Source of the DNA: Salinimicrobium profundisediminis
GTDB taxonomy: Bacteria; Bacteroidota; Bacteroidia; Flavobacteriales; Flavobacteriaceae
Assembly: GCF_026241755.1 (NCBI RefSeq)
Contig: NZ_JAPJDA010000022.1
Location: 1 to 64,000, forward strand
Reading direction: 5' to 3'
DNA length: 64,000 bases
Shown: positions 1-64,000 of the stretch, in pieces
Layout: the number at the start of each line of letters is the position of its first letter
Position numbering within the stretch: the first letter of the stretch is position 1
Translations under genes and position numbers: made by a program
Notes under the pieces: model-generated
Database searches by the model: none
The model's input: only the letters and a program-made list of their open reading frames with translations
Told to the model about the DNA's origin: nothing

Positions 1-1688
1 ATAGTACTTTTTTCACTAATTCTGAATCTTCAGGAAACATGGTTAATGAAAGTCACCGGGCAAACCTGGCTTTTGAGGTAGAGCTCGATACGCTAACCAG
101 GATCTCGGTAAGGCCATCGGTAAATATCAATAATGGATTTTCAGATCGCAACAGCGTTTCAGAAAGAATGGAAGGGGCCTCTCAACTCCTTTCCAACACC
201 TTTGATAATGAAGAATTGTACAGCAGCAACTTCCGTAATAGAATAGATTTTATCAGGAAATTTGGCAGCCGCGGGGCTTATTTGCAAATTGATTTTAATA
301 ACCGTAACGAAAAACAGGAAAGCGATAATTTCTTCTATTCCGAAAGGTTTACCGTAGAAGATGGCACCACCATAGGCACTGCGATACAGGATCAGTTCAT
401 TGATGAAGATAACAGCTCAGATGAATATGAAGCGGGAATTACCCAGCGCTCTGTTCTTGCCGATAAGCTTTTTCTTGATCTTTCTTATGATTTCTCTGTG
501 CTCAACCTTTCCAATACCCGTTCTGTTTACCAGTTTGACGAAGACAGCGGTGATTATGACCTTTTAGAAGGGGAACTCAGCAACGACTTTGAAGTGACGA
601 GTTACAAGCATATCCCAAATGCCGGAATTAATTACGAAGGCAAAAAATTAAGGGGAGGGTTTAACCTGGGACTTCTAAATACTTCTCTTGAAAATGAGGA
701 TTTCCTGGTAGAGAGCTCCTTTAAGAAAAATTACAATGAGCTTTTTATGGAAGCCGACATTAGGTATGAGATCACCCGTGGTAAATCATTTTACTTCAGG
801 TATCGTACAGATAATAACATCCCATCAATTTCACAGTTGCAGCCGGTGCCCAACCTTACCAATCCACTGAACATTATTGTGGGAAATCCCGAACTGGATC
901 CAACCTACTCCCAAAATCTGAATTTTGGATACCATAACTTCGACTTTGCCACCCGCAGCGGAATGAATATCTATGCTTCGGCAACATTTTACGACAACCA
1001 GGTGGTGCCCTATTCAATTACTGAAGACCTTATCACAACCACCACATACAGAAATTTGGATGGAGGTTTGACTTCCTATGCCGGAGTTTTCTATTCAAAG
1101 CGATATAAAAAGGAAAAGCAGGAGTACAATTATCGCGTTGGTCTTAACGGAAATTATAACCGGCAGTTAGGATTTTCAAATGGAACCCGTTATAAGGCAG
1201 ATCGTTTTGGAGCTAACCCTTCATTAAGGCTGGGTTATAACTATGAAGATGTGATAGAGATCAATCCCCGGTATGAGTTGAGTTATGTCAACACGCAGTA
1301 CGGTATTAACAACAATAGGGAAGAAGAGTATGTGAATCATACGGTGGCCTTGGAAGCAACAACCTACTGGCCCAAAAATGTGGTTTTTGGCAATGATTTT
1401 TCCTTTAATTCCTACGGAAATGTTGCGCCTGGGTTTGAGGATACTTCACTTTTATGGAATATGAGCCTTGGCTACAAATTCCTGAAAGACGATGCCACAT
1501 TAAAGCTGAAGGTTTACGATTTGTTAAACGAAAATGTGAGTACATCCCGTACCACCGGGGAAGATTTTGTGCAGGACACCCGCGAACTCATCCTTGAACA
1601 GTATTTTATGCTTAGCTTCACCTACAAACTAAGTAAGTTTGGAGGAAAGGATCCAAACCGAAGAGGCGGAGGGATCATAAGAATGTAG
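1..1688 (+). CDS. TonB-dependent receptor / outer membrane beta-barrel family protein, 3' part
   Basis: The frame is open from the first base, so the gene starts upstream of the window and about 560 C-terminal residues are visible. The protein is a long series of alternating-residue beta strands rich in aromatic residues and Asn, with a motif IIVGNPELDPTYSQN typical of the barrel of CarboxypepD_reg/OMP_b-brl_3 receptors in Bacteroidota. Such proteins sit in the outer membrane and import ligands using TonB energy. The tail ends in a basic, Gly/Arg-rich stretch (PNRRGGGIIRM). The plug domain and signal peptide are outside the window, so the substrate cannot be judged. An internal ATG at 39 exists but is unlikely to be the true start because homology-like sequence continues upstream. 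A strong terminator palindrome follows the stop. Confidence 0.8.
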   Translation, partial: STFFTNSESSGNMVNESHRANLAFEVELDTLTRISVRPSVNINNGFSDRNSVSERMEGASQLLSNTFDNEELYSSNFRNRIDFIRKFGSRGAYLQIDFNNRNEKQESDNFFYSERFTVEDGTTIGTAIQDQFIDEDNSSDEYEAGITQRSVLADKLFLDLSYDFSVLNLSNTRSVYQFDEDSGDYDLLEGELSNDFEVTSYKHIPNAGINYEGKKLRGGFNLGLLNTSLENEDFLVESSFKKNYNELFMEADIRYEITRGKSFYFRYRTDNNIPSISQLQPVPNLTNPLNIIVGNPELDPTYSQNLNFGYHNFDFATRSGMNIYASATFYDNQVVPYSITEDLITTTTYRNLDGGLTSYAGVFYSKRYKKEKQEYNYRVGLNGNYNRQLGFSNGTRYKADRFGANPSLRLGYNYEDVIEINPRYELSYVNTQYGINNNREEEYVNHTVALEATTYWPKNVVFGNDFSFNSYGNVAPGFEDTSLLWNMSLGYKFLKDDATLKLKVYDLLNENVSTSRTTGEDFVQDTRELILEQYFMLSFTYKLSKFGGKDPNRRGGGIIRM

Positions 1689-1713
1689 GGGAAGATAGAA
1701 GGTAGACGAATAA

Positions 1714-1756
1714 AAAGGAGGGGTTCCAAAAATGACATTTTTGGAACCCCTCCTTT
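1714..1756 (+). terminator. 43-bp perfect palindrome, terminator of the receptor gene
   Basis: Two 21-base arms around a single central base (1735) are perfectly complementary. The core is AAAAATGACATTTTT, the dispersed palindrome found elsewhere in the window, extended outward by AAAGGAGGGGTTCC and its complement. It lies 26 bp after the receptor stop codon. The 3' arm ends in a short T stretch only, so it may act as an intrinsic terminator or a processed 3' end. Confidence 0.6.
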
Positions 1757-1759
1757 GTT

Positions 1760-2990
1760 AGTTTGCAGTTGTTAGTAAACAGTAAATAGGAAGGCTAAAT
1801 CTCAGCTGGCGCGGATTTACAATCCGTGCCGTATACATATTGGAATTTATTTTTTCGGAATTTGGTGCTTGAACTCCCGCTGGCACAGATTTGCACGTGC
1901 CATGCACTAAATCATCTTTCAATTTTCCAATATGCCGTCCCTCCGGGACTCTTTATGATTCGGAAATAAAATGCTATAAATATGCCGCCCCTCCGGGGCT
2001 TTCCATTGGAATTTGTTTTTTGGGATTTGGTGCTTGGAATTTGAGATTTGTACTCCCGATGGCGCAGATTTACAATCCGTGCAATGCACTAGATTATCTT
2101 TCAATTTACCAATATTCCGTCACTCCGGGACTCTTCATGATTCGGGAATGAAATGCTATAAATATGCCGCCCCGCTGGGGCTTTCAATTGGAATTTGCAC
2201 TATTGTTGGAGCGGATTTTCAATCCGTGCTGGGGTATGAATTGGATTTTTTTTGGAATTAGATGCTTGAAAATTGAGATTTGAACTCCCGCTTGCGTGGA
2301 TTTGCAATCGGTGCCATGCACTAAATTATCTTTCAACTTCCCAATATGCCGTCCCTCCGGGACTCTTTGTGATTCGGGAATAAAATGCTATAAATATCTC
2401 GCCCCGCTGGGGCTTTCAATTGGAATTCGTTTTTTTGGAATTCGTTTTTTTGGATTTGGTGCTTGGAATTTGGTGCTTGAAAATTGGAATTTGAACATTG
2501 TTGGCGCGGATTTACAATCCGTGTCGTGCACTAAATTATCTTTCAACCTCCCAATATGCCGTCCCTCCGGGACTCTTTATGATTCGGAAATAAAGTGCTA
2601 TAAATATGCCGCCCCGCTGGGGCTTTAAATAGGAATTCGTTTTTTGGAATTTGGTCCTTGGAATTTGAGATTTGTACTCCCGATGGCGCAGATTTACAAT
2701 CCGTGCCATGCACTAAATCATCTTTCAATTTTCCAATATTCCGTCCCTCCGGGACTCTTTATGATTCGGGAACAAAATGCTATAAATATCTCGCCCTTTC
2801 AGGGCTCCTGATGTGGGTGGTGTTCTTTAATCCCGGGGTTGAAAACCCCGTCTACCAATATTTTGCCCCGCTGGGGCTTTCCATTGGAATTTATTTTTTG
2901 GAATTTGGTGCTTGAAAATTGGAATTTGCACTATTGTTGGCGCGGATTTGCAATCCGTGTCGTGTATAAACTTATTTTTTTGAATTAAGT
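1760..2990. repeat. Array of about five degenerate palindromic repeat units; no gene
   Basis: A unit of roughly 180-230 bp recurs about five times. Each contains three recognisable blocks: a GGATTTACAATCCGTGC-like hairpin (near 1812, 2065, 2212, 2298, 2505, 2687, 2943), a CCGTCCCTCCGGGACT hairpin (near 1935, 2118, 2348, 2558, 2741) and a GCCCCGCTGGGGCTTT hairpin (near 1986, 2168, 2403, 2612, 2866). AT-rich linkers containing GGAATTTGGTGCTTG-type text separate them. The short open frames here repeat the same peptides and are by-products of the repeats. Similar REP-like intergenic palindromes are common in Bacteroidota. No transposase of the RAYT type is visible in the window. Confidence 0.75.
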
Positions 2991-3076
2991 GCCTGAACTA
3001 TAATATTTGAATTTTCCTGACAACTGACAACTGACCAGTGATCACTGATCACTGAATCCTACTGCACACTAAAAAA

Positions 3077-3871
3077 TTACCATCCCCCGCCGGCACCGCC
3101 GCCGCCAAAGCCACCGCCGCCGAAGCCTCCACCAAAGCCACCGCCGCCGCCAAAACCGCCTCCTCCGCCACCAAAGCTGCCACCGCCAAAGCCACCACGA
3201 CCAAGGCTGCTAAGCACCAGGATGTCGAGGAGTCCGCCGCCACGACGGAATCCGCCACGGCCACCGCCTCTTTTGTTGCGGGAACTAAGGATGATGAGAA
3301 AAACGATAAAAATGAGGGCCAGGACAATGAATCTTGGAGAAGCTCCGTCGCCCGAAGCTGGTCGCGAACCTTCAAAAGTGCCGTCAAGCACCTGGAAAAT
3401 AGCAGTTGTACCCGCATCTAATCCGCGGTAATAACTTCCGGAGCGAAATTCCGGAAGGATCACACTTTCAATAATTTGTTTTGAGAGGGCATCGGTAAGT
3501 GTACTTTCAATTCCGTAGCCCGTAGAGATCCAGATCTTGCGTTCGCTTTCGGCCAGTAAGATCAATATTCCGTTGTCTTCTTCGGCCTGTCCCACGCCCC
3601 ATTCATGAGCCCATTCGGCAGCATAGGTGCCAATATATTCCCCCTGCAGGGATTCTATTGTAGCAATTACTATTTGGGTGGAGGTAGTATCGGCGTAGCT
3701 AATAAGCTTGCGTTCTAAAGCCTGCTCTTCCTGTGGCGAGAGTACTTCGGCTTCATCATAAATACTGGTCTCTAAAGAAGGTCTTGCGGGAATGTCCCTT
3801 TGAGCATAGGTAGTAAAGCCGAGGCTGAAAAAGATGATTGTAAAAAGGAAATTCCGAAGTAAATTGTTCAT
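3077..3871 (-). CDS. TPM-domain protein with Gly-rich C-terminal tail (YgcG-like)
   Basis: The 264-residue protein begins with a Sec signal peptide (hydrophobic residues 6-22, ending TYAQ). A TPM domain covers about residues 30-155, with the family pattern YDEAEVLSP near its start, ATIESLQG, and the segment DNGILILLAESERKIWISTGYGIE. A single transmembrane helix lies near residues 180-195. A final run of about 65 residues is made of GGGFGG-type repeats ending GGGW. TPM proteins are envelope proteins of poorly defined function; some are reported as acid phosphatases or photosystem repair factors. The start overlaps the stop of the upstream TPM gene by one base, and both follow lemA, a widespread pairing. 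Confidence 0.88.
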   Translation of the reverse strand: MNNLLRNFLFTIIFFSLGFTTYAQRDIPARPSLETSIYDEAEVLSPQEEQALERKLISYADTTSTQIVIATIESLQGEYIGTYAAEWAHEWGVGQAEEDNGILILLAESERKIWISTGYGIESTLTDALSKQIIESVILPEFRSGSYYRGLDAGTTAIFQVLDGTFEGSRPASGDGASPRFIVLALIFIVFLIILSSRNKRGGGRGGFRRGGGLLDILVLSSLGRGGFGGGSFGGGGGGFGGGGGFGGGFGGGGFGGGGAGGGW

Positions 3872-4305
3872 TATTTGGATATTTTATCCGAAAGTTCATT
3901 GGTGTCATCTTCGCTCCAGGGAAAATGTTCCTGTAATTCCTTTCCGGCCATAAGTATACCGTCAATGAGGCCTTGTTTAAATTCCCCATTTTTGAACCTT
4001 GAAGAAATAGCATCTTTGGTGGTTTTCCAAAAACCTTCGGGCACCACTTTATTGATCCCTTTATCGCCGTAGATCACAAACTGCCGGTCTTCAATGGCAA
4101 CATAGATGAGCACCCCATTGTCTTCTTTGGTGTTATCCATCTTTAACAAATGAAAAACTTCCATAGCACGGTCCCAGATTTTGCCCTTGCTGGTCTTCTC
4201 AATATGTACCCGAATTTCTCCTGAAGTTTTATTCTCGGCCTCTCTAATGGCTGCTACCACTTCGGCTTCGTCTGCTTCGGAAAGAAACTCTTCTATTTTT
4301 GACAT
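3871..4305 (-). CDS. TPM-domain protein, cytoplasmic-looking short form
   Basis: The 144-residue protein has no signal peptide and consists almost entirely of one TPM domain. Visible family signatures are AENKTSGEIRVHIE, KEDNGVLIYVAIEDRQFVIYGDKGIN and a charged C-terminal helix. It lies 11 bp after lemA and overlaps the second TPM gene by one base, so the two TPM genes are translationally coupled. Short TPM proteins of this kind accompany LemA in many Bacteroidota. Their biochemical role is not established; I infer an envelope-associated function from context only. Confidence 0.85.
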   Translation of the reverse strand: MSKIEEFLSEADEAEVVAAIREAENKTSGEIRVHIEKTSKGKIWDRAMEVFHLLKMDNTKEDNGVLIYVAIEDRQFVIYGDKGINKVVPEGFWKTTKDAISSRFKNGEFKQGLIDGILMAGKELQEHFPWSEDDTNELSDKISK

Positions 4306-4316
4306 TTTTGGAACTT

Positions 4317-4913
4317 TTAGAAATCAAAATCTACTTCGGGTGCGTTTTCTGAACCTGGATCGGCTTCAAAAAGAGGCATTCTTTCAAAACCATACATGCC
4401 TACAATAAGGTTGTTAGGAAACTTCCTGATGTAGGTGTTGTAATCCCTTACCTGTTCGTTGTAACGGTTTCTCTCTACGTTAATTCGGTTCTCTGTGCCT
4501 TCAAGCTGTGACTGTAGCTGCTGAAAATTTTGTGTAGCCCGAAGTTCCGGATATCTTTCAACGGTTACCAGTAAACGCGACAAAGCTGAAGAAACTTCTC
4601 CCTGTGCCTGCTGAAACTGCTGAAGGTTCTCCTGCGTGATATTGCTGGCATCTACATTTACAGAAGTTGCTTTTGCCCGGGCTTCAATAACATCGGTAAG
4701 TGTTCCTCTTTCAAAGTCTGCCGCACCTTTCACGGTATTCACCAGGTTTGGGATGAGGTCGCTTCGGCGTTGGTATGCACTCTCTACCTGTGACCAGGCT
4801 GTTTGTGCAGTTTCCTGCTTTACTACAGCATTGTTGTATTTTCCAACGGTTAACAGGTAAAGACCTAAGACAATAGCCCCAATGATCAATACGGGGACGA
4901 GCCACTTTTTCAT
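4317..4913 (-). CDS. lemA: LemA family protein
   Basis: The 198-residue protein begins with a single N-terminal hydrophobic anchor (residues 3-24) followed by the LemA signature YNNAVVKQETAQTAWSQVESAYQRR, DLIPNLVNTVKG and a long helical region ending VRDYNTYIRKFPNNLIVG. Length and order match the LemA family. These are membrane-anchored helical-bundle proteins of unclear function, often next to TPM-domain proteins, as here. The gene begins one base after the MerR-like gene stop and belongs to the leftward cluster from 6224 to 3077. Confidence 0.92.
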   Translation of the reverse strand: MKKWLVPVLIIGAIVLGLYLLTVGKYNNAVVKQETAQTAWSQVESAYQRRSDLIPNLVNTVKGAADFERGTLTDVIEARAKATSVNVDASNITQENLQQFQQAQGEVSSALSRLLVTVERYPELRATQNFQQLQSQLEGTENRINVERNRYNEQVRDYNTYIRKFPNNLIVGMYGFERMPLFEADPGSENAPEVDFDF

Positions 4914-4914
4914 A

Positions 4915-5247
4915 TTACAATTCCTTTTTTAAGTTTATTAGTGTAGACTTTATATTTTCTAACTTGCGAATGACTTCAAAGTTAGACAATGTTTTCCGGC
5001 TTTTCTCTTCCTTCAGATGGATTTTTGCACCCTCCAGGGTAAAGCCTCTTTCTTTGACCAGGTGATAGATCAATTCGAGGTTTTTAATATCTTCTTTAGT
5101 GAATTTACGATTGCCCTTGGCGTTCTTCCGCGGTTTTATGGCATCAAATTCCTTCTCCCAAAACCTGATGAGAGAGGTGTTCACGTTAAAAGCTTCGGCC
5201 ACTTCGCCAATAGAATAGTACAATTTATCTGGCAGGTTTACGTGCAT
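4915..5247 (-). CDS. MerR family transcriptional regulator
   Basis: The 110-residue protein holds an N-terminal winged-helix MerR DNA-binding domain (about residues 8-75: YYSIGEVAEAFNVNTSLIRFWEKEF, then a KGNRKFTKEDI wing) and a short coiled-coil tail (EEKSRKTLSNFEVIRKLENI). There is no effector domain, so ligand sensing is not evident. Its ATG overlaps the M23 peptidase stop by one base, indicating co-translation. A small MerR protein between an M23 peptidase and LemA is a conserved-looking Flavobacteriaceae arrangement. Its target is unknown. Confidence 0.88.
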   Translation of the reverse strand: MHVNLPDKLYYSIGEVAEAFNVNTSLIRFWEKEFDAIKPRKNAKGNRKFTKEDIKNLELIYHLVKERGFTLEGAKIHLKEEKSRKTLSNFEVIRKLENIKSTLINLKKEL

Positions 5248-6224
5248 TAATCCAGAGATTGGTTTTCAAGTTGTGCCTGCTCCAGGATTTCGTCGTATTC
5301 AGCTGGAGATAAATGTCCGTAGTAAAAGTTGATAGGATTGATCTTTTCATCATCCTTAAAGATCTCGTAGTGCAGGTGAGGCGCCTGTGAACGGCCGGTG
5401 CTGCCAACAAAGCCAATAAGATCTCCTCTTTGCACCTTTTGTCCTCTCTTTACATTGTACTTGTACAAATGTCCGTAAAGGCTCACGTAGCCATAGCCGT
5501 GATTAATTCTAATGTGGTTACCATAACCGCTGGAACGGTTGTCTGCGCGTTCTACAACCCCGTCACCAGTGGCATAAACAGGCGTGCCACGTGGTGCTGT
5601 AAAGTCCATTCCATAATGGAATTTTCGCACTTTGGTAAAAGGATCTGTGCGCCAGCCATAACCTGAAGCCATCCTTTTTAGGTTTTCGTTCTTCACAGGA
5701 ATAATTGCAGGAATTGAAGCCAGCAAATTCTCTTTATCATTGGCCAGCTCTACGATCTCGTCAAGGGAGCGGGACTGTACTACCAGGCGCTTGGTAAGCA
5801 TATCCAGCTTTTTGTGGCTTTCTATAATAAGTTTTGAATTGTCAAAACCTTCCAGGTCTTTATAGCGGTTTATCCCTCCAAATCCGGCAAGGCGCTGTTC
5901 TTCGGGTATAGGGTTTGCTTCAAAGTAAAGACGGTAAATGTTGTTATCGCGATCTTCTACATTGGCCAGTACATTCTCAATTTGCTCCATTTTACGGTTA
6001 AGCATGCTGTACTGTAACTTCATATTTTCCAGCTCGCGGGAAAGTGCTTTTTCTTTGGGAGTTTCCAGCTGCGGGATGTTGAGGTAGATTACCAGGAGAA
6101 CAAAGCCTGCCAGGAAGGTCCCCAGCACACTAAGAGCAGCAATTCCAAGGCGGCGGCCTTTTTTGCGCTCAATCTTTTTGTAAGATAGCGTCTCGCTGTC
6201 GTAATAATATTTAACCTTAGACAT
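5247..6224 (-). CDS. M23 family metallopeptidase (LytM-type cell wall endopeptidase)
   Basis: The 325-residue protein has an N-terminal cytoplasmic stretch, one transmembrane helix (about residues 27-50), a coiled-coil region with ELENMKLQYSMLNRKMEQIE, and a C-terminal peptidase M23 domain (about residues 190-300). Zinc ligands are visible as HYGMDF (His and Asp) and APHLHYE. The family cleaves peptidoglycan cross-bridges or acts as a divisome-type activator when residues are lost; here the ligands are present, so activity is likely. It is the first gene of the leftward cluster and divergent from alaS. Confidence 0.92.
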   Translation of the reverse strand: MSKVKYYYDSETLSYKKIERKKGRRLGIAALSVLGTFLAGFVLLVIYLNIPQLETPKEKALSRELENMKLQYSMLNRKMEQIENVLANVEDRDNNIYRLYFEANPIPEEQRLAGFGGINRYKDLEGFDNSKLIIESHKKLDMLTKRLVVQSRSLDEIVELANDKENLLASIPAIIPVKNENLKRMASGYGWRTDPFTKVRKFHYGMDFTAPRGTPVYATGDGVVERADNRSSGYGNHIRINHGYGYVSLYGHLYKYNVKRGQKVQRGDLIGFVGSTGRSQAPHLHYEIFKDDEKINPINFYYGHLSPAEYDEILEQAQLENQSLD

Positions 6225-6258
6225 ATAAGTTAAATTATTCTATTTTTGCGTTACTTAA

Positions 6259-6285
6259 TATGTTGCAAAAACAGTGCAACAATCA
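6259..6285. promoter_or_regulatory. Dyad GTTGCA-N7-TGCAAC in the divergent alaS / M23 promoter region
   Basis: Between the divergent M23 peptidase and alaS genes there is an inverted repeat GTTGCA/TGCAAC with a 7-base spacer. A TATTTTTG sequence matching the Bacteroidota -7 pattern lies just upstream at 6240-6247 on the plus strand. The dyad could be an operator or an mRNA hairpin of the alaS leader. The evidence is positional only. Confidence 0.25.
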
Positions 6286-6349
6286 GCTTGAGAAACGAAC
6301 AAATATAAAAATTGTTTTCCCGACAGCATAATATTAAATTCTAGCCTTC

Positions 6350-8962
6350 ATGAAATCCCAGGAGATACGTTCTAAATTCCTCGAATTCTTTCAAAATAAA
6401 TCCCACAGCATAGTGCCATCGGCGCCCATGGTAGTCAAAGATGACCCTACGCTCATGTTTACCAATGCCGGGATGAACCAGTTCAAGGAATTCTTTCTTG
6501 GAAACGGAACCCCAACCAGCCGCCGCATCGCCGATACCCAAAAATGTCTTCGCGTGAGCGGGAAGCACAACGATCTTGAAGAGGTGGGTAAAGACACCTA
6601 TCATCATACCATGTTCGAGATGCTGGGCAACTGGAGTTTTGGAGATTATTTTAAGAAGGAAGCGATACATTGGGCATGGGAACTGCTCACGGAAGTTTAT
6701 AAATTGAACAAGGAAGACCTTTATGTATCGGTTTTTGAAGGCAGTGAAGAAGAAGATCTGCCAGTAGACCAGGAAGCATTAGATCTTTGGAAGGCAATAG
6801 TGCCCGAAGACCGCATTATCTACGGAAATAAAAAAGATAATTTCTGGGAAATGGGTGATCAGGGGCCGTGCGGACCTTCTTCTGAAATCCATATTGACCT
6901 TAGATCGGCTGAAGAGAAAGCAAAAACACCCGGAAGGGACCTTGTTAATAACGATCATCCGCTTGTAGTGGAGATCTGGAACCTGGTTTTCATTCAGTTT
7001 AACCGAAAAGCCGATGGTTCCCTCGAAAAACTTCCGGAGAAACACGTGGATACCGGGATGGGCTTTGAGCGTCTCTGTATGGCGCTGCAGGGCGTAAAAT
7101 CCAATTACGATACAGATGTTTTCACCCCGCTCATCAAGAAGATTAGCGAGGTGACAACTTCAGAATACGGGAAGAGCGAAGAGACCGACATCGCAATTCG
7201 CGTAATTGCCGATCATGTGCGGGCGGTATCTTTTGCCATTGCCGACGGGCAGTTGCCGGGTAGTACCGGCGCCGGTTATGTGATTCGTCGTATCCTTAGA
7301 AGGGCCATTCGCTATGGCTTCACTTTCCTCAACCAAAAAGAAGCCTTTGTTTATAAACTGGTTAAAACGCTGGCAAGCCAGATGGGAGAAGCATTTCCCG
7401 AACTTCGTTCTCAGCAAAACCTCATCACAAACGTGATAAGGGAAGAAGAAAATTCCTTTTTACGCACGCTTGATCAGGGGTTGGTGCTGCTGGATCAGAT
7501 CATGCAAGAGAGCAAAGACAAAAAAGTTTCCGGCCAAAAAGCCTTTGAATTATATGACACTTTTGGATTCCCTATTGACCTTACCGCACTAATTCTGAGT
7601 GAAAAAGGCTACAGCCTTGACCAAAAGGAATTTGAAGCCGAGCTTCAGAAACAAAAAGACCGTTCGCGGAATGCCTCCAAGGTGACTTCGGGAGACTGGC
7701 AGGTGGTGAAGGAAGCAGAGACCGAAGGTTTTGTGGGCTATGACAGCCTTGAAGCCGAAGTGGAGATCTTGCGCTACCGCAAAGTGGAATCTAAAAAAGA
7801 AGGGGAGCTATACCAGCTGGTCTTCAGTAAGACGCCTTTTTATCCTGAAGGCGGAGGTCAGGTAGGTGACAAAGGAACTCTGGAGTCAAAAAATGGCGCT
7901 GTAAATTACATTTTAGACACCCGTAAAGAGAACAACCTTATTATTCACCTCACCAAAGAACTTCCCGAAGATCTTTCGGGTACTTTTTCGGCCAAAGTAA
8001 ATGCGGCTCAACGCGCACGTACTGCGGCCAATCACAGTGCCACGCACTTATTGCACCAGGCGCTCAGGGAAATTCTCGGGCCGCATGTAGAGCAAAAAGG
8101 TTCTATGGTGCAAAGCGATTATTTAAGATTTGACTTCTCTCACTTCAGCAAAGTTTCTTCGGAAGAATTGCAGCAGATAGAAGATTTTGTGAACACGCGG
8201 ATTGCCGATAAACTGCCGCTTGTTGAGAACAGGGAAATGCCTTATCAGGATGCTATAAACGAGGGTGTAATTGCCCTTTTTGGAGAGAAATACGGCGATA
8301 AAGTCCGCGCTATTCGCTTCGGAAAATCTATGGAACTCTGCGGCGGAACGCATGTTGGAAATACAGCCGATATATGGCATTTTAAGATCATTTCTGAAGG
8401 TGCCGTGGCTTCGGGGATTCGCCGGATTGAAGCTATTACCAACGAGGCTGCCAAAGAATATTTTACTGCCCAAACCCAAACCTTCAGCGAGATCAAAGCT
8501 GTGCTTAAGAACGCCAAAGATCCCGTGAAAGCAGTGGTGAACCTGCAGGAAGAAAATGCCGAATTAAAGAAGCAGATCGAATCTCTGCTTCGCGATAAGG
8601 CAAAAAACCTGAAGGGAGATCTTAAAAACCAGATCAAAGAAATTAACGGCATCAACTTCCTGGCTCAAAAAGTGGATTTAGACATAGGCGGCATCAAAGA
8701 CCTTTCTTTCCAGTGGGGAGATGAAATGGATAATCTATTCCTTCTTTTTGGTACCCGGCAGGATGAAAAAGCAATGCTGTCCTGTTACATTTCAAAGAAC
8801 CTGGTACAGGAAAAAGGTCTTAATGCCGGAAAGGTAGTAAAGGAACTCGGTCGCTACATCCAGGGCGGCGGCGGCGGACAACCATTTTACGCCACCGCAG
8901 GAGGTAAAAATCCTGCCGGATTGGACGAGGCCCTGCAAAAGGCTGAGGAGTTTGTAAAATAA
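6350..8962 (+). CDS. alaS: Alanine--tRNA ligase
   Basis: The 870-residue protein matches full-length AlaRS. The N-terminal class II aminoacylation core begins with [17 protein letters not shown] and contains [10 protein letters not shown] and [12 protein letters not shown]. The editing domain carries the zinc motifs [11 protein letters not shown] (about residue 560) and CGGTH (about residue 664). The C-Ala domain ends with the glycine-rich [14 protein letters not shown]. It charges tRNA-Ala with alanine and hydrolyses mischarged Ser/Gly-tRNA-Ala in the cytoplasm. It is monocistronic, divergent from the M23 gene and followed by a strong stem-loop. Confidence 0.98.
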
Positions 8963-8978
8963 GATTTTTAAATCGTCT

Positions 8979-9011
8979 AAACCTAACAGGTCTCCAAGAC
9001 CTGTTAGGTTT
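8979..9011 (+). terminator. 15-bp stem-loop after alaS (ACCTnACAGGT family)
   Basis: A perfect 15-bp stem (AAACCTAACAGGTCT and its complement) with a 3-base loop sits 17 bp after the alaS stop and is followed by a T-rich stretch. The same type of hairpin follows hemL and the class V aminotransferase in this window. Confidence 0.6.
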
Positions 9012-9025
9012 TATATCTCAAATTA

Positions 9026-9115
9026 ACCTGCAAGGTCTTTTTTTGACCTTGTAGGTTTTTGCTAGAATATTTCTCATTTAAAAAGACCTACAAGGTTTTA
9101 AAACCTTGTAGGTCT
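9026..9115. repeat. Two further ACCTnCAAGGT palindromes between alaS and the GSCFA gene
   Basis: An imperfect hairpin (CCTGCAAGGTC, seven T, GACCTTGTAGG) at about 9028-9056 is followed by a perfect 32-bp palindrome at 9084-9115 (AGACCTACAAGGTTTT and its complement). They are variants of the ACCTnACAGGT element and fill the spacer before the next gene. Confidence 0.6.
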
Positions 9116-9129
9116 GCAAATAGAAACAA

Positions 9130-10068
9130 ATGGAATTCCGTACTCAAGTTCCCGTCATTTCGAAAGAACCAAAAATCGGTTACTCTTCAAAAGTGCTGCT
9201 TTTGGGTTCCTGTTTTGTGGAAAATATCGGAAAGAAACTGGAGTACTTTAAATTCCCGAGCCTGCTCAATCCCTTCGGAATTCTTTTTCATCCTGCGGCC
9301 ATTCACAACTTCTTAAAAAGGGTAAAAGAGCAGCATGTTTTTACTGAAGCAGATATTTTTTACCACAATGAAACCTGGAAATGCTATGAAGCCCATTCCG
9401 ATCTTAATTCCGTAGAAAAAGAGGAGATCCTGAGCAAATTGAACGCTGCAGTCAAGGAAACCCGCGAGTTTTTGAAGACAGCCACTCATGTGATCATCAC
9501 GCCGGGAACAGCCTGGGGCTATAGGCTAAATGAAACTGGCCGGCTGGTGGCTAATTGCCATAAAGTGCCACAGGCGAATTTTAGCAAGGAAATAACAGAT
9601 GTCAAAAATGCCATTTTTGACATCTCAGAAATTGTGAGGTCGCTCAATCCTTCAGCCGAAATTATCTTCACTGTTTCCCCTGTGCGACATTTAAAGGATG
9701 GTTTTGTTGAAAATCAGTTAAGCAAGGCAAAACTCATCACTGCGATTCAGGAAGTAGTGGCTTCAGAAGAAAATTCTGGCTATTTTCCGTCGTATGAGAT
9801 CATGATGGACGAGCTTCGGGATTACAGGTTCTATACTGAAGATATGGTGCACCCTAATAGTGTGGCGGTAGATTATATTTGGGAAAAATTCAGGCAGACC
9901 TGGATAGCTTCAGCAGCTTCCGAAGTAATGAAACAGGTAGATACCATCCAAAAAGGGCTTTTACACCGGCCTTTTAATGAAACTTCTGAAGCACATCAGA
10001 AATTCCGAATAAATCTTCAACAAAAAATAGAAAAACTCGAAAAAGAAGTGCCTCAGATTAATTTTTAA
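9130..10068 (+). CDS. GSCFA domain-containing protein
   Basis: The 312-residue protein has the family-defining N-terminal block LLGSCFVENIGKKL (residues 28-41) and the conserved ITPGTAWGYRL, TVSPVRHLKDG and DMVHPNSVAVDYIW segments. GSCFA proteins resemble SGNH/GDSL hydrolases; the Ser-Cys block and the final HPN could supply catalytic residues, but no substrate is established. There is no signal peptide, so a cytoplasmic location is likely. A complete copy of the dispersed palindrome TCAAAAATGCCATTTTTGA lies inside the gene at 9602-9620. Confidence 0.88.
   Translation: MEFRTQVPVISKEPKIGYSSKVLLLGSCFVENIGKKLEYFKFPSLLNPFGILFHPAAIHNFLKRVKEQHVFTEADIFYHNETWKCYEAHSDLNSVEKEEILSKLNAAVKETREFLKTATHVIITPGTAWGYRLNETGRLVANCHKVPQANFSKEITDVKNAIFDISEIVRSLNPSAEIIFTVSPVRHLKDGFVENQLSKAKLITAIQEVVASEENSGYFPSYEIMMDELRDYRFYTEDMVHPNSVAVDYIWEKFRQTWIASAASEVMKQVDTIQKGLLHRPFNETSEAHQKFRINLQQKIEKLEKEVPQINF
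9602..9620. repeat. Dispersed palindrome YCAAAAATGNCATTTTTGR, inside the GSCFA gene
   Basis: The 19-base sequence TCAAAAATGCCATTTTTGA matches the window-wide consensus exactly and is read as part of VKNAIFDI in the GSCFA protein. Confidence 0.7.
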
Positions 10069-10125
10069 GGGAAATCTTCACATTTTCTTCAAAAAAAGCA
10101 GGTTCCTAATTTGTATTTTTAGAAC

Positions 10126-10740
10126 ATGAAGAAATACATTCTTGGTGCCCTTGCAGTACTGCTTATTTTCATGGTTTATCGCTATTTTGAGAACCGAAAT
10201 GCCGAAAGAGATCGCCTGGAGGAAAGCACTGCGCTTATTCAGCAGCAAATTAAGAACGTTGGGAAACTTGTGGTGACCGAGGGAACTTTTTCGCAGGTTT
10301 ATACTTATAAAGACACAAAAAACAGGTTTCTGGATGTGCTCCCGGCCCGAAAAAGGGCACTAATTATTGTGAATACGAAAGCGACGGTGGCGTACGACCT
10401 GAGTAAACTGGTCACTGAGGTTGATGTTGAAAATAAAACGGTTCACATAAAACATATTCCGGAAGAGGAGATAAATATCTACCCCGATATAAAATATTAC
10501 GACATCACCCAGGATTACCTTAACCAGTTTACGGCCGATGATTATAACAAGATCAAAACGCGCATCAATAAATCAATGCGGGAAAAAGTGGAGAATTCCA
10601 CTTTAAAATCCAACGCCAAAAACCGGCTGATAAGTGAGCTGCAAAAGATCTATATCCTCACCAACACCCTTGGCTGGACGCTTACCTATAACGATCAGGA
10701 ATTTAGCGCCGAACAGGAAATGCAGGAGTTGAAGCTGTAA
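10126..10740 (+). CDS. DUF4230 domain-containing protein
   Basis: The 204-residue protein has an N-terminal hydrophobic segment (residues 4-20) likely acting as signal anchor. The DUF4230 region follows, with the typical TEGTFSQVYTYK, RALIIVNTKATVAYDLSKL and HIKHIPEEEINIYPDIKYYD stretches. The family is a membrane-anchored, largely beta-structured domain of unknown function common in Bacteroidota. It follows the GSCFA gene by 57 bp on the same strand and may share its transcript. It converges with the hydroxylase gene, whose stop lies immediately next to its own. Confidence 0.85.
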   Translation: MKKYILGALAVLLIFMVYRYFENRNAERDRLEESTALIQQQIKNVGKLVVTEGTFSQVYTYKDTKNRFLDVLPARKRALIIVNTKATVAYDLSKLVTEVDVENKTVHIKHIPEEEINIYPDIKYYDITQDYLNQFTADDYNKIKTRINKSMREKVENSTLKSNAKNRLISELQKIYILTNTLGWTLTYNDQEFSAEQEMQELKL

Positions 10741-12498
10741 TTAGTGCGTTACTAACCCGGGTTTTACCAAACCGATCCCGTTATCGATAAGGTGTGAAAC
10801 TTCTGGTCTTCTTTGTTTGATATCTTCCAGATGTTCCAGTACTGCCGAAGCCAGTTTCTCATCCTTCCCGCTGGCAAGTTCAAAGATCTCTACGGAAAGC
10901 AGCCAGTCTTTAGGATGATATTTTTTCACAAGATCAAAAGCTGCTTCCAGCGAGAATTTGGTGTTTTTTCCCTGCCTTATATTTCTAATAGATTCATAGA
11001 GGGATTCCAATTCCTCCCGCTCCGGTGTTTTTTTACTTTTAATGGTGGTCGAGGAAGGAGTGTGAGTGATAAGATTAAAGGATTTTGCATCTGCAGGTCC
11101 TGCAAAGGCCGAGATCACTTCTTTTCCAATGGCCATGTCATAATTACCCCACTCTGTCTTAAACAGCACCTCATCTTTCCAGGTGACGGTGCAATTCTTT
11201 AAGCTTATAAGTATGATCTTTCCCTGTAAATTCCTGGTGCCGGTGATGATCTCCCCCTTAACAGTTATCCCGCCTTCAAATTCAAAATTCACCTGTTCGC
11301 CTTCATAAATATCGTAAGCTCGCAGGTCACGCGGACTCATATCTTCAATGGCAAGGTTGATGCCTTTTAACCTTCCAACGGGAGAACCAAAGCCATCGGG
11401 ATGGTTTTTCTTGCCGTGGCCCACCAGTTCTTTCTCTCTGGCAGCCAGGGCAGTTTCTCCGGTTGTTTGGAAATAAACCGGTTTTCCATGATCTTCAATC
11501 ACGCGGGTGAAATTACCCGAGATTTGTATCCCGGTGCTGAGTTCTATCGTACCAATATTTTTGGAATTTATAAGTTTTTGAAGGCCTTCCAGGCCGCCAA
11601 CGCGCAGTGCCATTTTATTGGCGAACTGTTCCAGGACAAGACTCAGGTGAGCAAAGTCGGGTGTTACGTACAGCTGTGGCTGAGGTTTTGTAATGTCGAA
11701 TTCCTGCTGTGCAGCTTCAATGGTATAAGGTATTTTCTTAACCTTATCGGTCATGCACCAGGCGCTTTCCCCAATCGAGGAAAGGAGTCCGGCGCCATAT
11801 ATTTTGGGATCTTCGGGCGTACCTATGAGTCCATATTCCACGGTCCACCAGTGCAGGTTTCTAATCTGGGCCATCTCGCTTTGCTCCCGCTGGTCATTCT
11901 GCAGTTCGTCAACTTTTTTCTCGGCAGCTTCGATCTCTTCCTGCGGTGTATCTTCGGCTTCTTTGATGATGGAAAGGTGGCGAATGGCTTCGTAGATCTC
12001 GTAATCTTTTGCGCTGGAAATGGCTTTGCAACCAATCTCCCCAAAGCGCCGGAGGTATTCGGCGTATTCGGGATTTGCAATAATAGGAGCGTGGCCTGCA
12101 CCTTCATGGATAATATCAGGTGCCGGGGTGTATTCTATGTGCTCGAGTTGCCTGATGTCACTGGCTATCACCAGTACATTAAAAGCCTGAAACTCCATAA
12201 AAGCTGCCGGCGGAATAAATCCGTCAACCGCTACGGCGGCCCAGCCAATTTCCTTGAGGATCCTGTTCATCCCGTACATATTGGGAATATGATCTATGGA
12301 AATTCCTGTTTTTTTGAGTCCGTCGAGATAAGAGGAGTGGGCAACCTTGCTAAGGTAATCTACATTTTTGCGCATCACATACCGCCATACCGCTTGATTG
12401 ATTGGCGTGTAGTCTTCGTAATTCTGAGGCTTTATGAATTGCTTCAGGTGTGCCGGAAGCCGGTCAATGATCTCATTCGATTCAAATTCTTTTTCCAT
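10741..12498 (-). CDS. Aromatic amino acid hydroxylase (phenylalanine 4-monooxygenase-like)
   Basis: I place the start at ATG 12498 (MEKEFESNEII), since an in-frame extension to 12564 lacks family resemblance; this gives 585 residues. The biopterin-dependent hydroxylase core occupies about residues 10-330. The iron ligands are visible as PDIIHEGAGHAP (two His) and the Glu in HWWTVEYGLIG. The core would convert Phe to Tyr with tetrahydropterin and O2. The remaining roughly 250 C-terminal residues form an extra region (TGRNLQGKIILISLKNCTV, then a helical tail) not present in the roughly 260-300 residue proteobacterial PhhA. The partner pterin dehydratase is not in the window. Confidence 0.9.
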   Translation of the reverse strand: MEKEFESNEIIDRLPAHLKQFIKPQNYEDYTPINQAVWRYVMRKNVDYLSKVAHSSYLDGLKKTGISIDHIPNMYGMNRILKEIGWAAVAVDGFIPPAAFMEFQAFNVLVIASDIRQLEHIEYTPAPDIIHEGAGHAPIIANPEYAEYLRRFGEIGCKAISSAKDYEIYEAIRHLSIIKEAEDTPQEEIEAAEKKVDELQNDQREQSEMAQIRNLHWWTVEYGLIGTPEDPKIYGAGLLSSIGESAWCMTDKVKKIPYTIEAAQQEFDITKPQPQLYVTPDFAHLSLVLEQFANKMALRVGGLEGLQKLINSKNIGTIELSTGIQISGNFTRVIEDHGKPVYFQTTGETALAAREKELVGHGKKNHPDGFGSPVGRLKGINLAIEDMSPRDLRAYDIYEGEQVNFEFEGGITVKGEIITGTRNLQGKIILISLKNCTVTWKDEVLFKTEWGNYDMAIGKEVISAFAGPADAKSFNLITHTPSSTTIKSKKTPEREELESLYESIRNIRQGKNTKFSLEAAFDLVKKYHPKDWLLSVEIFELASGKDEKLASAVLEHLEDIKQRRPEVSHLIDNGIGLVKPGLVTH

Positions 12499-12590
12499 AG
12501 CTATAGGTAATGAACAGGTTTTAAAGATACAAAAATATAAAGTTTGTAATCTATTGAATGCCATTTGTATAGGCTTCAGTGTAAATCAAA

Positions 12591-12624
12591 AAAGCCGCTA
12601 ATCTTTTAAGTTTTTAGCGGCTTT
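12591..12624 (-). terminator. Terminator of the DUF4136 gene
   Basis: An 11-bp perfect stem AAAGCCGCTAA/TTAGCGGCTTT with a 12-base loop is followed, read on the minus strand, by a T run. It separates the DUF4136 gene from the hydroxylase gene. Confidence 0.75.
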
Positions 12625-12647
12625 AGGTGGGGGACTTAAAATGTAAA

Positions 12648-13184
12648 TTAGTTCAAAGAAGGTGGATATTTCTCCAGGATCTCTTCCACAATTTCGTTAA
12701 TCCTTTCCTGTTTTTGTTCCACTTTGGTAGAAAGGGCTGCAGTGCCCATTCCCTGCCATACCAGTTCTTTTTTTCCTGCATCAATAAGGTCTATATACAA
12801 AGTACCTTCGGTAGTAGAGCTTACGGTGTTATATCCAGATCCCCAATACCAAGGGTGCCAGCCCCATCCGTAACCATAGCCGTAGGCGTTGTTATAGATG
12901 TTCACGTTCTCCTTGGTCTTGGTGAAAATGCTTACAAGCATGTCCGGATTATCTGACTTTGTAAAGCCTTTTTCCTGCATTTCCTGGTCTATGGCTCTTA
13001 AAATCCTTTTTTTGTCAAGATCAGAAATTTCTGCTTTGTCAATACCGGGTTTGAAGAAGGCATAGGTCTGGTACTGTGAGAAGTTGACTTCCCTGTCGTA
13101 ATCTGTCGCTACTTTCACGGTACTACAGGAAGTCATTACCAGCACGAACAGAACGAGTACCGAAGTAATTTTAATCGCTCTCAT
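12648..13184 (-). CDS. DUF4136 domain-containing lipoprotein
   Basis: The 178-residue protein begins with a lipoprotein signal (MRAIKITSVLVLFVLVMTSC, lipidated Cys at residue 20). The DUF4136 domain follows, recognisable from VATDYDREVNFSQYQTYAF, the GF-x-K segment and the final LVWQGMGTAALS and INEIVEEILEKYPP. A Tyr/Gly/Trp-rich insert (GYGYGWGWHPWYWGSGY) interrupts the middle, as in many members. It is predicted to be anchored in the outer or inner membrane; the function is unknown. Confidence 0.88.
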   Translation of the reverse strand: MRAIKITSVLVLFVLVMTSCSTVKVATDYDREVNFSQYQTYAFFKPGIDKAEISDLDKKRILRAIDQEMQEKGFTKSDNPDMLVSIFTKTKENVNIYNNAYGYGYGWGWHPWYWGSGYNTVSSTTEGTLYIDLIDAGKKELVWQGMGTAALSTKVEQKQERINEIVEEILEKYPPSLN

Positions 13185-13202
13185 ATAAATATTGTTTTTA
13201 GG

Positions 13203-15263
13203 TTAATTGTCCAACAGGCGATCATCTACAATGTTGGGCATAGTGACTTTTAAACGAGGTTCTACTTCCATCGCGCGTTTTATGGCGAACACAGCACCTT
13301 CGTTTCGGGCCCATGATCTACGGGCAATCCCGTTGTTTACATCCCAGAATAACATTGAGTTAAGTCGTCTCTCCGACTCTTTATTTCCTTCAAGAACCAT
13401 ACCGAACCCTCCATTGATCACTTCACCCCAGCCTACACCGCCGCCGTTGTGAATGCTCACCCAGGTGGCGCCTCTAAAGCTGTCGCCAATCACATTTTGT
13501 ATGGCCATATCGGCTGTGTAGCGGGAGCCGTCGTAAATATTGGAAGTTTCGCGGTAAGGAGAATCGGTGCCCGAAACATCGTGATGGTCACGCCCCAAAA
13601 TTACAGTTCCAATTTGCCCTTTTTCGATGGCTTTATTGAAGGCACGTGCGATTTCAATCCTGCCTTCAGCATCGGCATAAAGAATTCGGGCCTGTGAACC
13701 TACCACCAGCTTATTCGCCCTGGCACCTTCGATCCACTTGATGTTGTCCTGCATTTGCTGCTGAATTTCTTCGGGAACCTCTTGTTTTAACTTCTGAAGT
13801 ACTTCCCGTGCAATCTGGTCGGTTTTCTCCAGATCTTCTTTCTTTCCTGAAGCGCATACCCAGCGAAAGGGACCAAAACCGTAATCAAAACACATGGGCC
13901 CCATAATGTCCTGCACGTAACTCGGGTATGCGAAATCTTTGTCTTCTCCTGCTGCAGCTCCGCTAACAAAATCACCTGCCTCGTCTTTATAGATTTTGGC
14001 ACCTGCTCTCGAAGCCTCCAGTAAAAAGGCATTTCCATAATCGAAAAAGTAGGTGCCTTTTTTGGTGTGGCGGTTAATGGCTTCGGTTTGTCGCCGCAGA
14101 CTTTCCCGTACTTTTTCTTTGAACCTTTCGGGATCGCGGCTCATCATGGTGTTTGCTTCTTCCATCGTGAGGCCTGCCGGATAATAACCTCCTGCCCACG
14201 GGTTGTGCAGGGAAGTCTGGTCGCTTCCTAAATCAATATGAATATTCTCTTCATCAAATTTCTCCCATACTTCTACCACATTTCCGAGGTATGCAAAAGA
14301 GATGGTTTTTCCTACTTTTTTTGCTTCAGAAACTTTTTGGACCAGCACATTGAGGTCTTTAACAACTTCATCTACCCAGCCCTGAGAGTGACGTGTTTCT
14401 ACTGCTTTTGGATTCACTTCGGCACAAACCGTAATGCAACCGGCGATATTTCCGGCTTTGGGTTGTGCGCCGCTCATGCCACCAAGTCCTGAAGTAACAA
14501 ACAAAGAACCCTCTCCTAAAATGCCCTTTTTGACACCCTTGCCCTGGGGAGAGGTGGACGTTTGAGCAATTTTCCGAAGCGCATTCAGTACCGTAATCGT
14601 GGTGCCGTGAACGATTCCCTGAGGGCCTATATACATATAGCTGCCCGCAGTCATTTGTCCGTATTGAGTTACGCCAAGCGCATTGAATTTTTCCCAGTCG
14701 TCCTGTTTGGAGTAGTTGGGGATCATCATGCCATTGGTTACCACCACGCGCGGTGCATCTTTATGTGAAGGAAAGAGTCCCAGCGGGTGACCTGAGTTCA
14801 TCACCAAAGTTTGTTCTTCGGTCATTTCGGCCAGATATTTCATCACCAGGCGGTATTGTGCCCAATTCTGGAAAACAGCGCCGTTGCCGCCATAGGTGAT
14901 CAACTCATGCGGATGTTGGGCCACCTGAGGATCCAGGTTGTTCTGGATCATGAGCATGATCCCTTTTGCCTGCTCACATTTTCCGGGATATTCAGAAATT
15001 GGCCGGGCATACATCTCATAATCGGGACGCAGGCGGTACATATAGATCCTTCCGTAGGTATCAAGTTCCTCGCGGAATTCGGGCAGCAGCTTTTCGTGAT
15101 GTTTGCTGTCAAAATACCTAAGTGCATTGCGCAGGGCGAGTTTTTTTTCTTCAGCAGAGAGGATGTCCTTGCGTTTTGGAGCATGATTTACATTGAGATC
15201 ATAATCTTTTGCGGGAGGCAGGATGTTGGGAATACCTTCTAAAATGGCATTTTTGAAGTCCAT
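13203..15263 (-). CDS. hutU: Urocanate hydratase
   Basis: The 686-residue protein carries the urocanase signature segments: YGGNGAVFQNWAQYRLVM, MTAGSYMYIGPQGIVHGTT, GLGGMSGAQPKAGNIAG and DQTSLHNPWAGGYYPAGL. The C-terminal part includes DHHDVSGTDSPYRETSN and SIHNGGGVGWGEVINGGFGMVL. It converts urocanate to imidazolonepropionate in histidine degradation using tightly bound NAD+. It is about 130 residues longer than the usual 555-residue form, matching the long Bacteroidota variant. No other hut gene is in the window. Its start codons overlap a copy of the dispersed palindrome (15238-15256). Confidence 0.95.
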   Translation of the reverse strand: MDFKNAILEGIPNILPPAKDYDLNVNHAPKRKDILSAEEKKLALRNALRYFDSKHHEKLLPEFREELDTYGRIYMYRLRPDYEMYARPISEYPGKCEQAKGIMLMIQNNLDPQVAQHPHELITYGGNGAVFQNWAQYRLVMKYLAEMTEEQTLVMNSGHPLGLFPSHKDAPRVVVTNGMMIPNYSKQDDWEKFNALGVTQYGQMTAGSYMYIGPQGIVHGTTITVLNALRKIAQTSTSPQGKGVKKGILGEGSLFVTSGLGGMSGAQPKAGNIAGCITVCAEVNPKAVETRHSQGWVDEVVKDLNVLVQKVSEAKKVGKTISFAYLGNVVEVWEKFDEENIHIDLGSDQTSLHNPWAGGYYPAGLTMEEANTMMSRDPERFKEKVRESLRRQTEAINRHTKKGTYFFDYGNAFLLEASRAGAKIYKDEAGDFVSGAAAGEDKDFAYPSYVQDIMGPMCFDYGFGPFRWVCASGKKEDLEKTDQIAREVLQKLKQEVPEEIQQQMQDNIKWIEGARANKLVVGSQARILYADAEGRIEIARAFNKAIEKGQIGTVILGRDHHDVSGTDSPYRETSNIYDGSRYTADMAIQNVIGDSFRGATWVSIHNGGGVGWGEVINGGFGMVLEGNKESERRLNSMLFWDVNNGIARRSWARNEGAVFAIKRAMEVEPRLKVTMPNIVDDRLLDN
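15238..15256. repeat. Dispersed palindrome copy at the start of hutU
   Basis: TCTAAAATGGCATTTTTGA matches the consensus YCAAAAATGNCATTTTTGR except near its left end. It encodes KNAIL of MDFKNAILEG at the HutU N-terminus. Confidence 0.6.
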
Positions 15264-15269
15264 ATAGAA

Positions 15270-15443
15270 TTATTTTTTCTGTTGATTCGTTTTTTTATTG
15301 AAGCCGTAAGGGCAGTGACGGCAGCCACTTTCACAGCAATAACCTCTTTTGAGGTGGTATTGTTCGGTAAAGCAGCAGTAGCCTTCGGGGGTGAGATAAT
15401 AATCGCCTTCTTCAAGCGGAATTTTTTTTCTTGAAAAACTCAT
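15270..15443 (-). CDS. DUF5522 small cysteine-rich protein
   Basis: The 57-residue protein runs from the ATG at 15443 to a TAA at 15270. It contains seven cysteines arranged as GYCCFTEQYHLKRGYCCESGCRHCPYGF, the hallmark of DUF5522, probably a small metal-binding knuckle. It ends in a Lys/Gln-rich tail. The stop lies six bases before the hutU start on the same strand, so the two genes are likely one transcript. The function is unknown, and the link to histidine degradation is by position only. Confidence 0.85.
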   Translation of the reverse strand: MSFSRKKIPLEEGDYYLTPEGYCCFTEQYHLKRGYCCESGCRHCPYGFNKKTNQQKK

Positions 15444-15476
15444 ATCACAAAAATAGCATTTTCTTATCTTGCCCTA

Positions 15477-15803
15477 ATGTTTGTGGTGGTTAATAAATTT
15501 ATTCTTGCCAAACACTTTGATGGCGTAGTCCTTTGGCCATTTATTATAATAAAGCGAAAAGATCTTAAAAGTAACCCGGTCTTCATGAACCATGAGCGCA
15601 TTCACCTCAAGCAACAGGTGGAGCTACTGGTGATCTTCTTCTTTGTGTGGTACTTTTTTGAATATTTCATCAGGCTCATAAAGTACAGGGACTCCTATAA
15701 AGCTTATAGTAGAATTTGTTTTGAGCGCGAAGCTTATGCCAACGAAAGAAACCTGAATTACATTCCCCGACGTTCATTCTGGGGTTTCAGAAAATATCTC
15801 TAA
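15477..15803 (+). CDS. Small membrane protein with HExxH motif, function unknown
   Basis: The 108-residue protein has a hydrophobic N-terminus, the sequence MNHERIHLKQQVELL (a zinc-protease-like HExxH, about residues 39-43) and a transmembrane helix at about residues 48-66. A downstream Glu in FEREAYANERNLNY could serve as third ligand. The order HExxH, helix, ExxA is reminiscent of the catalytic part of M48/M56 membrane peptidases but is much shorter. The ATG at 15477 lies 33 bp from the divergent DUF5522 start. I do not recognise a named family with certainty. Confidence 0.75.
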   Translation: MFVVVNKFILAKHFDGVVLWPFIIIKRKDLKSNPVFMNHERIHLKQQVELLVIFFFVWYFFEYFIRLIKYRDSYKAYSRICFEREAYANERNLNYIPRRSFWGFRKYL

Positions 15804-15818
15804 AAGGCCTTTTCAAGG

Positions 15819-17186
15819 CTATAGCTCCCGAAGATTTTCTAGCATGGTGGGAATAAGTTCGCTTACCGTGGGGTGAATATGTACGGCATCCCGCATTACC
15901 TGGTAGGTTGCGCCTGCATACATCTGGTCTATTACGGTGTGGATGTATTCATCTGCCCCGGTTCCTAAAAATGTTGCTCCCAGGATTTTGTCTGTATCGG
16001 CATCAATGAAGATCTTCATTTTTCCGGCGGTCTCTCCTTTTTCTTTAGCACGTGCAACCTTCTTCATGGGCATTTCAGCAACTTTAGCTTTTATTCCCTT
16101 GGCTTTGATCTGTTTTTCATCAAGACCTACCCGGGCAAGCGGCGGATCGATATATGCGGCATAACAGGGAAAACGGTCAGATAATTTTCTCTTCCGGTCT
16201 TCATAAAAAGTAGAATTTACAATTTGAAAGTCATTGTAGGCGGTGTGGGTAAAGGCACCTTCTCCGTTACAATCTCCCAAAGCCCAAATGTGCGACACCG
16301 ATGTCTGCAGCTCATCATTTACTTTGATGAAACCGTGATCGTCCAGCTCTACACCGGTTTTTTCCAGCCCGAGATCATTTGTATTTGGAACTCTTCCCAC
16401 TGCCAGTAAAAGGTGAGAGGTGGTTATTTTTTTACTTCCTGCTTCACAATTATAGGTCACTTCAATTTCTCCATTTTTCTCAGCAGCCTTGATACAATCA
16501 GAATTCAGTAGAACATTGATGCCGCTTTCTTTGATGATCTCTGTAATGGCTTCAGCAATATCGTCGTCCTCTTTTTTCATGAGGGCCGAACCCCGCTCAA
16601 GAATGGTCACTTCACTCCCAAAGCGGCTAAACATCTGGGCAAATTCCAGCCCCACATATCCGCCTCCTACAATAACAAGATTTTTGGGCACCTCTTCCAG
16701 CTCGAGCATACTGCGGTTGGTGAGATAATTTACAGCTTCAAAATCTTTTGGTACCCTTGGCCTGCCTCCCACATTGATAAAAATCTTTTCTGCCGTTAAC
16801 TCTTCCCCGTTAACCAAAATAGTATGGTCATCGAGAAACACAGCTTTTCCCCGAAAAAGGGTGATAAGCTCTTCTTTTTCAAAAGTTCTTTCGAGACCTT
16901 CATGAGAATCGGCTATTAGTTGATCTTTCCGGGCTTTGATAGTTTTAAGATCTACCTGCACATGTCCTTCAATGTTCACGCCCATTTCCCGGCTGTTTCG
17001 GGCGATAAAGGCTCTCCTGGCCGAGGCAACATAAGCTTTTGTGGGCGTACAACCTGTGTTGACACAAGTACCGCCCAGTTCCCTCTTCTCAATAATGGCA
17101 GTTTGCAATCCGTTTTTGGCGAGGCTGGAAGCCAGGGGAGGGCCTGCCTGTCCCGTTCCAATTATAATGGCATCAAATTTTTTCAT
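15819..17186 (-). CDS. FAD-dependent pyridine nucleotide-disulfide oxidoreductase (mercuric reductase/Lpd-like)
   Basis: Starting at ATG 17186 (MKKFDAIIIGTGQAG) the protein has 455 residues; the longer open frame upstream to 17315 has no family character. It shows an N-terminal FAD-binding GTGQAGPPLA, the redox-active disulfide GGTCVNTGCTPTKAYVASAR, a central NAD(P)H-binding VIVGGGYVGLEFAQMFSRFG and a C-terminal dimerisation domain with HIHPTVSELIPTMLENL. This is the class I disulfide reductase layout. Within the family it resembles the mercuric reductase-like proteins without a heavy-metal domain. Substrate is not determinable. No mer or 2-oxoacid dehydrogenase gene is adjacent. Confidence 0.9.
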   Translation of the reverse strand: MKKFDAIIIGTGQAGPPLASSLAKNGLQTAIIEKRELGGTCVNTGCTPTKAYVASARRAFIARNSREMGVNIEGHVQVDLKTIKARKDQLIADSHEGLERTFEKEELITLFRGKAVFLDDHTILVNGEELTAEKIFINVGGRPRVPKDFEAVNYLTNRSMLELEEVPKNLVIVGGGYVGLEFAQMFSRFGSEVTILERGSALMKKEDDDIAEAITEIIKESGINVLLNSDCIKAAEKNGEIEVTYNCEAGSKKITTSHLLLAVGRVPNTNDLGLEKTGVELDDHGFIKVNDELQTSVSHIWALGDCNGEGAFTHTAYNDFQIVNSTFYEDRKRKLSDRFPCYAAYIDPPLARVGLDEKQIKAKGIKAKVAEMPMKKVARAKEKGETAGKMKIFIDADTDKILGATFLGTGADEYIHTVIDQMYAGATYQVMRDAVHIHPTVSELIPTMLENLREL

Positions 17187-17306
17187 CGGGTCTAAATTAA
17201 TTTCAGAAATTAAATATACTTTTTGACAAACCGTCCTTTGTTTCTTATAATTAGTTCTTAATATTTGCAGCCTCGTGGTTAGTCCGCAATAGTTTATATT
17301 TTGAAA

Positions 17307-18263
17307 ATGTCTCAACCCGCAAACCTTTTTACCAGTTCAGCAAAAGTGCCCAATCAGTTTATTGCTGAAGTGAATGGCGTTTCAATTCACCTGAAGCGGG
17401 AAGACCTTTTGCATCCTGAAGTATCGGGCAACAAATTCCGGAAGCTGAAGTATAACATCACTGAAGCTACCTCTCAAAAAAGGCAAATTTTGCTCACCTT
17501 TGGCGGGGCATACTCTAATCATATTGCGGCCACTGCAGCCGCCGGTAAGATCTCGGGTTTTAAAACTATTGGGGTTATAAGAGGTGAGGAGCTCGGGGAA
17601 GATCTTGAGAAGACCCTTCAGGAGAACCCGACTTTAAGGTTTGCACATGGCTGCGGAATGGAATTCCATTTTGTAAGCCGAAGCGATTACCGGGAGAAAA
17701 CTTCCGAAGCATTTATTGAAGATCTTCGGAAGCAATTCGGAGATTTTTACCTGGTGCCCGAAGGTGGTACTAATGAATTTGCGGTACAGGGCTGTGAAGA
17801 GATCCTGACTCCACAGGATGCAGAATTTGATGTTATTTGTTGTGCGGTGGGCACGGGTGGAACCATCAGCGGGATCATAAATGCTTCTGAAGAGCATCAG
17901 CAGGTGTTGGGATTTCCTGCGCTAAAAGGGGATTTTTTGAAGCCGGAGATTGCCCGCTTCAGCAAAAAAAATAACTGGGACCTTATAACAAATTACCATT
18001 TTGGAGGTTATGCTAAGGTGGATGAAAAGCTCATAAACTTTATCAATGACTTCCGAAGTCGTTATGGTATTCAGTTGGATTCCGTGTACACAGGGAAACT
18101 CCTATACGGCATTTTTGATCTCGCCCGGACAGGATATTTTTTGGAAAATACTCATATTTTAGCCATTCATACGGGAGGCCTCCAGGGCATTGCCGGTATG
18201 AACAAGGTGTTAAAGATGAAGAATCTACCTCCAATTTTGACTTATGATGAAAGCAGCATTTAA
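17307..18263 (+). CDS. 1-aminocyclopropane-1-carboxylate deaminase / D-cysteine desulfhydrase family protein
   Basis: The protein has about 318 residues from ATG 17307; a TTG two codons upstream is possible. It belongs to the PLP fold-type II tryptophan synthase beta family: the cofactor lysine lies in HPEVSGNKFRKLKYN, followed by LTFGGAYSNHIAATAAAG and a glycine-rich phosphate-binding GTGGTISGI. The family acts on ACC or D-cysteine, releasing ammonia and a 2-oxoacid; the exact substrate cannot be told from the sequence. The stop overlaps the next gene by 20 bp, indicating co-translation with the glucosaminidase. Confidence 0.9.
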   Translation: MSQPANLFTSSAKVPNQFIAEVNGVSIHLKREDLLHPEVSGNKFRKLKYNITEATSQKRQILLTFGGAYSNHIAATAAAGKISGFKTIGVIRGEELGEDLEKTLQENPTLRFAHGCGMEFHFVSRSDYREKTSEAFIEDLRKQFGDFYLVPEGGTNEFAVQGCEEILTPQDAEFDVICCAVGTGGTISGIINASEEHQQVLGFPALKGDFLKPEIARFSKKNNWDLITNYHFGGYAKVDEKLINFINDFRSRYGIQLDSVYTGKLLYGIFDLARTGYFLENTHILAIHTGGLQGIAGMNKVLKMKNLPPILTYDESSI

Positions 18264-19053
18264 ATTTCTAACCCTTTTTCTCCTCGTTTTTACGGTTTCC
18301 TGTGGGACAGGTAAAAAAGCTTCAAAGCGATCTTCTAAAAAGGAAGTTCCTGCTGTTGTAGATAGAAATGCTCCCCGGGAAGGGAAGACCCAGGTGCCAT
18401 CAACTCCGCGAACATACTCCGATAAAATTGAGGCTTACATTCACGAATATGCACCTATTGCCCAGGAGGAAATGCAGCTTTATAAGATACCCGCGAGTAT
18501 AACGCTTGCGCAGGGAATCCTTGAAAGTGGGGCGGGAGAAGGGCAATTGACCCGCAGGGCTAATAATCATTTTGGAATTAAATGTCACGGCTGGAGCGGC
18601 CAAAAAGTATATCACGATGATGATGAAAGGCAGGAATGTTTTAGGAAATACAAGGATCCTAAATATTCTTACAGGGATCATTCACTTTTTTTAGCCGAAA
18701 GAAAACGCTATGCAGCTTTATTTGATCTTGACATACAGGATTATAAAGGATGGGCCAGGGGCTTAAGAGCTGCCGGATATGCTACCGACCGGAAGTACCC
18801 CGATAAACTCATTAGCCTTATAGAAAGATATCAATTATATCTTTATGATGGCGATGCCCCTGCACGCGAGATAGCCTATTCAGCGTCGCAAAGTGCCGGG
18901 AATTCTTCAACGAGAGAATATACCGTGCAGCAGGGAGATACTTTGTACTCCATCGCGAAAAGGCATAATTTAACGGTAGAGCAGTTACAAAAAATGAACA
19001 ACCTTAGAGGTACTAACATTGGCATTGGCCAAACACTTTACGTGCCTCAATAA
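18244..19053 (+). CDS. Glucosaminidase domain protein with C-terminal LysM (lipoprotein)
   Basis: The 269-residue protein has a lipoprotein signal (LLVFTVSCG, Cys near residue 20), a basic linker, and a mannosyl-glycoprotein endo-beta-N-acetylglucosaminidase-type domain (about residues 60-195). The latter contains SITLAQGILESGAGEGQL with the catalytic-type Glu, NNHFGIKCH and YATDRKYPDKLISLIERY. One LysM repeat ends the protein (YTVQQGDTLYSIAKRHNLTVEQLQ). It likely cleaves peptidoglycan glycan strands while anchored to a membrane. It overlaps the upstream deaminase gene by 20 bp and precedes hemL by 9 bp. Confidence 0.92.
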   Translation: MMKAAFKFLTLFLLVFTVSCGTGKKASKRSSKKEVPAVVDRNAPREGKTQVPSTPRTYSDKIEAYIHEYAPIAQEEMQLYKIPASITLAQGILESGAGEGQLTRRANNHFGIKCHGWSGQKVYHDDDERQECFRKYKDPKYSYRDHSLFLAERKRYAALFDLDIQDYKGWARGLRAAGYATDRKYPDKLISLIERYQLYLYDGDAPAREIAYSASQSAGNSSTREYTVQQGDTLYSIAKRHNLTVEQLQKMNNLRGTNIGIGQTLYVPQ

Positions 19054-19062
19054 ATCAAAATT

Positions 19063-20352
19063 ATGATCTATAAAAGAAGCAGTGAATTGTTTGCTGCAGC
19101 TAAAAAAGTAATTCCCGGCGGGGTAAATTCTCCTGTACGGGCTTTTTCCGCAGTTGGAGGAGAACCTATTTTTATAAAAGAAGCTAAAGGAGCTTACCTG
19201 TACGATGAAGATGGGAATAAATATATTGATTACATCAATTCATGGGGGCCGCTCATTCTTGGGCATGCTTATGAACCGGTAGTGGATGCAGTGGTTGAAA
19301 AGGCCAAAAAAGGAACTTCTTTTGGAACTCCCACACAGCTGGAAACCACTATTGCCGAACTTGCAGTTTCTATGGTGCCGAATATCGATAAGATTCGCAT
19401 GGTGAATTCGGGTACCGAGGCCACTATGAGTGCCGTGAGGCTTGCACGGGGCTTTAAAGGCCGTGATAAGATCATCAAATTTGCCGGTTGTTATCACGGG
19501 CACAGTGATTCATTTCTTATTCAGGCTGGCAGTGGGGCAGTGACTTTTGGAACGCCAAATAGTCCCGGCGTCACGAATGGTACGGCAAAAGATACTTTGT
19601 TGGCAACTTACAATGATCTTGAGAATGTAAAGGAGGTACTTGAAGCGAACAAAGGCGAGGTGGCCTGTATCATTTTAGAACCTGTGGCTGGAAACATGGG
19701 CTGTATCCCTCCAAAAAAGGGATTTTTGGAAGGTCTTCGCCAGCTGTGTGACCAGCATGATGTCTTGCTGATCTTTGATGAGGTAATGACCGGCTTCAGG
19801 CTTGCTAAAGGCGGGGCACAGGAAGTATATGGCGTGAATGCCGATATTGTGTGCTTCGGAAAAGTGATTGGTGGCGGACTCCCTGTAGGAGCCTTCGCCG
19901 CACGCAATGAAATTATGGATTACCTGGCCCCAACAGGACCTGTGTACCAGGCCGGAACTTTAAGCGGGAATCCGCTGGCAATGGCAGCAGGATTGGCCAT
20001 GCTCCAGGAACTAAATAAAGATGCTGAAATTTATAACAGGCTTGAAGAGAAAACAGCTTACCTGCATAAGGGACTTGTAAATGTGCTTAACCGAAATAAG
20101 GTTGCTCATTCGATTAACCGTCAGGGTTCAATGATCTCGGTGCATTTTGGAGAAGAACCGGTAACAAATTTTGCATCTGCAGCACGATCTGCGGGTAATG
20201 GGAAATTCAAGAAATTTTTCCATGGGCTGCTGGAACACGGCGTCTACATTGCACCCAGTGCTTTTGAAACCTGGTTTATTACAGATGCGCTCTCTTATGA
20301 AGATCTTGATGCGACTATTGAGGCCGTGCATCAGGTGTCTAAGGAGTTGTAA
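19063..20352 (+). CDS. hemL: Glutamate-1-semialdehyde 2,1-aminomutase
   Basis: The 429-residue protein is full length for Hem[17 protein letters not shown] near the N-terminus, [49 protein letters not shown], and the PLP lysine in [16 protein letters not shown] (about residue 267). It converts glutamate-1-semialdehyde to 5-aminolevulinate in C5-pathway tetrapyrrole synthesis. It is the last gene of the three-gene rightward unit from 17307 and is followed by a 15-bp stem-loop. Confidence 0.96.
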
Positions 20353-20373
20353 GGCTAGAATATATATGAAGCT

Positions 20374-20406
20374 AAACCTCACAGGTTTCAAAAACCTGTG
20401 AGGTTT
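20374..20406 (+). terminator. 15-bp stem-loop after hemL (ACCTnACAGGT family)
   Basis: AAACCTCACAGGTTT and its exact complement flank a 3-base loop (CAA), followed by TTTCTT. It lies 21 bp after the hemL stop and is nearly identical to the hairpin at 45506-45538. Confidence 0.6.
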
Positions 20407-20468
20407 TCTTGTTTGAAACAGGAGCTCGTAGCTTAAAACACTCACTACTCAATTCTAACTACTCAAAT

Positions 20469-21986
20469 CTATTTCCCATTCATCTCCAGCAGTTCTTCCA
20501 AATAAACACGTTGGTTGGAAAGTCGTGGGATCTTATGCTGGCCTCCCAGTTTATTCTTTTTCTTGAGCCAGTCGTAGAATAACTTTTCTCTGGCTACATG
20601 CACCCTTGGGGCGTTCAGGGTCATGTTGTTGAAGCGTTTGGCCTCATAATCGCTGTTAATGTTTTGCAGGTGATTGTCAAGACATTCAACAAAGAAGCTA
20701 AAATCCTGCGGCGGTGTCTTAAATTCGATCATCCATTCATGCGCGCCTTTTTCCTTGTTGTGCATAAAGATTGGGGCAGCCGTATAATCTACAATCTCAC
20801 AATCGGTTTGCTGGGAAGCTCTTTTTAAAGCTTCTTCGGCGTTTTCAATGATGAGTTCCTCACCAAAAACGTTGATGTGGTGTTTTGTTCTGCCCGTAAT
20901 TTTTATGCGGTAAGGATCCAGCGAAGTAAACCGCACGGTATCCCCAATTTTATAGCGCCATAATCCGGCGTTGGTGGTAATGAGCACCGCATAATTTTTT
21001 CCCAGCTCAACTTCAGAAAGAGGTATTACTTTTTCTTCGGAAGTGCTGAAGCTTTCCATAGGAATGAATTCATAAAACACTCCGTAGTCGAGCATTAGTA
21101 GCAATTCTTTAGATTCATTGGTATCCTGAATGGCGAAGAATCCTTCCGAAGCATTATAGATCTCAAAATACCTGAAGCTGTTTGAAGGCAGTATCTTTTG
21201 ATATTGATCTACATAAGGAGCAAAGTTTACGCCGCCGTGAAAATACACTTCCAGGTTGGGCCATATCTCAAAAAGGTTGTTCCTGCCCGAAGCTTCAAGG
21301 GCATTGTTGAGCAATACCAGCATCCATGACGGCACTCCGGCAAGGCTGGTAACATTTTCGTTGATGGTTTCGTTTACTATAGCCGGCATTTTCACTTCCC
21401 AATCGCTCATAAGGGAGATTTCATTGCTTGGGGTGCTGCTGTATTCTGCCCAAAAAGGCATATTGTCTATAAGAATAGCCGAAAGATCGCCAAACTGGGT
21501 ACCGTTTTGCCTGTACAATTCCTTACTGCCACCCAACCTCAAGCTCTTACCGCTAAATAACTGCGAGTTGGGGTTGTTGTTGAGGTACATGCACAACATA
21601 TCCTTGCCCGCGGCATAGTGACAGTTCTCCAGCGATTCATCACTAACCGGGATAAATTTGCTCTTGGCGTTGGTGGTGCCGCTGGATTTTGCAAACCATT
21701 TGATGGGCGTAGGCCAAAATATATTGTTCTCACCCCGGCGGCTACGTTCTATTTGAGGTTCAAAATCCTCGTACTGTTGTAACGGTACCCTTTCTGCAAA
21801 TTCCTGATAAGTTTTTATTGAGGCAAAATCGTACTGTAGGCCTACTTCGGTGTTTTTTGCTTTCTGAAGGAGTTTTTTCAAAAGTTCAAGCTGAACGTCA
21901 TGCGGGTATTTAATGAACAATTCCATTTGATGAATACGCTTCTTGAGAAACCAGGAAGCTACAGAATGTACTAACGGAATTGGCAT
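20469..21986 (-). CDS. GH3 auxin-responsive promoter family protein (acyl-adenylating enzyme)
   Basis: The 505-residue protein has the GH3 layout. A phosphate-binding FAKSSGTTNAKSKFIPVS (ATP motif, about residues 108-125) is followed by YNASEGFFAIQDTNES, a YRYKIGD-type hinge seen as LWRYKIGDTVRF, and a C-terminal domain with GRTKHHINVFGEELI. GH3 enzymes adenylate carboxylic acids and couple them to amino acids. Bacterial members are common in Bacteroidota and their substrates are mostly unknown. It is alone on the minus strand between hemL and a divergent DUF2797 gene. Confidence 0.92.
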   Translation of the reverse strand: MPIPLVHSVASWFLKKRIHQMELFIKYPHDVQLELLKKLLQKAKNTEVGLQYDFASIKTYQEFAERVPLQQYEDFEPQIERSRRGENNIFWPTPIKWFAKSSGTTNAKSKFIPVSDESLENCHYAAGKDMLCMYLNNNPNSQLFSGKSLRLGGSKELYRQNGTQFGDLSAILIDNMPFWAEYSSTPSNEISLMSDWEVKMPAIVNETINENVTSLAGVPSWMLVLLNNALEASGRNNLFEIWPNLEVYFHGGVNFAPYVDQYQKILPSNSFRYFEIYNASEGFFAIQDTNESKELLLMLDYGVFYEFIPMESFSTSEEKVIPLSEVELGKNYAVLITTNAGLWRYKIGDTVRFTSLDPYRIKITGRTKHHINVFGEELIIENAEEALKRASQQTDCEIVDYTAAPIFMHNKEKGAHEWMIEFKTPPQDFSFFVECLDNHLQNINSDYEAKRFNNMTLNAPRVHVAREKLFYDWLKKKNKLGGQHKIPRLSNQRVYLEELLEMNGK

Positions 21987-22093
21987 TTTTTCTTTTTATC
22001 TTTGACCCCTTCAAACCGGGATGTAATCGGTTAAAATTAAAACTATTCTTACAGCTGGCAAAAAATTAAGCGGCGATAAAAATACTCTTTTCT

Positions 22094-22888
22094 ATGACTT
22101 ATGAAGGTGTGCTCAGAAAAATGAAAACTGAATTGGCAGAAACAGTACAGTATTATCTCATTTTTGAGCAGGATTTCCTGAATGTGAATCAGGTACTTGA
22201 TAAACGCCTTGCTATCAATTTCCTCAATTATGAGTGTACGGGTTGTGGTAAGAAAAAGAAGGTTTTTGCTAATGGCGTTTGCTACAATTGCTTTATGGAA
22301 CGGCCCGAAATGGGGGAGTGGGTAATACGCCCCGAACTCAGTAAGGCCCATCTTGACCAGGAGCATCGTGACCTTGAGTTTGAAAAAAAGGTACAGCTAC
22401 AGCCGCATGTGGTCTACCTGGCCAACTCGAGCAATGTGAAAGTGGGGGTGACCCGAAAAAGTGAAATCCCAACCCGCTGGATCGACCAGGGGGCACACGA
22501 AGCCATAGAAGTAGTGGAAGTTCCCAACCGTTACCTTGCCGGAATCACAGAAGTTGCCCTAAAAGAACATCTTTCAGATAAAACCAACTGGCGCAGTATG
22601 CTCACAAATGACCTGAAAGATCTTGATCTTGCGGCTATACGAGATGATATGAGACAATATTTGCCGGAAGAAGTTCAGGACTACTACCTGGCAAGTTCCA
22701 CCGAACTTGAAATTAAGTTTCCGGTGCTTAATTATCCTGCAAAATGCAAAACCCTTAACCTCGCAAAAACGCCATTTTACGAGGGTGTTCTAAAAGGGAT
22801 CAAAGGGCAGTACCTCATATTTGAAGACGGCATGGTATTTAATGTACGAAAGCACGAAGGCTTTAACGTTAATCTTTCCCTGCAATAG
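22094..22888 (+). CDS. DUF2797 domain-containing protein
   Basis: The 264-residue protein begins with a region containing four cysteines as CTGCGKKKKVFANGVCYNC (about residues 50-68), a probable zinc ribbon. It continues with the DUF2797 hallmarks HVVYLANSSNVKVGVTRKSEIPTRWIDQGA, which resemble a GIY-YIG nuclease-like fold, and ends NVRKHEGFNVNLSLQ. There is no signal peptide. The function is unknown; the zinc ribbon and GIY-YIG resemblance suggest nucleic acid contact, which is inference. It is divergent from the GH3 gene. Confidence 0.85.
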   Translation: MTYEGVLRKMKTELAETVQYYLIFEQDFLNVNQVLDKRLAINFLNYECTGCGKKKKVFANGVCYNCFMERPEMGEWVIRPELSKAHLDQEHRDLEFEKKVQLQPHVVYLANSSNVKVGVTRKSEIPTRWIDQGAHEAIEVVEVPNRYLAGITEVALKEHLSDKTNWRSMLTNDLKDLDLAAIRDDMRQYLPEEVQDYYLASSTELEIKFPVLNYPAKCKTLNLAKTPFYEGVLKGIKGQYLIFEDGMVFNVRKHEGFNVNLSLQ

Positions 22889-22997
22889 GTTAGCAGTGAT
22901 CAGAAAAATTTGATCATGCCTTCCGGAGAGTTTTAGAACCTGTACTTTCCGGTTACACAACATAAGTAAAGTCATCTGCGACAACTAGACTAAAGCA

Positions 22998-25655
22998 TTA
23001 CTGATTTTGGGTCGTATCTTTTTTCTTTCTGGAACCTCCCAGAATGCCACCCAAAATGTCTCTTGCAGTTTCTTTTACAGCGTCGCTGGTGTTCTTGCGA
23101 ACAATAGAATCTTTTTGCGCGGGTGTCCGTGTGGTTGTGGTATCTGCGGTGTCCTTGTTTTTTCCGCCGCTAATAATGTCGCTCAAAACATCCCGTCCTT
23201 TTTCTTTTAGCGTCTCTTTTTGATTATCAATAATTTGTTGGGTAAGGCTACTCACCGCCTGCTGCATATTGAGGTTGATGTTAGGGTTGCTAAAGCTACC
23301 TGAAATATTTATAGGCAAGCCAACCGTCATATTTTCCTGCTCCTGTGCGCTTAGGCGAGAGAGGGTAGTGCCTATCTGGCTTCCCAAATATTTTGCAGGT
23401 ATCTCCAGGGCCACCTTGTAATTCATGTCCATATCAAACCCGTGGGTACCCGAGGCCCTCGCTTTAATTCCCTTAATATTAAAATCGAACGGCTGCACCT
23501 CTACCTGCCCGTCATTAAAGGTAAGCCTGGTCTCCAGGTCTTTTAAATTTAGATTGTTAAGATCAATAAAGTTGAGGTTTTGATCCAGCTTTGTAAGCAG
23601 CGGAGTTTGTGCAGGGTTTACCTTTGCTCCCAGTATTTTTGCAAGCGCATTTCCGGTTAGCGTTTGTAGCTGCGGGGTGAGGTCATCGTTCAGGTTCCCT
23701 CGCAGGTCAATGTTGGTGGTAAGTTCACCCTGTAACGCCTGTGCAATTGGGGCGAGGTTTCTTAATAACTCCATATCCTTAAACGCCTGGACAATATCAA
23801 TAGATTGTAAACCGAGTTGCATCGAGAAATTCGGAATTGCATCTCGTGTTGAAACAAGTCCGTTTAACAAGATCTTTCCGGCAAAGATACTTGAGGAAAC
23901 ATTAGACAAAGTAGCCGTTTCGTCTACTATTCTTAAACTTCCGCTGGTGTTTTCAAGCACCAGATTATCATAACGGACTTTCTTTGCCGAAAAGTCTATG
24001 TTGGCATCCAAAAATGACGGAATTTTAATGGCTTCATCTCCCGGTACTTCAGCTGTGGTAGCGGGTGTAGCTTCAGCTTCTTCGGTTGCAGTTTCTTTAA
24101 CCATAAAATCATTGACCGAAAATGTATTGGAAGTTGCGGTAAAGTTTCCTTTAAGCTTTTGGTCTGTGAACAAAAATCCCATGAAGTTTTGTATGGTACC
24201 GTTAACGGCAAGGTCGGTTTTTCCCGTGGTCAATACGGTATTGTCAAGGCTCACTGTTGTGGGATTGAATTTTAGATTGGCAGTAGAGAGTTTTATCTCA
24301 TTGGGAATTTCGGGAGAAGTGTAACTAAAATCCCTGATCACTGCAGTACCGCTGCTCTTCACATTTTGATACTGTTCCTTCTCTAAAGAGTTCATGTCAA
24401 AACTGGTGGTGAGATCTGCCGTGACAATTCCGTTGAGGTCCTGTTCCAGGTCAAGCGGGTAGGCCCGGGTGATGTTTGCAAGGTTGATGGTGCCCTGCAA
24501 AGCCAGGTTCACGAGCATATTTTCGGTAAGGTTTTTAATGCTTCCGCTGGCTCTAAAGGCATCCTCATCTATCCTGAAGTTAAGCTTGTCGATATTCAGA
24601 TAAGTATCTTCAACCAGCCCTGTATCATTTTTAAGCACAGCTGCTATGTCTATATCTTTTACAGCCTTCGGAAGGTCTGGATATTTAAAAGCAGCATTAT
24701 TTGAAACAATGTTGATCTCCATTTTAGGAATGTAAGTCTCATCTACAATTCCGCGGATGAATCCATCTACCACAAAATCTCCTGTGGTTTCCACGTTCTC
24801 AATATTCTTTGCGTACTCCTCAGGCATTACAGCCAGGAAGTTTTTAAAGGAGGAAGTAGGGGTTTTAAAGCTGATGTCTACTTCATTATTATCTTCATTG
24901 ACCTGCACGTAACCGTCAAAAGTGAGCGGCAACTGATTGATAAGGGCCTCGTTCTCAAGAAAAGTATATTTCTGTTTTTCAAGATCCATTTCAAAATCGG
25001 CTTCCAGTTTCAGTTTGTTTCGGTTCAGGTAATTTACGCTGTCCATCTCGAAGCTCACCAGGGCGGTAGAGTAGGTGCTAAGGGTTGAGGTGCTGGCCGA
25101 AAAATCGCCTGTTCCGCGGTGATTCAAATCTTCCACGAGAAATGCCATTTTTGACCCCTTATCTACGTATTTCACTCGTGAATTGTTGATCTCATAGTGG
25201 TCCACATCAAAGCTAAAGCCGCCGCCCTCCGAAGTTTTGGTAGAAATCGTGTCCTGTATGGCAATGTCGTAATTGCTGTTTCCCAGGGTATCTATTGCGA
25301 TGTTAAGAAAGGTATTGTCAATTTTTAAAGCATCTACTTTTTTGGGTTCATCTCCACCTTTAAAAAGTTCTGCAAGTGACATTTGAAGGGTCACTTCTTC
25401 GCTTAAAGCCAGCGTGTCGCCCTCAAATGGCGCATTGTTGATGATCTTTAGATTTTGAATGGCAAGCGTAGCATCGGGAAAATTCCTGAAGATGCTAAGG
25501 TCAATATCTTCAAAAGTGACTGTGGCATTAACGTTTTTGTTGATGGTTTCCTGCACCAGGTCCTTCAGTTGCTTTTCGAATAAAAAGGGCGTTAAGAACA
25601 AAATAAGTAGTATTACTCCTAAAACAATTCCCAGTATTTTTAAAAACTTTTTCAT
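22998..25655 (-). CDS. AsmA family protein (AsmA-like C-terminal region)
   Basis: The 885-residue protein has an N-terminal membrane anchor (about residues 5-25), then VNATVTFEDIDLSIFRNFPDATLAIQNLKI, characteristic of the AsmA N-terminus. A very long beta-rich body follows, and the AsmA-like C-terminal segment contains LQGELTTNIDLRGNLNDDLTPQL and GSFSNPNINLNMQQAVSSL. The family spans the periplasm and is implicated in lipid transport and outer membrane assembly. The last 60 residues are polar with KDTADTTTTRTPAQKD and a GGILGGSRKKKD tail. It is monocistronic on the minus strand. Confidence 0.92.
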   Translation of the reverse strand: MKKFLKILGIVLGVILLILFLTPFLFEKQLKDLVQETINKNVNATVTFEDIDLSIFRNFPDATLAIQNLKIINNAPFEGDTLALSEEVTLQMSLAELFKGGDEPKKVDALKIDNTFLNIAIDTLGNSNYDIAIQDTISTKTSEGGGFSFDVDHYEINNSRVKYVDKGSKMAFLVEDLNHRGTGDFSASTSTLSTYSTALVSFEMDSVNYLNRNKLKLEADFEMDLEKQKYTFLENEALINQLPLTFDGYVQVNEDNNEVDISFKTPTSSFKNFLAVMPEEYAKNIENVETTGDFVVDGFIRGIVDETYIPKMEINIVSNNAAFKYPDLPKAVKDIDIAAVLKNDTGLVEDTYLNIDKLNFRIDEDAFRASGSIKNLTENMLVNLALQGTINLANITRAYPLDLEQDLNGIVTADLTTSFDMNSLEKEQYQNVKSSGTAVIRDFSYTSPEIPNEIKLSTANLKFNPTTVSLDNTVLTTGKTDLAVNGTIQNFMGFLFTDQKLKGNFTATSNTFSVNDFMVKETATEEAEATPATTAEVPGDEAIKIPSFLDANIDFSAKKVRYDNLVLENTSGSLRIVDETATLSNVSSSIFAGKILLNGLVSTRDAIPNFSMQLGLQSIDIVQAFKDMELLRNLAPIAQALQGELTTNIDLRGNLNDDLTPQLQTLTGNALAKILGAKVNPAQTPLLTKLDQNLNFIDLNNLNLKDLETRLTFNDGQVEVQPFDFNIKGIKARASGTHGFDMDMNYKVALEIPAKYLGSQIGTTLSRLSAQEQENMTVGLPINISGSFSNPNINLNMQQAVSSLTQQIIDNQKETLKEKGRDVLSDIISGGKNKDTADTTTTRTPAQKDSIVRKNTSDAVKETARDILGGILGGSRKKKDTTQNQ

Positions 25656-25828
25656 TTTTTACCTTTTTTAAGTTCCATTTTCCTCAAAGTCTGCTTTTAA
25701 CTGCAAGTAGCAGGAAGCGTTAATTTTGTTGAAACTCTTTAAAACAAAGTTAAGGGTATGTGCATTTGTTTTGTTTAATTTGCTGTGAAATACTTGATCC
25801 CGTCTTACTAAAATTTTCTTAAGATCTC

Positions 25829-26950
25829 TTGAACCCTTTAAAAACCGTATTTATAGCTTTAGGAAGCAATGAAGGTGCCAGACTTGTTTTTTTACAACGC
25901 GCTATTGAAGAAATTCAGCAAAAGACAGGAGATGTAAGGGCAGTTTCGGGGGTTTATGAAACCCCTGCGATGGGATTTGAAGGCAGTTTTTTCCTCAATG
26001 CCTGTATTTTGGTAGAAACCAGGTTTAAGCCACATAAAATCTTAAAGCAACTGCTCGCGATAGAGAAAAAGCTGGGCCGCGAGAGAAAAATTGGTAGTGG
26101 ATATCAAAACCGGCCTATAGATCTTGATATTTTACTTTTTGAAGATGAAATAATCACTTCGGAAGATCTTACAGTGCCACATCCCGAAATGCATCACCGC
26201 AATTTTGTACTGGCGCCGCTTGCCGATATTGCTTCGGAAATAAAACATCCCGTAAAAAAGCTATCTGTAAATGCCCTTTTTGACACCTTAGAAAAATCAG
26301 GTTTAAAACGTATTTCTGAAGAACTTCAGCTTCCGAAGAAATTTTCCTTTTCCAACTTCAATTACATCGCGGTTGAAGGAAATATTGGTGCCGGGAAGAC
26401 CAGCTTTGCGACCATGGTGTCGCAGGATTTCAATGCCAAACTCATTTTGGAGCGGTTTAAGGATAACCCTTTCCTTCCGAAGTTTTATGAAGATAAATCG
26501 CGATATGCTTTTCCGCTGGAAATGTCTTTTTTGGCCGACAGGTATCAGCAGCTTTCAGATGATCTTGCGCAATACGACCTCTTTAAAGATTTCGTGGTTT
26601 CAGATTATGATGTTTTCAAATCTCTCATTTTTGCCAAGATCACGCTGCACGAAGATGAATACTCACTTTACCAGAAGCTGTTCAACCTCATGTATAAGGA
26701 GCTGGTAAAGCCCGATCTTTATGTGTATTTCTATCAAAATACCGAAAGATTACTGGCAAACATCAAAAAGCGTGGCAGGGAATACGAGCAGAATATTGAA
26801 GCCGATTACCTGGCAAACATCAACCGCAGCTACCTCTCCTTTATCAAGTCGCAACCCGGACTAAACGTCAAGATCATCGATATATCTGAACTTGATTTTG
26901 TGCAAAAGAGGGAAGATTATTTGCTCCTTCTCAAGGATATCACTGGCTAA
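25829..26950 (+). CDS. folK: Fusion: HPPK (FolK) + deoxynucleoside kinase
   Basis: The 373-residue protein joins two enzymes. Residues 1-160 are 6-hydroxymethyl-7,8-dihydropterin pyrophosphokinase (FIALGSNEGARLVFLQRAI, ETPAMGFEGSFFLNACI, GRERKIGSGYQNRPIDLDILLF, PHPEMHHRNFVLAPL), a folate pathway step. Residues about 177-373 are a deoxynucleoside kinase (Walker A GNIGAGKTSF near 184-193, LERFKDNPFLPKFYED, KRGREYEQNIEADYLANINRSY). The start is a TTG at 25829: an in-frame stop lies at 25820-25822 and no ATG precedes the FolK core. A stand-alone paralogue of the kinase half is at 60459-61076. Confidence 0.93.
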   Translation: MNPLKTVFIALGSNEGARLVFLQRAIEEIQQKTGDVRAVSGVYETPAMGFEGSFFLNACILVETRFKPHKILKQLLAIEKKLGRERKIGSGYQNRPIDLDILLFEDEIITSEDLTVPHPEMHHRNFVLAPLADIASEIKHPVKKLSVNALFDTLEKSGLKRISEELQLPKKFSFSNFNYIAVEGNIGAGKTSFATMVSQDFNAKLILERFKDNPFLPKFYEDKSRYAFPLEMSFLADRYQQLSDDLAQYDLFKDFVVSDYDVFKSLIFAKITLHEDEYSLYQKLFNLMYKELVKPDLYVYFYQNTERLLANIKKRGREYEQNIEADYLANINRSYLSFIKSQPGLNVKIIDISELDFVQKREDYLLLLKDITG

Positions 26951-27457
26951 ACTGGTTCAATGTTTAAGGTTCAGGGAGATTTTATGAGTTCACGCAGAGA
27001 CCGCTAAGGAGGCGCAAAGCTCGCAAAAGAAATCTCCTATTTTTTTCTTCGTACTTCTAACTTCTTCAGGTTTCCCGCTGATTCCGCAGATCTTCGCAGA
27101 AATTCTCTTTTGCAGTTTTGAATTCCGTAGGATCGATTTAAACGTAAGCTTTATTTTTAAAAATTGATAAAAAGGATTAAAAATTCGAGGTTGAACCTGA
27201 CCTCTACACGCTAGTTCGATAATGTGTTCAACGGCCTAAGAACATTTGACGTAAAATTTGAAGTGCAGCTGCCGTAAAATTTTAGGCTGCCTGCCTGCCG
27301 GTAGGCAGGTTTGAGCGTGAAGATTGTTTCTTTTTTGCACCTTAATTCCCGCGAGTTCCTAAAATTTAGGAAGCAAATGAAAAATTTAGGCAAAGGTTCT
27401 TAAGCCTAGATTTTTTGGTTCTTTTTCATCAATGGGAAAAGAACAGGGTAAAATTAT
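26951..27457. other. Gene-free spacer with Bacteroidota-type repeats
   Basis: About 500 bp without a supported gene. It holds GCAGAGACCGCTAAGG / GCGCAAAG text near 26983-27020, GCTGATTCCGCAGATC text near 27068-27090, and a palindrome CTGCCTGCCGGTAGGCAG at 27291-27308. All three are types of short dispersed intergenic repeat seen in many Bacteroidota. A 60-residue minus-strand open frame spans the palindrome and is not believed. Confidence 0.5.
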
Positions 27458-28000
27458 TTAGGAAGAATATTTCATTTTCGAAAAAATATCCCATAGCACC
27501 ACTCCGGCGCTTACGGCAATATTTAAAGAATGCTTGCTGCCCAGTTGCGGAATTTCCAGGACGCCGTTGCTGGCCGATACTACTTTTTGCTGTACGCCTT
27601 TTACTTCGTTACCAAAGACGAGGGCGTATTTTTGCCCTTTTTGAGGAGTAAAGGCATCGAGGAATTCGGCGCCTTCGGCTTGTTCTACCGAGTATACTTT
27701 TACTTCTTGCTGCTGCAGTTCTTTTACCAGTTCCAGAACATCTTCGCGATGCTCCCAGGCAACAGTTTCGGTAGCCCCAAGGGCTGTTTTATGAATATCT
27801 TTATGTGGCGGAGTGGCTGTGATTCCGCAGAGATAGATTCTTTCGATTAAAAAAGCATCGGCAGTACGAAAAACGGAACCTATATTGTTCAGGCTCCTCA
27901 CGTTGTCTAAAATGACAATTACCGGGGTCTTTCTGGCCGACTTGAATTCTTCAGTAGATTTTCTATCGAGTTCGCTGTTCTTCAGCTTTCGGTTTTCCAT
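27458..28000 (-). CDS. TrmH/SpoU family RNA methyltransferase
   Basis: The 180-residue protein shows the SPOUT (trefoil-knot) motifs in order: VILDNVRSLNNIGSVFRTADAFLIERIYLCG (motif 1), YALVFGNEVKGV (motif 2) and VLEIPQLGSKHSLNIAVSAGVVLWDIF (motif 3, SAM binding). It would 2'-O-methylate a ribose in tRNA or rRNA using S-adenosylmethionine. It lacks the N-terminal substrate-binding domain of RlmB, and the target nucleotide cannot be assigned. It is divergent from mutS. Confidence 0.9.
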   Translation of the reverse strand: MENRKLKNSELDRKSTEEFKSARKTPVIVILDNVRSLNNIGSVFRTADAFLIERIYLCGITATPPHKDIHKTALGATETVAWEHREDVLELVKELQQQEVKVYSVEQAEGAEFLDAFTPQKGQKYALVFGNEVKGVQQKVVSASNGVLEIPQLGSKHSLNIAVSAGVVLWDIFSKMKYSS

Positions 28001-28174
28001 GTGCCAAAAATAGAGAATTCAGCAGTACTTTCAGAAAATAGCAGGGCGATGAATTTCACTTCAGCATAAATTAAGAGCTTTGGTTGACAGCTTGTGGATA
28101 AAAGTTTGAAAATGAGAAAAGGGAAGATTATCTTTAAAGGGAGAGAATGCATATTTTAGCCCTCAGCAAAAAAA

Positions 28175-30805
28175 TTGAGCCCAGTGTCAGGAAAATCAGA
28201 GAAGAAAGTCACGCCGTTAATGCAGCAGTACAACAAGATCAAGAAGAAATATCCTGATGCCATGTTGCTGTTTAGGGTGGGCGATTTTTACGAGACTTTT
28301 GGAGAAGATGCTGTGAAAGCTTCGCGTATTCTCAATATTGTGCTTACCAATCGCAATAATGGGAGTGAGCGCAGTGAACTGGCCGGTTTTCCGCATCATT
28401 CCCTTAATACTTACCTGCCAAAGCTGGTAAAAGCGGGGGAGCGGGTGGCCATTTGCGACCAGCTTGAAGATCCTAAACTTACCAAAACGATCGTAAAGCG
28501 TGGGGTGACCGAACTGGTAACGCCCGGCGTGGCTATGAATGATGAGGTGCTGCAAAGCAAGACCAATAATTTTTTATGTGCGGTTCACTTCGGAAAAAAG
28601 TCGCTGGGAATATCATTCCTGGATGTTTCTACCGGAGAATTTTTGGTTGCAGAAGGTACGGCAGATTATATTGACAAGCTACTTCAAAATTTTAGTCCCA
28701 GTGAAGTGCTGGTGCCAAAGCAGAAGAAAAAGGAATTTTACAGCAGTTTTGGGCAGGATCATCACGTATTCTTTCTTGAAGACTGGGTGTTTAAGCACGA
28801 TTACGCTTATGAAAACCTCAATACCCACTTTAGTACAAAATCTTTAAAGGGTTTTGGAGTGGAGCACCTGCTTGAGGGAATTGTCGCGGCAGGGGCAGTA
28901 CTTTATTATCTGGGCGAGACCCAGCACCATCGCCTGCAGCACATTACCGGGATTACGCGCATTGCCGAAGAGGAATATGTGTGGATGGACAGGTTTACTA
29001 TCCGCAACCTTGAACTATATACTTCTAACGCACAAAATGCAGTGACGCTGCTAGATGTTATTGATCACACTATTTCGCCTATGGGCGGGAGAATGTTGAA
29101 GCGCTGGCTGGCGTTACCTCTTAAGAATTCTGAAAAAATTAAAAGACGGCACCGGGTGGTGGCCCACCTGGTAGAGAAGACCGAAATTCTCGAAAAAACG
29201 AGAAACCATATCAAGAAGATCAGTGACCTGGAGCGGCTTATTTCTAAAGTAGCCACGGGTAAGGTTTGTCCGCGGGAGGTAATTCAGTTAAAGAATTCCC
29301 TGGAGGCTGTGATCCCTGTGAAAGCCCTGGCAACAGAGTCGGGGGAAGAGGCGCTAAAAGTACTGGGGGAGAATTTGCAGAGCTGTGATTTGCTTCGGAA
29401 TAAAATAAAAGAGACGCTCTACGAGGATGCGCCGGTGAATATTCATAAGGGGAATACTGTTGCCGAAGGATTTTCAGGCGAGCTGGATGAACTTCGGGAA
29501 ATAGCATTTTCGGGCCGCGATTATTTAGATAAGCTGCTGGAGCGGGAGAGTGCCGCCACCGGGATCACGTCGCTCAAGATTGGGAGCAACAATGTCTTTG
29601 GCTATTATATTGAGGTGCGTAATGCCCATAAAAATAAGGTGCCCGAGAACTGGGTGCGAAAACAAACCCTTGTAAACGCCGAACGTTATATTACCCAGGA
29701 GCTAAAAGAATATGAAGCGAAAATTCTGGGGGCTGAAGAGAAAATACTGCACCTGGAGCAGGAGATCTTTACAAAGTTGGTCACGTGGATTGGAGATTAT
29801 ATTCAGCCGGTACAGCAGAACGCTACTATAATAGGTCAGCTGGACTGTTTGTGTTCTTTTGCACAGCACGCGATCCTCGCAAACTACAGCAAACCCGAAA
29901 TTGATGACTCTTTTGAACTGGAGATCACTAATGGAAGGCACCCGGTAATAGAGAAGCAGTTGCCGCTTTCGGAAGCTTATATTGCCAATGATGTTTACCT
30001 GGACAGGGAGAATCAGCAAATCATCATGATCACCGGGCCAAATATGAGTGGTAAGTCGGCCATTCTACGGCAAACAGCACTTATCGTACTCATGGCACAA
30101 ATGGGCAGTTTTGTGCCTGCCGAGACGGCAAGAATTGGTCTTATTGATAAGATCTTTACCAGGGTGGGTGCCAGTGACAACATTTCTATGGGAGAATCTA
30201 CTTTTATGGTAGAAATGAATGAAACGGCGAGTATCCTGAATAACCTTTCAGATAGGAGCCTCATTTTGCTCGACGAGATTGGCCGGGGTACAAGTACCTA
30301 CGACGGAATTTCCATCGCCTGGGCGATCACCGAATATTTGCATGAACATCCTGCCAAAGCAAAAACGCTCTTTGCTACCCATTATCACGAGCTGAATGAT
30401 ATGGGAGAAACCTTTAACCGTATTAAGAATTTCAATGTTTCAGTAAAAGAGTTGAAAGACAATGTGCTGTTCTTAAGGAAGCTGGTGCCGGGAGGTAGTG
30501 AGCACAGTTTCGGAATTCATGTGGCCCGAATGGCCGGGATGCCGCAACAGGTGTTGAGAAGAGCCAATAAGATCTTGAAAAAGCTGGAAGACTCCCACGG
30601 GATGAAAGAAAAATCGGGAGCCTTAAAGAAATCGGCAGAAGAAGATATGCAGCTTAGTTTCTTTAATCTTGATGATCCTATTCTTGAAGAGCTCAGGGAA
30701 GAGATTCATCATCTTGATATTAATACACTTACGCCTGTAGAGGCTTTGATGAAGCTCAATGAGATCAAGCGGATGCTTACCAGCAGACAGAAGGCGGGGG
30801 TTTAA
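28175..30805 (+). CDS. mutS: DNA mismatch repair protein MutS
   Basis: The 876-residue protein is full-length MutS. It has the mismatch-binding Phe motif in [16 protein letters not shown], the connector and lever domains, an ATPase with Walker [10 protein letters not shown] (about residues 620-628), the Walker B region [16 protein letters not shown], the FATHYHEL segment, and a C-terminal helix-turn-helix ([10 protein letters not shown]). It binds mispaired bases and starts mismatch repair with MutL (not in this window). The longest start is TTG 28175; a GTG at 28184 would also serve. No ATG precedes the conserved [16 protein letters not shown]. Confidence 0.97.
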
Positions 30806-30841
30806 GGCTAGAAAAAACCCTGTTGTTTTTTCAAAAAAATC

Positions 30842-30871
30842 TTTGCCAGTTTCAGAAATGTATTAAATTTG
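30842..30871 (+). promoter_or_regulatory. Promoter for tRNA-Gly
   Basis: TTTG at 30842-30845 and TAAATTTG at 30864-30871 with an 18-base spacer fit the Bacteroidota sigma consensus (TTTG near -33, TAnnTTTG near -7). It lies 41 bp upstream of tRNA-Gly. Confidence 0.7.
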
Positions 30872-30911
30872 CACCGCAATACTCTCTAATAGGAGAGAAG
30901 TTCTTTAAAAC

Positions 30912-30984
30912 GCGAAAATAGCTCAGTTGGTAGAGCGCCACCTTGCCAAGGTGGAGGTCGCGGGTTCGAATCCCGTTTTTCGCT
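30912..30984 (+). tRNA. tRNA-Gly (anticodon GCC)
   Basis: The 73-base sequence folds as a cloverleaf. The acceptor GCGAAAA pairs with TTTTCGC; the D arm is GCTCAGTTGGTAGAGC; the anticodon stem is CCACC/GGTGG around a loop with GCC; the T arm is GCGGGTTCGAATCCCGT. The CCA end is not encoded (discriminator T, then CTG). Confidence 0.95.
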
Positions 30985-30996
30985 CTGCATGGAGAG

Positions 30997-31022
30997 ACCC
31001 GGGTTGCCCGGGTTTGTTTTTT
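30997..31022 (+). terminator. Terminator after tRNA-Gly
   Basis: The stem ACCCGGG/CCCGGGT with a TTG loop is followed by TTGTTTTTT. It would separate tRNA-Gly from tRNA-Leu unless bypassed. Confidence 0.7.
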
Positions 31023-31024
31023 AA

Positions 31025-31049
31025 ACACGTTGGACTTAAGATCCAATGA
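31025..31049 (+). pseudogene. 25-base copy of the tRNA-Leu anticodon arm
   Basis: ACACGTTGGACTTAAGATCCAATGA is identical at 24 of 25 positions to 31091-31115 in the adjacent tRNA-Leu gene, but it is not flanked by acceptor, D-arm or T-arm sequence. It is a fragment, not a functional tRNA. Confidence 0.6.
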
Positions 31050-31068
31050 GCTCCATATAAAGTTCCAC

Positions 31069-31154
31069 GCTCGGATGGTGGAATTGGTAGACACGTTGGA
31101 CTTAAAATCCAATGAACAGCAATGTTCGTGCGGGTTCAAGTCCCGCTCCGAGTA
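31069..31154 (+). tRNA. tRNA-Leu (anticodon TAA)
   Basis: The 86-base class II tRNA has acceptor GCTCGGA with TCCGAGT (one G-T pair), D arm TGGTGGAATTGGTAGACA, anticodon stem TTGGA/TCCAA with loop CTTAAAA (anticodon TAA), a long variable arm (TGAACAGCAATGTTCG) and T arm GCGGGTTCAAGTCCCGC. CCA is not encoded. Confidence 0.93.
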
Positions 31155-31157
31155 CAG

Positions 31158-31192
31158 AAACCCTCTTTATCTTATTGATTTAGAGGGTTTTT
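31158..31192 (+). terminator. Terminator after tRNA-Leu
   Basis: The stem AAACCCTCT/AGAGGGTTT encloses a 15-base loop and is followed by TTAGTTTTTA. Confidence 0.65.
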
Positions 31193-31316
31193 AGTTTTTA
31201 GCTCTATCTTTTTGACATTATCTTGTACAGTCGAAGAATACAGGATGCTTTAGATGTAAATGTCTTTATGACTTTCCTAAATTGCTACATTTTTAAAAAA
31301 AAAACTATTTACCTCC

Positions 31317-32543
31317 TTACCTGGTGATCAACACCATTGATCTTTTCTCTTTGGCCTGAAACCGGAAGAGCAGTAGAGAACTAAGGCTCAGGCAAACCAG
31401 AATTGTAAGTGCCAGCGGGAGCATGCTAATGCCGGTGAACTTACTAATGATAAAAGAAGCCACAGCACCCAAAATCATTTTTAGGCTGCCAACCAAAGCT
31501 GATGCCCTTCCTGCTTTCCTTTCAAACGGATACAGGGAAAGGGCAGTAGTATTCGGGTTTTGAAAGCCCAGTAAAAACAGAATCAGGAATAACAACAGGG
31601 TTGTCGTATAGAAATTTCCTCCAAAAAAACTGTTTAGCACGAAGAGCATAGAAAGGCCTACCAGGATCACGCTTATCACCACAGTAACTCTAAAGGTGGT
31701 GTAGCGTTTTAATACCAGCCGGTTTAGCTGACTTCCGGCTATTAATCCGGCGGCATTGAGTCCGAATAACCAGCCAAAATGGGTTTCACTCATATTAAAC
31801 CTGTCCATAAACAAAACAGGCGCGTTTGAGATGTAGGCGAACATTGCACCTATAGTCAAACTCCCGGCCAGGGAAAAAGTCAGGAAAATTTTGTTTCTAA
31901 AGATTCCCCAGTACTTAGAAGTCATGTTTTTCAATTCCAGCTTGACCGACTCATCGGGAGCTACACTTTCAGGAAGAAATTTGAGGACACTAAAAAACAT
32001 TAGTCCGGCTAAAACTGCCAGCACGAGGAAAATACTATGCCAGGAAAAGTAAGCGATTACCATACCTCCCACTGTAGGAGCAATAATTGGCGCACCTCCC
32101 ATGATCAACATGAGGAAGGAAATAGCCCTGGCCACTTCTTCAGAAGGAAAGATATCCCGCACTACCGCTTTAGAAGCCACCATTCCTGCAGATGCTCCTA
32201 CCGCAAGGAAGAAACGGGAAATGATGAGCCACGTAAGGTTTGGTGAATAAAAGCAGCTCATTGCTGCAATTGCATAGATCACCAGCCCAATGAGCAGGGG
32301 GCGCTTGCGGCCATACCTGTCCATAATAGGTCCGTAAGCTAACTGCCCCAGGGCAATTCCTATAAAATAGCTGGTAAGTGAAAAGCCTACCTGGGCTTTG
32401 GTAATACTGAATTCTTCTGCGATACTCTCAAAGCCGGGAAGGTACATGTCTATGGAAAATGGCCCGAGGGCGATTAAAGTTCCCAGTACCAGGAGTATTA
32501 TCTTTTCCCGCTTTTTGTCTCTTACACCATAATCTTCTTGCAT
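31317..32543 (-). CDS. MFS transporter, Bcr/CflA-type multidrug efflux
   Basis: The 408-residue protein has twelve predicted transmembrane helices and the DHA1 Bcr/CflA features: FSIDMYLPGFESIAEEF after helix 1, the MFS motif A GPIMDRYGRKRPLLIG between helices 2 and 3, and RFFLAVGASAGMVASKAVVRD in helices 4-5. It is an inner-membrane, proton-driven exporter of drugs or small metabolites; the substrate is not predictable. It is monocistronic and there is no obvious adjacent regulator. Confidence 0.92.
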   Translation of the reverse strand: MQEDYGVRDKKREKIILLVLGTLIALGPFSIDMYLPGFESIAEEFSITKAQVGFSLTSYFIGIALGQLAYGPIMDRYGRKRPLLIGLVIYAIAAMSCFYSPNLTWLIISRFFLAVGASAGMVASKAVVRDIFPSEEVARAISFLMLIMGGAPIIAPTVGGMVIAYFSWHSIFLVLAVLAGLMFFSVLKFLPESVAPDESVKLELKNMTSKYWGIFRNKIFLTFSLAGSLTIGAMFAYISNAPVLFMDRFNMSETHFGWLFGLNAAGLIAGSQLNRLVLKRYTTFRVTVVISVILVGLSMLFVLNSFFGGNFYTTTLLLFLILFLLGFQNPNTTALSLYPFERKAGRASALVGSLKMILGAVASFIISKFTGISMLPLALTILVCLSLSSLLLFRFQAKEKRSMVLITR

Positions 32544-32736
32544 CGTGCAAATTTCTGCTACAGCTGGCTTAAAACCAATTAGAATTGGAAACTTAACAAA
32601 TAATTATCCTAAAAGGTTATAGCGTTGAGAATGTGTATTGAATTGTGGTTTCCAATCTTTAGTGCTTCCGGGTTTTATATTTTTGTCTTAGTTTGATTAC
32701 TCGCGCTTCTAAAGAAAAAACCTTTTTCAGCTGATA

Positions 32737-33402
32737 ATGTCCAAAAATAGTAAAACGAAGAAGCCTTGGCCTACCAAAGATGCCATGGTACAGATCTATG
32801 AAAACAACTTGTGGGGTGGTAATAAATCTGAATTCTACTCGGGTTCAGGCTCTCATCAACCCGAGACAGTGAATCCATATTTAGCTGTGGTATCTCCTTT
32901 TTTATCAAAATTTGAAACTCCTCCGATAGTCTGTGACCTTGGTTGTGGGGATTTTAATGTGGGTAAAGACCTGGTGAAATACTCAGGGAAGTATATTGCA
33001 CTGGACATAGTTCCAGAGCTTATAGCACATAATAAGAAAAAGTTTAAAGCAGAAAATTTAGAATTTTGTACCCTGGATCTTGCAAAAGATGAATTGCCTT
33101 TGGGAGACGTTGCGATTCTTAGACAGGTCCTGCAACATTTATCGAATGAGGAAATAAAAAGCGTGGTTGAAAAATTATACGGTTTTAAATATGTCCTTCT
33201 AACTGAGCACATCCCGGAAGGAGATTTTGAACCTAATATGAACATTATCTCCGGGCAGGGTACCCGGTTAAAAAAACAAAGTGGCGTTGTCCTTTCCGCA
33301 TCCCCGTTTAATTTTCAGGCCAGGGAAGAAAAACAATTGTTGTCTGTTCGATCTCCCGGATTTAAAGGAGTTTTAGTAACTACTTTGTATAAGCTTAAGT
33401 AA
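32737..33402 (+). CDS. Class I SAM-dependent methyltransferase
   Basis: The 221-residue protein has a Rossmann-type SAM motif VCDLGCGDFNVGKDL (about residues 68-82), an acidic post-I segment YIALDIVPELI, and a motif VAILRQVLQHLSNEEI typical of Methyltransf_11/25-like enzymes. There is no signal peptide. The substrate is unknown and the neighbours give no clue. A TATTTTTG box lies about 55 bp upstream. Confidence 0.85.
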   Translation: MSKNSKTKKPWPTKDAMVQIYENNLWGGNKSEFYSGSGSHQPETVNPYLAVVSPFLSKFETPPIVCDLGCGDFNVGKDLVKYSGKYIALDIVPELIAHNKKKFKAENLEFCTLDLAKDELPLGDVAILRQVLQHLSNEEIKSVVEKLYGFKYVLLTEHIPEGDFEPNMNIISGQGTRLKKQSGVVLSASPFNFQAREEKQLLSVRSPGFKGVLVTTLYKLK

Positions 33403-33431
33403 GCCATGAGAAGTTAGAGACAGTTGCAAAT

Positions 33432-33767
33432 TTAGCAACAGTCATTTGTAGAAGGATCCTCAAACTTATTGAAAAGGCCGTTAAACTTCTCCTGAATTTC
33501 CTTCCATCGCTGCGGATTGATGCAATAGCACACTTTCGTGCCTTCAATAGTTCCCTGTATGATGCCAACATCTTTTAGTTCGTGTAAGTGCTGACTTATA
33601 GTGGCCTGTGCCAGCCCCAGTTCATTTACCAGATCTCCGTTAAAGCAGGTGTTTGACTTTAGCAGGAATTCAATAATGGCGATCCGTGCAGGATGAGCCA
33701 GTGCCTTGGCGGCCAGTGCTACATCGTTTTGAGCTTCTGTGAAGAGGTCGCTTTTCGTTACTCCCAT
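33432..33767 (-). CDS. ArsR family (winged helix) transcriptional regulator
   Basis: The 111-residue protein has the ArsR/SmtB core: AKALAHPARIAIIEFLLKSNTCFNGDLVNELGLAQATISQHLHELKDVGII with the recognition helix around ATISQHL, followed by the wing GTKVCYCINPQRW. Two candidate metal sites are visible: Cys in the wing (VCYC) and a C-terminal pair (NDCC). Its regulon is not evident, as no efflux or arsenate gene is adjacent. It is divergent from the histidine kinase gene across a 310-bp spacer, which may hold its operator. Confidence 0.9.
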   Translation of the reverse strand: MGVTKSDLFTEAQNDVALAAKALAHPARIAIIEFLLKSNTCFNGDLVNELGLAQATISQHLHELKDVGIIQGTIEGTKVCYCINPQRWKEIQEKFNGLFNKFEDPSTNDCC

Positions 33768-34077
33768 TTTTTAAATTTTACATTGAGCATATGTACATCA
33801 AAATCATATTTAAGTGCACCTGGAGCCACAATAATTTTCCGGCTTTTTTTTAAATAATGCCGGGCAGCCAATTTACCTAATCTATTGTGATATTACGATA
33901 TAAATTATGTTTGCAAATAAAAATATCAGGGAAGTTTCTGTACTTAGGGAGAAGTCTTTAGGGAAATTCTATAAATGTTTCTGTGCTTTAGCTCTAATTT
34001 AAAATTTTGAGATTTCTTTTGTAAAATAGCATCCCGAAAAGTTTATTTTAGCTTTTTTCCTAACAAATATCTTTTTT
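33768..34077. other. 310-bp divergent intergenic region between arsR-like and kinase genes
   Basis: AT-rich and without a gene. It contains the kinase promoter (33885-33913) and, near the ArsR start, an ATATGTACAT dyad (33789-33798) that could be part of an operator. Nothing else stands out. Confidence 0.4.
33885..33913 (+). promoter_or_regulatory. Promoter for the PAS histidine kinase operon
   Basis: TTG (33885-33887), an 18-base spacer and TATGTTTG (33906-33913) match the Bacteroidota consensus. The kinase ATG is 165 bp downstream, giving a long untranslated leader. Confidence 0.55.
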
Positions 34078-36714
34078 ATGAAGAGTAGCCAGGTTCCTTT
34101 TAAGGAAGATCCTGAACAGATAGAATTTGCTAAAAATATCCTCATTTCCCTGCGCGATCCTGTCGTGGTGATCAATGAAGAGGGAATGATACTGGCTGCA
34201 ACTCGCAAAATGTATGAGGTTTTTGAAACGCCTCCTGCTACTCTTCAAGGAATGAACCTTCTGTCTTTACTTGAAGATAAGAAGGAGAGTTCGCGAATTC
34301 CTGAACTTCTGGAGACCTTAAGAACTTCAGAAGAGGCGGTTAAAGATTTCCCGGTTCTGTTATCTTCAGCCAATCTTAAAAGGCATCGTTTTTCAATTAA
34401 TGCTAATCGGCTGCCCCTTTATAATCAAAAAACTTATTTTCTTCTGTGTTTTACCGAAGTGCATGTTCTTCCCGATGGGAATATTGACTACCGTAAATTG
34501 TTGCATGAAGTACTTTCTGAAGCACCTGCTTTAATTTGTACTTTGAGAGGGAAAGACCATATTTTTGAACTCGCTAATCACAAATACCAGGACCTTTTAG
34601 AATTTCGTGAAATTATAGGGAAATCTGTCAAAGAAGTTCTTCCTGAAGTAGAGAATCAGGGCTTTATAAAAATGCTTGATGGGGTATACAATACCGGCAA
34701 ACCCTTTATTGGTAAAGAAATAAGCCTTGATCTTAAGGGAGAGAATGGGGGAAAAACTGTGATGCTCGATTTTGTGTATCAGCCCATAAAAGATGCAGCC
34801 GGAAATGTGGAGGGAATTTTTGTTCATGCCGTAGACGTCACCGAAAAAGTGCTTAACCGTCAAAGCCTGGAGAACAGTGAAAAAGAACTGCGAAATGTCA
34901 TTGATACTGTACCCGTAATTATTTGGATTACCAATCCGTTGGGAGAAGGAAATTATCTCAATAAAGAATGGTATCAATATACCGGGCAAACCAGGAAAGA
35001 GTCGTTGGGTGCCGGGTGGGTGGAGGCATTACACCCTGAAGATCGCGATAAGATCTATCAAAATTTCATGGAAGCTCACCGGGAACGAAAAGAATATCAC
35101 GCAAAATTCAGGCTTCGGAATAAGAATGGTTCCTACAGGTGGGTGGTAGATCGTGGCCGACCCAAATGGACTTCTGAAGGAGAATTTGAAGGCCTCATAG
35201 GTACGGTGACCGATGTGCACGACGACTATCTCAAAGAACAGGTGATCAAAGAGAATGAGCACCGCATTCGCTCTATAGTAGAACAGGCAACTGTAGCCAC
35301 GGCTGTCTATACGGGGAGGGAAATGACCATAGAGCTTGCTAACGATGCTATGATCGATCTTTGGGGGAAAACACGCGAGGTAGTAGGCAAATCGCTGCGG
35401 GAGGCGCTTCCCGAACTTGAAGGGCAGCCTTTTCACGACCTGCTGGACAAAGTTTTTACTACAGGGGAGACTTACTGGGGTAAAGAAGACAGGGTAGACC
35501 TTATGCGAAATGGCAGCTTGGAAACCGGGTACTATAATTTCACTTATAAGCCTCTGCGGAATGAGGAAGGTGAGATTATAGGCATACTCAATATGGGGCT
35601 TAATGTCACCGAAATGGTTGAGTCAAAAACACTTCTGAAGGAGAGGGAACGCCATTTTAAACTGATGGCCGATCTTATGCCGGGGAAGGTTATTAATACA
35701 GATGCCAGTGGTAAACCTATCTTCTTCAATCAAAATTGGTATGACTTTGTAGGTCTTGATTTTGAACAATTAAAAGAGTATAGCTGGGAGAACTTCATTC
35801 ACCCTTCCGAAGAGAACGAGGTAAGAAAAAAATGGAGCCATTCCCTTAAAACCGGGAAAACCTTTGAAATGCAGTTAAGGCTTAGGGATAAAGATGGAAA
35901 TTACTTGTGGCACCTAAGCCGGAATGAAGCAGTTAAAGGGGAGAACGGAGAAATTACCATGTGGATTGGTATAAGCACCGAAATACAAAGGCTTAAGGAA
36001 GAAGAAAAAAGAAAAGAAGATTTTCTCAAGATGGTGAGCCATGAACTAAAAACTCCCGTAACTTCTATTAAGGGCTACGTGCAGCTCTTACTAAACCTGC
36101 TTGAAAAGTATAAATTGGAGATCCCCGGTAATGTTCCGCTTAAGCCGTCCCTGGAGCGCATAGATAACCAGATTGTGCGGCTCACAAGGCTCATTGCCGA
36201 AATTCTTGATCTATCAAGGCTCGAAGAAAACAAGCTGGAGCTAAAAGAAGAGGAATTTGATCTCAACGAGATGGTAGAGCAAACCATTCAGGATATAAAG
36301 CTTACCAACACACAGCACCAAATGGAGATTTTCCACTCCCATAGGGCCCGTGTATTTGCAGATAAAGACAGGATAGGGCAGGTGCTTATTAATTTTATTA
36401 CCAATGCTATCAAATATTCACCCGACAGCCAGTACATTCAAATTCACGTTATAAAAGTAGGTTCAGATAAGGTAGCGGTGAGTGTTAGGGATAAAGGAAT
36501 AGGTATTGATGCAAAATTCCATAAGAATATCTTTAAAAGGTTCTACAGGATAGGAGTGGAAAGTAAAGAGACCTACTCAGGCTTTGGAATAGGTTTGTAT
36601 CTTGCCAATGAAATTATTGAGCGCCACAACGGCTATATAGAAGTAAAAAGTAAAATAGGGGAAGGTTCAGACTTTAGTTTTGTGCTTCTTGAAAATAAAC
36701 AGGAAAATGAATAA
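34078..36714 (+). CDS. Multi-PAS sensor histidine kinase, soluble
   Basis: The 878-residue protein has no transmembrane segment. About five PAS/PAC domains cover residues 15-645; two have the classic form TVPVIIWITNPLGEGNYLNKEW ... ALHPEDRD and DLMPGKVINTDASGKPIFFNQNW ... FIHPSEENE. HisKA follows with the phosphorylated His in FLKMVSHELKTPVTS (about residue 656), then HATPase_c with N box NFITNAIKYS, G1 DKGIGID and G2 GFGIGLYL. It should autophosphorylate in response to a cytoplasmic cue such as redox, light or a ligand, and pass phosphate to the receiver encoded by the overlapping next gene. Confidence 0.95.
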   Translation: MKSSQVPFKEDPEQIEFAKNILISLRDPVVVINEEGMILAATRKMYEVFETPPATLQGMNLLSLLEDKKESSRIPELLETLRTSEEAVKDFPVLLSSANLKRHRFSINANRLPLYNQKTYFLLCFTEVHVLPDGNIDYRKLLHEVLSEAPALICTLRGKDHIFELANHKYQDLLEFREIIGKSVKEVLPEVENQGFIKMLDGVYNTGKPFIGKEISLDLKGENGGKTVMLDFVYQPIKDAAGNVEGIFVHAVDVTEKVLNRQSLENSEKELRNVIDTVPVIIWITNPLGEGNYLNKEWYQYTGQTRKESLGAGWVEALHPEDRDKIYQNFMEAHRERKEYHAKFRLRNKNGSYRWVVDRGRPKWTSEGEFEGLIGTVTDVHDDYLKEQVIKENEHRIRSIVEQATVATAVYTGREMTIELANDAMIDLWGKTREVVGKSLREALPELEGQPFHDLLDKVFTTGETYWGKEDRVDLMRNGSLETGYYNFTYKPLRNEEGEIIGILNMGLNVTEMVESKTLLKERERHFKLMADLMPGKVINTDASGKPIFFNQNWYDFVGLDFEQLKEYSWENFIHPSEENEVRKKWSHSLKTGKTFEMQLRLRDKDGNYLWHLSRNEAVKGENGEITMWIGISTEIQRLKEEEKRKEDFLKMVSHELKTPVTSIKGYVQLLLNLLEKYKLEIPGNVPLKPSLERIDNQIVRLTRLIAEILDLSRLEENKLELKEEEFDLNEMVEQTIQDIKLTNTQHQMEIFHSHRARVFADKDRIGQVLINFITNAIKYSPDSQYIQIHVIKVGSDKVAVSVRDKGIGIDAKFHKNIFKRFYRIGVESKETYSGFGIGLYLANEIIERHNGYIEVKSKIGEGSDFSFVLLENKQENE

Positions 36715-37084
36715 AAAGAAGATACTGGTTGTCGATGATGACTCCGGAATAGGGGAAATGCTCAAGACGCTTCTCGAGTTTTACGATTTTGACGTGATAG
36801 TTACGGCAAGACCAGAAGAGACTGAAAGGCTTATTCTTGAAGAAAACATCGATTTGGTGATGCTGGACATGCTCATATCTGGTATAAATGGTACCGATGT
36901 TTGTGCCCGTCTGCGAAATAACCCCGAATTTAAAGATACTCCGGTGCTCATGATGTCTGCCCTGCATGATGCCGGTGCAAAATGTAAAGAAGCGGGGGCA
37001 AATGATTTTATAGCCAAACCTTTCGAAATGGATGACCTTGTGGAAAAGATACAATTAATCCTGGGGCAAAAAATGGCAAAGTAA
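36707..37084 (+). CDS. Single-domain response regulator (CheY-like)
   Basis: Starting at ATG 36707, which overlaps the kinase stop by eight bases, the 125-residue protein is a lone receiver domain. The acidic pocket is D10-D12, the phosphoacceptor is D54 in VMLDMLISG, and the conserved Lys is in DFIAKPF. There is no DNA-binding output domain, so it likely acts through protein contacts or a phosphorelay. Overlap indicates co-translation with the kinase. An upstream in-frame start at 36680 is inside the kinase gene and unlikely. Confidence 0.93.
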   Translation: MNKKKILVVDDDSGIGEMLKTLLEFYDFDVIVTARPEETERLILEENIDLVMLDMLISGINGTDVCARLRNNPEFKDTPVLMMSALHDAGAKCKEAGANDFIAKPFEMDDLVEKIQLILGQKMAK

Positions 37085-37210
37085 GGAGGTGATTTTCTGC
37101 GGAAAACCTAACGGAACGAATAATCTAATTTGGCTTCTGGCTGAAGTAGTCTGCTTCAATATTTAGGCGTAAAAAGGTGCTGATTATATGCCTTTTCCTT
37201 ATGAGCAGGC

Positions 37211-37229
37211 CCAAAAATGCCATTTTTCA
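37211..37229. repeat. Dispersed palindrome YCAAAAATGNCATTTTTGR
   Basis: CCAAAAATGCCATTTTTCA: core AAAAATGCCATTTTT is exact, and one flanking base differs. Confidence 0.7.
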
Positions 37230-37457
37230 GATGCAATTTCCATGCATCTGAGAAATTCGGATAAACAGGATCATACAGCTGCTGCTTTTTAGGGACTTTC
37301 AGTGTAAAAAGTGTGTTTTTTGTCTCATTTTTCGCTTCGGAAGCTCTTTTTTTAATGCTTCAGCGATAAATAGATCTTCAGAAATAAATAGTAGGAAAGG
37401 GGATGTATTTCATCTGATTTTAAATGCCTTATTTTTATTTAATGGAGAAAGCCTTCC

Positions 37458-37476
37458 TCAAAAATGCCATTTTTGA
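37458..37476. repeat. Dispersed palindrome YCAAAAATGNCATTTTTGR
   Basis: TCAAAAATGCCATTTTTGA, an exact copy, 229 bp from the previous centre-to-centre on average spacing of intergenic copies. Confidence 0.7.
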
Positions 37477-37502
37477 CACTTTATATTCTTTGCTTTATAT
37501 AA

Positions 37503-37528
37503 AAAAAGCTGCTCAGGGGCAGCTTTTT
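37503..37528 (-). terminator. Terminator of the first acidic lipoprotein gene
   Basis: The stem AAAAAGCTGC/GCAGCTTTTT with a 6-base loop, read on the minus strand, ends in a T run and lies just after the stop at 37535. Confidence 0.75.
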
Positions 37529-37534
37529 AGGTAG

Positions 37535-37789
37535 TTATTCGGATCGTTCTACTGCTCCCGGTTCTTCCTGCTGAATGTGATCATCGGTTTCGTGAATCTC
37601 TTCATCGATCTCCTTTTTTACCTTTTCAGCACCTTTTTCTACTTCTTCGGCAGCACGCCTGGTTCCGTCTTCAATATCTTCACCAATGGCCTCTACAGCA
37701 TCTTTGGTTTTGTCTTGTGTAGATTCCCTGCAGGAGTAGGTCGTTAAGATTATCCCTGCCACTGCAAAGCTTAGAATTATTTTTTTCAT
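37535..37789 (-). CDS. Small acidic lipoprotein, paralogue 1
   Basis: From ATG 37789 the protein has 84 residues (a GTG two codons upstream is also possible). A lipoprotein signal MKKIILSFAVAGIILTTYSC is followed by RESTQDKTKDAVEAIGEDIEDG and a highly charged helical segment with AAEEVEKGAEKVKKEIDEEIHETDDHIQ. It strongly resembles the next gene in its SCRE-(S/T)-T start, EDIE-(D/S)-G segment and EEI-x-ETDD end. It is probably a membrane-anchored coiled-coil or amphipathic helix; the function is unknown. Confidence 0.8.
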   Translation of the reverse strand: MKKIILSFAVAGIILTTYSCRESTQDKTKDAVEAIGEDIEDGTRRAAEEVEKGAEKVKKEIDEEIHETDDHIQQEEPGAVERSE

Positions 37790-37808
37790 ACTCACTTATT
37801 CAAATTAA

Positions 37809-37943
37809 AAGAGGCTGTCTAAAAAGCTAGAATAAGGTCTTCCTGATTTTACTTCAGAATCTAATAAAATCTCATTCAAGATTTCAACAGAACCTGAAAA
37901 TATGCTCAGGTTGACACAAACACGGCTTTTTAGGCAGCCCCTT
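37809..37943 (-). terminator. Long structured 3' element after acidic lipoprotein 2 (GGCTGTCT family)
   Basis: Outer arms GAGGCTGTCTAAAAAGC (37811-37827) and GCTTTTTAGGCAGCC (37925-37939) are complementary with one mismatch and enclose about 97 bp. An inner hairpin AACCTGA/TCAGGTT lies at 37891-37912. Read on the minus strand the element ends AGACAGCCTCTTTTAATTT, like a terminator. A related element follows ppa. Confidence 0.5.
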
Positions 37944-37975
37944 AAAGTTTTAGAGAAAATCTCTAAAGAAAAAGT

Positions 37976-38215
37976 CTACTGAATATCGTCAGTTTCGTTA
38001 ATTTCTTCTTCAATTTCCTGCTCAGTCTGTTCTCCAGCCTGCTCTATTTCATCTCCTGCTTCTTCAAGACCAGACTCGATGTCTTCTCCTGTTTCTTCAA
38101 GATCAGTTTCTACTTCTTCCAAGTTATTTTCTACATTTTCTTCTGTAGTCTCTCTACAAGAGTAGATAGAAAGCGTAAATGCAGCTACAAGCAATCCTAA
38201 AAATAATTTTTTCAT
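37976..38215 (-). CDS. Small acidic lipoprotein, paralogue 2
   Basis: The 79-residue protein begins at ATG 38215 (MKKLFLGLLVAAFTLSIYSC, lipidated Cys at 20). The mature part is extremely acidic, with a heptad-like pattern ENNLEEVETDLEETGEDIES and GDEIEQAGEQTEQEIEEEIN. It ends ETDDIQ, like its paralogue ETDDHIQ. The longer open frame upstream to 38296 has no homology to the paralogue and is not used. The pair probably arose by tandem duplication; the function is unknown. Confidence 0.8.
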   Translation of the reverse strand: MKKLFLGLLVAAFTLSIYSCRETTEENVENNLEEVETDLEETGEDIESGLEEAGDEIEQAGEQTEQEIEEEINETDDIQ

Positions 38216-38311
38216 GTTAGTATGTTTAATTAGTTGGAACAAATTTAAACTATTTTTTATATATGCAAAACACACTTTCAATAAACTCCCGCTCATGGTG
38301 TTAAAGCGAGG

Positions 38312-39556
38312 TTATTTTTCTTTATTTTTTAAGAAATAATTATAAATTTTATTTGTGGCACCTTTGTTTTTTTCAATAAAAGCAACTGAATTTTCGCCGG
38401 ATTTCTCCCTGAAGTCCCTGTCATTAATGAGCTTATCAAGAATTTCATTCGCTTCGGCGCTGTTTTTTACTGAGAAGAGTCCCCCGGCTTCTTTAAGCTT
38501 TCCGGCTTCAGGAAATTTTTCAAAGTTTTGCCCAATGATCACCGGAACACCAAAAGCTGCGGGTTCGAGTATATTATGTAAACCGGTGTTGCCGGCCGCA
38601 CCTCCTACATAGGCAATGTGGGCATAACTGTAGATCTTCGTCAATAGGCCAACAGTATCAATGATCAATACATTGGCATCTTTTAAAGTTTTGCCTTCTT
38701 TTTCTGAAAACAGTATGGTGTCTGCCTCCAATTTTGACTGTAAACTCTTTATTTTTTCTGGTTTTATGGCGTGCGGGGCAATAATAACCTTCACCTTCTG
38801 ATGTTCCTTGTTTACAAAATCTATAATCAGGTCTTCGTCTTCGGGCCATGTACTTCCCGCGACTATGCAGAGGTGATCGTCTACAAACTCTTCCACAAAA
38901 TCCAGGTGATTGTCCTGCTGTAGTTGGGCGTACACTCTGTCAAAACGGGTGTCGCCGCTCACGCTGCAGTTCTCAAAGCCTATTTGCTGTAAGAGCTGTT
39001 TTGATCTTTCATTTTGAACAAAAAAGAATTCAAAAGCTTTAAGGTACTTCCGCATCCATTTTCCGTAGGGCTTAAAAAACACCTGATTTTCCCTGAAAGC
39101 ACCTGAAATTAATACACTTCTTAGATTTCGTTTTTTTTGCTCTTTTAAGAAGTTGGGCCAGAATTCATATTTGATGAACAGCGCCCAGTCGGGATGAACA
39201 ATATTCAGGAATTTTTCAGCATTTGCAGGGGTGTCAAGCGGGAGGTAGGTTACCACATGGGCTAGCGAATTTTTCTTCTTTACTTCAAAACCTGAAGGGG
39301 AGAAGAAGCTTAAAACGATCTTATGAGTCGGGAATAATTCTTTTAATTTGATAATAACCGGTACTGCCTGTTCATATTCTCCCAGAGAAGCGGCGTGAAT
39401 CCATATAGTTTTATCGGTGGGGGCAATTTGAGCAACCAGACTCTCAAAAAGGCCTTTTCTGCCCTGGCTAAACTTCCCAAGCTTTTCATTGTACCTGCCG
39501 GCCAGGGGAAGTAAGAAATCTGTAGCTTTAATTGCTATGTTATAGAGATAGTGCAA
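38312..39556 (-). CDS. waaA: 3-deoxy-D-manno-octulosonic acid (Kdo) transferase
   Basis: The 414-residue protein matches WaaA/KdtA (GT30): an N-terminal membrane-proximal helix, TIWIHAASLGEYEQAVPVI with the catalytic Glu, SFFSPSGFE, PLDTPANAEKFL and IKYEFWPNFL. The C-terminal nucleotide-sugar-binding region has VAGSTWPEDEDLII and AYVGGAAGNTGLHNILEPAAFGVPVIIG. It transfers Kdo from CMP-Kdo to lipid A precursor at the inner face of the inner membrane, indicating an LPS-bearing organism. It is divergent from the DegT-type aminotransferase. Confidence 0.95.
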   Translation of the reverse strand: MHYLYNIAIKATDFLLPLAGRYNEKLGKFSQGRKGLFESLVAQIAPTDKTIWIHAASLGEYEQAVPVIIKLKELFPTHKIVLSFFSPSGFEVKKKNSLAHVVTYLPLDTPANAEKFLNIVHPDWALFIKYEFWPNFLKEQKKRNLRSVLISGAFRENQVFFKPYGKWMRKYLKAFEFFFVQNERSKQLLQQIGFENCSVSGDTRFDRVYAQLQQDNHLDFVEEFVDDHLCIVAGSTWPEDEDLIIDFVNKEHQKVKVIIAPHAIKPEKIKSLQSKLEADTILFSEKEGKTLKDANVLIIDTVGLLTKIYSYAHIAYVGGAAGNTGLHNILEPAAFGVPVIIGQNFEKFPEAGKLKEAGGLFSVKNSAEANEILDKLINDRDFREKSGENSVAFIEKNKGATNKIYNYFLKNKEK

Positions 39557-39592
39557 ATGGGGTATTTTGAGTGCTAAATTAAGAAATTACCA

Positions 39593-39622
39593 TTGGGAAT
39601 ACTGGCATTCTTCGTATTTTCG
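39593..39622 (+). promoter_or_regulatory. Promoter for the DegT-type aminotransferase
   Basis: TTG at 39593-39595, a 19-base spacer and TATTTTCG at 39615-39622 (one mismatch to TAnnTTTG) precede the ATG by 18 bp. Confidence 0.5.
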
Positions 39623-39640
39623 TAAGCCTAACTTTTTAAG

Positions 39641-40774
39641 ATGAAAAAATTACAAATGGTTGACCTTAAGGGTCAATACGAGAAAATAAAAGACACAGTT
39701 ACTCAGTCAATGTTAGAAGTTATTGATACCACTGCATTTATCAATGGCCCCGAAGTTCATGCTTTTCAGAAAGAACTGGAAGAGTACCTGGATGTGAAAC
39801 ATGTGATTCCCTGTGCCAATGGTACAGATGCTTTGCAAATTGCCATGATGGGCCTTGGTTTAAAACCAGGTGATGAGGTGATTACTGCCGACTTTACTTT
39901 TGCGGCAACGGTAGAGGTCATTGCCTTGCTACAGCTTACGCCTGTACTTGTAGATGTGGAGCCAGATACCTTCAATATAAATCCCGAAGCCATCAAAAAA
40001 GCTATCACACCAAATACCAAAGCCATAGTGCCGGTGCACCTTTTTGGGCAGGCAGCAAATATGGATGAAATTATGGAAATTGCACAGGAACACGATCTTT
40101 ACGTGATTGAAGACAATGCCCAGGCTATAGGTGCAAATTATCACTTTAAAGACGGTGCAACAAAAAAGGCTGGTGCAATAGGTCATGTGGCATCCACGTC
40201 TTTTTTCCCTTCTAAGAATTTAGGATGTTACGGTGACGGAGGTGCTATTTTTACAAATGATGATAAGCTGGCCCACACTATTAGAGGGATTGTGAATCAC
40301 GGGATGTATGAACGTTACCATCACGATGTAGTAGGGGTGAACTCCAGGCTTGACAGTTTACAGGCTGCAGTATTGCGGGTGAAACTTCCTCAATTAGATC
40401 AATATAACAAGGCACGGCAGGAGGCTGCGCAAAAATATACCGCGGCTTTACAAAATGTAGAAGGGGTGACAGTCCCTTACACCGAAGGTGCTGCTGATAC
40501 ACATGTTTACCACCAGTACACCATAAAGATTGCGGACGGAAAAAGAGATGCTTTGGCTAAACACCTTTCAGAAAAGGGTATTCCCTTCGGGATTTATTAT
40601 CCTATCCCACTCCACAGCCAAAAGGCGTATAAAGATGACCGGTACAGGGAAGAAGATTTCACGGTGACCAATCAACTGGTAGAAGAGGTGATCTCACTGC
40701 CCATGCATACCGAATTGGATGATGAGCAAATTTCTTTTATTACAGAAACTATTGCTGATTTTCTAAAGAAGTAA
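39641..40774 (+). CDS. DegT/DnrJ/EryC1/StrS family sugar aminotransferase
   Basis: The 377-residue protein has the family order: MVDLKGQYEKIKDTV, AFINGPEVHAFQKELEEYL, CANGTDALQIAMMGLGLKPGDEVI, LFGQAANMDEI and VIEDNAQAIGA. The PLP lysine is in SFFPSKNLGCYGDGG (about residue 192), and NSRLDSLQAAVL follows. It transfers an amino group from glutamate to a nucleotide-linked ketosugar for surface polysaccharide or LPS. Similarity to the WbpE-like branch is my impression, but no partner dehydrogenase is adjacent, so the sugar is not fixed. It is followed by a strong terminator. Confidence 0.92.
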   Translation: MKKLQMVDLKGQYEKIKDTVTQSMLEVIDTTAFINGPEVHAFQKELEEYLDVKHVIPCANGTDALQIAMMGLGLKPGDEVITADFTFAATVEVIALLQLTPVLVDVEPDTFNINPEAIKKAITPNTKAIVPVHLFGQAANMDEIMEIAQEHDLYVIEDNAQAIGANYHFKDGATKKAGAIGHVASTSFFPSKNLGCYGDGGAIFTNDDKLAHTIRGIVNHGMYERYHHDVVGVNSRLDSLQAAVLRVKLPQLDQYNKARQEAAQKYTAALQNVEGVTVPYTEGAADTHVYHQYTIKIADGKRDALAKHLSEKGIPFGIYYPIPLHSQKAYKDDRYREEDFTVTNQLVEEVISLPMHTELDDEQISFITETIADFLKK

Positions 40775-40805
40775 TCTTTTTATAAGACTTTGGCCTTAGG
40801 GCAAC

Positions 40806-40837
40806 AAAAAACCCGGAGTTTTAGCTCCGGGTTTTTT
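40806..40837 (+). terminator. Terminator after the DegT-type aminotransferase gene
   Basis: The stem AAAAAACCCGGAG/CTCCGGGTTTTTT with a 6-base loop is a textbook intrinsic terminator, usable in both directions. Confidence 0.85.
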
Positions 40838-40877
40838 GTATCTATCTATAATATAAATTAGAAGATTCTTTGGTTAG

Positions 40878-40949
40878 CATTTCCAACCCGCAACCCGCAC
40901 CTTGCAACGTTTTATAACCCGCAACCTGCAACATTTCCAACCCGCAACT
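40878..40949. repeat. Short tandem CCCGCAACC-type repeat
   Basis: Copies of CAACCCGCAAC, CACCTTGCAAC, AACCCGCAACCTGCAAC and CAACCCGCAAC are strung together just after the fabD stop. This is a simple intergenic repeat type seen in Bacteroidota. Confidence 0.5.
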
Positions 40950-40950
40950 C

Positions 40951-41832
40951 CTATACTTCTGCAGATCTTACTTCCGCACTTCGGTCTATCTTCTTTACCA
41001 GTCCCTGTAATACTTTTCCCGGACCTACTTCAATGAATTCTGAAGCCCCGTCTTTGATCATATTCTGCACACTCTGTGTCCATTTTACAGGAGCCGTTAA
41101 CTGGAAGATCAGGTTTTTCTTGATTTCGGCACTATCGGTTACCGCAAAAGTCGAGACGTTTTGGTAGATAGGACAAACTGGTTTATGGAATTCAGTTTCT
41201 TCTATAGCTGCCGCCAGCTCCTCTCTTGCCGGTTCCATAAGGGGCGAATGAAAAGCTCCTCCCACAGGAAGGATCATGGCCCTTTTAGCACCTCTTTCCT
41301 TTAATTCTTCACAGGCTTTTTCTACCGCCAGCAGGTCTCCCGAGATTACCAGTTGCCCGGGGCAGTTGTAATTTGCAGCAACCACTGTACCTTTAATATC
41401 GGCACAAATCGCTTCTACCAGGTGGTCTTCAAGGCCCAAAACAGCAGCCATTGTAGATTCCTCCAGTTCACAGGCCTTTTGCATAGCCAGTGCTCTTTTG
41501 GAAACCAGTTTTAAGGCATCTTCAAACTTTAATGTTCCATTTGCAACCAGGGCCGAAAATTCTCCCAAAGAGTGCCCGGCAACCATATCTGGTTTAAAGG
41601 TATCGCCTAAAACCTTAGACAGGATTACCGAATGAAGAAATATTGCAGGCTGGGTCACTTTTGTCTTTTTAAGGTCTTCAGCGGTTCCTTCAAACATGGT
41701 TTGAGTTATAGAGAACCCCAGAATATCATTGGCTTTTTCAAAAAGTTCTTTCGCTAGAGGGGACTTCTCGTAGAGATCCTGTCCCATTCCTGTGAATTGG
41801 GCTCCCTGTCCCGGAAATACGTATGCTTTCAT
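40951..41832 (-). CDS. fabD: Malonyl-CoA--ACP transacylase
   Basis: The 293-residue protein begins MKAYVFPGQGAQFTGMG and has the nucleophile Ser88 in VAGHSLGEFSALV. The substrate Arg/His segments and the final GPGKVLQGLVKKI are also present. It moves malonyl groups from CoA to acyl carrier protein to feed fatty acid synthesis. The C-terminal tail carries a short repeat RSAEVRSAEV, encoded by repeated sequence near the stop. It is apparently monocistronic; the PNPOx-like gene upstream has its own terminator. Confidence 0.95.
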   Translation of the reverse strand: MKAYVFPGQGAQFTGMGQDLYEKSPLAKELFEKANDILGFSITQTMFEGTAEDLKKTKVTQPAIFLHSVILSKVLGDTFKPDMVAGHSLGEFSALVANGTLKFEDALKLVSKRALAMQKACELEESTMAAVLGLEDHLVEAICADIKGTVVAANYNCPGQLVISGDLLAVEKACEELKERGAKRAMILPVGGAFHSPLMEPAREELAAAIEETEFHKPVCPIYQNVSTFAVTDSAEIKKNLIFQLTAPVKWTQSVQNMIKDGASEFIEVGPGKVLQGLVKKIDRSAEVRSAEV

Positions 41833-41871
41833 AACTTTAGTGATTAGGCTGCAAAATTAAGAAAATAAAAA

Positions 41872-41899
41872 AATCCCTACAGCAAAGCCGTAAGGGATT
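41872..41899 (-). terminator. Terminator of the PNPOx-like gene
   Basis: AATCCCT/AGGGATT arms enclose a 14-base loop and are followed on the minus strand by a T-rich run (A run 41861-41873 on the plus strand). Confidence 0.65.
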
Positions 41900-41917
41900 C
41901 CTAATATGTTAATAGGT

Positions 41918-42418
41918 TTAGAGGTCTAATTTGCCTTTTTCACCCACATCCTGTTTCTCACCGGTTAAAGCTCCTATACCCATTTTAAAGAGGGTGACAT
42001 ATTTATTGGTTTTACTATCCCAAAAATATGCCTCTACAGGCTTTACCTTTATTGCCGTGAGGTTGGGGTCATCTACGCCGTCAAACCAATTGTCGGAAGT
42101 TGAACTGTAAAGATCTTCCAGTATTTTTTTGTCTTTGGTGATCTCTGCTTCTCCATAGAGGGTAACAAATTCGTTATCATCGGGGTCGCTGTATAAGAGA
42201 TGTACCTGTTCGTTGATCTGCAGGTTTTTATTGTGTTCACTATTACCTGCACTCACAAACCAGATATTTCCATTATCATCAATTTTTTTTGTCCTCATGG
42301 GAATGGCGTTGATTGGCCTTTTTTCGAGCCCAGTAACCATCATTGCTACCTTGATGTCGTCTACCAGTTCCCTTAGTTTTTTCCACGATTCTTCTTTATT
42401 TAGATTTTCTGTGCTCAT
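41918..42418 (-). CDS. Pyridoxamine 5'-phosphate oxidase family protein (general stress protein 26-like)
   Basis: The 166-residue protein is a split-barrel flavin-binding domain: KVAMMVTGLEKRPINAIPMRTKKID, NIWFVSAGNSEHNKNLQINEQVHLLY, FVTLYGEAEITKDKKI and the final KVKPVEAYFWDSKTNKYVTLFKMG. It resembles Bacillus general stress protein 26, which binds FMN or FAD, more than true PdxH. A role in oxidative or general stress is inference from family. It is monocistronic. Confidence 0.88.
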   Translation of the reverse strand: MSTENLNKEESWKKLRELVDDIKVAMMVTGLEKRPINAIPMRTKKIDDNGNIWFVSAGNSEHNKNLQINEQVHLLYSDPDDNEFVTLYGEAEITKDKKILEDLYSSTSDNWFDGVDDPNLTAIKVKPVEAYFWDSKTNKYVTLFKMGIGALTGEKQDVGEKGKLDL

Positions 42419-42509
42419 ATCTTATTTTAATTTAACTATTTAAATATAAAATAATTAGCGCCCTATGTGCACTAAAGAACTCCTAAAAGAAGAGCGCGGG
42501 CTGTTAAGA

Positions 42510-43370
42510 TTATGAAAAGCGACGGATTATTTCCTCAACCTGCGGAAGGTAACTGCGGCCAAAAATGTTGAGGTGCACCAGGAGATAATAAAATTGCCAA
42601 AGAGGGATTCTTTCTTCCCATCCCTGCTGAAGCGGAAAATGCTCATTATAAATATCAAATACTTCTGAAGGAAAACCACCAAACAGCTGCATCATGGCGA
42701 GATCCATTTCTCTTGGCCCGTAGCAAACAGCAGGATCTATAAGGCAGGGCAGGCCTTCTTCATTAGTAATGTAATTTCCACTCCATAGATCTCCGTGGAG
42801 CAGGGCAGGAGCTTCCTGCGGAATTTCTTCTGAAATATTCCTGTAAAATCCTGAAAGATCGCCCAGCGAAAAGCCTCTTTCTGAAGCCATCTTCACCTGC
42901 GGTTCCAACCGCTGATTTACATAAAAACCGGCTGCCGATTCTCGCGGCTCATTGTACTGCGGAAGACTTCCAATATAATTGGATGCCGCAAAGCCGAAGC
43001 TTTCAGCAGAAGTTTTATGAAGTTGGGAAAGCTGTTTCCCAAATACCTTCCAAAAATGCCCTTTTTGAGGCTCTTCTTTTTTGTATTCCAGTAGGAGGTA
43101 AGCCTTACCACCAACTTCCCCGAGACCAAAAACAGCCGGTACATCAAAAGCATTTTCCTGCTTCAGGGTTTCCAGTCCCTGTTTTTCGGCTGCGAACATT
43201 CCGGGGAATTTGTGGGCAGAGTTGACCTTCACCACTTTTTTTCCTTCCGAAGTATTTATAAGGTACACCTGGTTGATGCTGCCGCCGGCAAGGGAATCGA
43301 TACCTTTTACGGTAAAGCCATGGCTGCTTGCCAGTTCGTATATGACCTGTTGATTATTTGACACGCTCAT
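42510..43370 (-). CDS. Fructosamine kinase family protein
   Basis: From ATG 43370 (MSVSNNQQVIYEL) the protein has 286 residues; a start 12 codons upstream lies inside folA. Visible family features are GGSINQVYLINTSEGKKVVKVN, LLLEYKKEE, the catalytic loop LLHGDLWSGNYI (aminoglycoside kinase-like HGD) and CLIDPAVCYGPREMDLAMMQLFGG. Members phosphorylate ketoamine adducts on glycated proteins or amino acids for repair. It overlaps folA by 17 bp, so co-translation is likely. Confidence 0.92.
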   Translation of the reverse strand: MSVSNNQQVIYELASSHGFTVKGIDSLAGGSINQVYLINTSEGKKVVKVNSAHKFPGMFAAEKQGLETLKQENAFDVPAVFGLGEVGGKAYLLLEYKKEEPQKGHFWKVFGKQLSQLHKTSAESFGFAASNYIGSLPQYNEPRESAAGFYVNQRLEPQVKMASERGFSLGDLSGFYRNISEEIPQEAPALLHGDLWSGNYITNEEGLPCLIDPAVCYGPREMDLAMMQLFGGFPSEVFDIYNEHFPLQQGWEERIPLWQFYYLLVHLNIFGRSYLPQVEEIIRRFS

Positions 43371-43845
43371 AGGTGAGGTAGGTGAAAGCGTATTTGTGGC
43401 GCTCATCGGCAGGGTGTTCTTCTTTTGCTACCAGTTTCCAGTTCTTCTCATCAAAATCGGGAAAGTGGGTGTCGGCGTCAAAACTCCCGTGCACACGCGT
43501 GAGCTCAATGGCGTCAGCTTTATCCAGAGAAAGCTTATAGATCTCGCCCCCGCCAATCACAAAAGGTTGCGGATCATCTTTCGCTGCTTCGAGTGCTTTT
43601 TCGAGGGAATTTACCACAATGGTGCCTTCGGGATTGTAATCGTCCTTGCGGGTGATGATCACGTGGGTGCGATTGGGAAGCAATTGAGGAAATGTCTCAA
43701 ACGTCTTGCGTCCCATTATAATGTAGTGACCGGTAGTCAACTTTTTAAACCTCTTAAAATCGTCGGGCAGGTGCCACACCAGGTCTTTGTCTTTACCCAG
43801 TTCATTGTTCTCACCTGCAGCTGCAATCAAAGTAACTTTTCCCAT
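43354..43845 (-). CDS. folA: Dihydrofolate reductase
   Basis: The 163-residue protein is a standard bacterial DHFR: TLIAAAGENNELGKDKDLVWHLPDDFKRFKKLT with the active-site acidic residue in the LPDD loop, IIMGRKTFETFP, NRTHVIITR and PFVIGGGEIYKLSL. It reduces dihydrofolate with NADPH, regenerating the tetrahydrofolate consumed by ThyA (encoded at 49119-49943). It lies 2 bp after the 2TM gene and overlaps the fructosamine kinase gene. Confidence 0.96.
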   Translation of the reverse strand: MGKVTLIAAAGENNELGKDKDLVWHLPDDFKRFKKLTTGHYIIMGRKTFETFPQLLPNRTHVIITRKDDYNPEGTIVVNSLEKALEAAKDDPQPFVIGGGEIYKLSLDKADAIELTRVHGSFDADTHFPDFDEKNWKLVAKEEHPADERHKYAFTYLTYERVK

Positions 43846-43847
43846 TG

Positions 43848-44297
43848 TTAAGAATTTATTGGAGCATCAGGATCAATTGGTTTTTGGGTCGTGGGAGGAA
43901 TGTATGGTTCTCCTTTTGTAGGGAGGGGATAGTCTTTTTCCACTTTCTTCTGAAGTTCGGCAATTTTCTTTTGCTGCTTCGCCACCAGTCGGTCAATCTG
44001 CTCGTTTTCCCAGTCTTTTCCAAAAAATTTATTGGTGATAAACACGTTGAAAACATGAATAAGCAGTAGCAAAGCCCAGAAGATGATGGCCCACACAAAC
44101 CAGTCTATCCCAAAAGGATTAATGTTGCGGCCTATGTCAAAGATCACATTGAGCAGGATTAAAACCACCGATCCCAGTAGAAAGACTATAAAATGTTGGT
44201 ACAATCTTCTTTTTTGCCGAGCCCGCATTTGTGCCCTTTCAATAAGTCTGCGTTGCTCCGGATCTATTTTTGAAGCACTATTTTTTTCCAGCCCCAT
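43848..44297 (-). CDS. 2TM domain-containing protein
   Basis: From ATG 44297 (MGLEKNSASK) the protein has 149 residues. It consists of a basic N-terminal helix, two transmembrane helices (about residues 36-56 and 68-88) with FIVFLLGSVVLILLNVIF and WFVWAIIFWALLLLIHVF, then a KQQKKIAELQKKVEKD helix and a Pro-rich tail (GEPYIPPTTQKPIDPDAPI). This is the 2TM family of Bacteroidota membrane proteins, some of which are fused to or paired with LytTR regulators. Here it leads the folA operon; the role is unknown. Confidence 0.85.
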   Translation of the reverse strand: MGLEKNSASKIDPEQRRLIERAQMRARQKRRLYQHFIVFLLGSVVLILLNVIFDIGRNINPFGIDWFVWAIIFWALLLLIHVFNVFITNKFFGKDWENEQIDRLVAKQQKKIAELQKKVEKDYPLPTKGEPYIPPTTQKPIDPDAPINS

Positions 44298-44361
44298 ATT
44301 TAAACGTAATTTTAGAGATATTCTCAAATTTATTGATTTTACTACGGAATCTTCCTTGTTT

Positions 44362-45432
44362 ATGAAGAATTTTAAAAAACAGTTTCCTCTTTTAGAACAG
44401 TATACTTATCTCAATACTGCGGCTTCCGGTTTGTTGTCTGAAAATCTGCTGGAATTCAGGCAGGACCATGATCTCGACTTTCTCATTGGCGGCAGTTTAT
44501 TTCGTGATAAACGTGACGCTCTCTTTCTAAAAGTAAGAAAAGCGGTGGGAGATCTGTTTGGCTGTGCACCCAATCTGGTAGCGCTTACGCCAAACTTTTC
44601 CTTCGGATTTAATACGTTACTGGAAGGAATTGACCACAGCAAAAAGGTGCTTTTGCTCAAAAACGATTATCCGTCGGTAAATTGGGCTGTAGAATCGCGC
44701 GGGTTTGAGGTGTGTTATGCTGAAATTGATGAAAACCTTGAAGATAATATTGCTGAAGTAGTTTCCCGCGAAAAGCCTGATATTTTTGCTTTCAGCCTTG
44801 TGCAGTACATCAACGGAATTAAAATAGATCCCGATTTTCTTCTGAAGCTTAAGGAAGATAATCCCGGGCTTCTCCTTTTCGCCGATGGCACCCAATTTTG
44901 TGGTACCGAAAAATTCGATTTTGAAGCCTCGGCACTTGATGTACTTGGGGCCAGTGCTTATAAATGGCTTAATGCCGGGTACGGGAATGGATTTTTTCTC
45001 TTCAAAGAACATATGCAGGAAAAAGTACAGTCGGGAGAATTTGAGATCAAAGACCTGCAGGGAAAGAACAAGCCTCACAAAGGTAGTTTTATAGGGACTT
45101 TTGAACCAGGGCACCTTGATACTTTAAACTTCGGAAGCCTTAAAACCGCCATAGATCTTATAAAACAGGTGGGAATAGCAGAAATTGAAAACGGCATCAA
45201 AGAACTTGCTTCCGTTGCCAAGGCTAAACTCAGTGAAAAAGGAGTGCTGGAATCTGCAGTGGTTAACCGGGAACTGCATTCTTCGATCTTTAACATCAGG
45301 GGAGATGATAAATTGTTTCAGAAGCTACGTACCAACAGGATTATCTGCTCCCAACGAGGTGAGGGGATAAGGCTTAGTTTCCACTACTTCAATTCCGAAG
45401 AAGACCTGGAAAACCTGCTGAAGCAGTTATAA
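44362..45432 (+). CDS. Class V aminotransferase-fold protein
   Basis: From ATG 44362 (MKNFKKQFPLLEQYTYLNTAASG) the protein has 356 residues; the much longer open frame to 44083 runs through the divergent gene and is not used. Class V PLP features include YLNTAASGLLSENLL, LTPNFSFGFNTLLEGI, FADGTQFCGTEKFDF and the Lys in DVLGASAYKWLNAGYGNGF. The family includes cysteine desulfurases, kynureninases and others; I cannot assign the reaction. It is divergent from the 2TM-folA operon with a 64-bp gap. Confidence 0.88.
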   Translation: MKNFKKQFPLLEQYTYLNTAASGLLSENLLEFRQDHDLDFLIGGSLFRDKRDALFLKVRKAVGDLFGCAPNLVALTPNFSFGFNTLLEGIDHSKKVLLLKNDYPSVNWAVESRGFEVCYAEIDENLEDNIAEVVSREKPDIFAFSLVQYINGIKIDPDFLLKLKEDNPGLLLFADGTQFCGTEKFDFEASALDVLGASAYKWLNAGYGNGFFLFKEHMQEKVQSGEFEIKDLQGKNKPHKGSFIGTFEPGHLDTLNFGSLKTAIDLIKQVGIAEIENGIKELASVAKAKLSEKGVLESAVVNRELHSSIFNIRGDDKLFQKLRTNRIICSQRGEGIRLSFHYFNSEEDLENLLKQL

Positions 45433-45441
45433 AAAGGGTAT

Positions 45442-45460
45442 CCAAAAATGCCATTTTTGA
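45442..45460. repeat. Dispersed palindrome YCAAAAATGNCATTTTTGR after the class V aminotransferase gene
   Basis: CCAAAAATGCCATTTTTGA, an exact match, begins 10 bp after the stop codon. Confidence 0.7.
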
Positions 45461-45505
45461 AAGGTTTTATTTTGTCTTTTCCTTTACAATGATTGACGAT
45501 AATTT

Positions 45506-45538
45506 AGACCTCACAGGTTTCAAAAACCTGTGAGGTCT
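45506..45538. terminator. 15-bp stem-loop between convergent genes (ACCTnACAGGT family)
   Basis: AGACCTCACAGGTTT and its complement around a CAA loop lie between the class V aminotransferase and asnA stops, so it can serve both. Confidence 0.6.
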
Positions 45539-45557
45539 TTGTGAAGTCTCTGTGTTT

Positions 45558-46577
45558 TTAAAGCAAAAACACACCTTCGGTTTTTAATTCCTGTCTCATT
45601 TCATCGGGCCAGATGCTCGCCTGTACTTCCCCAATATGTCTTTTTTGAAGCAGGAACATACACAGCCTTGACTGTCCTATCCCGCCACCAATGGTTTGAG
45701 GGAGTTTTTCTGAAAGTAGCTGGTCATGGTAGTATAAACTTTTACGGTCTTCGGCTTTTCTTTCTTGTAGTTGTAGCTCCAGGGTCTTTTTGTCTACCCT
45801 AATTCCCATTGAAGACAATTCAAAAGCCTGTTCCAGTACACTGTTCCAGACTAAAATATCGCCGTTGAGGCCTTTTGTAGAAGCCGAGGTAGGAGTGCTC
45901 CAGTCATCATAATCTGGAGCCCGGCCGTCATGAGGTTCTCCGCTTTCCAGAATTCCACCTATGCCAATGAGAAATACGGCCCCAAATTCTTTAGCTGCCC
46001 TGTCTTCGCGTTGTTTTGGGCTGAGGTGAGGGTACTTTTGCAGCAGGTCTTCGGTGTGTAAAAAGGTGATTTCTTCAGGCAGGTCGAGGGAGAGGAGAGG
46101 ATATTTTTTGGTGATGGCAGCCTGGGTGGCGAGAAGGGAAGAATATATGCTGCGTACCTGGGTCTTTAGGAATTCCAATTGACGGTCTTCGGGGAGTATT
46201 ACTTTTTCCCAGTCCCACTGGTCTACCGAAATGGAATGTATTGGCCCCAGTTCTTCATCGGGCCGCAGGGCTTTCATATCGGTCACTATTCCCATTCCGG
46301 GTTCAATTTCATACTCCCGCAGTCTTAATCTTTTCCATTTAGCGAGAGATTGCACCACTTCGGCGCGGCGCTCCTGCATAGCTTTTATAGGGAAACCAAC
46401 CGGTCTTTCAATTCCGTTTAGATCGTCGTTGATGCCGGTGCCGTGAAGTACAACGGTGGGAGCCGATATTTTTACCAGTGAAAGCTGTGCTTTAAGGTGT
46501 TTTTCAAATTCAGATTTTACGAAGTCAACAGCTTCTTCAGTTTCAAGTTTTTGTGATAGTTGTAATGTAGTTTTCAT
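45558..46577 (-). CDS. asnA: Aspartate--ammonia ligase (asparagine synthetase A)
   Basis: The 339-residue protein has the AsnA order: KTTLQLSQKLETEEAVDFVK, GINDDLNGIERPVGF, VQSLAKWKRLRLREYEI, ISVDQWDWEKVI, GGILESGEPHDGRAPDYDDW and GGGIGQSRLCMFLLQKRHIGEVQ. It makes asparagine from aspartate, ammonia and ATP. The fold is that of class II aminoacyl-tRNA synthetases. The gene is preceded by a 330-bp leader with two Asn-codon-rich reading frames and two terminators (46574-46911), so its expression is probably set by asparaginyl-tRNA supply. Its ATG overlaps the stop of the second leader frame (ATGA). Confidence 0.96.
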   Translation of the reverse strand: MKTTLQLSQKLETEEAVDFVKSEFEKHLKAQLSLVKISAPTVVLHGTGINDDLNGIERPVGFPIKAMQERRAEVVQSLAKWKRLRLREYEIEPGMGIVTDMKALRPDEELGPIHSISVDQWDWEKVILPEDRQLEFLKTQVRSIYSSLLATQAAITKKYPLLSLDLPEEITFLHTEDLLQKYPHLSPKQREDRAAKEFGAVFLIGIGGILESGEPHDGRAPDYDDWSTPTSASTKGLNGDILVWNSVLEQAFELSSMGIRVDKKTLELQLQERKAEDRKSLYYHDQLLSEKLPQTIGGGIGQSRLCMFLLQKRHIGEVQASIWPDEMRQELKTEGVFLL

Positions 46578-46708
46578 AATGTTTGTTTTAAATGTTTAAG
46601 AAATAAAAAAGCCTGCCCCGGGAAGGAGGCAGGCTTTAAAGCACAGAGATCCTCTCCCCCGGGTGGCGGACTATTATTATTGATATTATTATTTTGAAGT
46701 CGTTTCAT
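46574..46708 (-). CDS. Second asnA leader peptide (Asn-rich, 44 codons)
   Basis: The ATG at 46708 opens MKRLQNNNINNNSPPP, with six AAT Asn codons around one Ile. The frame continues through the terminator hairpin (46608-46637) and stops with TGA overlapping the asnA ATG. Just past the Asn codons the RNA segment complementary to 46654-46663 can pair with the terminator loop and stem base (complement of 46617-46628), forming an antiterminator. Whether the full 44 codons are translated is uncertain; the Asn run is the functional part I infer. Confidence 0.6.
   Translation of the reverse strand: MKRLQNNNINNNSPPPGGEDLCALKPASFPGQAFLFLKHLKQTL
46608..46637 (-). terminator. Attenuator terminator 2 of asnA
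   Basis: On the minus strand AAAGCCTGCC pairs perfectly with GGCAGGCTTT around a 10-base loop, then TTTTTTATTT follows. It is only 31 bp upstream of the asnA start codon. Confidence 0.8.
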
Positions 46709-46723
46709 TATTCTGCAAAAAAA

Positions 46724-46752
46724 AAAGCCTTTCCGGGTGGCGGAAAGGCTTT
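46724..46752 (-). terminator. Attenuator terminator 1 of asnA
   Basis: On the minus strand AAAGCCTTTCCG and CGGAAAGGCTTT form a perfect 12-bp stem with a 5-base loop, followed by a run of about ten T. It lies just after the stop of the first leader peptide. Confidence 0.85.
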
Positions 46753-46816
46753 GAATATTGTTTAAGGGATTTTTTATACAATAATAGCTCTCCGCAATCT
46801 GATTTGATTCAGATTG
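46741..46816 (-). promoter_or_regulatory. Alternative structures of asnA attenuator 1
   Basis: Two competing structures are visible. A perfect 8-bp hairpin at 46795-46816 (CAATCTGA/TCAGATTG) covers the last Asn codons of leader 1. The segment at 46786-46794 (AGCTCTCCG on the plus strand) can pair in RNA with 46741-46750, the 5' arm of terminator 1, extended by a six-base pairing between 46778-46783 and 46756-46761. A ribosome stalled on Asn codons would favour the second structure and read-through. Confidence 0.6.
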
Positions 46817-46851
46817 TTATTGAAATTATTATTGTTATTATTTAAAATCAC
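46774..46851 (-). CDS. First asnA leader peptide (10 Asn of 25 residues)
   Basis: A GTG at 46851 opens a 25-codon frame: MILNNNNNNFNNNLN followed by QIRLRRAIIV and TAA at 46774. Ten codons are Asn (AAT or AAC), far above chance even in AT-rich DNA, and terminator 1 begins 22 bp after the stop. No in-frame ATG is available upstream because a TAA intervenes. The gene it precedes makes asparagine, which fits classical leader-peptide attenuation. Confidence 0.65.
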   Translation of the reverse strand: MILNNNNNNFNNNLNQIRLRRAIIV

Positions 46852-46903
46852 CTGGATTGTTCTTTTTTGATTTTGGTAAACTTAGGTCATTTTTTTTAAA
46901 TGG

Positions 46904-46911
46904 CAAATTTA
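46904..46911 (-). promoter_or_regulatory. Candidate -7 box for the asnA leader transcript
   Basis: On the minus strand TAAATTTG matches TAnnTTTG exactly and lies about 53 bp upstream of leader 1. It overlaps the stop codon of the DUF427 gene. A clear TTTG -33 element is not seen. Confidence 0.45.
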
Positions 46912-47190
46912 TTTTTCTATTTTCACTCCGTTCCAGAAAGCCACGTGGTTCTTAATTTGTGCTGCCTCGGGTTTTGGATGCGGATAAAACCAGGCCGCAT
47001 CGGTATTTTTTTCATCTCCCACTTTTAGGTGAAAATAAGAGGCTCTGCCTTTCCAGGGGCACACTGTATGGGTATCGCTCAGGTTGAAGAATTCAGAATT
47101 TATAGATTCCGGGGGGAAATACTGGTTGTTTTCTACTTCAACAGTTTGATCACTTTCGGCTATTACGGTGTTATTCCAAATTGCTTTCAT
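46909..47190 (-). CDS. DUF427 domain-containing protein
   Basis: The 93-residue protein is a single DUF427 domain: MKAIWNNTVIAESDQTVEVENNQYFPPESI, TVCPWKGRASYFHLKVGD with the conserved CPWKG block, and AAWFYPHPKPEAAQIKNHVAFW. The family is a small beta-barrel of unknown activity. Its ATG abuts the egtD stop, so both are translated from one transcript. The asnA leader begins directly after it. Confidence 0.9.
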   Translation of the reverse strand: MKAIWNNTVIAESDQTVEVENNQYFPPESINSEFFNLSDTHTVCPWKGRASYFHLKVGDEKNTDAAWFYPHPKPEAAQIKNHVAFWNGVKIEK

Positions 47191-48161
47191 TATTTTATTC
47201 TTTTAAAAAGATAGTTTTTAAAGCAGCTGTCTTTGTCGGCCCAACAGCCTGAAATCTCCAGTCCGGCTTCTTTGGCCAGCCAGGCTATGGAGGTGTCATC
47301 ATATTTTTGGGATACTTCGGTGTGTACGGTCTCCCATTTTTGAAAATGCACTTTAATGTCAAGAGCATTTATTGCTACAGTTTGTTCCTTTTTGCTCACC
47401 AGGAAGCTTTTGGCTACTCCTGATTCTGGATCATAAAGGGGCCAGTGCATAAAATCTTCAGGATCAAATTCGGCATCCAGTTCCCTGTTCATTCGCGTGA
47501 GCAGGTTTTTATTGAATGCTTCGGTAACTCCGGCGCCGTCATTATAAGCATCCAAAATCACCTTTGGATCCTTCTTTTGATCCACTCCCATAAAGAAAAG
47601 ATCTTTTTCATGCATTGCAGAAGATATCTTCTTTAAAAAGTTCACAGCTTCTTCGGGAGTGAGATTCCCAATATTCGAACCCAGGAAAAGGATCACTTTT
47701 TTACGCTCCCGGTAATCGGCCAGGCGGCTGAGTACTTCGGCATATGTGCCCTGCTGTGGTTCTACCTCTACAGCAGGAAATTCCTGTTGCAGGCTGCCTT
47801 TTAACTGCTCGAGCACATTCTTACTGATATCTACCGGCAGGTATTTATAGTCATAGTTCTTTTCTTCAAAGTGACTTAACAGCACCTTTGTTTTTTTCCC
47901 GTCCCCGGCACCAAGTTCTATAAGGTCAAAACCTTCTAAAGAGGCAAATTCATCTCCTAATTCTTCCCTGTGGCGCTTAAGAATTTGATATTCCTTGCCC
48001 GTAAGATAGTACTGGGGCAGGTCCATGATCTGCTGAAAGAGCTCGTCTCCCTTTTCATCATAAAGGAATTTTGAGCTAATTTTTTTAGGATATGAAGTAA
48101 GGCCTTTAAAGACGTCTTCGGCAAACTGGGTTTTGAATTCCGGAGGTTTGGTGTTGTTCAT
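47190..48161 (-). CDS. egtD: L-histidine N-alpha-methyltransferase (EgtD-like)
   Basis: The 323-residue protein has the EgtD layout: FAEDVFKGLTSYPKKISSKFLYDEKGDELF, LPQYYLTGKEYQIL, the SAM site LIELGAGDGKKTKVLLSHF, LPVDISKNVLEQLKGSL, FLGSNIGNLTPEEAVNFL and FFMGVDQKKDP. The family trimethylates histidine to hercynine, the first step of ergothioneine synthesis. The sulfoxide synthase EgtB that normally accompanies it is not next to it, so the pathway assignment is tentative. It is first in a two-gene unit with DUF427. Confidence 0.88.
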   Translation of the reverse strand: MNNTKPPEFKTQFAEDVFKGLTSYPKKISSKFLYDEKGDELFQQIMDLPQYYLTGKEYQILKRHREELGDEFASLEGFDLIELGAGDGKKTKVLLSHFEEKNYDYKYLPVDISKNVLEQLKGSLQQEFPAVEVEPQQGTYAEVLSRLADYRERKKVILFLGSNIGNLTPEEAVNFLKKISSAMHEKDLFFMGVDQKKDPKVILDAYNDGAGVTEAFNKNLLTRMNRELDAEFDPEDFMHWPLYDPESGVAKSFLVSKKEQTVAINALDIKVHFQKWETVHTEVSQKYDDTSIAWLAKEAGLEISGCWADKDSCFKNYLFKRIK

Positions 48162-48207
48162 AAGGAAAAAAATTTCCGGCGTAATTACCTTTTTTGGGGA
48201 ATAAAAA

Positions 48208-48229
48208 AAGGAAACCCGCAGGTTTCCTT
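48208..48229 (-). terminator. Terminator after the small TonB-domain genes
   Basis: The stem AAGGAAACC/GGTTTCCTT with loop CGCA, followed on the minus strand by TTTTTT, lies 53 bp past the stop of the second TonB-domain gene. Confidence 0.75.
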
Positions 48230-48282
48230 CAAATTTAAACTTTTATGTATCCCTTTTAGTTAAAGGAATAATAAGAATAGGC

Positions 48283-48696
48283 TTAGAATGTAAAAGGAAC
48301 TTTATAGCTCACCTCCACAGGTTTCCCGGCCATCTGCCCCGGCGTCATCGGCGGAATGGCAAGAATGATCCTCTTTGCTTCTTCATTGAGTTCCTTTTTG
48401 GCGCCTTCAACTTTAGAAATTACCGGCTTCCCTTCTTTATTGATCACAAAAGAAACTATAGCTTTCCCCCTAATGTAGTTGCCAGCTTTATCTTTTGGGA
48501 ACTTGTAATTCTCCTTGAGATGCTGGGTGAGCTTCTCCTTAAAACAGGTTTTTGAATTCCCCGAAAAATCTTCACAACCCGGCCAAACCGGAGGGGTTTC
48601 TTTGGTAGTGAGCGTATTTTTGGATACACTTACACCTTCCTGGGCAAATGTTGCTCCTGCGCTAAACAGGAAAAGGACAAAAAATAATTTTTTCAT
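48283..48696 (-). CDS. Small secreted protein with TonB C-terminal-like domain, copy B
   Basis: The 137-residue protein has a signal peptide (MKKLFFVLFLFSAGATFAQ). The mature part begins with a region containing PPVWPGCEDFSGNSKTCFKEKLTQHLKENYKFP, then a TonB-like C-terminal fold: IRGKAIVSFVINKEGKPVISKVEGAKKELNEEAKRIILAIPPMTPGQMAGKPVEVSYKVPFTF. It lacks the N-terminal transmembrane anchor and Pro-rich linker of a true TonB, so it is probably periplasmic. It shares the WPGCED-C-x-F block with the next gene and lies 16 bp after it. Confidence 0.85.
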   Translation of the reverse strand: MKKLFFVLFLFSAGATFAQEGVSVSKNTLTTKETPPVWPGCEDFSGNSKTCFKEKLTQHLKENYKFPKDKAGNYIRGKAIVSFVINKEGKPVISKVEGAKKELNEEAKRIILAIPPMTPGQMAGKPVEVSYKVPFTF

Positions 48697-48712
48697 GATC
48701 TGGGGCTTGTTC

Positions 48713-49087
48713 TTAGAAGCGGTAGGTAGTGGTAAAATTCCGGGAATCGGGCTCTCCGTTTAAAGTCCCGGGCTTCATATCTGGAATCTTTTTGAGCATT
48801 TCCCTGGCAGCTTCATTCACCAGTGGCTCCGATCCTTCAACCGAATTCACAATAACTTTCCCTTCTTCATTAATATTGAAAGATACTTTTACTTCTCCCC
48901 GAACGTAAGCATTCTGCTTCATGGGGTATTCGTAATTTTCCCTTACATGGGCATTTAGTTTTTCGTTAAAACATTCCGATTTATCTTCAGCGTCTTCACA
49001 GCCCGGCCAAACTGGTGAGGTTTGTTGTGCCTGGGCACCTGCTATTCCTCCAAAGAAAAAACATGCAATAACTAATAACTTCTTCAT
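48713..49087 (-). CDS. Small secreted protein with TonB C-terminal-like domain, copy A
   Basis: The 124-residue protein has a signal peptide (MKKLLVIACFFFGGIAGAQAQ) and the same arrangement as its neighbour: SPVWPGCEDAEDKSECFNEKLNAHVRENYEYP, then VRGEVKVSFNINEEGKVIVNSVEGSEPLVNEAAREMLKKIPDMKPGTLNGEPDSRNFTTTYRF. The pair looks like a tandem duplication. The two Cys in the CED...CF block could form a disulfide. The role is unknown; partners could be outer membrane receptors. Confidence 0.85.
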   Translation of the reverse strand: MKKLLVIACFFFGGIAGAQAQQTSPVWPGCEDAEDKSECFNEKLNAHVRENYEYPMKQNAYVRGEVKVSFNINEEGKVIVNSVEGSEPLVNEAAREMLKKIPDMKPGTLNGEPDSRNFTTTYRF

Positions 49088-49118
49088 AATGCTTAAAAAA
49101 TTTAAAATTGGACAAAAA

Positions 49119-49943
49119 TTAAACCGCTACCTGCCCTTTTATAGCCGGATGCGGATCATAATTTTCCAATTTAAAATCTTCAAACTTAAAATCAAAAATA
49201 TTTTTCACCTCAGGATTCAGTTTCATGACAGGCAAAGGCCTCGCATCCCGCGACAGCTGTAGGTTTACCTGCTCCAGGTGGTTGTTGTAAATATGAGCAT
49301 CACCAAAAGTGTGAATAAAATCTCCTGCTTCATAACCACATACCTGCGCAATCATCATAGTGAGCAGGGCATAGGAAGCGATGTTGAACGGTACCCCCAG
49401 AAAAATATCTGCACTTCGCTGGTAGAGTTGGCAGGATAATTTGCCGTTAGCAACGTAGAACTGAAAAAATGCATGACATGGAGGAAGCGCGGCTTTTCCA
49501 TTCGCTACATTTTCTGAAAAGGATTTTGAGGTATCGGGCAGTACCGAAGGGTTCCAGGCGGTAACCAGCATGCGGCGGCTGTTGGGGCTGGTCTTCAATG
49601 TTTCTACTACCTCTTTTATTTGATCTATATCTTCACTGTTCCAGTTGCGCCATTGATGACCGTACACCGGACCCAAATCGCCGTTCCCGTCGGCCCATTC
49701 GTTCCAGATACGCACTCCGTTTTCCTGTAAATATTTAATGTTGGTATCGCCGTTGAGGAACCAAAGCAGCTCGTAAATAATAGATTTTAGATGGAGCTTT
49801 TTTGTGGTAACCATGGGAAAACCTTCACTTAAATCAAACCGCATCTGGTAACCAAACACGCTTTTTGTGCCGGTGCCGGTGCGGTCTCCTTTTTCATTTC
49901 CGTTTTCCAGGACGTGTTTTATCAAGTCGTGATACTGCTTCAT
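49119..49943 (-). CDS. thyA: Thymidylate synthase
   Basis: The 274-residue protein is full-length Thy[75 protein letters not shown], the nucleophile Cys in [13 protein letters not shown] (about residue 156), [26 protein letters not shown] and [15 protein letters not shown]. It methylates dUMP to dTMP with methylene-tetrahydrofolate, producing dihydrofolate for FolA. It is monocistronic, with a 234-bp gap to the nucleoside transporter gene. Confidence 0.97.
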
Positions 49944-50177
49944 TATGAATTGATTATGAAGGGTTTATATTTTAAAGATAGTGCTGATGCTTACCTGCCA
50001 AAAATGGCAAATTCCGGATCAATTTCAGCTAAAATAGAAAACTGTCCTAATTAAAGAAGTTAATTCTAAAAAGGAATTATTAGAGACTTATTAACTATCG
50101 TGTTCAGGGTTAGCTATGCCTGAGTAACAGTAATCTTGATTCTTCACTCCTGATTCCTGATTCTCTTGAAATGAAAA

Positions 50178-51890
50178 TTATCCAATGATCATCCCGGCAA
50201 TTGTAGCCGAAAGTAAAGAAGCGAGGGTACCGCCAATAAGCGCTTTCATACCAAATTCCGACAGGGTTTTTCTTTGTCCGGGTGCCAGGGAACCAATTCC
50301 GCCTATTTGTATTCCAATAGAAGCGAAGTTGGCAAAACCACAAAGCATGTAAGTGGCCATGATGATAGATTTTTCATAGGTAAGGCTTAGCGCATTTACC
50401 GGATTCTTTAGTTCAGCCAGCTGTATATATCCTACAAATTCACTGGCTGCAAGTTTTATTCCCAGCAGCTGCCCCATGAGCATCATATCGGCTTTTGCTA
50501 CTCCAATAAGCCACATGAGCGGAGCAAAAATAATTCCGAGGAGAGATTCAAGAGACAACCTGGCGTAGGGAGTGTTTGCTGCCATGATACCATTAAGGCT
50601 TGTCCAGTCTCCAATTTTTCCGAGGCCGTAGTTTATCATAGCGATAAAAGCTATAAAAACCAGGAGCATTGCAGCGACATTGGCTGCCAGTTTTAAACCT
50701 TCGGTGGTACCGTTGGCAATGGCATCTAAAATATTAGATCCAATTTTGTCCGAAGAAACTTCTACATCGGTAGTGATCTTGTCCTGCTGCGGATAAAGGA
50801 TCTTTGAAATAACGATAGCTCCCGGTGCTGCCATAACCGATGCAGCCAGCAGGTGCTTTGCAAATTCTACTCTAAGAGCAGGATCATCCCCCCCCAAAAA
50901 GCCAATATAAGCAGCCAGTACGCCTCCTGCCACAGTAGCCATTCCGCCAATCATGACCAAAAGGATCTCCGATCGGCTCATTCTTTCAAGGTAGGCCTTG
51001 ATCATTAATGGGGCTTCAGTTTGTCCTAAAAAGATATTTCCGGCAACACTTAAACTTTCGGGCCCCGAGATGCCCATGAGCTTGGTTAGTACCCATGCCA
51101 TTCCTTTTACAACGATCTGTATCACCCCAAGGTAGAACAGTACAGAAGTTAAGGCAGAGAAGAAAACGATGGTGGGTAATACCTGGAACAGGAAGATAAA
51201 ACCATAGCTTTCTACACTCATTAGTCCGCCGAGCAAAAATTCGCTTCCTGCCGCGGTGAAATCAAGAATAAGTACAAAAAAGTAACCTACGGTCTCAAAT
51301 ACGTTTTGAACCACAGTGATCTTTAAAACCCCTATTGCCAAAAGAAGCTGGGCGCCTAATCCTACAAGAATAGTCTTCCAGTTTATAGCCCTGCGGTTGC
51401 TGCTAAAGATAAAAGCGAGTAAGATGAGAGAGACCATTCCCAGTGCACCTCTCCAGAAACTTGTGAAGGTAAAACCCTGGTTGGGTATTACGGTCTTTGC
51501 GGTATCTACGGGCAGTACTTCCTGTACAGTTTGTGGCACTTCCCTAAGGGAGTAGGTCACATCTCTTGTGCTAAGCACCAGCGTAGAATCGGTTAAGGTT
51601 TTTACTCTAAAGTTTTGGATACTGTCGCCCGGGCTGTCAAAGAATAGTACCAGTACATCATTTTGAAAAACATAATTCCCGGTTGATCTGGGAGCGTCTT
51701 CATTGGTAAGGGCGAGTTCAAAACCTCCATTGTCCAGTTTTAAATAGTCATTTCCGGGGGAGATGTCAAAAATGGTGTTTTGGGGGCTGCCTTCTACGGC
51801 TTCAAAATCCCAGGTTTTAGAAATTGATTGTGCAAGTAATGGGGAAATTCCGAAGAAGATCAGGAACAGGAAGCACCAGATTTTATTCAT
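50178..51890 (-). CDS. Concentrative nucleoside transporter (NupC-type) with extra N-terminal domain
   Basis: The 570-residue protein starts with a signal peptide (MNKIWCFLFLIFFGISPLLAQ) and an approximately 110-residue beta-rich domain (about residues 22-130) that is not part of usual 400-residue NupC proteins. The transporter core follows with family signatures FGALTSV-like FFSALTSVLFYLG, GNIFLGQTEAPLMIKAYLERMSRSE, MIGGMATVAGGVLAAYIGFLG and CGFANFASIGIQIGGIGSLAPG. It should import nucleosides with Na+ or H+. It lies 12 bp after the bifunctional nuclease gene. Confidence 0.92.
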   Translation of the reverse strand: MNKIWCFLFLIFFGISPLLAQSISKTWDFEAVEGSPQNTIFDISPGNDYLKLDNGGFELALTNEDAPRSTGNYVFQNDVLVLFFDSPGDSIQNFRVKTLTDSTLVLSTRDVTYSLREVPQTVQEVLPVDTAKTVIPNQGFTFTSFWRGALGMVSLILLAFIFSSNRRAINWKTILVGLGAQLLLAIGVLKITVVQNVFETVGYFFVLILDFTAAGSEFLLGGLMSVESYGFIFLFQVLPTIVFFSALTSVLFYLGVIQIVVKGMAWVLTKLMGISGPESLSVAGNIFLGQTEAPLMIKAYLERMSRSEILLVMIGGMATVAGGVLAAYIGFLGGDDPALRVEFAKHLLAASVMAAPGAIVISKILYPQQDKITTDVEVSSDKIGSNILDAIANGTTEGLKLAANVAAMLLVFIAFIAMINYGLGKIGDWTSLNGIMAANTPYARLSLESLLGIIFAPLMWLIGVAKADMMLMGQLLGIKLAASEFVGYIQLAELKNPVNALSLTYEKSIIMATYMLCGFANFASIGIQIGGIGSLAPGQRKTLSEFGMKALIGGTLASLLSATIAGMIIG

Positions 51891-51902
51891 TATGAATGGG
51901 GG

Positions 51903-52523
51903 TTATTTTCGCTTGGAGATCTCATCTCGTATACGGGCCGCTTTCTCATAATCTTCGTTTTTTACGGCCTGGTCTAGCATGTTATTGAGTTCGTTGAGTG
52001 ACAGTTTCCTGTAATCGGGTTGGTCAGATTTTATCTCGACTTCCTTAGAAAAGAGTTCATCTACTATAATATCTTCTTTCTCCTGCTCTTCTTTCTCTTT
52101 TGCAGCATCTCCCTTGAGGTAGATACCGGCCTTGTCAAGAATATTCTTATAGGTGAAAATGGGCGCCTGGAACCTCAAAGCAAGTGCAATGGCATCGCTG
52201 GTCCTGGCATCAATGATCTCTTCGATTTTATCGCGCTCACAAATGAGGCTGGAATAGAAAACCCCGTCTACCAGTTTGTGAATGATCACCTGTTTTACAA
52301 CGATCTCAAACCTGTCGGCAAAATTCTTGAAAAGGTCGTGGGTGAGTGGGCGTGGAGGCTTGATCTCTTTCTCAAGAGCGATAGCGATAGATTGAGCTTC
52401 AAAAGCTCCAATTACAATAGGGAGTTTACGCTCTCCTTCCACCTCACTCAAAATTAAGGCATAGGCCCCATTTTGGGTTTGGCTGTAAGAAATTCCTTTA
52501 ATGTTAAGGCGCACTAAACTCAT
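51903..52523 (-). CDS. Bifunctional nuclease family protein (DUF151) with UVR motif
   Basis: The 206-residue protein has a DUF151 nuclease-type domain (about residues 4-130: YALILSEVEGERKLPIVIGAFEAQSIAIALE, PRPLTHDLFKNFADRFEI, DARTSDAIALALRFQAPIF), an acidic linker, and a C-terminal UvrB/UvrC-type helical hairpin (LNELNNMLDQAVKNEDYEKAARIRDEISKR, about residues 172-205). Plant homologues were reported to cleave both DNA and RNA; the bacterial role is unclear. The UVR motif suggests protein interaction. It is the first gene of a unit with the nucleoside transporter. Confidence 0.92.
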   Translation of the reverse strand: MSLVRLNIKGISYSQTQNGAYALILSEVEGERKLPIVIGAFEAQSIAIALEKEIKPPRPLTHDLFKNFADRFEIVVKQVIIHKLVDGVFYSSLICERDKIEEIIDARTSDAIALALRFQAPIFTYKNILDKAGIYLKGDAAKEKEEQEKEDIIVDELFSKEVEIKSDQPDYRKLSLNELNNMLDQAVKNEDYEKAARIRDEISKRK

Positions 52524-52536
52524 ACTTCAAAAATAC

Positions 52537-52585
52537 AAAAAAAGCTGTCTAAACGGGCAAAATACCTATCTGAGACAGCCCTTTT
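52537..52585 (-). terminator. Terminator of the etf operon (GGCTGTCT family)
   Basis: AAGCTGTCT and AGACAGCC arms around about 23 bases, read on the minus strand, end in GCTTTTTTT. The arm sequence matches the larger elements at 37809 and 56435. Confidence 0.55.
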
Positions 52586-52607
52586 AACGGCTTGCAAGTT
52601 AAAAAAA

Positions 52608-53576
52608 TTATGAGTTACCAGCCTTAAATTCCTTTAATTTTTCGGTGAGCTTTGGTACTATCTCAAAGGCATCTCCTACCACCCCGTAATCGGCAGCCTT
52701 AAAGAAAGGCGCTTCGGGGTCATTATTGATCACCACTTTTGTTTTTGAGGCACTTACCCCTGCAAGATGTTGTATTGCTCCAGAAATTCCAATAGCGATG
52801 TACAGGTTTGCTGCAACGGGTTTACCCGTCTGGCCTACGTGTTCACTATGAGGTCTCCAGCCCATGTCACTTACAGGTTTTGAACAGGCTGTCGCTGCTC
52901 CCAGGGTTTCGGCAAGATCTTCAACCATACCCCAATTTTCAGGACCTTTAAGACCTCTTCCGCCAGATACCACAATTTCGGCATCGGCAATAGTCACCTT
53001 ATCGGCTGCTTTGTCTACGGAAACCACATTGATTGCAAAATCTCCTTCAGAAAGAGAAGGGGAAAAATCTTCTTCCGTAGCGTCGGTTTGATTTTCTTTT
53101 AATCCGAAGGCATTTTTAGAAAGCCCAATGATCTTCACATCGGTAGATAATTTGGTAAAGTTAAAAGCCTTGTTGGTGAATGCAGTCCTTTTTACCTGTA
53201 GTGGATCTGTACCTTCTGGTAAAGCCACCACGTTTGAAGCGTATCCCGCCTCCAGTTGTACAGCCAATAGTGGTGCTAAATATTTTGCGTTTGCACTCTG
53301 GCTTACAACAATCACTTTTGATCCTTCCTTTTCGGCTGCCTGCTTAATGGCATCGGCGTAGGCTTTAGCATTGAATTTTTGAAGCTTTTCGTCATTTACC
53401 TTTAATACTTTGCTCACTCCATACTTCCCAAGGTCACCTGCACTTTGCGCATTAAAGGAAATAGCTGTAACTTCTGTTCCCAGCATGTCGGCAACACCTT
53501 TTGCATAAGAAGCCACCTCAAAGGCAGTCTTTTTAAATTGTCCTTCTTCCGATTCTGTATATACTAATACTGACAT
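52608..53576 (-). CDS. etfA: Electron transfer flavoprotein subunit alpha
   Basis: From ATG 53576 ([14 protein letters not shown]) the protein has 322 residues. The N-terminal domain has [22 protein letters not shown]; the C-terminal FAD-binding domain shows [71 protein letters not shown] and [22 protein letters not shown]. It is the FAD-carrying subunit that accepts electrons from acyl-CoA and other dehydrogenases. EtfB is encoded 87 bp upstream. Confidence 0.96.
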
Positions 53577-53663
53577 ATTTTTTTCTTTAAATTCCAATTA
53601 ACAAATTCCAAATTCCAAAGCCTTCAGTTCAAACCTTGAACCTTAAACTTTAAACCCTGGACT

Positions 53664-54410
53664 TTAAATTACTTTAGCCTCGTTGTGAAGCAGGTTGATC
53701 AATTCATCAAGATTATCGGCATCAACAAGCTTGATATCGCCTTTTGGTTTGGGTTTTTCGAATTTAACTGCTTCAGAATGTGTCGCTGTATCTACAGGCT
53801 CAACCACGTTAAGCGGCTTTTTTCGCGCCTGCATAATTCCGCGCATGTTAGGAATGCGAAGGTCGCTTTCCTGTACAATTCCTTTTTGAGTACCTATTAC
53901 TAACGGAAGATTTGTCTTTAGTGTTTCTTTTCCTCCATCGATTTCGCGAATGGCCGTAGCTTCATTTCCTTCTACCTCCAACCCTATACAGGTGTTCACG
54001 AAATTTGCACCAATAAGACCGGCTACCATACCAGGAACCATTCCGCCGTTGTAGTCAATAGATTCGCGGCCTGCAATTATAAGGTCATAACCACCATCCT
54101 GTGCTACTTTTGCTATTTGTTTGGCAACATAGATCCCGTCTGTAGCGGGTGTGTTTACACGTATGGCGCTATCGGCACCAATAGCCAAAGCTTTTCTTAA
54201 AGTAGGTTCGGTCTCTGTGCCGCCTACGTTCACCACATCTACTGTTGCACCTTGTTTCTCTTTGAACCACATGGCCCTTGTAAGACCAAATTCATCATTT
54301 GGATTGATCACGAACTGTACCCCCGCGGTGTCGAATTTTGTATCACCTTCAGAAAAATTAATCTTTGAGGTGGTATCAGGAACGTGACTAATACACACTA
54401 ATATTTTCAT
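53664..54410 (-). CDS. etfB: Electron transfer flavoprotein subunit beta
   Basis: From ATG 54410 (MKILVCISHVPDTTSKI) the protein has 248 residues; the longer open frame upstream is not family-like. It shows the ETF-beta pattern with VINPNDEFGLTRAMWFKE, IAGRESIDYNGGMVPGMVAGLIGANFV, the AMP-binding region and the recognition segment LPLVIGTQKGIVQESDLRIPNMRGIMQARKKPL. It pairs with EtfA as an electron carrier to the quinone pool. The operon order is etfB-etfA; the ETF:quinone oxidoreductase is not in the window. Confidence 0.96.
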   Translation of the reverse strand: MKILVCISHVPDTTSKINFSEGDTKFDTAGVQFVINPNDEFGLTRAMWFKEKQGATVDVVNVGGTETEPTLRKALAIGADSAIRVNTPATDGIYVAKQIAKVAQDGGYDLIIAGRESIDYNGGMVPGMVAGLIGANFVNTCIGLEVEGNEATAIREIDGGKETLKTNLPLVIGTQKGIVQESDLRIPNMRGIMQARKKPLNVVEPVDTATHSEAVKFEKPKPKGDIKLVDADNLDELINLLHNEAKVI

Positions 54411-54575
54411 ATATCTCAGAATTTTGTAAATAAAAATTATAAATGGATTACGAAGATACATAAAAACTGAGGAAAAATACTGTGCGTGCATAAGAAATTT
54501 TTGTTCTGAAGTTGGCCATAATCCTTATTTGAATTACTATTTTTGTGATTCGAAAATTTTAATCAAATACGTGTA

Positions 54576-55556
54576 ATGAAGACAATCCAGTTCAGGGAAG
54601 CAATTGCCCAGGCCATGACAGAAGAAATGCGCAGGGATGAATCTGTGTACCTTATGGGAGAAGAGGTTGCTGAATATAATGGTGCTTATAAAGCATCAAA
54701 AGGGATGTTGGATGAATTTGGTCCAGATCGCGTGATCGATACACCCATCTCAGAATTAGGTTTTTCAGGAATAGGTGTTGGTAGCGCCATGAATGGAAAC
54801 CGTCCCATCATAGAATTCATGACCTTTAACTTTTCCCTGGTGGGAATTGACCAGATTATAAATAACGCTGCCAAGATGCGCCAAATGAGTGGTGGGCAAT
54901 TTAATGTTCCCATTGTATTTCGTGGCCCAACAGCTTCGGCAGGCCAATTGGGAGCTACCCACTCACAGGCATTTGAAAGCTGGTATGCCAATACTCCGGG
55001 ATTAAAAGTAATTGTACCTTCTAACCCTTACGATGCAAAAGGACTTTTAAAAGCCGCCATTCGCGATGACGATCCTGTGATCTTCATGGAATCTGAGCAA
55101 ATGTATGGTGACAAAGGAGAAGTGCCCGAAGAAGAATATGTATTGCCAATTGGTAAGGCAGACATTAAAAGAGAAGGTAGCGATGTAACTATTGTTTCCT
55201 TCGGAAAGATCATCAAGATCTGTTACAAGGCTGCTGAAGAACTTGAAAAAGAAGGAATTTCATGTGAGATCATCGACTTGCGTACCATTCGCCCGATGGA
55301 TCATGAAACTATCCTGGAATCTGTAAAGAAAACCAACCGCCTTGTTATTGTTGAAGAAGCATGGCCATTTGGAAACGTAGCTACAGAGATCACTTACCAG
55401 GTGCAGTCACAGGCATTCGATTTCCTTGATGCGCCAATTGTAAAGATCAATACTGCCGATACTCCTGCTCCTTATTCTCCGGTACTACTCGAAGAGTGGT
55501 TGCCAAATCACAACGATGTGATCAAAGCAGTGAAAAAGGTGATGTATAAGGACTAA
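54576..55556 (+). CDS. pdhB: Pyruvate dehydrogenase E1 component subunit beta
   Basis: The 326-residue protein has the transketolase-like E1-beta layout: MKTIQFREAIAQAMTEEMRRDE, YLMGEEVAEYNGAYKASKGML, RVIDTPISELGFSGIGVGSAMNG, RGPTASAGQLGATHSQAFESWYANTPGLKVIVPS and the C-terminal domain with EEGISCEIIDLRTIRPMD and VEEAWPFGNVATEI. With E1-alpha it decarboxylates pyruvate using thiamine diphosphate. E1-alpha and E2 genes are not adjacent, so the subunits are encoded apart. It is divergent from the etf operon and ends with a terminator. Confidence 0.95.
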   Translation: MKTIQFREAIAQAMTEEMRRDESVYLMGEEVAEYNGAYKASKGMLDEFGPDRVIDTPISELGFSGIGVGSAMNGNRPIIEFMTFNFSLVGIDQIINNAAKMRQMSGGQFNVPIVFRGPTASAGQLGATHSQAFESWYANTPGLKVIVPSNPYDAKGLLKAAIRDDDPVIFMESEQMYGDKGEVPEEEYVLPIGKADIKREGSDVTIVSFGKIIKICYKAAEELEKEGISCEIIDLRTIRPMDHETILESVKKTNRLVIVEEAWPFGNVATEITYQVQSQAFDFLDAPIVKINTADTPAPYSPVLLEEWLPNHNDVIKAVKKVMYKD

Positions 55557-55567
55557 ATAAAGCCCTT

Positions 55568-55586
55568 CCAAAAATGACATTTTTGA
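55568..55586. repeat. Dispersed palindrome YCAAAAATGNCATTTTTGR after pdhB
   Basis: CCAAAAATGACATTTTTGA, exact, starts 12 bp after the pdhB stop and abuts the terminator stem. Confidence 0.7.
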
Positions 55587-55614
55587 GCCTCCTTTTTGGG
55601 AGGCTTCTTTTTTT
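55585..55614 (+). terminator. Terminator of pdhB
   Basis: AGCCTCC/GGAGGCT with a T-rich loop is followed by TTCTTTTTTT. Confidence 0.7.
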
Positions 55615-55845
55615 AAGTACCAAATTCCAAAAGCCAAATTCTAAAACAGTTTACCTTGGGGTTCTTGTGGCTTCTCTTCCCCCTAAATCCCCCAAAGGGA
55701 ACTTAGATTCAAATTGGAATTTGGTGCCTGGAATTTGGGATTTGTTGTTTGGAATTTGCTACGCCATTTGTGAAGAAAAACTTAAACTTTGAGGCAGGGA
55801 GCAACTTCTAAATATTTTATATCTGCTTAAAACCGAATGAAGTAT

Positions 55846-55853
55846 TATATTTG
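55846..55853 (+). promoter_or_regulatory. -7 promoter box for ppa
   Basis: TATATTTG matches TAnnTTTG exactly, 44 bp upstream of the ppa ATG. A clear -33 TTG is not evident. Confidence 0.5.
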
Positions 55854-55897
55854 CCGCCCCCTAAAGACAAAAACAGACTAAATTATACTATAGAGTA

Positions 55898-56413
55898 ATG
55901 AGTAAAACATTTGATGTTCTTATCGAGATCCCCAAGGGAAGTCGAAATAAATACGAGTATGACTTTAAGCTAAAGAAAGTACGTTACGACAGGATGATCT
56001 TTTCTTCGATGATGTATCCTGCAGATTACGGGTTCATTCCTGAAACTTTGGCCCTTGACGGCGATCCGCTTGATGTGCTGGTGCTGGTAACAGAGCCAAC
56101 CTTCCCCGGTTGTGTTATGGAGGTAAAGCCAATTGGAGTATTCCATATGGCCGATGAAAAAGGACCCGATGAAAAAGTGATCTGCGTACCGGTTTCCGAT
56201 CCTATCTGGAACAGGCTTAACGATCTTGGCGATGTGAATGGCCACCTTATAAAAGAAATCGAACACTTCTTCCAGGTCTACAAAGATCTTGAACAAAAGA
56301 AAGTAGATGTTGAAGGTTGGGGCGATGTTAATGAAGCAAACTCCATCATCAAAGATTGTATTCAACGATATAAAGACAGTAATGGGGAGAAAGGTAATTT
56401 TTCTATCCTTTAA
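55898..56413 (+). CDS. ppa: Inorganic pyrophosphatase (soluble, family I)
   Basis: The 171-residue protein has family I features: IEIPKGSRNKYEYD, the YPADYGFIPETLALDGDPLDVLVL block with the metal-binding aspartates, and KVICVPVSDP. It hydrolyses pyrophosphate to phosphate in the cytoplasm. Next to it is hppA, which uses the same substrate to pump ions, so two competing PPi sinks are encoded side by side. A long structured 3' element follows the stop. Confidence 0.96.
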   Translation: MSKTFDVLIEIPKGSRNKYEYDFKLKKVRYDRMIFSSMMYPADYGFIPETLALDGDPLDVLVLVTEPTFPGCVMEVKPIGVFHMADEKGPDEKVICVPVSDPIWNRLNDLGDVNGHLIKEIEHFFQVYKDLEQKKVDVEGWGDVNEANSIIKDCIQRYKDSNGEKGNFSIL

Positions 56414-56784
56414 CTTCTTCGGAATATAAGACAGGAGGCTGTCTGGCAAGGCTATTACCGCGTTATTCTTAATTTTTCAGGATCCTATTAGGAACTGAAA
56501 TATTTCAGGAGCGACAGGGAGAAAGCTTTACCGGGCAGCCTCTTTTTTTATACACGTCTCATTTTCACCTCTGTTTCTAAAACCCCGATTTTAGCCAGTC
56601 TGCAATTAAAAATAAATCTTCCTTACATTTTCTTTCAAAAATGTATTTTTTCAGGCTCATCTCCCGTTATGGCTGAGGATAAACAAAGATTTCCTCCCAG
56701 ATTATGAGAAAGATCATTTTTATTAATCCATATTTATCCCTCTTTTGCTAACTTTAACAGCGAAAATAAATTTAACAAAAAATT
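56414..56784. other. 370-bp spacer between ppa and hppA
   Basis: It contains the structured 3' element of ppa (56435-56549), then AT-rich sequence with an imperfect dispersed palindrome (TCAAAAATGTATTTTTTCA near 56634). No gene is supported. Confidence 0.45.
56435..56549 (+). terminator. Long structured 3' element after ppa (GGCTGTCT family)
   Basis: Outer arms GAGGCTGTCTGGCAAGGCT (56435-56453) and AGCTTTACCGGGCAGCCTC (56524-56542) pair over 19 positions; all four non-Watson-Crick positions are G-U compatible in RNA. An inner hairpin TTTCAG...TCCT/AGGA...CTGAAA lies between, and seven T follow the right arm. Confidence 0.55.
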
Positions 56785-59154
56785 ATGGAATCATTGATGA
56801 TTTGGTTGCCAGCTATCCTGGCAATCATAGGGCTCATTTTCATGTGGGCAAAACGCACCTGGGTTTTAAAACAGGATGCGGGAGATGGAAAGATGAAGGA
56901 TATTTCGTCTCACATTTATGAAGGAGCTCTTGCTTTTCTTAATGCCGAATACAAGATCCTTACTATTTTTGTTATTGTGGCCAGTATACTGCTGGCAGGA
57001 ATATCTTTTATTGTTCCCACTACTCATATTCTAATTGTTGTAGCTTTTATATTTGGAGCTATTTTTTCGGCTTTCGCCGGAAATATCGGGATGCGCATCG
57101 CAACTCAATCTAACGTTCGTACCACACAAGCCGCAAGAACAAGCCTGCCGCAGGCACTAAAAGTGTCTTTTGGTGGCGGTACCGTTATGGGACTTGGGGT
57201 TGCCGGTCTTGCCGTTCTGGGATTAACAACTTTCTTCATTATCTTCTTCCACGTCTTTATGGGCGGGGAGTGGACCGATGTTCACCAAATGACCATCGTG
57301 CTTGAAACCCTTGCCGGTTTCTCTCTTGGAGCCGAGTCTATTGCACTATTTGCCCGTGTAGGTGGTGGTATTTATACCAAAGCTGCCGATGTGGGTGCCG
57401 ACCTTGTTGGAAAAGTGGAAGCAGGTATTCCTGAAGATGATCCGCGTAACCCGGCAACCATTGCCGATAACGTGGGTGATAACGTGGGTGACGTGGCCGG
57501 AATGGGTGCCGACCTCTTTGGAAGTTATGTGGCTACCGTACTTGCCGCCATGGTACTTGGAAACTATGTGATCAAAGACATGGGCGGTAATATTGTTGCT
57601 GAAGGTTTCGGCGGAATTGGGCCTATCCTTCTTCCCATGGCCATTGCAGGTTTCGGAATTATATTCTCTATAGTAGGAACGCTATTGGTAAAGATCAACA
57701 GCAATTCTGCCAAGGAAGCTGAAGTTCAGTCGGCACTAAACAAAGGGAACTGGTTCTCTATCGTGCTGGTAGCGATCTCTTCTTTCTTTTTGGTGACCTG
57801 GATGTTGCCAGAAACCATGCAAATGGAATTCTTTGGAGAAGGGCCACAACAAATCTCATCAATGCGGGTATTCTACGCTACTTTGGTTGGGCTTGTAGTT
57901 GGAGGCGTGATCTCTGCCGTGACCGAATACTACACAGGTCTTGGTAAAAAACCTGTGCTTTCTATCGTACAAAATTCCAGCACTGGTGCCGGAACAAACA
58001 TTATTGCAGGTCTTTCTACCGGAATGATCTCTACTTTCTATTCTGTACTTCTTTTTGCACTCGCTATCTGGGCGTCTTATGCCTTTGCAGGTTTCTACGG
58101 AGTTGCACTTGCAGCTTCAGCAATGATGGCTACCACAGCAATGCAGCTGGCTATTGATGCCTTTGGGCCAATTGCCGATAACGCCGGAGGTATTGCCGAA
58201 ATGAGCGAACTGCCTTCCGAAGTTAGAGAAAGAACCGACATTCTTGATTCTGTAGGAAATACTACTGCCGCAACCGGAAAAGGTTTTGCAATTGCTTCGG
58301 CAGCGCTTACCTCTCTTGCACTTTTTGCAGCTTATGTAACCTTTACAGGAATTGATGGGATCAACATTTTCAAAGCTCCTGTTTTGGCCATGCTGTTTAT
58401 TGGAGGAATGATTCCCGTTGTTTTCTCTGCCCTTGCAATGCAATCGGTAGGAAAAGCAGCTATGGATATGGTGAACGAGGTGCGTCGCCAGTTCCGTGAA
58501 ATTCCAGGGATTATGGAAGGAACAGGAAAACCACAATACGACAAATGTGTGGAGATATCTACCAAAGCTGCCCTTCGTGAAATGCTTTTACCTGGTCTTC
58601 TTACCATTGGGTTCCCTATTATTATAGTAATTATTCCTATGGTACTTGGGTATGAAAACCGTCTTATCGCCGAAATGCTGGGAGGCTATATGGCCGGGGT
58701 GACCGTGAGTGGTGTGCTTTGGGCAATTTTCCAAAACAACGCCGGTGGTGCGTGGGATAATGCCAAAAAATCTTTTGAAGCCGGGGTAATGATCAACGGA
58801 GAGATGACCTACAAAGGGTCTGAAGCTCATAAAGCTGCTGTAACCGGTGATACTGTAGGTGATCCTTTTAAAGATACTTCAGGGCCTTCAATGAACATCC
58901 TTATCAAGCTTACCTGTTTGATTGGACTTGTGATCGCCCCTATTTTGGGTCAGGATATGGAAATTGCCACCACGCCCGAAGTTGATGAAGTAACCATACT
59001 TCAGGAGGAAACAGAAGTTGAGCCTGTAGCCCAATTTTCAACCGATAAACAAGAAGTTCTTGTTACTGCGGAAAAAATAGCTGCAGCCGTGAAAACTTCC
59101 GAAGCAAATACTTCTGAAGCAAAAACTTCCGAAGTAACCTCTCAAAAAGAGTAA
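56785..59154 (+). CDS. hppA: Membrane-bound ion-translocating pyrophosphatase (K+-dependent type)
   Basis: The 789-residue protein has about 16 transmembrane helices. The PPi-binding core is [55 protein letters not shown] (about residues 192-246), read here as three overlapping acidic motifs. A second conserved block contains [20 protein letters not shown]. The sequence [18 protein letters not shown] has Ala where K+-independent pumps have Lys, indicating K+ dependence; H+ versus Na+ specificity is undecided. After the last helix a polar tail of about 60 residues ends in [17 protein letters not shown], unusual for the family. Confidence 0.95.
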
Positions 59155-59183
59155 CTTCCGAAGAGATTTGCTAAAATATTTTT

Positions 59184-59211
59184 AAAATCCCCTGCAACTG
59201 CGGGGGATTTT
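59184..59211 (+). terminator. Terminator of hppA
   Basis: AAAATCCCCTGC/GCGGGGGATTTT (12 bp, one G-T pair) with loop AACT, then TTGATTTT. Confidence 0.75.
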
Positions 59212-59240
59212 TGATTTTAAATGTACCTTGAATGAGGTGT

Positions 59241-59256
59241 TAAAAATGCCATTTTA
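59241..59256. repeat. Dispersed palindrome, short variant
   Basis: TAAAAATGCCATTTTA keeps the AAAATGCCATTTT core and differs at the outer bases. It lies 12 bp before the APP1-like gene. Confidence 0.55.
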
Positions 59257-59267
59257 AAACCCTCTTT

Positions 59268-60299
59268 ATGAAGCTCTTTTCCAGGCTCAAAAATTACCTT
59301 ACTGCAAAACCTGAAGTGAAACTGGCTACCTACCGCAGTTACGGCACCGCCAGCCACCTTTACCTGCTGGGACGCGCCATTGATGATGATAACCTGAAGA
59401 TGCACGAACACCAGAGTTTCTTTAGAACCCTTGGCAACACCTATAAACAGTTTGATAGTTATGAGATTGCAAATGCCGAAGTGACGCTAAGCCTGCCCGA
59501 CGGTACTGAGCTTACCACAAAAACCAATGGCGAAGGATATTTTCTCTTTGACAAAACCATTTCTCTTAACCTGAAAGAATTTGCCGATGACGGCGGGTGG
59601 CTAAAGCTGAAATGTTCCTTTTCAAATGAGGTGCCCAACAGCATCATCACCAATGAGAATAATTTTGAAGCCGAACTGCTAATTCCGCCGCAAAAGGCCA
59701 CTTTTGGGGTGATAAGTGATATAGATGATACCATTCTGCACACAGGGGTGACTTCTTTCTTAAAATGGAGGCTCATTAAAAATTCCCTTTTTAAGAACGC
59801 GCATAACAGGATCTCTCTGGAAGGAGCGCCAAAATTTTATCGCGACCTGCATGCAGGGAAAAAAGCAAATGAGCAAAACCCTATAATCTACCTGAGTAAC
59901 AGTCCGTGGAATTTATATGAGTACCTGAAGCTCTTCCTGGAGATCAATGATTTTCCAAAAGGGCCAATTTTGCTTCGGGATTTTCGTACCCCTTTTGACA
60001 GAACACTTAAGCCCGAAAAACCGCATAAACAAAAGGAGATCATCAATATTTTAAAGACCTATCCGCATCTCAATTTTATTCTCATTGGCGACAGTGGGGA
60101 GCACGATCCTGCTATCTACACCGAAATCGCTGCCCAGTACCCCGACCGTATCCTGGCTATTTACCTGAGAAGCGTAAAGCACCGCCGACAAATGCGCAGG
60201 GTGAGAAGTATTGTAGGTAATTTCGAAACAGTCCCTCTTCTTATGGTCGAAACCTCAGAGCAGGCTCGCGAGCACGCCCGGGAACACGGCTTTATTTAA
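59268..60299 (+). CDS. APP1-like phosphatidate phosphatase catalytic domain protein (DUF2183)
   Basis: The 343-residue protein has an N-terminal beta region (VKLATYRSYGTASHLYLLGRAIDDD, EVTLSLPDGTELTT) and a C-terminal HAD-like catalytic domain: SDIDDTILHTGVTSFLKW (the DxDxT nucleophile motif, about residue 150), IIYLSNSPWNLYEYL, KGPILLRDF and FILIGDSGEHDPAIY. Yeast App1 dephosphorylates phosphatidic acid; the bacterial substrate is unknown. There is no signal peptide. It lies alone between hppA and the kinase gene. Confidence 0.9.
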   Translation: MKLFSRLKNYLTAKPEVKLATYRSYGTASHLYLLGRAIDDDNLKMHEHQSFFRTLGNTYKQFDSYEIANAEVTLSLPDGTELTTKTNGEGYFLFDKTISLNLKEFADDGGWLKLKCSFSNEVPNSIITNENNFEAELLIPPQKATFGVISDIDDTILHTGVTSFLKWRLIKNSLFKNAHNRISLEGAPKFYRDLHAGKKANEQNPIIYLSNSPWNLYEYLKLFLEINDFPKGPILLRDFRTPFDRTLKPEKPHKQKEIINILKTYPHLNFILIGDSGEHDPAIYTEIAAQYPDRILAIYLRSVKHRRQMRRVRSIVGNFETVPLLMVETSEQAREHAREHGFI

Positions 60300-60458
60300 G
60301 GTAGAAGGAATAATGTTTAAGGAATAAGGCTCTAAAGCACCAGGTCCAAAATTCTAAAAGTTCATTTAAACTTCATCGAAAATGTCCCCTCCACCGGAGG
60401 GAAGCCCGAAGGTCGAAGTAAAACCAGTAACTAACGTCTACCGTCTAAAGTCTACCGT

Positions 60459-61076
60459 CTACTTAAAAAGTCCGTTAAGCTCCCCATCTACCCTGGTGAT
60501 GATGTTACCAAGATCTTCAGGGTTATCTACAAAGTTGATATTATCAACATCTATGATGAGCAGGTTACCTTTGTTGTAGTTGTGCACCCAGGCTTCGTAA
60601 CGTTCGTTGAGGCGGCTCAGGTAATCTATAGAAATTGAATTTTCATAATCTCTCCCGCGTTTGTGGATTTGGGAAACCAGGTTGGGAATACTGCTGCGCA
60701 GGTAGATCAACAGGTCTGGGCCCTGCACTACACTTTCCATAAGATCGAAAAGCGACCGGTAGTTTTCGTAGTCGCGGTTGGTCATCAGCCCCATAGCATG
60801 CAGGTTAGGCGCAAAAATATGGGCATCTTCATAGATGGTGCGGTCCTGGATTATCGCCCTTCCGCTTTCCCGAATTTCTAAAATCTGCCTAAAGCGGCTG
60901 TTCAAAAAGTAGATTTGCAGGTTAAAAGACCAGCGTTCCATTTTGTTGTAGAAGTCCTCGAGGTAAGGGTTTTCCAGTACATCTTCATACTGGGCTTCCC
61001 AGTTAAAATGTTTAGCTAGTGATTTGGTAAGGGTGGTTTTTCCCGCCCCAATATTTCCCGCAATGGCTACGTGCAT
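60459..61076 (-). CDS. Deoxynucleoside kinase
   Basis: The 205-residue protein is a stand-alone dNK: Walker A MHVAIAGNIGAGKTTL (residues 1-16), EDVLENPYLEDFYNKMERWSFNLQIYFL, the ERS-like IIQDRTIYEDAHIFA with the DR substrate motif, and the lid IHKRGRDYENSISIDYLSRLNERYEAW. It phosphorylates deoxynucleosides for dNTP salvage. It is paralogous to the C-terminal half of the FolK fusion protein at 25829-26950, so the organism has two such kinases. It is monocistronic. Confidence 0.94.
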   Translation of the reverse strand: MHVAIAGNIGAGKTTLTKSLAKHFNWEAQYEDVLENPYLEDFYNKMERWSFNLQIYFLNSRFRQILEIRESGRAIIQDRTIYEDAHIFAPNLHAMGLMTNRDYENYRSLFDLMESVVQGPDLLIYLRSSIPNLVSQIHKRGRDYENSISIDYLSRLNERYEAWVHNYNKGNLLIIDVDNINFVDNPEDLGNIITRVDGELNGLFK

Positions 61077-61270
61077 GTTGAGTGAATTTGGCTGTTGATA
61101 GATGAGTGGTGAAAACTTCAGGTGGTAAATATAAGAGAATTAACAGATGTTTTAAAAACTGAATTCAGATTAATTGCTTCGGAAAAATGCCGTTTTAAAG
61201 CAGCAATCTGTAACTGAAGTTTTTAGTTATTGCCATCAAATTCCGAATAATTGCTTCGGAAAAATACCTG

Positions 61271-61289
61271 TCAAAAATGGCATTTTTGG
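61271..61289. repeat. Dispersed palindrome YCAAAAATGNCATTTTTGR
   Basis: TCAAAAATGGCATTTTTGG, near-exact. It lies just past the stop of the DUF6122 gene, on its 3' side. Confidence 0.65.
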
Positions 61290-61290
61290 A

Positions 61291-61656
61291 TCATAACCCC
61301 TGAAATATTTCCGCAGCTGAACAGGTTTCGCATTTTGAAAGCATCCAGAGGCAGTCAATAAAATCGGTGATCATGTGAAAGGCCAGGCCAATCATCACCA
61401 ACCGAATGATCTTGTGCCTGATGAAAATTGCACCCAGGAAGTAAAGTGGAATCACATATTCCGAATGCAGTACATGGAACCCGATGCTGCAGCGGCCGGG
61501 TTGGAAGATTGGAGTAGCCAGTAGGTGATCTACATCAACCAGCATAGTCGCCAGCAGGATGAGCCAGTATTTTTTCCAGTTCGTTTTGTCGTACCAGTAA
61601 GCAATAGCGCCAATAAAGATAAAGTGGAGGAAGTAATGAGTGAGGGTTTGGAGCAA
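61291..61656 (-). CDS. DUF6122 family membrane protein
   Basis: The 121-residue protein has three to four hydrophobic helices: LTHYFLHFIFIGAIAYWYD, YWLILLATMLVDVDHLLATPIF, VIPLYFLGAIFI and IRLVMIGLAFHMITDFIDCLW. It shows conserved polar residues DVDH and HMITD in the membrane segments and an HYFLHF start, the DUF6122 pattern. The His/Asp residues resemble those of membrane metal-dependent hydrolases (YdjM/DUF457 style), which is only a suggestion. The C-terminus carries two Cys (KCETCS). Confidence 0.82.
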   Translation of the reverse strand: MLQTLTHYFLHFIFIGAIAYWYDKTNWKKYWLILLATMLVDVDHLLATPIFQPGRCSIGFHVLHSEYVIPLYFLGAIFIRHKIIRLVMIGLAFHMITDFIDCLWMLSKCETCSAAEIFQGL

Positions 61657-62603
61657 GGGGATTTAAGTTTAAGATTCAATTTTCAGTCTCTGATAATTTT
61701 CAGTTGAATACTCATATCAAGATTGATAACCAATGCAAGATAATCAGAAATTGGAATAGGGAATAGGGTTGGGCTAAAGCCTCTTCAAAAATGGCATTTT
61801 TGGGACCTATGCTAAAAACCCATTCCTTTTCCCCAACCCTAAAGGGAGGGAATGGGTTTTACATATTGATATTTTTGAAAAAGTTGGGCTAAAGCCCTTT
61901 CTCTCTGTTCTTTTTAATTCTCCGGCTAAAGCCGGAGGTAATTCATGTTTTATGTGGAAGAGATTTAATTGTGGGATTATGCTGTCACCGGAATTTATGT
62001 TCTGCTGCTAAGGTTCCTGCTTTGTCCCCTCCTTCGGAGGGGTGCCCGCGGGGTGGGGGACGGCTACACTATATTGTCATCAGGAGCTGTGATTCTTCCA
62101 TGTTGTCCCTACAGGACATTTTATTGTATTATTCATACCCGGGGCTTTTGCCCCTCTGGGGCTATGATTTTACTGCTGATATTTTTTGTGTAAAGCCTCT
62201 TCAAAAATGGCATTTTTGGGACCTATGCTAAAAACCCATTCCTTTTCCCCAACCCTAAAGGGAGGGAATGGGTTTTACATATTGATATTTTTGAAAAAGT
62301 TGGGCTAAAGCCCTTTCTCTCTGTTCTTTTTAATTCTCCGGCTAAAGCCGGAGGTAATTCATGTTGGCATGGAGGGGATTTAATTTTGGGATTATGCTGT
62401 CATCGGAATTAATGTTGTGCTGCTAAGGCCTCTGCTTTGTCCCCTCCTTCGGAGGGGTGCCCGCAGGGTGGGGTGGGAAATGTACTTCCCGGGCTTTAGC
62501 CCTATAACGAGAAATGGATGAACAGTTTGCACTGTCCATCCATCTGCAGACCCAAAATCACTCCCCCAAATGACTTCAGGTCTATATTTAAAATGGTTAA
62601 TTC
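61657..62603. other. Gene-free 950-bp spacer with a duplicated segment
   Basis: The spacer is dominated by the 416-bp direct repeat described separately. The open frames in it follow the repeat, and no real gene is supported. Confidence 0.55.
61775..62479. repeat. Tandem duplication, 416-bp period, 1.7 copies
   Basis: 61775-62063 recurs at 62191-62479 with high identity. Each copy contains in order the dispersed palindrome (61785-61803; 62201-62219), CCCATTCC...GGAATGGG and CTCCGGCTAAAGCCGGAG hairpins, and a CCCCTCCTTCGGAGGGGTGCCC hairpin. About 127 bp separate the copies. The first half of each copy is nearly identical; the second half has diverged by scattered substitutions. Confidence 0.75.
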
Positions 62604-62918
62604 TTAGTTGGTTTCAAGGCCACTACAATCCATAGCCTGTATTTGTTCATATGCCTCCTGGTAATAATCTCCCCAATAAGGGCAGTCATTGAAATCTGCA
62701 TAAAAGTCAAGGAGTGCATTTTTGTATGCTTCACAATTTGCAGTAGTCTGGTTTTCAGAAAAAGCTGTCAGCGCTGTTGTTACATCTTCGTATTCGGCTT
62801 CAAAATTTGCACATCCGGCAGTATCATCATCGCTTCCGGAGTCATCATCTGAACAGGACTGAAAGCCTGTAAATACTGCGAAAAAGATCATTAAAAGAAA
62901 TATAGATTTGATTTTCAT
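62604..62918 (-). CDS. Small lipoprotein of unknown function
   Basis: The 104-residue protein has a lipoprotein signal (MKIKSIFLLMIFFAVFTGFQSC, Cys at 22) followed by an acidic spacer SDDDSGSDDDTAGC. The mature domain is short and helical, with four further Cys (GC, NC, DC, DC) and conserved aromatic residues (FYADFNDCPYWGDYYQEAYEQI). The Asp/Ser-rich spacer after the lipid anchor is like that of Bacteroidota surface-exposed lipoproteins. I do not recognise a family. Confidence 0.75.
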   Translation of the reverse strand: MKIKSIFLLMIFFAVFTGFQSCSDDDSGSDDDTAGCANFEAEYEDVTTALTAFSENQTTANCEAYKNALLDFYADFNDCPYWGDYYQEAYEQIQAMDCSGLETN

Positions 62919-62976
62919 AATTTTAAATTTTGGTTATTTTTGACAATTTGATGCAGGTTTTCAAATTAAGAAGACA

Positions 62977-63330
62977 CTATACATTCCTGAACCACTCCTC
63001 AAACTTGTCTCCCAGTACAGGTACTGGTTTCAGCTTTCCGTTAATGGAGTTTATAAGCCCCATGATCCATAAATACAACAGGAAGATAGAACCAAAGAAA
63101 CTCACCAGCCAACCCAGGACAGGGATCATTCCCACGGCAAAAACAGCGATGCCACAAACAGTTAATCCTAAAGACTGCTTGATATGGTAGGCAGCAAATG
63201 CATCTTTTTTCTCATTGTTCATCACAAAGGCTATGATTAAACCTATGAAGGTCAAATAAGCGATGACTGCCACTGTAGTATCTTTGGTCTTATTGTTTTG
63301 GGTTTCAGTTTGTGTGTTTCCGGTTTCCAT
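62977..63330 (-). CDS. DUF4870 / Tic20-like membrane protein
   Basis: The 117-residue protein begins with a polar segment (METGNTQTETQNNKTKD) and has three to four transmembrane helices. It shows the family pattern TVAVIAYLTFIGLIIAFVMN, AAYHIKQSLGLTVCGIAVFAVGMIPVLGWLVSFFGSIFLLYLWIMGLINSINGK, and the closing PVPVLGDKFEEWFRN. Proteins like this are often annotated as import component or DUF4870. The function in bacteria is unknown. Confidence 0.85.
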   Translation of the reverse strand: METGNTQTETQNNKTKDTTVAVIAYLTFIGLIIAFVMNNEKKDAFAAYHIKQSLGLTVCGIAVFAVGMIPVLGWLVSFFGSIFLLYLWIMGLINSINGKLKPVPVLGDKFEEWFRNV

Positions 63331-63428
63331 AGAAGTAATTTTAAGGATTAGAATTAAGGCTCTGGTATCTAATAAGGAGTAGCTTAAAAATTGGTTGGTT
63401 AGAAAGCTTTTTTCAGAATTATAATGAC

Positions 63429-63938
63429 TTAGATGCTGAATTTCACACCCGCTCCAATCACCAGCTGACTTCCATCTATGATGACATATTTAACTTCGGC
63501 AAAAGGAGTGATGCCGCTTCCAATCTCGAAATTCGCGCCCGCCCCCAGGTTTACACCAAATCTTCCGTCACTGGTTTCCATGGAAGAGTCCCCAAAAGGT
63601 GATTCGTCAAAATCGAATTTTACATGGGTGTAATTGAGTCCCGCAATGCCATAAAAATTCAGGCTTTGGTTTTCTACAAAGTAATAATTGGCATTTCCGT
63701 TTATTTCCCACCAGTTTAAACTCACCCCATATTCATCTTTTGGAAAGTAATAAATGAAGCCGGGAGAGATGTTGAGTTTTTCCATAACAGGTATCTCAGC
63801 ATTAACGCCAATTCCCACGTTTTCTATTTCAGTACCATAAGCGACCATGGCCCCAAGCCGGGTATCATTTTGTGCGTTGGTCACAAAGCAGGTTCCCAGG
63901 AAAATTAAAGCGGCAGTAAAAAGTAATTTCGTTCTCAT
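63429..63938 (-). CDS. Outer membrane beta-barrel protein (OmpX/OmpW-like)
   Basis: From ATG 63938 (MRTKLLFTAALIFLGTCFVTNAQ) the protein has 169 residues; a start five codons upstream is possible. After the signal peptide it consists of short amphipathic strands (VGIGVNAEIPVMEKLNISPGFIYYFP, NANYYFVENQSLNFYGIAGLNYTHVKF, GVNLGAGANFEIGSGITPFAEVKYVII) ending QLVIGAGVKFSI, a typical barrel C-terminus. It probably forms an eight-stranded barrel in the outer membrane. It shows no linked genes. Confidence 0.85.
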   Translation of the reverse strand: MRTKLLFTAALIFLGTCFVTNAQNDTRLGAMVAYGTEIENVGIGVNAEIPVMEKLNISPGFIYYFPKDEYGVSLNWWEINGNANYYFVENQSLNFYGIAGLNYTHVKFDFDESPFGDSSMETSDGRFGVNLGAGANFEIGSGITPFAEVKYVIIDGSQLVIGAGVKFSI

Positions 63939-64000
63939 TCTGTAATAGTTCAAGGTTAGTTTAGAATTTTTCAGAAGTCATTTTTTTCTGATTGATTGGT

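Follow-up and report, generated by a model that had tools for sequence, protein, structure and literature searches.

Two putative asparagine leader-peptide attenuators in series upstream of asnA in a Bacteroidota genome

Organization of the asnA upstream region

The window, a 64-kb stretch of the Salinimicrobium profundisediminis genome, carries a gene for aspartate--ammonia ligase (asnA) on its minus strand. Two leader frames rich in Asn codons, each with a terminator, sit between this gene and a DUF427 gene on the same strand. The features are listed below in the order in which they are transcribed, and the pairings within each unit are denoted 1:2 (protector), 2:3 (antiterminator), and 3:4 (terminator).

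46909-47190 (-): DUF427 gene, the 5' neighbor, whose end at 46909 and leader 1 are some 60 nt apart
46877-46906 (-): promoter-like pair just 5' of leader 1; TTG at 46906-46904, a 19-nt spacer, and TAAGTTTA at 46884-46877
46774-46851 (-): leader peptide 1; GTG start, MILNNNNNNFNNNLNQIRLRRAIIV and a stop codon, 25 codons of which 10 are Asn
46778-46835 (-): protector fold 1:2 of unit 1 predicted by RNAalifold; Asn-codon RNA at 46835-46827 with 46786-46778, around a hairpin at 46816-46795
46740-46795 (-): antiterminator 2:3 of unit 1; 46795-46778 with ACAATA at 46761-46756 plus AGCCTTTCCGC at 46750-46740
46724-46752 (-): terminator 1 (3:4) and T run, predicted by terminator scan; present in 10/10 genus loci
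46574-46708 (-): leader peptide 2; ATG start, beginning MKRLQNNNINNNSPPPGGED, with no stop codon before terminator 2
46661-46669 (-): Pro-Pro-Pro (CCG CCA CCC) at the border of segment 2, where the ribosome is proposed to park
46620-46660 (-): antiterminator 2:3 of unit 2; GGGGGAGAGG at 46660-46651 with CCTCCTTCCC at 46629-46620
46608-46637 (-): terminator 2 (3:4) and T run, predicted by terminator scan; present in 10/10 genus loci
45558-46577 (-): asnA, the proposed regulated gene; TIGR00669, 406.3 bits against a cut-off of 292.8

Bacteroidota promoters have the consensus TTG / TAnnTTTG, and the TTG-N19-TAAGTTTA pair lies near it. Directly 5' of this putative promoter, the DUF427 gene and a gene for an egtD-like histidine methyltransferase overlap by one base (window 46909-48161, minus strand), and by eye the end of a DUF427 gene also lies 5' of the asnA region in the other loci of the genus.

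The original prediction described two Asn-rich frames, the first with 10 Asn among its 25 codons and the second, starting at 46708, with the run NNNINNN, each followed by a terminator. Both frames were recovered, as were the terminators at 46752-46724 and 46637-46608, which form 12 pairs each when A-U pairs are counted and end in T runs. For the second frame, the Asn run and its place before terminator 2 held, and one correction was needed: the frame has no stop codon before that terminator and instead continues for 44 codons, ending in a TGA that overlaps the ATG of asnA (ATGA).

Terminators of this kind are not evidence when taken alone, because a scan of 3.5 kb yielded five terminator-like sites when 4.2 are expected in shuffled sequence. 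The combination is another matter. An Asn leader (at least six Asn in 22 codons) followed by a terminator arose even once in none of 2000 dinucleotide shuffles of the 340-nt region, and of the three Asn-rich frames in the 64-kb window, only the two asnA leaders are followed by a terminator; the other, at 60587, is not. Similarly, of the three occurrences of the pattern AAYAAYAAYNNNAAYAAYAAY in the 4.04-Mb genome, two lie upstream of asnA. A Leu-rich match at 40719 was rejected as a leader since it is out of frame and inside a gene. Overall, these tests confirm that the paired leader and terminator units upstream of asnA are real and exclude chance as their source.

Conservation and coding constraint within the genus

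A gene for AsnA was found in 10 of 12 genomes of the genus, the other two genomes being 74-75% complete, and all 10 retain both units. Leader 1 begins with GTG in nine of these loci and with ATG in one. It is under coding constraint, with a pN/pS of 0.09 compared with 1.81 and 5.08 in the shifted frames, and its Asn positions exchange AAT and AAC while the residue itself is rarely altered. Constraint on leader 2 is weak within the genus (pN/pS 0.71 vs 2.78 and 0.88 in shifted frames), and five of its Asn columns are invariant in all 10 loci.

The leaders and hairpins could in principle answer some other signal, as part of a riboswitch, a T-box, or the target of an RNA-binding protein, with the Asn-richness being a byproduct of a region that is indeed A+T rich. 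We consider this very unlikely. In leader 1, AAT and AAC are exchanged with Asn kept, and only 18 of the 2000 shuffles had one Asn-rich frame, none of them with a terminator behind it. Furthermore, a search of window positions 44000-49500 against Rfam gave 10 matches up to E = 5, none of which reached the gathering score and none of which was a T-box. Those to Thr_leader and Phe_leader were sub-threshold, with E above 3, and were set aside. The genes found behind such leaders (asnA, asnB, and gatA; see below) presumably all serve the supply of Asn or Asn-tRNA, which also argues against an unrelated signal.

The end of leader 2 invites a separate explanation, in which the frame extends AsnA at its N terminus or couples translation by ending on the start codon of asnA. 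The ATGA overlap in the window fits this idea, and in L010 the frame reads into asnA without a stop. However, only three of the 10 genus loci have the overlap, which is why it was treated as chance and coupling was rejected, and leader 2 ends well before asnA in L158, L159, L162, L164, L165, and L060. Among the explanations considered here, this one has the smallest chance of being correct.

Alternative structures in unit 1

Unit 1 has three alternative pairings. When the 10 genus sequences were folded together by RNAalifold, the RNA of the Asn codons base-paired to the distal end of segment 2, enclosing an inner hairpin, so that this unit has the 1:2 protector hairpin expected of a leader-peptide attenuator. 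Of 30 predicted pairs, two were changed on both sides and yet kept, and both belong to this 1:2 fold.

The original prediction also proposed pairings that would disrupt each terminator; these are present in the sequence and match the best duplexes computed for the two units. In the window, segment 2 of unit 1 pairs with the 5' side of terminator 1 at -16.6 kcal/mol, a value reached by none of 200 shuffles. Of the 27 loci with unit 1, 23 were tested; the same antiterminator outperforms shuffles (p <= 0.05) in 19 of these, the exceptions being L025, L060, L029, and L088. Across the 10 genus sequences, 91.3% of cells are paired, compared with 39-50% when the pairing is slid, and no pair is changed on both sides. 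Swapping the partners among 12 chosen loci gave a mean of -14.5 kcal/mol for each locus's own pairing vs -11.2 for swapped pairings (p 0.0003). The leader 1 stop codon lies directly after segment 2, a placement that fits a ribosome covering this segment.

Alternative structures in unit 2

In unit 2, the 1:2 element is a short hairpin only, and the 2:3 antiterminator forms when arm 4 is withheld from folding. By folding, each unit has an antiterminator that excludes its terminator, with that of unit 2 no better than shuffles in 12 of 14 loci. The two of 14 tested (19 loci have unit 2) that pass at p <= 0.05 do not include the window, whose p is 0.25, and the pairing in L025 is weak. Because so few loci exceed shuffles, each segment 2 was compared across all terminator arms. 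The mean for own arms was -11.9 kcal/mol vs -8.5 when swapped, and none of 200,000 permutations of the 11 chosen loci did as well; with one locus for each of eight lineages, p was 0.0002. Since the own arm ranked first in only six of 11 loci for unit 2, and the own target in only four of 12 for unit 1, the swap signal is one of averages. Segment 2 starts at nucleotides 40-49 of leader 2 in all 11 loci.

The end of leader 2 varies relative to these structures. The position of its stop codon would fit a ribosome covering segment 2 in L009, L060, L082, L158, L164, and L165, and the stop falls at the edge of the terminator 2 stem in L025 and L005. Nine of the 10 genus loci, including the window, have no stop before terminator 2, and in L005 the stop touches the stem.

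Distribution among asnA loci

The gene itself is rare in the genomes sampled, with hits over the cut-off in 8/395 genomes of the order, 21/395 of the phylum, and 28/397 of the family, these samples being overlapping. Upstream regions were examined for 138 asnA loci (118 + 20), a few of them near-copies. One set of 80 loci, the best of 589, is no fair sample; the named AsnA relatives that match best there belong, with few exceptions, to Bacteroidota. Among the relatives of G152 (88 genomes) and of G059 (two genomes), one asnA each was found, already in the set. Left out of the 20-locus set were L166 (the same gene as L001) and L169 and L175 (partial genes), and L069 provided 81 nt of upstream sequence.

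Tandem units were found in 17 of the 138 loci: the 10 of the genus plus L009, L025, L060, L082, L162, L164, and L165. Leader 2 of L025 has too few Asn codons for the script and was read separately, then counted as tandem. Unit 1 alone occurs in 10 loci, seven of which belong to a Hymenobacter group, and unit 2 alone in two, so that seven tandem and 12 single-unit loci lie outside the genus. In the comparison of regions upstream of asnA that the original prediction called for, Asn runs, terminators, and antiterminators are kept together both in 10/10 genus loci and in diverged, distant lineages. No clear instance of hairpins kept without Asn codons was found among the 138 loci. In seven, a terminator-like site stands without an Asn leader (L061, L065, L104, L120, L127, L160, and L177); these sites start at least 209 nt before asnA and probably mark the ends of upstream genes. 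A terminator with a weak leader of four Asn was seen in L055 and its copy L142, and an Asn-rich frame with a terminator in L146 is far off and outside the tree group described below. The counts leave out L149, L168, a third frame in L002, and further Asn-rich frames that have no terminator.

A promoter-like TAnnTTTR lies within 70 nt 5' of leader 1 in 19 of 26 loci (26 of the 27 loci with unit 1 were covered), whereas 12% would be expected in shuffles. Six of the seven loci that lack it are from the Hymenobacter group. In that group (L053, L054, L056, L058, L088, L134, and L140), 165-196 nt separate the start of terminator 1 from asnA, and the intervening sequence has other inverted repeats by eye and no Asn leader.

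A quick, midpoint-rooted tree of 137 AsnA proteins was built, with L142 excluded for having the same upstream region as L055 and the near-identical L057 and L136 both kept. All 29 attenuated rows fall within a single group of 37 rows, whose SH-aLRT of 94 is slightly below the value that the tool marks with a star. The group covers three families within the order of the window, together with Mesonia, Vaginella, the Hymenobacter group, and a Bacteroidales MAG. Placement is unsure for four long-branched rows, L009, L126, L082, and L029. Eight rows of the group were scored as having no leader, one of them being L055 with its weak leader, which leaves seven of 37 in which none was found. The attenuator thus seems to track a lineage of the asnA gene, whether by descent or by transfer.

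This distribution bears on whether both units serve asnA. Terminator 1 might simply end transcripts of egtD and DUF427, leaving leader 1 as a relic and a single unit as the attenuator; the DUF427 gene does end about 60 nt before leader 1, and single-unit versions of either type exist. This arrangement is improbable, given that leader 1 itself lies between the upstream gene and terminator 1, is held at a pN/pS of 0.09, and has a matched antiterminator, and that both units occur together in seven loci outside the genus.

Similar leaders upstream of other genes

The same logic precedes some other genes. Genes for E. coli-type asnB gave 31 matches in 41 genomes of the family, and four of the 21 loci examined (L200, L207, L208, and L211) have a single Asn leader and terminator, with leaders MSLNNNIRINNNFLQR, MLVNVSNNNNYMP, MSFNSLNNNNNELP, and a frame ending NNNNNGTP. 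Three of the four end in Pro right before the stop. The other 17, including the copy in the window genome, have no terminator within 350 nt upstream. The window genome has two asnB-family genes without an Asn leader of this kind, and so its Asn supply may not depend on asnA alone. In L182 and L192, among other asnB-family loci scanned, the Asn-rich frame was judged by eye to be the tail of an upstream gene and was rejected. No Asn-rich leader followed by a T run was found in 30 asnS loci examined, this gene being present in 31/31 genomes.

A covariance model of unit 1 was run over 296 genomes of the order and gave 14 matches at E <= 0.001. Four of these (L012, L025, L009, and L029) are asnA loci of its own training set and carry no weight. 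Two more, L228 and L229 (in G316 and G291), have Asn-run leaders MMNNNNNNNFNNPIF and MIINNNNNNFNNPNL with a terminator; these lie 5' of a small gene and gatA, starting near position 1501 in the oriented loci. The small gene in L228 is gatC-like, below both curated cut-offs, and its gatA is cut by the end of the locus; L229 was compared by eye only. Perhaps genes for tRNA-dependent amidation are also attenuated in response to Asn-tRNA in these two loci. Two matches, L233 and L234, have no leader of this kind.

The remaining matches involve other residues. In L225, L226, L227, L230, and L231, from five genomes in one genus of another family, a Thr-rich leader such as MNFTTTTTISTTTTIRSCRKACL and a terminator lie around position 1500, before a gene for aspartate kinase (one of the five proteins was scanned). 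In L232, a Cys leader, MKNLFTVCMPCNCCAKCGEVAAMV, is found around position 1550 before a gene for uroporphyrinogen-III C-methyltransferase.

A proposed mechanism of two attenuators in series

Computation defines the leaders, the terminators, the mutually exclusive pairings and their conservation, and the coding constraint on leader 1. At the level of sequence, asnA is preceded by short frames rich in codons for its product, with an intrinsic terminator between leader and gene. Joint conservation, own pairings that exceed swapped ones on average, and the AAT/AAC exchange in leader 1 support the original reading of tandem Asn leader-peptide attenuators. Very probably, two ribosome-mediated transcription attenuators act in series to control asnA through the level of charged tRNA(Asn).

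With ample Asn-tRNA, the ribosome would pass the Asn run and halt on segment 2, at the stop codon in leader 1 and at Pro-Pro-Pro in leader 2. Segment 3 would then be free, the terminator would form, and RNA polymerase would stop. When Asn-tRNA is short, a ribosome stalled in the Asn run would open the 1:2 fold, segment 2 would pair with segment 3, and the polymerase would continue in the absence of a terminator. Termination in vivo at both sites would mean that RNA polymerase must pass both units in turn to reach asnA, which might make repression tight, as the original prediction held.

A proline motif in leader 2

A Pro-Pro occurs no more than three residues after the Asn run of leader 2 in five of the eight lineages with unit 2, with differing Pro codons. 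The endings are SPPPGG or like it in the genus, KSPPGPD in L025, KSPPG-stop in L164, KSPPQ-stop in L165, and SPPLSPV-stop in L082. L162, a sister of L164, has SPSG in place of Pro-Pro, and the remaining three lineages have NST, NSLHR, and NLTASG before the stop. The Pro-Pro-Pro of the window is near the position of Pro-Pro-stop or stop in other lineages. Its sequence CCGCCACCC, with Pro-Pro-Pro in frame, is invariant in 10/10 genus loci, which might also be caused by a constraint on the RNA.

Pro-Pro would be expected to prolong the stay of the ribosome on segment 2. It is possible, though we hold this only tentatively, that leader 2 parks the ribosome on the antiterminator strand through an intrinsic pause at Pro-Pro(-Pro) rather than through a stop codon alone. 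Leader 2 of the window, having no stop there, would rely on this pause. In wild-type E. coli, EF-P largely relieves polyproline stalls, which weakens the case for parking at prolines. If the proposal is true, the Asn codons would signal 'stall upstream, transcribe' and the proline pause 'arrive, terminate', and control of asnA would hinge on both EF-P and charged tRNA(Asn), given the nine genus loci without a stop before terminator 2.

Two studies describe related effects in constructs. In E. coli lacking EF-P, termination at the pyr terminator increases when polyproline stalls lie 5' of it (PMC5021804), and Pro runs inserted into the his leader serve as a reporter of pausing (PMC8129111). In both, as proposed for leader 2, a Pro-run pause within a short frame determines what happens at a terminator. 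Those are built E. coli reporters, whereas leader 2 of asnA has a natural Pro-Pro after an Asn run within an attenuator.

Comparison with known regulatory systems

Control of asnA by AsnC in E. coli and of Asn genes by T-boxes in Firmicutes places the same gene function under the control of Asn supply. Unlike these systems, asnA in the window has a leader peptide, and no T-box appears among its Rfam matches.

In a 2010 survey, leader-peptide systems are described as known only in Proteobacteria and Actinobacteria, with Firmicutes added (PMC2965389). Strong clues for leader-peptide attenuation before amino-acid operons have been presented for Flavobacterium psychrophilum (PMC9723704), a member of the same broad group as the window's species; the main text of that article does not contain the word asparagine, and the parts of it considered here describe no tandem units. 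A search of open-access literature, one match to 'Asn codons' (PMC6685928) aside, returned no report of Asn leader-peptide attenuation or of tandem leader-peptide attenuators. What is new relative to known attenuation would be asparagine as the residue, two units in series, and possibly a proline parking site. Also new here is a leader 2 that, in the window, has no stop before its terminator, where a polyproline pause may park the ribosome.

With these findings, asparagine would join the residues that leader-peptide attenuation senses, in attenuators that have stayed with a single gene lineage in several families of Bacteroidota. The leaders of asnA, asnB, and gatA suggest a group of genes whose expression follows Asn-tRNA with no protein regulator involved. 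Furthermore, a naturally doubled attenuator offers a system for asking why two units persist, and Pro-Pro after the Asn run provides a connection, open to testing in wild genomes, between pausing that depends on EF-P and the termination of transcription.

Leader-peptide attenuators are known from the his, thr, trp, and phe operons of Proteobacteria. The his mechanism is described in PMC8129111. The asnA region resembles these in its short frames rich in codons for the product, its 1:2, 2:3, and 3:4 folds, and its intrinsic terminator before the first gene. It differs in that its leaders would sense asparagine, that two complete units stand in series, and that it belongs to the phylum Bacteroidota. 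Also, strand 1 of asnA unit 1 is the Asn-codon RNA itself, and in leader 2 a Pro-Pro precedes or replaces a nearby stop codon.
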